This document shows positions 1 through 15,009 of a DNA stretch of 15,009 nucleotides, piece by piece; within the stretch, counting starts at the first letter, position 1; every line of letters begins with the position of its first letter. Source of the DNA: Anaerolineae bacterium (GTDB lineage Bacteria > Chloroflexota > Anaerolineae > Aggregatilineales > Phototrophicaceae); the NCBI GenBank assembly GCA_020848855.1, contig JADLHH010000014.1, positions 1-15,009 on the forward strand. The letters are read 5' to 3'. Under the pieces are notes generated by a model, which was not told where the DNA came from, did no database searches, and saw nothing but the letters and a program-made list of their open reading frames with translations. Made by a program: the position numbers and the translations under genes.

Positions 1-1356
1 CCGGAAGAAATACAGGTCGGCGGTGGCGTTGAGCAGCGCCGCCAGCAGCGCGGCGTGAAATCCGAGCAGGATCGAGCGAAGCTGCACGTTATCCTGCACG
101 CGCCGCCACGCCTTTAGCCCGTAGCTGAATATGCCGATCATCACCGAAGCGAAGATCGCCACGCCCACCAGCCCGATCTCGTTTGCCATGATCAGGTACA
201 TGCTGGCGGCGTTGGTGTAGATATCGATCTCCGGTGTACCGGTGAACCCCACGCCTGTGATCGGGTAGCGCTGGATCAGCCGGAAGGCGTCGCCATATTC
301 CCCAATGCGCATCTGCGTGGACAGGTCGCTGGCGGTGAATGCCTCGACGAACCGGAACAGGTACGCCTGCGTCTGCGGGATCAGCAGCATGGCGACAAAG
401 CCAGCCGCCGCGAGCGCCAGGAATTTGCGATAGCCCCGGAACATGCCGATGAAGACGATGCTGAGCGCGACCGCCAGCAGCGACGCCCGCGAGTAGGTCA
501 ACAGCAGCGCCGCGCCGACGATGCCCAGCACGACCCACGCCAGCAGCCGCCAGCGCAGCACCGGCTTGCGCGCGAACACCTGCGGCGCGATCATCGCCGT
601 CGTCACCGCCAGAAAGCCGCCGAATGCGTTCGGGTCGACCCATGTGCCGATAGCGCGCTCCGCCATCTCCGGGTTGTCCTCGATGTAGCGGATCACGCCG
701 CCATTCGGGTAGCCGATGCGCGCCAGCCGGATCAACGTGCGCTCTGCCGCAGCATCGGGCATGACGTACAGCACCAGCGCCGCGAGCGCCTGCGTGCCTG
801 CCGCCACCATGATCACCAGCACCAGCCGGCGCAGGCTCGTCGGGTCGCGCAGCAGGTCGACCAGCACGAACACCATGCCGATGCTCAGCAGCGTTTCGGC
901 GAACTGGCGGGCAATAGTTGCCGTTGGCGCAGCGTGGCGCAATCCGAGGACGAAACTCAGGATCAGCCAGCCCAGATACAGCAGCAGCGGCGCGTGAACC
1001 GGCGTCAGCCGGAAGAACTGCCGCCGCCCGGTCATCCACTGAAACAGGTAGACCAGCAGAAATGCGCCGAACGCGCCGTCCAGCAGCGTTGGCGTGAAGC
1101 CGATTTTCACCGGAAACGTGCCGAACGGAATCAGCGCCATGACTGCGATCAGCGCGTACAGCGCAGCGGAAACGTCGGTCAGGATGTACAGCGCGGCGAG
1201 CGCACCGAGAATTACGCCTGCGGCGATTAGCGGCTCGAACGCAGCGATCAGCAGTCCAATCAGCCCGCCAATCCCGCCAATCGCCACCCCGACCAGCACC
1301 GCGTACAGGCGGCGATCCAGCCGGGCAACCCACATCTGTAAGCCGTTAATTTCCAC
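1..1356 (-). CDS. O-antigen ligase/polymerase-like membrane protein (Wzy_C family), 3' end beyond window
   Basis: The frame is open for 452 codons from a GTG at 1356 to the left edge, so the C-terminus is missing. It reads as a polytopic membrane protein with about ten hydrophobic segments. Wzy_C-type (O-antigen ligase) landmarks are GTWVDPNAFGGFLA at residues 237-250, TYSRAS at 287-292, YPITGVGFTG at 364-373, and an N-x5-YL...NEIGLVG stretch at 382-398. Family members polymerise or ligate lipid-linked glycans on the outer face of the cytoplasmic membrane. If the host is a Chloroflexota without LPS, the acceptor is more likely an exopolysaccharide or cell-wall glycan; that is inference. The GTG start is chosen because AAGGAG lies 9 nt upstream; an in-frame ATG at 1335 is less well placed. 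It follows the YfhO gene by 56 nt and is the last visible gene of the glycan operon. Confidence 0.88.
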   Translation of the reverse strand, partial: MEINGLQMWVARLDRRLYAVLVGVAIGGIGGLIGLLIAAFEPLIAAGVILGALAALYILTDVSAALYALIAVMALIPFGTFPVKIGFTPTLLDGAFGAFLLVYLFQWMTGRRQFFRLTPVHAPLLLYLGWLILSFVLGLRHAAPTATIARQFAETLLSIGMVFVLVDLLRDPTSLRRLVLVIMVAAGTQALAALVLYVMPDAAAERTLIRLARIGYPNGGVIRYIEDNPEMAERAIGTWVDPNAFGGFLAVTTAMIAPQVFARKPVLRWRLLAWVVLGIVGAALLLTYSRASLLAVALSIVFIGMFRGYRKFLALAAAGFVAMLLIPQTQAYLFRFVEAFTASDLSTQMRIGEYGDAFRLIQRYPITGVGFTGTPEIDIYTNAASMYLIMANEIGLVGVAIFASVMIGIFSYGLKAWRRVQDNVQLRSILLGFHAALLAALLNATADLYFFR

Positions 1357-1365
1357 GCGCTACAA

Positions 1366-1371
1366 CTCCTT
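1366..1371 (-). promoter_or_regulatory. Shine-Dalgarno AAGGAG deciding a GTG start
   Basis: AAGGAG on the minus strand is 9 nt before the GTG at 1356. It decides the start of the O-antigen ligase-like gene. It directly abuts the left arm of the palindromic repeat at 1372-1434, so a hairpin in the mRNA would end at this site. Confidence 0.75.
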
Positions 1372-1434
1372 AACGCAAAGGCGCGAAGGAGAGAATTTGA
1401 TCTTTGCGCCTTTCATCCTTCACGCCTTTGCGTT
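1372..1434. repeat. Imperfect palindromic repeat (AACGCAAAGGCG type)
   Basis: The arms at 1372-1390 and 1416-1434 are inverted copies matching at 18 of 19 positions (AACGCAAAGGCGYGAAGGA). Part of a further copy (GGCGCAAAG) lies in the spacer. The element spans the 3' end of the YfhO-like gene, supplying its last codons and TGA stop, and fills the gap to the next gene's ribosome site. It resembles dispersed small repeats seen in many bacterial genomes; only one full copy of this exact subtype is in the window. Confidence 0.75.
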
Positions 1435-3779
1435 GAATCTCTTCTTTGAACTCTCCCTACCGCCAGCACGACGCCTATCACACCCATCCCGAGCCACGCA
1501 AACAGACTGATCGACGCGCCAACGCGGTCGCTGAGCGGATTGTACACCAGCCGCACCGAATGATCGCCTTCGGGCACGACCAGCGCCGCCAAGCCGCCGT
1601 AAGCTCGCAGGATGTCGGTTTCCGCGCCGTCGATGGTCGCATACCAGCCCGGATAATCCGGCAGCGCGACCGACAGGATCGCCGGGCGCGGCGCGTCGGC
1701 TTGGATGGTGATCGCTTCTGGCGCGAACGACAGTACTTCCGCTGCCTGTGGCGCGTCGGTCGTCATCGGAACGCCCGGATCGCGCGCGAGGATGACCGCC
1801 CGGCGCGCGTCGAACGCCGGGTCGCGCAGCAGGGCATACGCCGCCTCATCGTCCGGCACGACGGTGTAGCTGTACGCCAGCAGCGCGAACGGTCGCGGAT
1901 TGGTCAAGCGGTGCAGGTTGACCGCGCCGTAGCGATCCGTGCCGGTTCCGACGATCTCCGCAGGGACGGGCAGTTCCTGCCAGTCGGTGAAGACGTAGCG
2001 CACGGCGAACAACTCCCACGAGCGCTCGTCGGGCACGTCGCCCTCGATGAGATGGTACGGTCCGTCCATCCACAGCGGGCTGATGCCGTGAATGTCCATC
2101 ACGTCGTACAGGCTGCCGTAGTTATCGGTCAGCCCGCGGAAGCCGTCGACGCGGAACGGTGTGTCGCTGTCGGCGAGCGCCTGCGCGACCAGCGGCGGTG
2201 CGCTCATGCTGACCTGATCGCCCGGCGGGACGTGATCATAGACCGCCGCCGAATCCATGTTCATCGAGAACAGCTCGAAGATTACCAGCGGCACGATTGC
2301 CCACAGGATTTGTGGTCTGCCGCGCGCGAACGCCAGCGAAACGATCAGGTAGGCTGCCCCGGTGACGATGATCGCCAGCACGGCGGCGCGGATCAGATTG
2401 GCGTAAGCAGCAGGGCTGCCGACCCAGACGACGAACACCAGCGCGCCGAGTGCCAGCGCCAGATAGAACGCCCGGTTGAGCGCCCGCCGCAGGCGCAGCC
2501 CGGCGACGTGGTCACGCGCCGAGTCCCACCGCGCCAGCCACGCCGCGCCCATCGCTGCCAGAATCGCCAGACTGTTGGCGACCAGATAGGCGGCGCGCTC
2601 CTGACCGCGAAAATAGCGCAAGCCGGGCAGGGCATTGTAGAGCGCCGCGAAAACCGGGCTGTTGCCGCCGAAGCTCAGCAGCAGTGCCACCAGCGCGACC
2701 GCGCCCCAGAACCACACCTGCGGCAGCCTGCGCCATAACGCGATCATCGCCAGCGCCAGCCCGGCGACGCCGACCCACAGCGGCGAATACAGGCTGACCA
2801 CGCCCGGCAGGAAGAACTGCGCCACGTCCTGCAGCGGGAAGCCGTTGCTCTTGGCGTCGAAGCCGAAGTCCGCCCGCGTTGTGCGACTCAGGTACTCGAC
2901 GCCCGGCAATAGCTGCACCGCCGCCAGCCCGAAGGCGATTATGCCGAACAGCGCCGTGCCGAGGATGAACAGAATCAGACGGTTTTCGCGTAGGGGCGCA
3001 CGGCTGTGCGCCCTTGCGACATGAGGCATCCCCCACACGCGATAGCCGAAATAGGCGACCAGCAGATAGGTCAGAAAGAAGCTGGTCTGCGGATGCCCCG
3101 CCAGCCACGACATGCCGAGCGCCAGCCCGGTCACGACCAGCCACGCCCAGCGGATGCGCTCGCCGAACCCTGTTCGGTGGCGCGTCGCTTCCAGAGCGCC
3201 GAGCGCCGCCAGCGGCAGCCAGACTCCGGCTTCGAGCAGCGCCAGTTGCAGCGGCGGATAGCCCGAAAGATAGCCGCCATACCCGCCGATCACCGCCGCG
3301 ATCAGCGCGCCGAGGACGCTCCCGGTCAGCCGGCGGGCGAAGGCGTACAGCATCAGCGTATAGGCGAGGACGTGGAACGTCATCTCCAGTTCGAGCGCGT
3401 GGTACGTCCATCCGCCGGAAAGATTGCTCAGGGCGATAGTCAGCAGGCGCGGCGGGTAAAAGACCGCCGCCTGCGTGTCGGCGATGAACGGCAGCCCGCC
3501 GTTGTTGTAGGGGTTCCACAGCGGGATTTCGCCAGCCGCGAAGCGCTGGTACTGGTATCCGGCGAAGGCGACGAACTGCCCGGAGAAATCGCCCTGCTTC
3601 AGCGACGCCTGATCCGCTGTGATAGGCGTGAACAGCCGCCAGAAGAACAGCAGCCACAACAGGATCAAGACGACAATTGCCAAAATATCGAACCGCCAAG
3701 ACGCAGAGGACGCCAAGAAATAACCGGGCATTTTCTTGGCGCTCTTGGCGTCTTGGCGGTTCAAGTTCGTCTCGCTCAT
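1413..3779 (-). CDS. YfhO-family polytopic membrane protein, glycan-modification role likely
   Basis: 788 aa. The N-terminal two thirds is rich in transmembrane helices and contains GEIPLWNPYNNGGLPF at 83-98 after the first helix, plus a later loop reading LPGLRYFRGQERAAYL, both typical of the YfhO family (PF09586). The C-terminal extracytoplasmic part has the family's YPGWYATIDGAE segment and a final helix. YfhO proteins are GT-C-like and are linked to glycosylation of surface polymers; the substrate here is unknown. The ATG overlaps the TAA of the upstream gene (TAATG) with GAGG just upstream, indicating translational coupling. Residues about 6-29 (NRQDAKSAKK onward) are encoded by a palindromic repeat, residues about 254-264 by a second repeat, and the last codons and stop by a third. 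None of these segments looks like native YfhO sequence. Confidence 0.88.
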   Translation of the reverse strand: MSETNLNRQDAKSAKKMPGYFLASSASWRFDILAIVVLILLWLLFFWRLFTPITADQASLKQGDFSGQFVAFAGYQYQRFAAGEIPLWNPYNNGGLPFIADTQAAVFYPPRLLTIALSNLSGGWTYHALELEMTFHVLAYTLMLYAFARRLTGSVLGALIAAVIGGYGGYLSGYPPLQLALLEAGVWLPLAALGALEATRHRTGFGERIRWAWLVVTGLALGMSWLAGHPQTSFFLTYLLVAYFGYRVWGMPHVARAHSRAPLRENRLILFILGTALFGIIAFGLAAVQLLPGVEYLSRTTRADFGFDAKSNGFPLQDVAQFFLPGVVSLYSPLWVGVAGLALAMIALWRRLPQVWFWGAVALVALLLSFGGNSPVFAALYNALPGLRYFRGQERAAYLVANSLAILAAMGAAWLARWDSARDHVAGLRLRRALNRAFYLALALGALVFVVWVGSPAAYANLIRAAVLAIIVTGAAYLIVSLAFARGRPQILWAIVPLVIFELFSMNMDSAAVYDHVPPGDQVSMSAPPLVAQALADSDTPFRVDGFRGLTDNYGSLYDVMDIHGISPLWMDGPYHLIEGDVPDERSWELFAVRYVFTDWQELPVPAEIVGTGTDRYGAVNLHRLTNPRPFALLAYSYTVVPDDEAAYALLRDPAFDARRAVILARDPGVPMTTDAPQAAEVLSFAPEAITIQADAPRPAILSVALPDYPGWYATIDGAETDILRAYGGLAALVVPEGDHSVRLVYNPLSDRVGASISLFAWLGMGVIGVVLAVGRVQRRDSTQRREG
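2990..3020. repeat. GTAGGGGC-type palindromic repeat inside a CDS
   Basis: GGGCGCAC at 2994-3001 and GTGCGCCC at 3006-3013 form a perfect 8-bp stem around a GGCT loop, preceded by GTAG. The right flank has decayed (CTTGCGAC where a symmetric element would have CCTAC). It lies in frame within the YfhO-like gene and encodes VARAHSRAPLR between two membrane helices. The outer GTAGGGGC matches the palindrome at 9025-9053, although the cores differ. Confidence 0.7.
3690..3762. repeat. Long imperfect palindromic repeat (CGCCAAGA type) at the start of a CDS
   Basis: Two 32-nt arms (3690-3721 and 3731-3762) are inverted copies matching at 27 of 32 positions around a 9-nt spacer. Each arm is itself a run of CGCCAAGA-like 8-9 nt units. 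The element lies 15 nt inside the YfhO-like gene and is read through in frame. A single arm of the same family lies at 4926-4957. No transposase is encoded, so if mobile it would have to be moved in trans. Confidence 0.85.
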
Positions 3780-6016
3780 TACTCATCCTCGCGTGGCAAA
3801 ACGCGCACGCGGCTGAGATAAGTATAGTCGTTCGCCATGCCGCCGTCAGCCGTGACGATCCGCAGGCGCGGGAACGTGCCGTCGCCGGGGCTGCGGTACA
3901 GCCCGATTTCGACCTCGTAGATGCCCGGCGGCGCGTCGGGGTTGACCGTCAGCGTATGCCTATCCTCGACGATTTCGCTCGGCGTCCATGTTGACGTAGC
4001 CGAGCCGCCCGGCGCGCTGTCCGATCCGGCGTAAATCGTGGTCGTCGCCGGGTCGATGACGTGGGCAAAGACGGTGTAATCCTGCGAAACCGGCTGGATC
4101 GCGCGCCAGTAAAGCGTCAGATCGAACGACGCGCCCGCCGCCGGCGTGAGATCGCTCAGCGCGTAGCCGACCAGTTCGAGCCTGTCGCCAAAATTGACGC
4201 TCAGCGGGTTTGGGATGTTCAGGTCGCTGGCGCGCGGCTGTAATCCGACCGTGCCGATTTCGAACACGTTCGAGCCGTCGGGCAGGGCAAGACGTTCGCC
4301 CGTCGCCAAATCGGACCAGCCGACGACGACTCGCAGCGTTTCGGGCGCGTAGGCGCTCGACGGCACGACGACCGCAACCGGGTTGCGCCACGTGTAGCCC
4401 GCCGCCAGATCGCCCGTCGCCAGCGTGCCGCCGCCGGGGTACACGTCGCGCTGCCCGACGATCACGCCATCCGGCGTCACCAGATGCACGAACAGACTCC
4501 AGTTGCGCTGGAGCGGCGTTTCGATCCGCCAGTCGATTTCGAGCAGGACGTACTCATCGGGCTGCACGGTCGCCGTCGAGATGCGCGCATCCAGCAGCGC
4601 GACTGCGCCGTCATCCGGCGCGTTGAATGTTGCCCGTGCTGCCCCTGATTCCGCCGGAGCGGGCAGGGCATATGCCGGGGCGATCACGCCGAAAGGCGCG
4701 TACACGGCGACCACCGCGAAGACCAGCGCCGTCGCGCCGATCAGCAGCGGGCGGGCGCGGCGCGGCAGCCACCACGTCAAGCCGAGCGCGATCAGCACCA
4801 GGATTGGCGACAGCGCGCCGAACACCAGCCGCCCCTGCGACGCCCACGTCTCCGCCGTCCAGCGCAGGTACGAGATCAGGGTGATCGCGATCCAGAGGAC
4901 GGAGACGAGGTGAGGAAGATATTTTGAACCGCCAAGACGCCAAGTCCGCCAAGAAGTGAGGCGGTAGAGCATAAACAGTGCTGCGCTGACGATTCCGACG
5001 CCGCTGATCAGGTTGAATATCAGGTACACGGCGTCCGGCAGCGCCACGTTGACGCCGCCGAAGAAGCCCCAGAACGCCTGCGCGAAGCTGTCGCGTTCCG
5101 CCCACAACTGCGCGGCGTTCGCCGGGATCGCCCGCCGACCGACGATGTCGAGGAAATTGTTCAGCCCGGTCGGGTCGCCGTAAAGCTGGAAGTTGCGCAG
5201 ATACCACCACCCGGCGATCACAATCGTGAGCGTGCCGGAGATCAGCCCGCCGACCACCAGCGGACGCCAGTCGCGGAAGCGCAGCGAGACGACCACCAGC
5301 GCCAGCGCCACCAGCGGGATCAGCAAGCCGAGGTTGAGCTTCGCCAGCAGGCTTGCTCCGGTGATGATGCCAATCAGCGCGTATAGCTGGTAGCGCGGCG
5401 GGCGCTCGGCTTTGAGCAGCAGCACGATCAACAGCAGCAGCAGGTTGCCGAGCAGGTTCGACAGGTTATCGTTGTTGACTGACCCGCTGATGAACAGGAA
5501 CATCGGCAGACAGGCGTTCAGCGCCGCCGCGCCGAGCGCGACTTCCGGGCGCTGCGGGAACAATTCGCGCCCCAGCCGGAAGGTGACGATCACGGTGCCC
5601 AAGCCGAGCAGCACCGAGAACAGCCGCGCGATGTGAACCGCCAGCACCGTGCCGCGCCAGGGGAAGGCTTCCAGGTCGGCGTGATGCACGATCATGTTGG
5701 CGTTGCCGTCGGGGCGGATCACGCCGATGTCGGCGTGCGGGTTCTGCCGCCGGATCACGTCGAGATCGGACGTGTCAACCGGCGACGTGAGCACAGCAGC
5801 GATCAGATAGTACAGCGGCGGCTGGCTGCCTTCCTGCCGCCATGCCGTGATGATGCCGGGTTCCTGCGGCGGCAGCGCCAAGCCATGAGTCGCGAGATAC
5901 TGCACCATCGGGTAATGCCACAGCTCATCGGCTGCTTCGAAGATCGGTGTGACGACGCTGTAGACGGTCGCCAGCACCAGATATGCCGCGAGGATGGCAT
6001 ACAGGAGACGTTTCAA
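3779..6016 (-). CDS. GT-C membrane glycosyltransferase (GT39/PMT or DUF2142-like) with C-terminal beta-sandwich repeats
   Basis: 745 aa. Residues 1 to about 440 hold many membrane helices. The first outer loop has FEAADELWHYP with the Asp30-Glu31 pair expected of GT-C enzymes that use polyprenyl-phosphate sugars, followed by EGSQPPLYYL and later GSVNNDN. The remaining 280 residues are beta-rich and appear to hold two related units: one around DWRIETPLQRNWSLFVHLV, one around LYWRAIQPVSQDYTVFAHVI, each followed by a GG-containing turn. The start is TTG, overlapping the upstream TGA as TTGA, with CCGGAG 7 nt upstream. Residues 354-364 (SWRTWRLGGS region) come from a repeat inserted in a loop between two helices. 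The family call is firm; the donor sugar and acceptor are unknown. Confidence 0.87.
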   Translation of the reverse strand: MKRLLYAILAAYLVLATVYSVVTPIFEAADELWHYPMVQYLATHGLALPPQEPGIITAWRQEGSQPPLYYLIAAVLTSPVDTSDLDVIRRQNPHADIGVIRPDGNANMIVHHADLEAFPWRGTVLAVHIARLFSVLLGLGTVIVTFRLGRELFPQRPEVALGAAALNACLPMFLFISGSVNNDNLSNLLGNLLLLLIVLLLKAERPPRYQLYALIGIITGASLLAKLNLGLLIPLVALALVVVSLRFRDWRPLVVGGLISGTLTIVIAGWWYLRNFQLYGDPTGLNNFLDIVGRRAIPANAAQLWAERDSFAQAFWGFFGGVNVALPDAVYLIFNLISGVGIVSAALFMLYRLTSWRTWRLGGSKYLPHLVSVLWIAITLISYLRWTAETWASQGRLVFGALSPILVLIALGLTWWLPRRARPLLIGATALVFAVVAVYAPFGVIAPAYALPAPAESGAARATFNAPDDGAVALLDARISTATVQPDEYVLLEIDWRIETPLQRNWSLFVHLVTPDGVIVGQRDVYPGGGTLATGDLAAGYTWRNPVAVVVPSSAYAPETLRVVVGWSDLATGERLALPDGSNVFEIGTVGLQPRASDLNIPNPLSVNFGDRLELVGYALSDLTPAAGASFDLTLYWRAIQPVSQDYTVFAHVIDPATTTIYAGSDSAPGGSATSTWTPSEIVEDRHTLTVNPDAPPGIYEVEIGLYRSPGDGTFPRLRIVTADGGMANDYTYLSRVRVLPREDE
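4926..4957. repeat. Single arm of the CGCCAAGA repeat inserted in a CDS
   Basis: This copy matches the right arm of the 3690-3762 palindrome at 28 of 32 positions, with the first 19 bases identical (GAACCGCCAAGACGCCAAG). It is in frame in the GT-C glycosyltransferase gene and encodes SWRTWRLGGS in a loop between two predicted membrane helices. No inverted partner arm is visible next to it. Confidence 0.82.
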
Positions 6017-7164
6017 GCGATCGCTCCGGTGATGTCCGTGAAGAAGCCGGCGGTTGCCTGAGCAATCGCTGTCCAGTCAAAAGCGTGTGCCAGCGCCGCT
6101 GCGCCCGCTCGCAGCCGGGCGCGCTCGTCCGGCGACTCGTACAGGCGTCGGAGCGCCTCCGCCAATGCCGTCGGATCGTCCGGCGGCACGAGCCGCAGGT
6201 TTTCGCCGTCGACAAACGCCGGTATTGGCACGGCGGGCTGGGTGGTCACGACCGCGCCGCCGTGCTGGAGCGCCGCCATCAGCGTGCCGCGACGGTAGGA
6301 TGCGCCGTCGCGGAAGGGCAGGGCGATGGCGTCGGCGGCGGTGAGATAGCCGCTGACCGCCGCGTCGTCCAGATAGCCGGTGCGCTGGATGATGGGCGTG
6401 AGGTCGAGGCGGTCGATACCCTCCGGGTGCAGCGAAGCTATCAGCGCGTCGATCTCGCTCATATAGGCGGCGTTGGTCGGGTCGCTGCTGCCTGCCACCG
6501 CGCCCACCAGTACCAGCCGAATCGGTAAATCGCGTAGTTGGGCTGCGGCTTCGAGCAGTGTGTCCAGTCCCTTGCTGCGGTTGACCAGCCCAAAATAGAC
6601 GATCAGGAAGTCGGACTCGGCGGCGCCCGCCCGCGCTCGCCACGTGTCACGGTCGGACGGATGCACCGTGATGTTGCTGCCGATGGGGATCAGCACCGAA
6701 CGCAGCCCGGCGAGCCGCGCCGCATCCTCGTGATTGGTGGCGATCACGCCGGCAGACGCCCGCGCCAGCCGCATGACGATCCAGTCGCGCAGGCTGCCCG
6801 CCTTCGGAAACAGGTATGGGTAGCGCAGGTCGTGAAAGGTGGTCACGACCGGGATCGGGCGCAGCGCGTCCGGCAAAAAGTGAATGAACGGCGACATGCC
6901 GAAGGCGGCGGTCTGGTACTGGACGTTCACCACGTCGAGATCTCGCTCGCGCGCCCAGCGCCGGGCGGCAAACACGCTCCCGGCACCCCAATTCTCGATA
7001 CTGGCGCTCAGTTTGACGCGCGGATCGTCGCTGCGCGTTTCGGCGCGGCTGAGGACACAGAGTTCATGCCCCTGCGCCGCCAGTTCGCCCGCCAGAATCC
7101 GTGTGAATGCGCCGACGCCGCCCTGCATCGGCGGGTATTCGCCCGTGATCATGCCGATGCGCAT
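6013..7164 (-). CDS. Glycosyltransferase family 4 (GT-B fold)
   Basis: 383 aa, usual length for GT4. The N-terminal Rossmann domain starts MRIGMITGEYPPMQGGVGAF, with the glycine-rich acceptor loop at 9-20 and TTFHDLRYPY at 108-117. The C-terminal nucleotide-sugar domain has VYFGLVNRSKGLDTLLEA at 189-206, where the Arg/Lys pair would contact the donor phosphates. The usual E-x7-E motif is not present: the region reads FRDGASYRRGTLMAAL at 284-299, with Asp286 in place of the first Glu and no second Glu. It probably adds a sugar to a lipid-linked intermediate at the inner membrane face. The ATG follows the previous stop with no gap, with GAGGG 8 nt upstream, and its own stop overlaps the next start by 4 nt. 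Confidence 0.93.
   Translation of the reverse strand: MRIGMITGEYPPMQGGVGAFTRILAGELAAQGHELCVLSRAETRSDDPRVKLSASIENWGAGSVFAARRWARERDLDVVNVQYQTAAFGMSPFIHFLPDALRPIPVVTTFHDLRYPYLFPKAGSLRDWIVMRLARASAGVIATNHEDAARLAGLRSVLIPIGSNITVHPSDRDTWRARAGAAESDFLIVYFGLVNRSKGLDTLLEAAAQLRDLPIRLVLVGAVAGSSDPTNAAYMSEIDALIASLHPEGIDRLDLTPIIQRTGYLDDAAVSGYLTAADAIALPFRDGASYRRGTLMAALQHGGAVVTTQPAVPIPAFVDGENLRLVPPDDPTALAEALRRLYESPDERARLRAGAAALAHAFDWTAIAQATAGFFTDITGAIA
6024..6029 (-). promoter_or_regulatory. Shine-Dalgarno CCGGAG deciding a TTG start
   Basis: CCGGAG on the minus strand sits 7 nt before the TTG at 6016 and supports that rare start codon for the GT-C glycosyltransferase gene. It lies within the last codons of the GT4 gene. 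Confidence 0.6.
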
Positions 7165-8091
7165 CTAGTTGACCCTCAAGCCGGAGCGCAAGACCTGCCA
7201 GTACTGCCGCACGCGCTCCCGACGCAGCGCCCGCTTGTGACCGAGCAGCCCCTTCGCCGCTTCGACGGCAAGCTGCACGGCGTAATTGAGCAGCAGAAAA
7301 ACGCGCAGCAGTTGGGCGACCGCCGCGCCGTGATATTTGCGGAAGTAGCGCAGCTTGCTCTGCTGGAACAGCACGTGACGGCGCGCCACCACCTGATCGG
7401 TGCTTTTGCCGCCGTGATGTGTGATGTGGGCATCGCCCAGAAATACGACGCGCCAGCCGGCGTTCTTCGCGCGCTTGCACCAGTCGAGTTCCTCGGAGAA
7501 CATCACGTAGCCTTCGTCCAGCCCGCCAATCTGCGCGTACACTTCGCGCCGCGCCATCAGCGCCGACCCCTGCACCCAATCCACGTCGAGCGTCTGATCA
7601 TCGGGCGCATCGTTCACGTAATAGCGGTCGAGCAGGTGTTTGGGGGCGAGCGACTGAAGCCAGGTGCTTTCGAAAAATGCCGTCGCCGGCGTCGGGAAGC
7701 GCCGCCGCGTCGATTGATACGATCCGTCGCTGTTGTGAGTGTACGGACCGACGATACCGATGTCGGGGTGGGCGTCGAGGTAGACGACCATCCGCGTCAG
7801 GGCGTCATCCCGGATTTCCGTATCCGGGTTGAGCAGCAGCAGGTTACGACCCTGAGCTGCCGCCAAACCGACGTTATTGGCGCGGGTGTAGCCGATGTTC
7901 TCACCCTGTGGCAGAAGCGTCGTCTGCGGGAAGCGCTCGCGCACGCGGGCGAGTGTCGCATCGGTGCTGCCGGAATCGACGACGATCACTTCGGCGCTCA
8001 GGTCGCCCAGCCCGGCATAGACGCTGTCGAGGCACGCCGCCAGCAGGTCAGCGACGTTCCAACTGACGATGATGATCGAAAGGTCAATCAT
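7165..8091 (-). CDS. Glycosyltransferase family 2, rhamnosyltransferase (WbbL)-like
   Basis: 308 aa with a GT-A fold at the N-terminus: LSIIIVSWN at 4-12, VVDSGSTDAT at 37-46 for nucleotide binding, and NPDTEI at 88-93 as the metal-binding DXD equivalent. DWVQGSALMARREV at 171-184 and SEELDWCKR at 199-207 provide the acceptor-side and catalytic acidic residues typical of the WbbL group, and THHGGKS follows at 224-230. WbbL-like enzymes transfer rhamnose or a similar deoxyhexose to a lipid-linked sugar; the actual donor is not readable from sequence. It is the first gene of the glycan operon and its TAG directly abuts the next ATG. No Shine-Dalgarno is visible before its ATG, consistent with a near-leaderless message. 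Confidence 0.93.
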   Translation of the reverse strand: MIDLSIIIVSWNVADLLAACLDSVYAGLGDLSAEVIVVDSGSTDATLARVRERFPQTTLLPQGENIGYTRANNVGLAAAQGRNLLLLNPDTEIRDDALTRMVVYLDAHPDIGIVGPYTHNSDGSYQSTRRRFPTPATAFFESTWLQSLAPKHLLDRYYVNDAPDDQTLDVDWVQGSALMARREVYAQIGGLDEGYVMFSEELDWCKRAKNAGWRVVFLGDAHITHHGGKSTDQVVARRHVLFQQSKLRYFRKYHGAAVAQLLRVFLLLNYAVQLAVEAAKGLLGHKRALRRERVRQYWQVLRSGLRVN

Positions 8092-8100
8092 AACCGGGCG

Positions 8101-8129
8101 ATTTTACCAATAATTTGCAATTGGGAGAA
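8101..8129 (-). promoter_or_regulatory. Putative extended -10 promoter for the glycan operon
   Basis: On the minus strand, TGGTAAAAT (8109-8101) matches an extended -10 element (TGn plus TAAAAT), with a weak -35 TTCTCC at 8129-8124 after 17 nt. The -10 ends only 9 nt before the GT2 ATG, which would give a leader of a few bases at most. This agrees with the absence of a ribosome site there. It is prediction only. Confidence 0.4.
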
Positions 8130-8186
8130 CCTGCATCACACTCTCATTACATTTCTGCCCCATCATCCTGTGAAGTTGAACACGAT

Positions 8187-8192
8187 GGAGGT
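8187..8192 (+). promoter_or_regulatory. Shine-Dalgarno GGAGGT deciding a GTG start
   Basis: GGAGGT lies 6 nt before the GTG at 8199 and sets the start of the secreted repeat protein so that it opens directly with a signal peptide. No convincing plus-strand promoter was found in 8092-8186. Confidence 0.85.
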
Positions 8193-8198
8193 GTAACT

Positions 8199-8987
8199 GT
8201 GAAGACGAAATTGGGATTGGTGATTGTGAGCCTGATCGCCGTTCTGGCGACGGTCGGTGTGGTCGGCGCGCAGGATGCCGGGCAACCGTCAGCGCCACCG
8301 GATCGCCCCGGTATGGGACAGCGTGGCGACCGTCTGCAGAACAGGTTTCAGGTGCTGGGCGACCTGGCGCAGATTGTCGCCGATGACCTCGGCATCGAGC
8401 GCGCCGAACTCGTCCAGCAGCTTCGCGAGCAGACGCTCGAAGAAGTGATCACGGCGATGGGCGGCGACATCGACCAGATCACGGCTGATGTGACCGCCGC
8501 GCTGACCGAGCGCGTGAATCAGGCAGTCGCCGACGGCAAGCTGGCGCAGGAACGCGCCGACGCGATCCTCGCAAGCCTGGACGATGTGGTGCAGCGCGCC
8601 CTGAGCGGTGAGCTGAGGGGCGTACTGCGCGACAGCATCGGGCGTTTGGGGCGGGGCGACCGCCTGCCGCTGGTGCAGCGCCCGTTCCTGAACGACACCC
8701 GCCCACTGATCAACGCGGCGTCTGATGCAATCGGGCTGACCGGGCAGGAGATCGCTCAGGCGCTGCGCGATGGCAAGACTCTGAGCGAGGTGATCACCGA
8801 GAATGGCGGCAGCCCGGACGCGATTGTTGCCAGCGCCATCGCTCTGGTCAAGGAAACACTCGACCCGGCGGTCGCCAATGGTCGGCTGACGCAGGAGCAG
8901 GAAGACGCGATGCTCAGCGGGCTGGAAGCGTTCTACGACGCGGTCATGAACGGCGCGTTCCGCACCGAGGCGAGCGCGTCGGTCTAA
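8199..8987 (+). CDS. Secreted protein of unknown function with two internal ~80-residue repeats
   Basis: 262 aa. It begins with a clear signal peptide, MKTKLGLVIVSLIAVLATVG, with likely cleavage after VVGA (residue 24). The mature part has no cysteine and seems largely helical. Two related units are visible: residues 57-140 and 173-254. Each has an L-G start, a TL(E/S)EVIT segment followed by a GG turn, a central A-V-A-(D/N)-G-(K/R)-L-(A/T)-Q-E motif, and ends in a (S/N)G(E/A)(L/F)R turn. A Gly/Arg-rich link joins them. Similar helical repeats occur in secreted proteins of Actinobacteria and Chloroflexota, but I cannot name a function. It is the only plus-strand gene, divergent from the glycan operon and convergent with the TatD gene. 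An ATG at 8115 in the same frame would bury the signal peptide and lacks a suitable ribosome site. Confidence 0.88.
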   Translation: MKTKLGLVIVSLIAVLATVGVVGAQDAGQPSAPPDRPGMGQRGDRLQNRFQVLGDLAQIVADDLGIERAELVQQLREQTLEEVITAMGGDIDQITADVTAALTERVNQAVADGKLAQERADAILASLDDVVQRALSGELRGVLRDSIGRLGRGDRLPLVQRPFLNDTRPLINAASDAIGLTGQEIAQALRDGKTLSEVITENGGSPDAIVASAIALVKETLDPAVANGRLTQEQEDAMLSGLEAFYDAVMNGAFRTEASASV

Positions 8988-9024
8988 ATCCTTGCTTCCA
9001 ATTGAGCATCGAAACGTGTTTGTA

Positions 9025-9053
9025 GTAGGGGCAGGTCTCAGACCTGCCCCTAC
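9025..9053. terminator. Perfect GTAGGGGC palindrome between convergent genes
   Basis: GTAGGGGCAGGTCT at 9025-9038 and its exact complement at 9040-9053 surround one central base, giving a hairpin with at least a 13-bp stem. It lies between two convergent genes and can end transcription from both sides, although no long T-run follows on either strand. The TAG stop of the TatD gene is inside the right arm. The outer 8 bases match the start of the element at 2990, so it is probably a dispersed repeat serving as a terminator. Confidence 0.7.
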
Positions 9054-9850
9054 GGATTCTGATTCATAGATGGCCGCCGGAACCGGCGCGCGGCAGTGGC
9101 GGTCGTCGCCCGCGCCATCTCGTCTATAGGGATTGCGTGCAGGGCGGCGAGGCGTTCGACAATCAGCGGGATGTAGGCAGGTTCGTTGCGCTTGCCGCGA
9201 TGCGGCGTCGGCGTGAGGTACGGTCCGTCAGTCTCGACCACGATCCGGTCGAGCGGCACGCGGGCGGCGATGTGGCGCAGGTCGTCAGCGTTCTTGAAGG
9301 TGATCGGTCCGGTGAAGCCGAGATAAAACCCGGCGGCGAGCGCGCGATCCGCGACCGACTGCGGCGCGGAGAACGAGTGCAGCACGCCGGGGCGCTCGCG
9401 CAGCGCGGGCGGTAGATCGCGCGCCCACGTTTCGAGGATGGCGATCACGTCCTCGCTGGCTTCGCGGTTGTGGATGATCACCGGCAGTTCCAGCCGCGCC
9501 GCCAGCGCCAACTGCGCCTCGAACGCCCGGAACTGCATCGGCTTCGGGCTGTCGTCCCAGTGATAATCCAGCCCAATTTCGCCGATGGCGACCACCTTCG
9601 GCTCTTTCGCCAGCGCCTCGACCCATCCGAGATCGGCATCGGTGAAATTCGCCGTGTCATTGGGATGGATGCCAACCGCCGCGTAGATGCCGTCATACTG
9701 CGCCGCCAGCGCCAGCGCCTCTTGGCTGGTCGCTTCGTCGACGCCGGGGTTGATGACGCGCGTCACGCCGGCGTCGGCAGCGCGCGCGATCACCTCGGCG
9801 CGGTCGGCGTCGTAGCCCTCGAAATTGAGATGGCAGTGCGTGTCAATCAT
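9050..9850 (-). CDS. TatD-family metal-dependent hydrolase (probable DNase/quality-control nuclease)
   Basis: 266 aa, the normal length for the family. The TIM-barrel amidohydrolase ligands are all visible: His5 and His7 in MIDTHCHLNF, Glu91 in GEIGLDYH, His127 in PVIIHNRE, His158 in LHSFSA, and Asp208 in ETDGPYL. GIHPND and PHRGKRNEP are also classic TatD segments. TatD proteins are cytoplasmic Mg-dependent 3'-5' exonucleases, with proposed roles in DNA damage repair; some paralogues may have other substrates. The gene starts 12 nt after gmd, with no clear ribosome site, so it is probably expressed from the gmd transcript. The last residues (MNQNP) extend to a stop supplied by the palindromic repeat, so the native C-terminus may have been a little different. 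Confidence 0.95.
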   Translation of the reverse strand: MIDTHCHLNFEGYDADRAEVIARAADAGVTRVINPGVDEATSQEALALAAQYDGIYAAVGIHPNDTANFTDADLGWVEALAKEPKVVAIGEIGLDYHWDDSPKPMQFRAFEAQLALAARLELPVIIHNREASEDVIAILETWARDLPPALRERPGVLHSFSAPQSVADRALAAGFYLGFTGPITFKNADDLRHIAARVPLDRIVVETDGPYLTPTPHRGKRNEPAYIPLIVERLAALHAIPIDEMARATTATAARRFRRPSMNQNP

Positions 9851-9862
9851 CGATTGCGGCGA

Positions 9863-10837
<975 letters not shown>

Positions 10838-10867
10838 GTGTGCTGCTTTCCATCGATGAGAGGAGAG

Positions 10868-10893
10868 CGGGAGTCCCCGCGTGGGGACTCCCG
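10868..10893 (-). terminator. Hairpin after the DUF4397/SH3 gene
   Basis: Perfect 11-bp stem (CGGGAGTCCCC with its complement) around a 4-nt loop, 14 nt past the TAG stop of the secreted protein gene. On the minus strand it is followed by a pyrimidine-rich CTCTCCTCTC tract rather than a clean T-run, so it may terminate only partly and let some transcripts reach gmd. Confidence 0.65.
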
Positions 10894-10906
10894 TTGTAGA
10901 TTTCGC

Positions 10907-13417
10907 TTAGCCCTGCGGCGTCTCGGTCGGCGTGGGCGTCGACGTGTCGATGATCGGCAGGGTTTCCTTCTCGTAGGGCTGTCCGTTGAACGTCAGTTCG
11001 ACGTACTGGCTGAACACCCAGCCCTGCTGTCCCTGATACGTCACCTGATACCACAGATCATCGGTGCTGCGCCCGGTAACGACCATCATCGTGCCGTCCG
11101 GCAGCAGCGCCAGCGATTCCGCCTGATCGTTGTTGTACCGGCGCAGGTGCAGGTTGGCGTCCGGGTTCAAGCCGACCACTTCGCCCGCCACGACATCGCG
11201 CAGGTCTTCGGCGACCGTGGGACCGGTCTGCCCGCTGGTGACGACGCTGCCGCGCTGGTCGGTGCTGATCGTGTTCAGTTCGCCGAGCAGTTCCAGCCGG
11301 GCAAAATCGACCGCTGAGTTGTTGCGCTGGAACGTGACGAAATTGGTGCTTGTCCAGCCGGTGACGGTGCTCTGCGGCGCGGTGAAGCGCACGAACACCC
11401 AGTCGCGGTCTTCGTTCACGCCGAGCAGTTCCATCTGCGTGCCAGCCGGGACGAGCGCCAGCGATTCACCCTGAACCGAAGGCACGCGCCGCAGGTGGAC
11501 GCGCACGCCCGGATCGACGTTGGTGACTATCGCCAGCGTGATAATCTCGCGCTCCGACGGCGGCTGGATAGCCGTATCGTGGGCGCTGCCCGCCCGGTTG
11601 CTGGGGACGGTCGGCAGGTCGCGCAGCGGCAGCGCGCGCCCCTGAGAGTCGCGGACGCCGAGGTACAGCGCGTTCACCCAAGCGGTGATCGCGCCGCCGT
11701 CCGGCGTGTCGTAAGTGACGTTGAGCCACGTCAGCGTCGGGTCGAGGTCTTCGCCTTCCGCCAGCAGTGTGACCGGGTCAACATATGCTTCCGCACCCTC
11801 AGGCAGCGGGGTTGCCGTCGTGCCGACCGCCGGGACAGGCTCGCCTTCACGACCGTTGACGAGCAGCACCGCGCCGGAAGGCGCCAGACCGAGCGAGAAC
11901 GCCTCGCGGTTGGGGTACTGGCGAAGCTGCAGGTTCACGCCGGGGTCGAGCAGCACGCGAGCGGTCGGTCCGGTTGTCGTCGGAATGGCGGTCGGCTGCG
12001 GGATAATCTCGACAGCCGTCGTCGCCGTCGGCTGCGGGTTTTCAGCGACAGGGGCTTCTGTCGTCGGCGCGGCTCCGGTTGGGACGAGCGTCGGCTCTGG
12101 CAGCGCTTCGGTCGGGGCGAGCGTCGGTTCTGGCGCTGCCATCGTCGCGTCGCCGGGGGCGCTGGCCGTTCCCTGCGCCAGACTGACCGGCGGCAGTTCG
12201 ATAATTGAAGCGCCGTCCGCGCCGTCAACCACGATGGCGCTGTAGTACACGCCGCCGTAAATGCCGCCCCGCAGGTCGAGCACCTGGTCGCTGACGGCAT
12301 CACCTGTCGCCGCCGATACGGTGATTCCCTGATCGCTTGGCTCCAGCAGCGTCGAATCCGAATTGCCGCTGCCGACATCCCCGATCAGCGCCGCGCCGTT
12401 GGAAAAGGCGGCGGAAACGGTCGCGTCAGTGGACATGTTCATCACCGTCAGCACCGACGTGTTCTCGTTGACAGCGTTCACCACATCGTCGATGACCTGA
12501 ATGTCAGGCTGTTCCGCTTCACCGGCGATCAGCGCGGTCGCGCGGCGGTCGGCGGATACGTCCAGCGTCGCGGTGGCGATGTCGCTGGACGAGCCGGGCA
12601 GCCGTGCGGCAACTTCATACGATCCGGTGGGCAGGGCGATGTATCCGGTCGCTTCGCCAAAGCCGAGCGATGGCGCGGTGAGTACGTTGTTCAGGTAAAT
12701 GTCGACTTCCGGCGCACCGGGGACGACGTGAGCAAAGCGGACGCTGCCGCCTTCGAGTTCGGGTTGGGTAGGCGCAGAGAGCAGCATCGTCTGCACGTCA
12801 TCACCCGTGCCGTAAACAATCGCCACGTATGACGTGCCCGAATTGAGCTTGTAAGGCTGCGCCGCGACCAGGGCATCGCTGACTGCCATCCCCGCCGGCA
12901 CGACCGCCAGTTCGTAAGCCGTTGCCGGTAGGTCGAGCGTGCCGTAGGGCTGGTTGTACTGCAAGCCGGGGATCACCGGGCGACCATCAGCGAGGATGAA
13001 GTCGACGCCGGAGCCGTTTTCGACGGCATGAATGGCGGTGAAGCGCGCCTTGCCGACCGGCAGCGCGTTGAGGTCATCCATGTACACCTGGAACGCGCCT
13101 TCGCCAGCCGACGCGGCGATCAGCGTCAGCGCGCTTCCCGCGCCCGTGTTGATATCCTGCTCCCACAGCGGCGAGTCGCTGCCGGTCTGGGTCACGGCGA
13201 TATGATGCCCGCCTGCCGGAACGTCGATGTAGGGGGATGCGCTGCCGTAACTCAGGTTGGCGACGGTCAGTTGACCATCGGTGTAAATATCGACCGCCGA
13301 CGCGCCAGGGATGGCGTGGACGAACCGGAGCATCGCGCCGCCGCTCTGCGCCATCGCCGGGATGGCGATCAGCATCAGCGCCAGCGCGATCAGAAAGACT
13401 CGTCGTACATAGGTCAT
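10907..13417 (-). CDS. Large secreted protein: DUF4397-like repeats, Pro/Thr linker, three SH3-like domains
   Basis: 836 aa. A signal peptide covers residues 1-23 (cleavage near AMA|Q). Residues about 29-410 contain four beta-rich units; the first and third are the clearest DUF4397 copies, starting RFVHAIPGASAVDIY and RFAHVVPGAPEVDIY, and the second (RFTAIHAVENGSGVDF) and fourth are more diverged. A low-complexity Pro/Thr/Glu linker spans about 418-485. Three SH3-like segments follow, at about 488-587, 632-696 and 750-808, each with an L(H/Q)LR(R/Q) strand and a SL(A/G)L-P-G turn. The end is a short TPTPTETPQG tail with no sortase motif or membrane anchor. The domains suggest an extracellular, possibly wall-binding protein, but no enzyme activity can be assigned. 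The ATG has AAGGAG 7 nt upstream, and the gene follows ahcY by 31 nt. Confidence 0.92.
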   Translation of the reverse strand: MTYVRRVFLIALALMLIAIPAMAQSGGAMLRFVHAIPGASAVDIYTDGQLTVANLSYGSASPYIDVPAGGHHIAVTQTGSDSPLWEQDINTGAGSALTLIAASAGEGAFQVYMDDLNALPVGKARFTAIHAVENGSGVDFILADGRPVIPGLQYNQPYGTLDLPATAYELAVVPAGMAVSDALVAAQPYKLNSGTSYVAIVYGTGDDVQTMLLSAPTQPELEGGSVRFAHVVPGAPEVDIYLNNVLTAPSLGFGEATGYIALPTGSYEVAARLPGSSSDIATATLDVSADRRATALIAGEAEQPDIQVIDDVVNAVNENTSVLTVMNMSTDATVSAAFSNGAALIGDVGSGNSDSTLLEPSDQGITVSAATGDAVSDQVLDLRGGIYGGVYYSAIVVDGADGASIIELPPVSLAQGTASAPGDATMAAPEPTLAPTEALPEPTLVPTGAAPTTEAPVAENPQPTATTAVEIIPQPTAIPTTTGPTARVLLDPGVNLQLRQYPNREAFSLGLAPSGAVLLVNGREGEPVPAVGTTATPLPEGAEAYVDPVTLLAEGEDLDPTLTWLNVTYDTPDGGAITAWVNALYLGVRDSQGRALPLRDLPTVPSNRAGSAHDTAIQPPSEREIITLAIVTNVDPGVRVHLRRVPSVQGESLALVPAGTQMELLGVNEDRDWVFVRFTAPQSTVTGWTSTNFVTFQRNNSAVDFARLELLGELNTISTDQRGSVVTSGQTGPTVAEDLRDVVAGEVVGLNPDANLHLRRYNNDQAESLALLPDGTMMVVTGRSTDDLWYQVTYQGQQGWVFSQYVELTFNGQPYEKETLPIIDTSTPTPTETPQG

Positions 13418-13448
13418 GTGATTACTCCTTCGCTTGACAGACGCGAGT

Positions 13449-14796
<1,348 letters not shown>

Positions 14797-14805
14797 AGGC
14801 GAAGG

Positions 14806-15009
14806 TCACGTTGCTCTCACCAACAGCTCGTCGAGTAGCCCGGCGTCGTCAAACTGGGTGCGGAAACGCCGCACGAATTCTTCCGGCGTGAAATTGTGGC
14901 TCTGCGTGCCGACCTGTTCCAGTACGTAGGTCGCGCACAGCGCCCCGATTTCCCCCGCCAGCTTGAGGTTCCAGCCGTGCGCCAGCCCGGTCAGCAACCC
15001 CGAACGGTA
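14806..15009 (-). CDS. PfkB-family sugar/nucleoside kinase, C-terminal fragment
   Basis: Only the last 67 codons are inside the window; the frame is open to the right edge and the 5' end is beyond it. The fragment starts YRSGLLTGLAHGW, the end of the PfkB signature 2 (D-x-F-R-A-G-x-L-x-G-L), and continues EIGALCATYVLEQVGTQSH and FTPEEFVRRFRTQF, as in the C-terminal helices of ribokinase/adenosine kinase proteins. PfkB kinases phosphorylate a sugar or nucleoside with ATP. The neighbour ahcY releases adenosine, so an adenosine kinase is a reasonable guess, but the substrate-binding residues are outside the window. It ends 94 nt before the ahcY start, with the ahcY promoter in the gap. Confidence 0.82.
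   Translation of the reverse strand, partial: YRSGLLTGLAHGWNLKLAGEIGALCATYVLEQVGTQSHNFTPEEFVRRFRTQFDDAGLLDELLVRAT

Follow-up and report, generated by a model that had tools for sequence, protein, structure and literature searches.

The window analysed here, a stretch of 15,009 nt, carries a coupled pair of membrane protein genes on its minus strand, and a 73-nt palindrome lies at the beginning of the second of them. The features of the locus are as follows.

3779-6016, minus strand: glycosyltransferase-like membrane gene, 745 aa, upstream of the YfhO-like gene
1413-3779, minus strand: YfhO-like membrane protein gene, 788 aa, PF09586
3777-3781, minus strand: stop/start overlap TAATG coupling both genes, as read from the sequence
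3790-3787, minus strand: GAGG, candidate ribosome-binding site, 7 nt ahead of the YfhO ATG
3690-3762: palindrome, 73 nt, with arms 3690-3720 and 3732-3762 and loop 3721-3731, in the minus-strand frame at YfhO-like codons 6-30
3732-3762, minus strand: 5' arm in the reading direction, GAACCGCCAAGACGCCAAGAGCGCCAAGAAA, carrying CGCCAAG three times (spacing 8 and 9 nt), encoding NRQDAKSAKK
3690-3720, plus strand: 3' arm in the reading direction, in which the middle unit CGCAGAG replaces CGCCAAG; its minus strand encodes FLASSASWRF
4924-4955, plus strand: single arm of the palindrome's family, 94% complementary to 3733-3764, inside the glycosyltransferase-like gene
about 1371-1443, no strand assigned: variant palindrome with CGCAAAG units, spanning the last YfhO residues (DSTQRREG), the stop codon (1413-1415) and then downstream spacer

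The nearest named homologues are from Chloroflexota. The protein encoded upstream gave a DUF2142 match below the cut-off, and its homologues carry PF13231/PF09913.

An inverted-repeat search resolved 3690-3762 into a 31+11+31-nt inverted repeat with arms that are 87% complementary (27/31 pairs). Across 20 resamplings of the window (first-order Markov versions, 31-nt arms, loops of 0-60), the best arm pair never exceeded 22 matches, compared with the 27 observed, and the 80-nt stretch containing the palindrome folded at -50.3 kcal/mol (z -10.1). The palindrome starts 17 nt behind the YfhO ATG, which itself shares 1 nt with the stop of the upstream gene. The peptide is MSETNLNRQDAKSAKKMPGYFLASSASWRFDILAIVV and leads into the first segment that is hydrophobic on the Kyte-Doolittle scale (21-55). 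Because an ATG at -4 or -1 from the upstream stop is common to 29 of 34 relative loci holding both genes (the other five lack this arrangement, and two locus pairs amongst the 34 are one genome fetched twice), the YfhO ATG is very probably the inherited start. Past the palindrome, codon 33 (TTG) is the sole in-frame start ahead of the conserved portion of that first hydrophobic segment. On this reading of the sequence, the palindrome appears to be translated as part of the YfhO-like protein. The initial annotation had placed a palindromic repeat at 3690..3762, in frame at codons 6-29 behind a coupled TAATG with GAGG upstream, with the NRQDAK peptide leading into the first membrane helix; the palindrome was borne out by arm pairing, resampling and fold, both start signals are present, a first hydrophobic segment does follow the peptide, and the frame was correct, with the range corrected to codons 6-30.

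The copies at 4924-4955 and 1371-1443 were absent from that annotation. Read on the minus strand, the arm at 4924-4955 encodes SWRTWRLGGSK at codons about 354-365 of the glycosyltransferase-like protein, between two hydrophobic segments, a loop placement that derives from hydropathy only. This lone arm (4921-4958) folded no better than shuffled sequences (z 0.40 and -0.32 for the two strands), and the variant palindrome at 1371-1443 folded at -34.6 kcal/mol (z -6.0). Altogether, three family copies touch the coupled gene pair, at the YfhO N-terminus, at the YfhO C-terminus and in a loop of the upstream neighbour.

Variation among homologues of the gene pair

The comparison of YfhO orthologues proposed in the initial annotation found NRQDAK missing from all 12 best-scoring YfhO homologues. 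In the upstream neighbour, a SWRxWRxGG-like arm peptide occupied the loop in 6 of 29 homologues, as judged by eye, and the others were without it or had it replaced. Presence and absence at orthologous sites, compatible with the gain or loss expected of miniature inverted-repeat elements (MITEs), is seen at the protein level in both YfhO and its neighbour. An exact empty DNA site was not seen; the absence of the peptide was judged from proteins 26-34% diverged, and a search of one locus in a genus mate returned no match spanning both flanks.

The rows sharing the N-terminal peptide (the window, P0013, P0014 and perhaps P0009) do not form a clade, yet codon 7 is N in all of them and the frame is identical; a single old insertion followed by losses and insertion on several occasions therefore both fit. 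A very old insertion is hard to reconcile with the window copy, whose DNA stays near the consensus. Additionally, repeat-like peptides of at least three kinds (NRQDAK/SWRLGG, DAKTQRREG and LSTQHSVLS) occur in the loops and tails of this gene pair in different orthologues.

Architecture and distribution of the repeat family

The conserved module is an arm of ~30 nt in which TTGAACC heads a row of three 7-nt units at 8-/9-nt spacing, and the arms of relatives have the same architecture as the arm at 3732-3762. The unit is CGCCAAG in the window and CGCAAAG, CGCAGAG or CACAGAG elsewhere. Arms occur singly, in tandem arrays and as inverted pairs, the interior between paired arms ranging from short (an 11-nt loop) to long (more than 100 nt). 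In five genomes, the spacer between units 2 and 3 was 2 nt in 111/114 arms, and the spacer between units 1 and 2, fixed at 1 nt by construction in 84 of these arms, had that length in 26 of the 30 that the search seed had not selected. In the same 30 arms, 24 of which came from genomes G431 and G434 and were partly array copies, unit types agreed within an arm at 0.489 versus 0.269 after shuffling (maximum 0.378 of 500). Compensation between arms was also considered: partner identity was 0.69, 0.68, 0.66 and 0.78 in G429, G416, G454 and G057 (5, 8, 5 and 14 pairs), versus 0.77, 0.72, 0.63 and 0.76 for non-partner arms. Partners resembled each other less than non-partners did in two genomes and barely more in the remaining two, which does not clearly point to arm-to-arm compensation.

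All six frames were open in 163 of 196 arms (29 nt), compared with 26% of random 32-mers from the window, and in only 3 of 37 whole pairs. The openness of the arms follows from the seed and the consensus and is no proof of selection. Eleven aligned copies in G057 define an element of ~210 bp whose interior is common to them and whose arms lie close to either end; by eye, the interiors between arms vary from genome to genome. Tandem arrays in G434, with periods of 98, 125 and 154 bp, show that local amplification also happens, and one locus, L183, holds a 413-bp palindrome with arms of differing unit type.

A search with a 17-nt arm core (at most one mismatch; reversed-pattern control 0-1 per strand) found the core in 36 of 154 genomes of the order, with up to 195 matches in one genome, and arm matches in 5 of the 15 genomes of one genus. 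In a phylum sample of 400 genomes, 37 matched and about 20 gave a control match; seven genomes held at least 3 copies and control strand counts never exceeded 2 (all counted by eye). The single-copy matches in this sample are near chance. Similar arms, with weak E-values, were found on plasmid-labelled records of cyanobacteria, Gemmatimonadota and Bacteroidota, and on Nostoc plasmids they lie within an unrelated MITE-like structure. Vibrio plasmid matches (L272, one record) were excluded from the family, being CGCCAAGA units in simple tandem that lack the ACC head. Rfam returned nothing at gathering scores for the repeat, and a phage collection gave just three weak partial matches. We found no prior description of the family in the literature, and one may exist, since subscription papers lay largely outside the search.

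Placement was counted in eight relatives rather than in the window's own genome. Amongst 178 copies, 147 lay outside called genes, 11 overlapped a gene edge and 20 were inside, compared with 3124/4200 random stretches falling within genes; a stricter gene test gave 2/105. By eye, several of the 20 in-gene copies belong to doubtful ORFs or sit at called N-termini where translation could plausibly begin further on. In-gene copies are read in at least four frames, giving NRQDAK, EPPRRQ(ERQ), WRLGG (LRPWRLGG) and LGVLAV (FLGVLGVLAV). Ten of the 31 in-gene and gene-edge copies were sent to Pfam, and in all ten the insert lay outside cut-off-passing domains. Many copies are dispersed, with unrelated flanks.

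Nature of the element and its implications

These observations favor, with a probability of roughly 0.7, membership of a MITE/REP-like family of short repeats that are dispersed and non-autonomous. As in MITEs, the repeat has inverted terminal arms, is multi-copy in forms of ~70-210 bp and contains no transposase ORF that we could see. Unlike in MITEs, arms also occur alone and in arrays. Neither a consistent target-site duplication nor a parent transposon was found in the loci compared. The eleven aligned G057 copies gave no consistent duplication, and in two of them (L299 and L304) a short palindromic sequence recurs in similar form on either side. An autonomous parent was sought in a non-exhaustive all-against-all comparison of the loci of five genomes, which returned arrays, short shared pieces and duplications of up to 738 nt and no transposon-like unit. 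Neither this comparison nor the flanks and tree of RAYT (REP-associated tyrosine transposase) genes revealed a mobiliser of the repeat.

According to PMC3733652, REP/BIME sequences are 20-40-nt modules, often in opposite-orientation pairs, with an intergenic bias, a species-patchy distribution and occasional positions inside genes, protein ends included; the present repeat is alike in all these respects. It differs in that a REP unit is a short-looped stem-loop with a GTAG or CGTC tag, whereas a single arm here does not fold, and neither tag was found at the arm ends by eye. Mobilisation of such a GTAG- or CGTC-type REP/BIME by a host RAYT was pursued for a correlation in presence (lists compiled by hand, kinship uncorrected): a RAYT-like Y1_Tnp gene (66-112 bits) occurs in 9/9 genomes with at least 30 core matches (of the 154), in 16/36 with any match, and in 24/118 match-free genomes (14/40 of those of at least 4.7 Mb), and IS200-type TnpA genes show no such link (1/9 versus 13/118). 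Two RAYT genes with arms nearby (L247, at 184 nt, and L251, several arms from 655 nt) also fall in one supported three-member clade with L258, which has no arms nearby. However, RAYTs from copy-rich genomes do not form a clade. An arm-like motif was present near only 4 of 50 Y1_Tnp loci, at 184-1342 nt, the other 46 having none within flanks of up to about 1.5 kb (less at contig ends). By eye, other inverted repeats (GGCTAAAGCC / AAGCCTGCTAAAGCGGCTT-like) flank six of seven RAYT-like loci on both sides and L252 on one side, resembling the TIRtron arrangement described in PMC3733652. The co-occurrence may just mark genomes rich in small repeats, and on flanks and tree we judged RAYT mobilisation unlikely.

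Rickettsia is the best-known source of selfish palindromes read in frame, and the initial annotation had suggested an analogue of the Rickettsia palindromic elements (RPEs). What is supported is a dispersed palindromic repeat in frame in a membrane protein gene of a bacterium with Chloroflexota as nearest named homologues; as with RPEs and Wolbachia palindromic elements (WPEs), short palindromes are read in frame in proteins unrelated to one another, at variable sites that tolerate them. What is not supported is the RPE type of coding element. In PMC10969869, nearly half of all RPEs are inserted in genomic ORFs and every RPE codes for a conserved peptide. In the present family most copies are intergenic, which leaves the in-frame ones a minority; neither a large in-ORF share nor one conserved peptide in a preferred frame was found, and the three-unit arm is shorter, a distinction made by description rather than by sequence. 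Read-through of the repeat within a conserved protein is predicted at the YfhO N-terminus and in the neighbour's loop. A true protein-coding element of RPE/WPE type, its peptide selected to fit proteins, would agree with the in-frame copies in the window and relatives, the stop-free arm consensus and the contact of all three window copies with coding sequence, but it is very unlikely in view of the 147/178 copies outside called genes, the use of at least four frames and the few whole pairs open in six.

Alternatively, the arms could be a selected protein-binding or regulatory site (for a nucleoid protein, a recombination signal or a transcript-end hairpin), with the three units as monomer sites. 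Fixed unit spacing, coherent unit type within arms, likeness of arms across records of several phyla despite different interiors, the intergenic bias and the arms in the MITE-like structure of Nostoc plasmids all suit this explanation. We nevertheless regard it as unlikely, as arm-to-arm compensation was not clear and such a site is evidently not needed by most relatives, 118/154 genomes of the order and 10/15 of one genus having no match at this stringency. Local amplification of simple units in the manner of a minisatellite, together with their gene conversion and no transposition, could account for the G434 arrays, the 413-bp palindrome and the likeness of units within arms; dispersed copies with unrelated flanks, the ~210-bp dispersed family in G057 and lineage-specific presence within orthologous genes make it quite unlikely. 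Exceedingly improbable is the absence of any insertion, with native variable tails or translation beginning after the repeat. Tails and loops at the repeat sites do differ in length among orthologues, KWRAD-like residues lie near the SWRFD position in some relatives, and the P0013 and P0014 peptides are known at the protein level. Against this stand DNA identity to a multi-copy repeat, a coupled start upstream of the repeat that most relatives share, the mid-protein copy at 4924-4955 and a TTG at codon 33 as the only in-frame start between the repeat and the conserved hydrophobic stretch.

Under the favored MITE/REP-like reading, the repeat would spread in trans by a recombinase or transposase. 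The minority of copies that persist inside genes lie mainly at the ends of proteins or in linkers, probably through tolerance and aided by an arm consensus without stop codons. As the repeat mostly sits between genes, its in-gene presence here suggests a passenger that is tolerated rather than an element dedicated to coding for protein. In the window, the very stable hairpin 17 nt past the start may lower YfhO initiation or tie it to coupling with the upstream gene.

Cyanobacteria have small dispersed and tandem repeats of short units, which the present repeat resembles, by description rather than by sequence, in unit length and dispersal; Nostoc plasmids carry its arm. It is possible, if doubtful, that GAACC followed by three 7-nt units at 8/9-nt spacing marks a multi-phylum superfamily with an undescribed mobiliser that reads three units per arm, unit type and recogniser co-diverging. 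If true, co-divergence would explain both the unit coherence within arms and the conserved arms around unrelated interiors. With an arm consensus open in all six frames, such a superfamily would also repeatedly supply proteins of many phyla with in-frame linkers and tails. If unit coherence reflects a recogniser, the mobiliser becomes a testable target. For annotation, several N-terminal extensions of this kind may be mis-called starts. More broadly, a repeat that is widespread and different from the Rickettsia elements would yield in-frame palindromes incidentally, while living mostly between genes, and the varied repeat-like peptides of this gene pair offer a natural series on how proteins acquire linkers.

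Palindrome and start codon of the YfhO-like gene

Copies of the repeat family in the window, and the two genes that carry them, are the following.
1413..3779, minus strand: YfhO-like gene
3779..6016, minus strand: upstream glycosyltransferase-like gene
3690-3762: palindrome near the start of the YfhO-like gene
4924-4955: single arm, read as SWRTWRLGGSK in the upstream protein, between hydrophobic segments 336-354 and 366-384
1371-1443: CGCAAAG palindrome, encoding the final YfhO residues and the stop codon

The palindrome at 3690-3762 has arms of 31 nt, complementary at 27/31 positions, and a loop of 11 nt; in 20 resamplings of the window under a Markov model, no arm pair exceeded 22 matches, compared with these 27. 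Its folding energy is -50.3 kcal/mol (shuffle mean -20.9). The initial annotation had placed it in frame, and this was confirmed: it occupies codons 6-30 of a 788-aa protein with PF09586. The proposed coupled start also held, as the YfhO ATG overlaps the upstream stop codon (TAATG) and GAGG lies 7 nt ahead of it. Because 29 of the 34 relative loci with both genes place a YfhO-frame ATG at -4 or -1 relative to the upstream stop (the exceptions being L029, L050, L059, L062 and L077; L001/L024 and L002/L047 are duplicate pairs), this ATG is probably the inherited start. The palindrome follows 17 nt downstream. ATG17 lies inside the palindrome loop, which means that initiation at this codon would still include the 3' arm in the protein, and no ribosome-binding site was evident by eye for TTG33. 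A strong hairpin this near the start codon would be expected to hinder initiation, and translational coupling to the upstream gene may offset this.

Inserts in homologous proteins

Amongst 120 listed YfhO homologues (7997 were scored, 2065 of them under the threshold), P0013 (NRQDAKIAKRR) and P0014 (NRQDTQITKK) carry a peptide like that of the 5' arm at codon 7, as in the window, and P0009 (NHHDTR) is a doubtful case. Absence of the insert from relatives had been proposed as a check, and P0001-P0012 indeed lack NRQDAK at the protein level. The YfhO tree needs four changes to account for the rows with the N-terminal peptide, at least three of them forced by supported branches, and the label showed no clustering on it (500/500 shuffles equally low). 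Related C-terminal YfhO peptides occur in P0005, P0009 and P0011.

In the upstream protein, an SWRxWRxGG-like loop was recognized by eye in 6/29 homologues (window, P0122, P0125, P0126, P0129 and P0140, with degenerate forms in P0126 and P0140), with four changes forced on its tree and 30/500 shuffles equally low. P0122, 87% identical to the window's protein, has the same 4924-4955 insert peptide, and therefore the single-arm peptide probably predates the split between the two. Other orthologues have at this position a short loop or a different repeat-like peptide, such as LSTQHSVLSTQHSALST in P0189 and PSLNSGRG in P0123 and P0132. At the YfhO loop near residue 200, P0043 has DAKTQRREG, and P0102 and P0115 have LSTQYS-like peptides; STQ-type N-termini occur in P0028 and P0031. 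Peptides of the LSTQHSVLSTQHSALST type are thus a different repeat-like sequence in the same loops or N-terminus of orthologues (P0189, P0102, P0115, P0028 and P0031). Such positions seem able to accept repeats of several families.

Architecture and distribution of the family

With a search pattern permitting spacers of 1-2 and 1-3, the second spacer was 2 nt in 111/114 arms from five genomes, and the first was 1 nt in 26 of the 30 arms not chosen by seed and, by construction, in all 84 seed-chosen arms. Unit type was coherent within the 30 non-seed arms (0.489 vs 0.269), 24 of which stem from two array-rich genomes. Compared with unpaired arms, partner arms showed lower similarity in genomes G429 and G416 and slightly higher similarity in G454 and G057, thus giving no clear arm-to-arm compensation. 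Larger forms include a ~210-bp element in G057 with an interior common to copies, a 413-bp imperfect palindrome in G431 (L183 1110-1513) with one CACAGAG-type and one CGCCAAG-type arm, and tandem arrays of whole elements in G434 (L195, L200 and L201; periods ~98, 154 and 125 bp). At L299 and L304 (G057), a similar short palindromic sequence flanks both sides, representing flanking REPs or a duplicated target.

The order searched was that of the closest relatives available, whose YfhO is at most 65% identical to the window's. The 17-nt arm core at up to one mismatch was found in 36/154 of its genomes, with highest totals of 195, 103, 66, 64, 61, 60, 52 and 43 and controls of 0-1 per strand; within one genus, 5/15 genomes had matches. 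A Chloroflexota sample gave matches in 37/400 genomes, mostly single and near chance, five genomes having at least 10. The CACAGAG version occurs in 68/154 genomes of the order, including 25 of the 36 CGCCAAG genomes (Fisher p 0.0006, from hand-copied genome lists uncorrected for kinship).

Plasmid-labelled records also contain the arm (Nostoc sp. UHCC 0926, at six places, and other Nostoc) or its CACAGAG version (Gemmatirosa kalamazoonensis, Sphaerospermopsis, Anabaena, Calothrix, Nostoc and Bacteroides finegoldii, the Bacteroides records having genes of chromosomal type). As the E-values of these matches lie between 1e-5 and more than 1e-2, the argument for plasmid arms depends on architecture as read. 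In two Nostoc plasmids (L264 1440-1600 and L270 1440-1600), a CGCCAAG-type arm is enclosed by another MITE-like element, ~100 bp long, whose inverted ends are TTAGGACTTACGCA-like. The exact core occurs in 27 viral-contig stretches; those that by eye have no third unit are probably chance matches.

Placement in genes and possible means of spread

From 578 core matches in eight genomes, 178 merged copies had their locus read with a custom codon-usage gene caller; a control covering 3690-3762 and 4924-4955 recovered both window genes with these copies inside. The caller put 20 copies inside genes (one spanning two), 11 over an edge and 147 outside, compared with 3124, 252 and 824 of 4200 random stretches from the same loci. 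Seven of the 20 in-gene calls come from G416, where some ORFs look false. A stricter test put 2/105 copies inside genes in five genomes, two more lying too close to a locus end. Pfam was run on 10 of these 31 copies inside genes or over an edge; it found domains in 10/10 proteins, with the insert outside all above-cut-off domains. Two inserts were internal, both in glycosyltransferases (L145 and L213), and the others lay near a terminus, where by eye a later ATG is plausible for several.

Coding palindromes have reportedly been described in Nematomorpha mitochondria, and a palindromic coding repeat is said to occur in Mollicutes and others, one study each; in principle, in-frame palindromes therefore have precedents beyond Rickettsia. 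Sequence-string searches of the literature did not find the repeat family of the window or its architecture. Rickettsia palindromic elements are described in PMC10969869. According to PMC3733652, GTAG and CGTC REPs occur in several phyla, some within genes and at protein ends, and REP-associated tyrosine transposases (RAYTs) have either REPs or unrelated terminal repeats on their flanks.

RAYT-like genes are an unlikely mobilizer of the family. They do track copy number (9/9 vs 14/40 size-matched genomes), and two of the four Y1_Tnp loci with nearby arms fall in one RAYT clade; however, arms lie close to only 4/50 Y1_Tnp genes and no RAYT clade matches repeat presence. Moreover, the seven RAYT loci read in Chloroflexota relatives (L245, L247, L249, L250, L251, L252 and L258) are bordered by inverted repeats of another kind, GGCTAAAGCC / AAGCCTGCTAAAGCGGCTT-like, at one side only in L252. 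These loci resemble the TIRtrons of PMC3733652, and the bordering repeats apparently belong to a second system of small repeats carried by these genomes.

Survival inside genes would be helped by the stop-free arm consensus; of 196 arms, 163 lack stops in all six frames, but the same is true of only 3/37 whole pairs. In the simplest account, some agent would disperse a non-autonomous repeat, harmful in-gene copies would be lost, and copies at permissive sites would survive.
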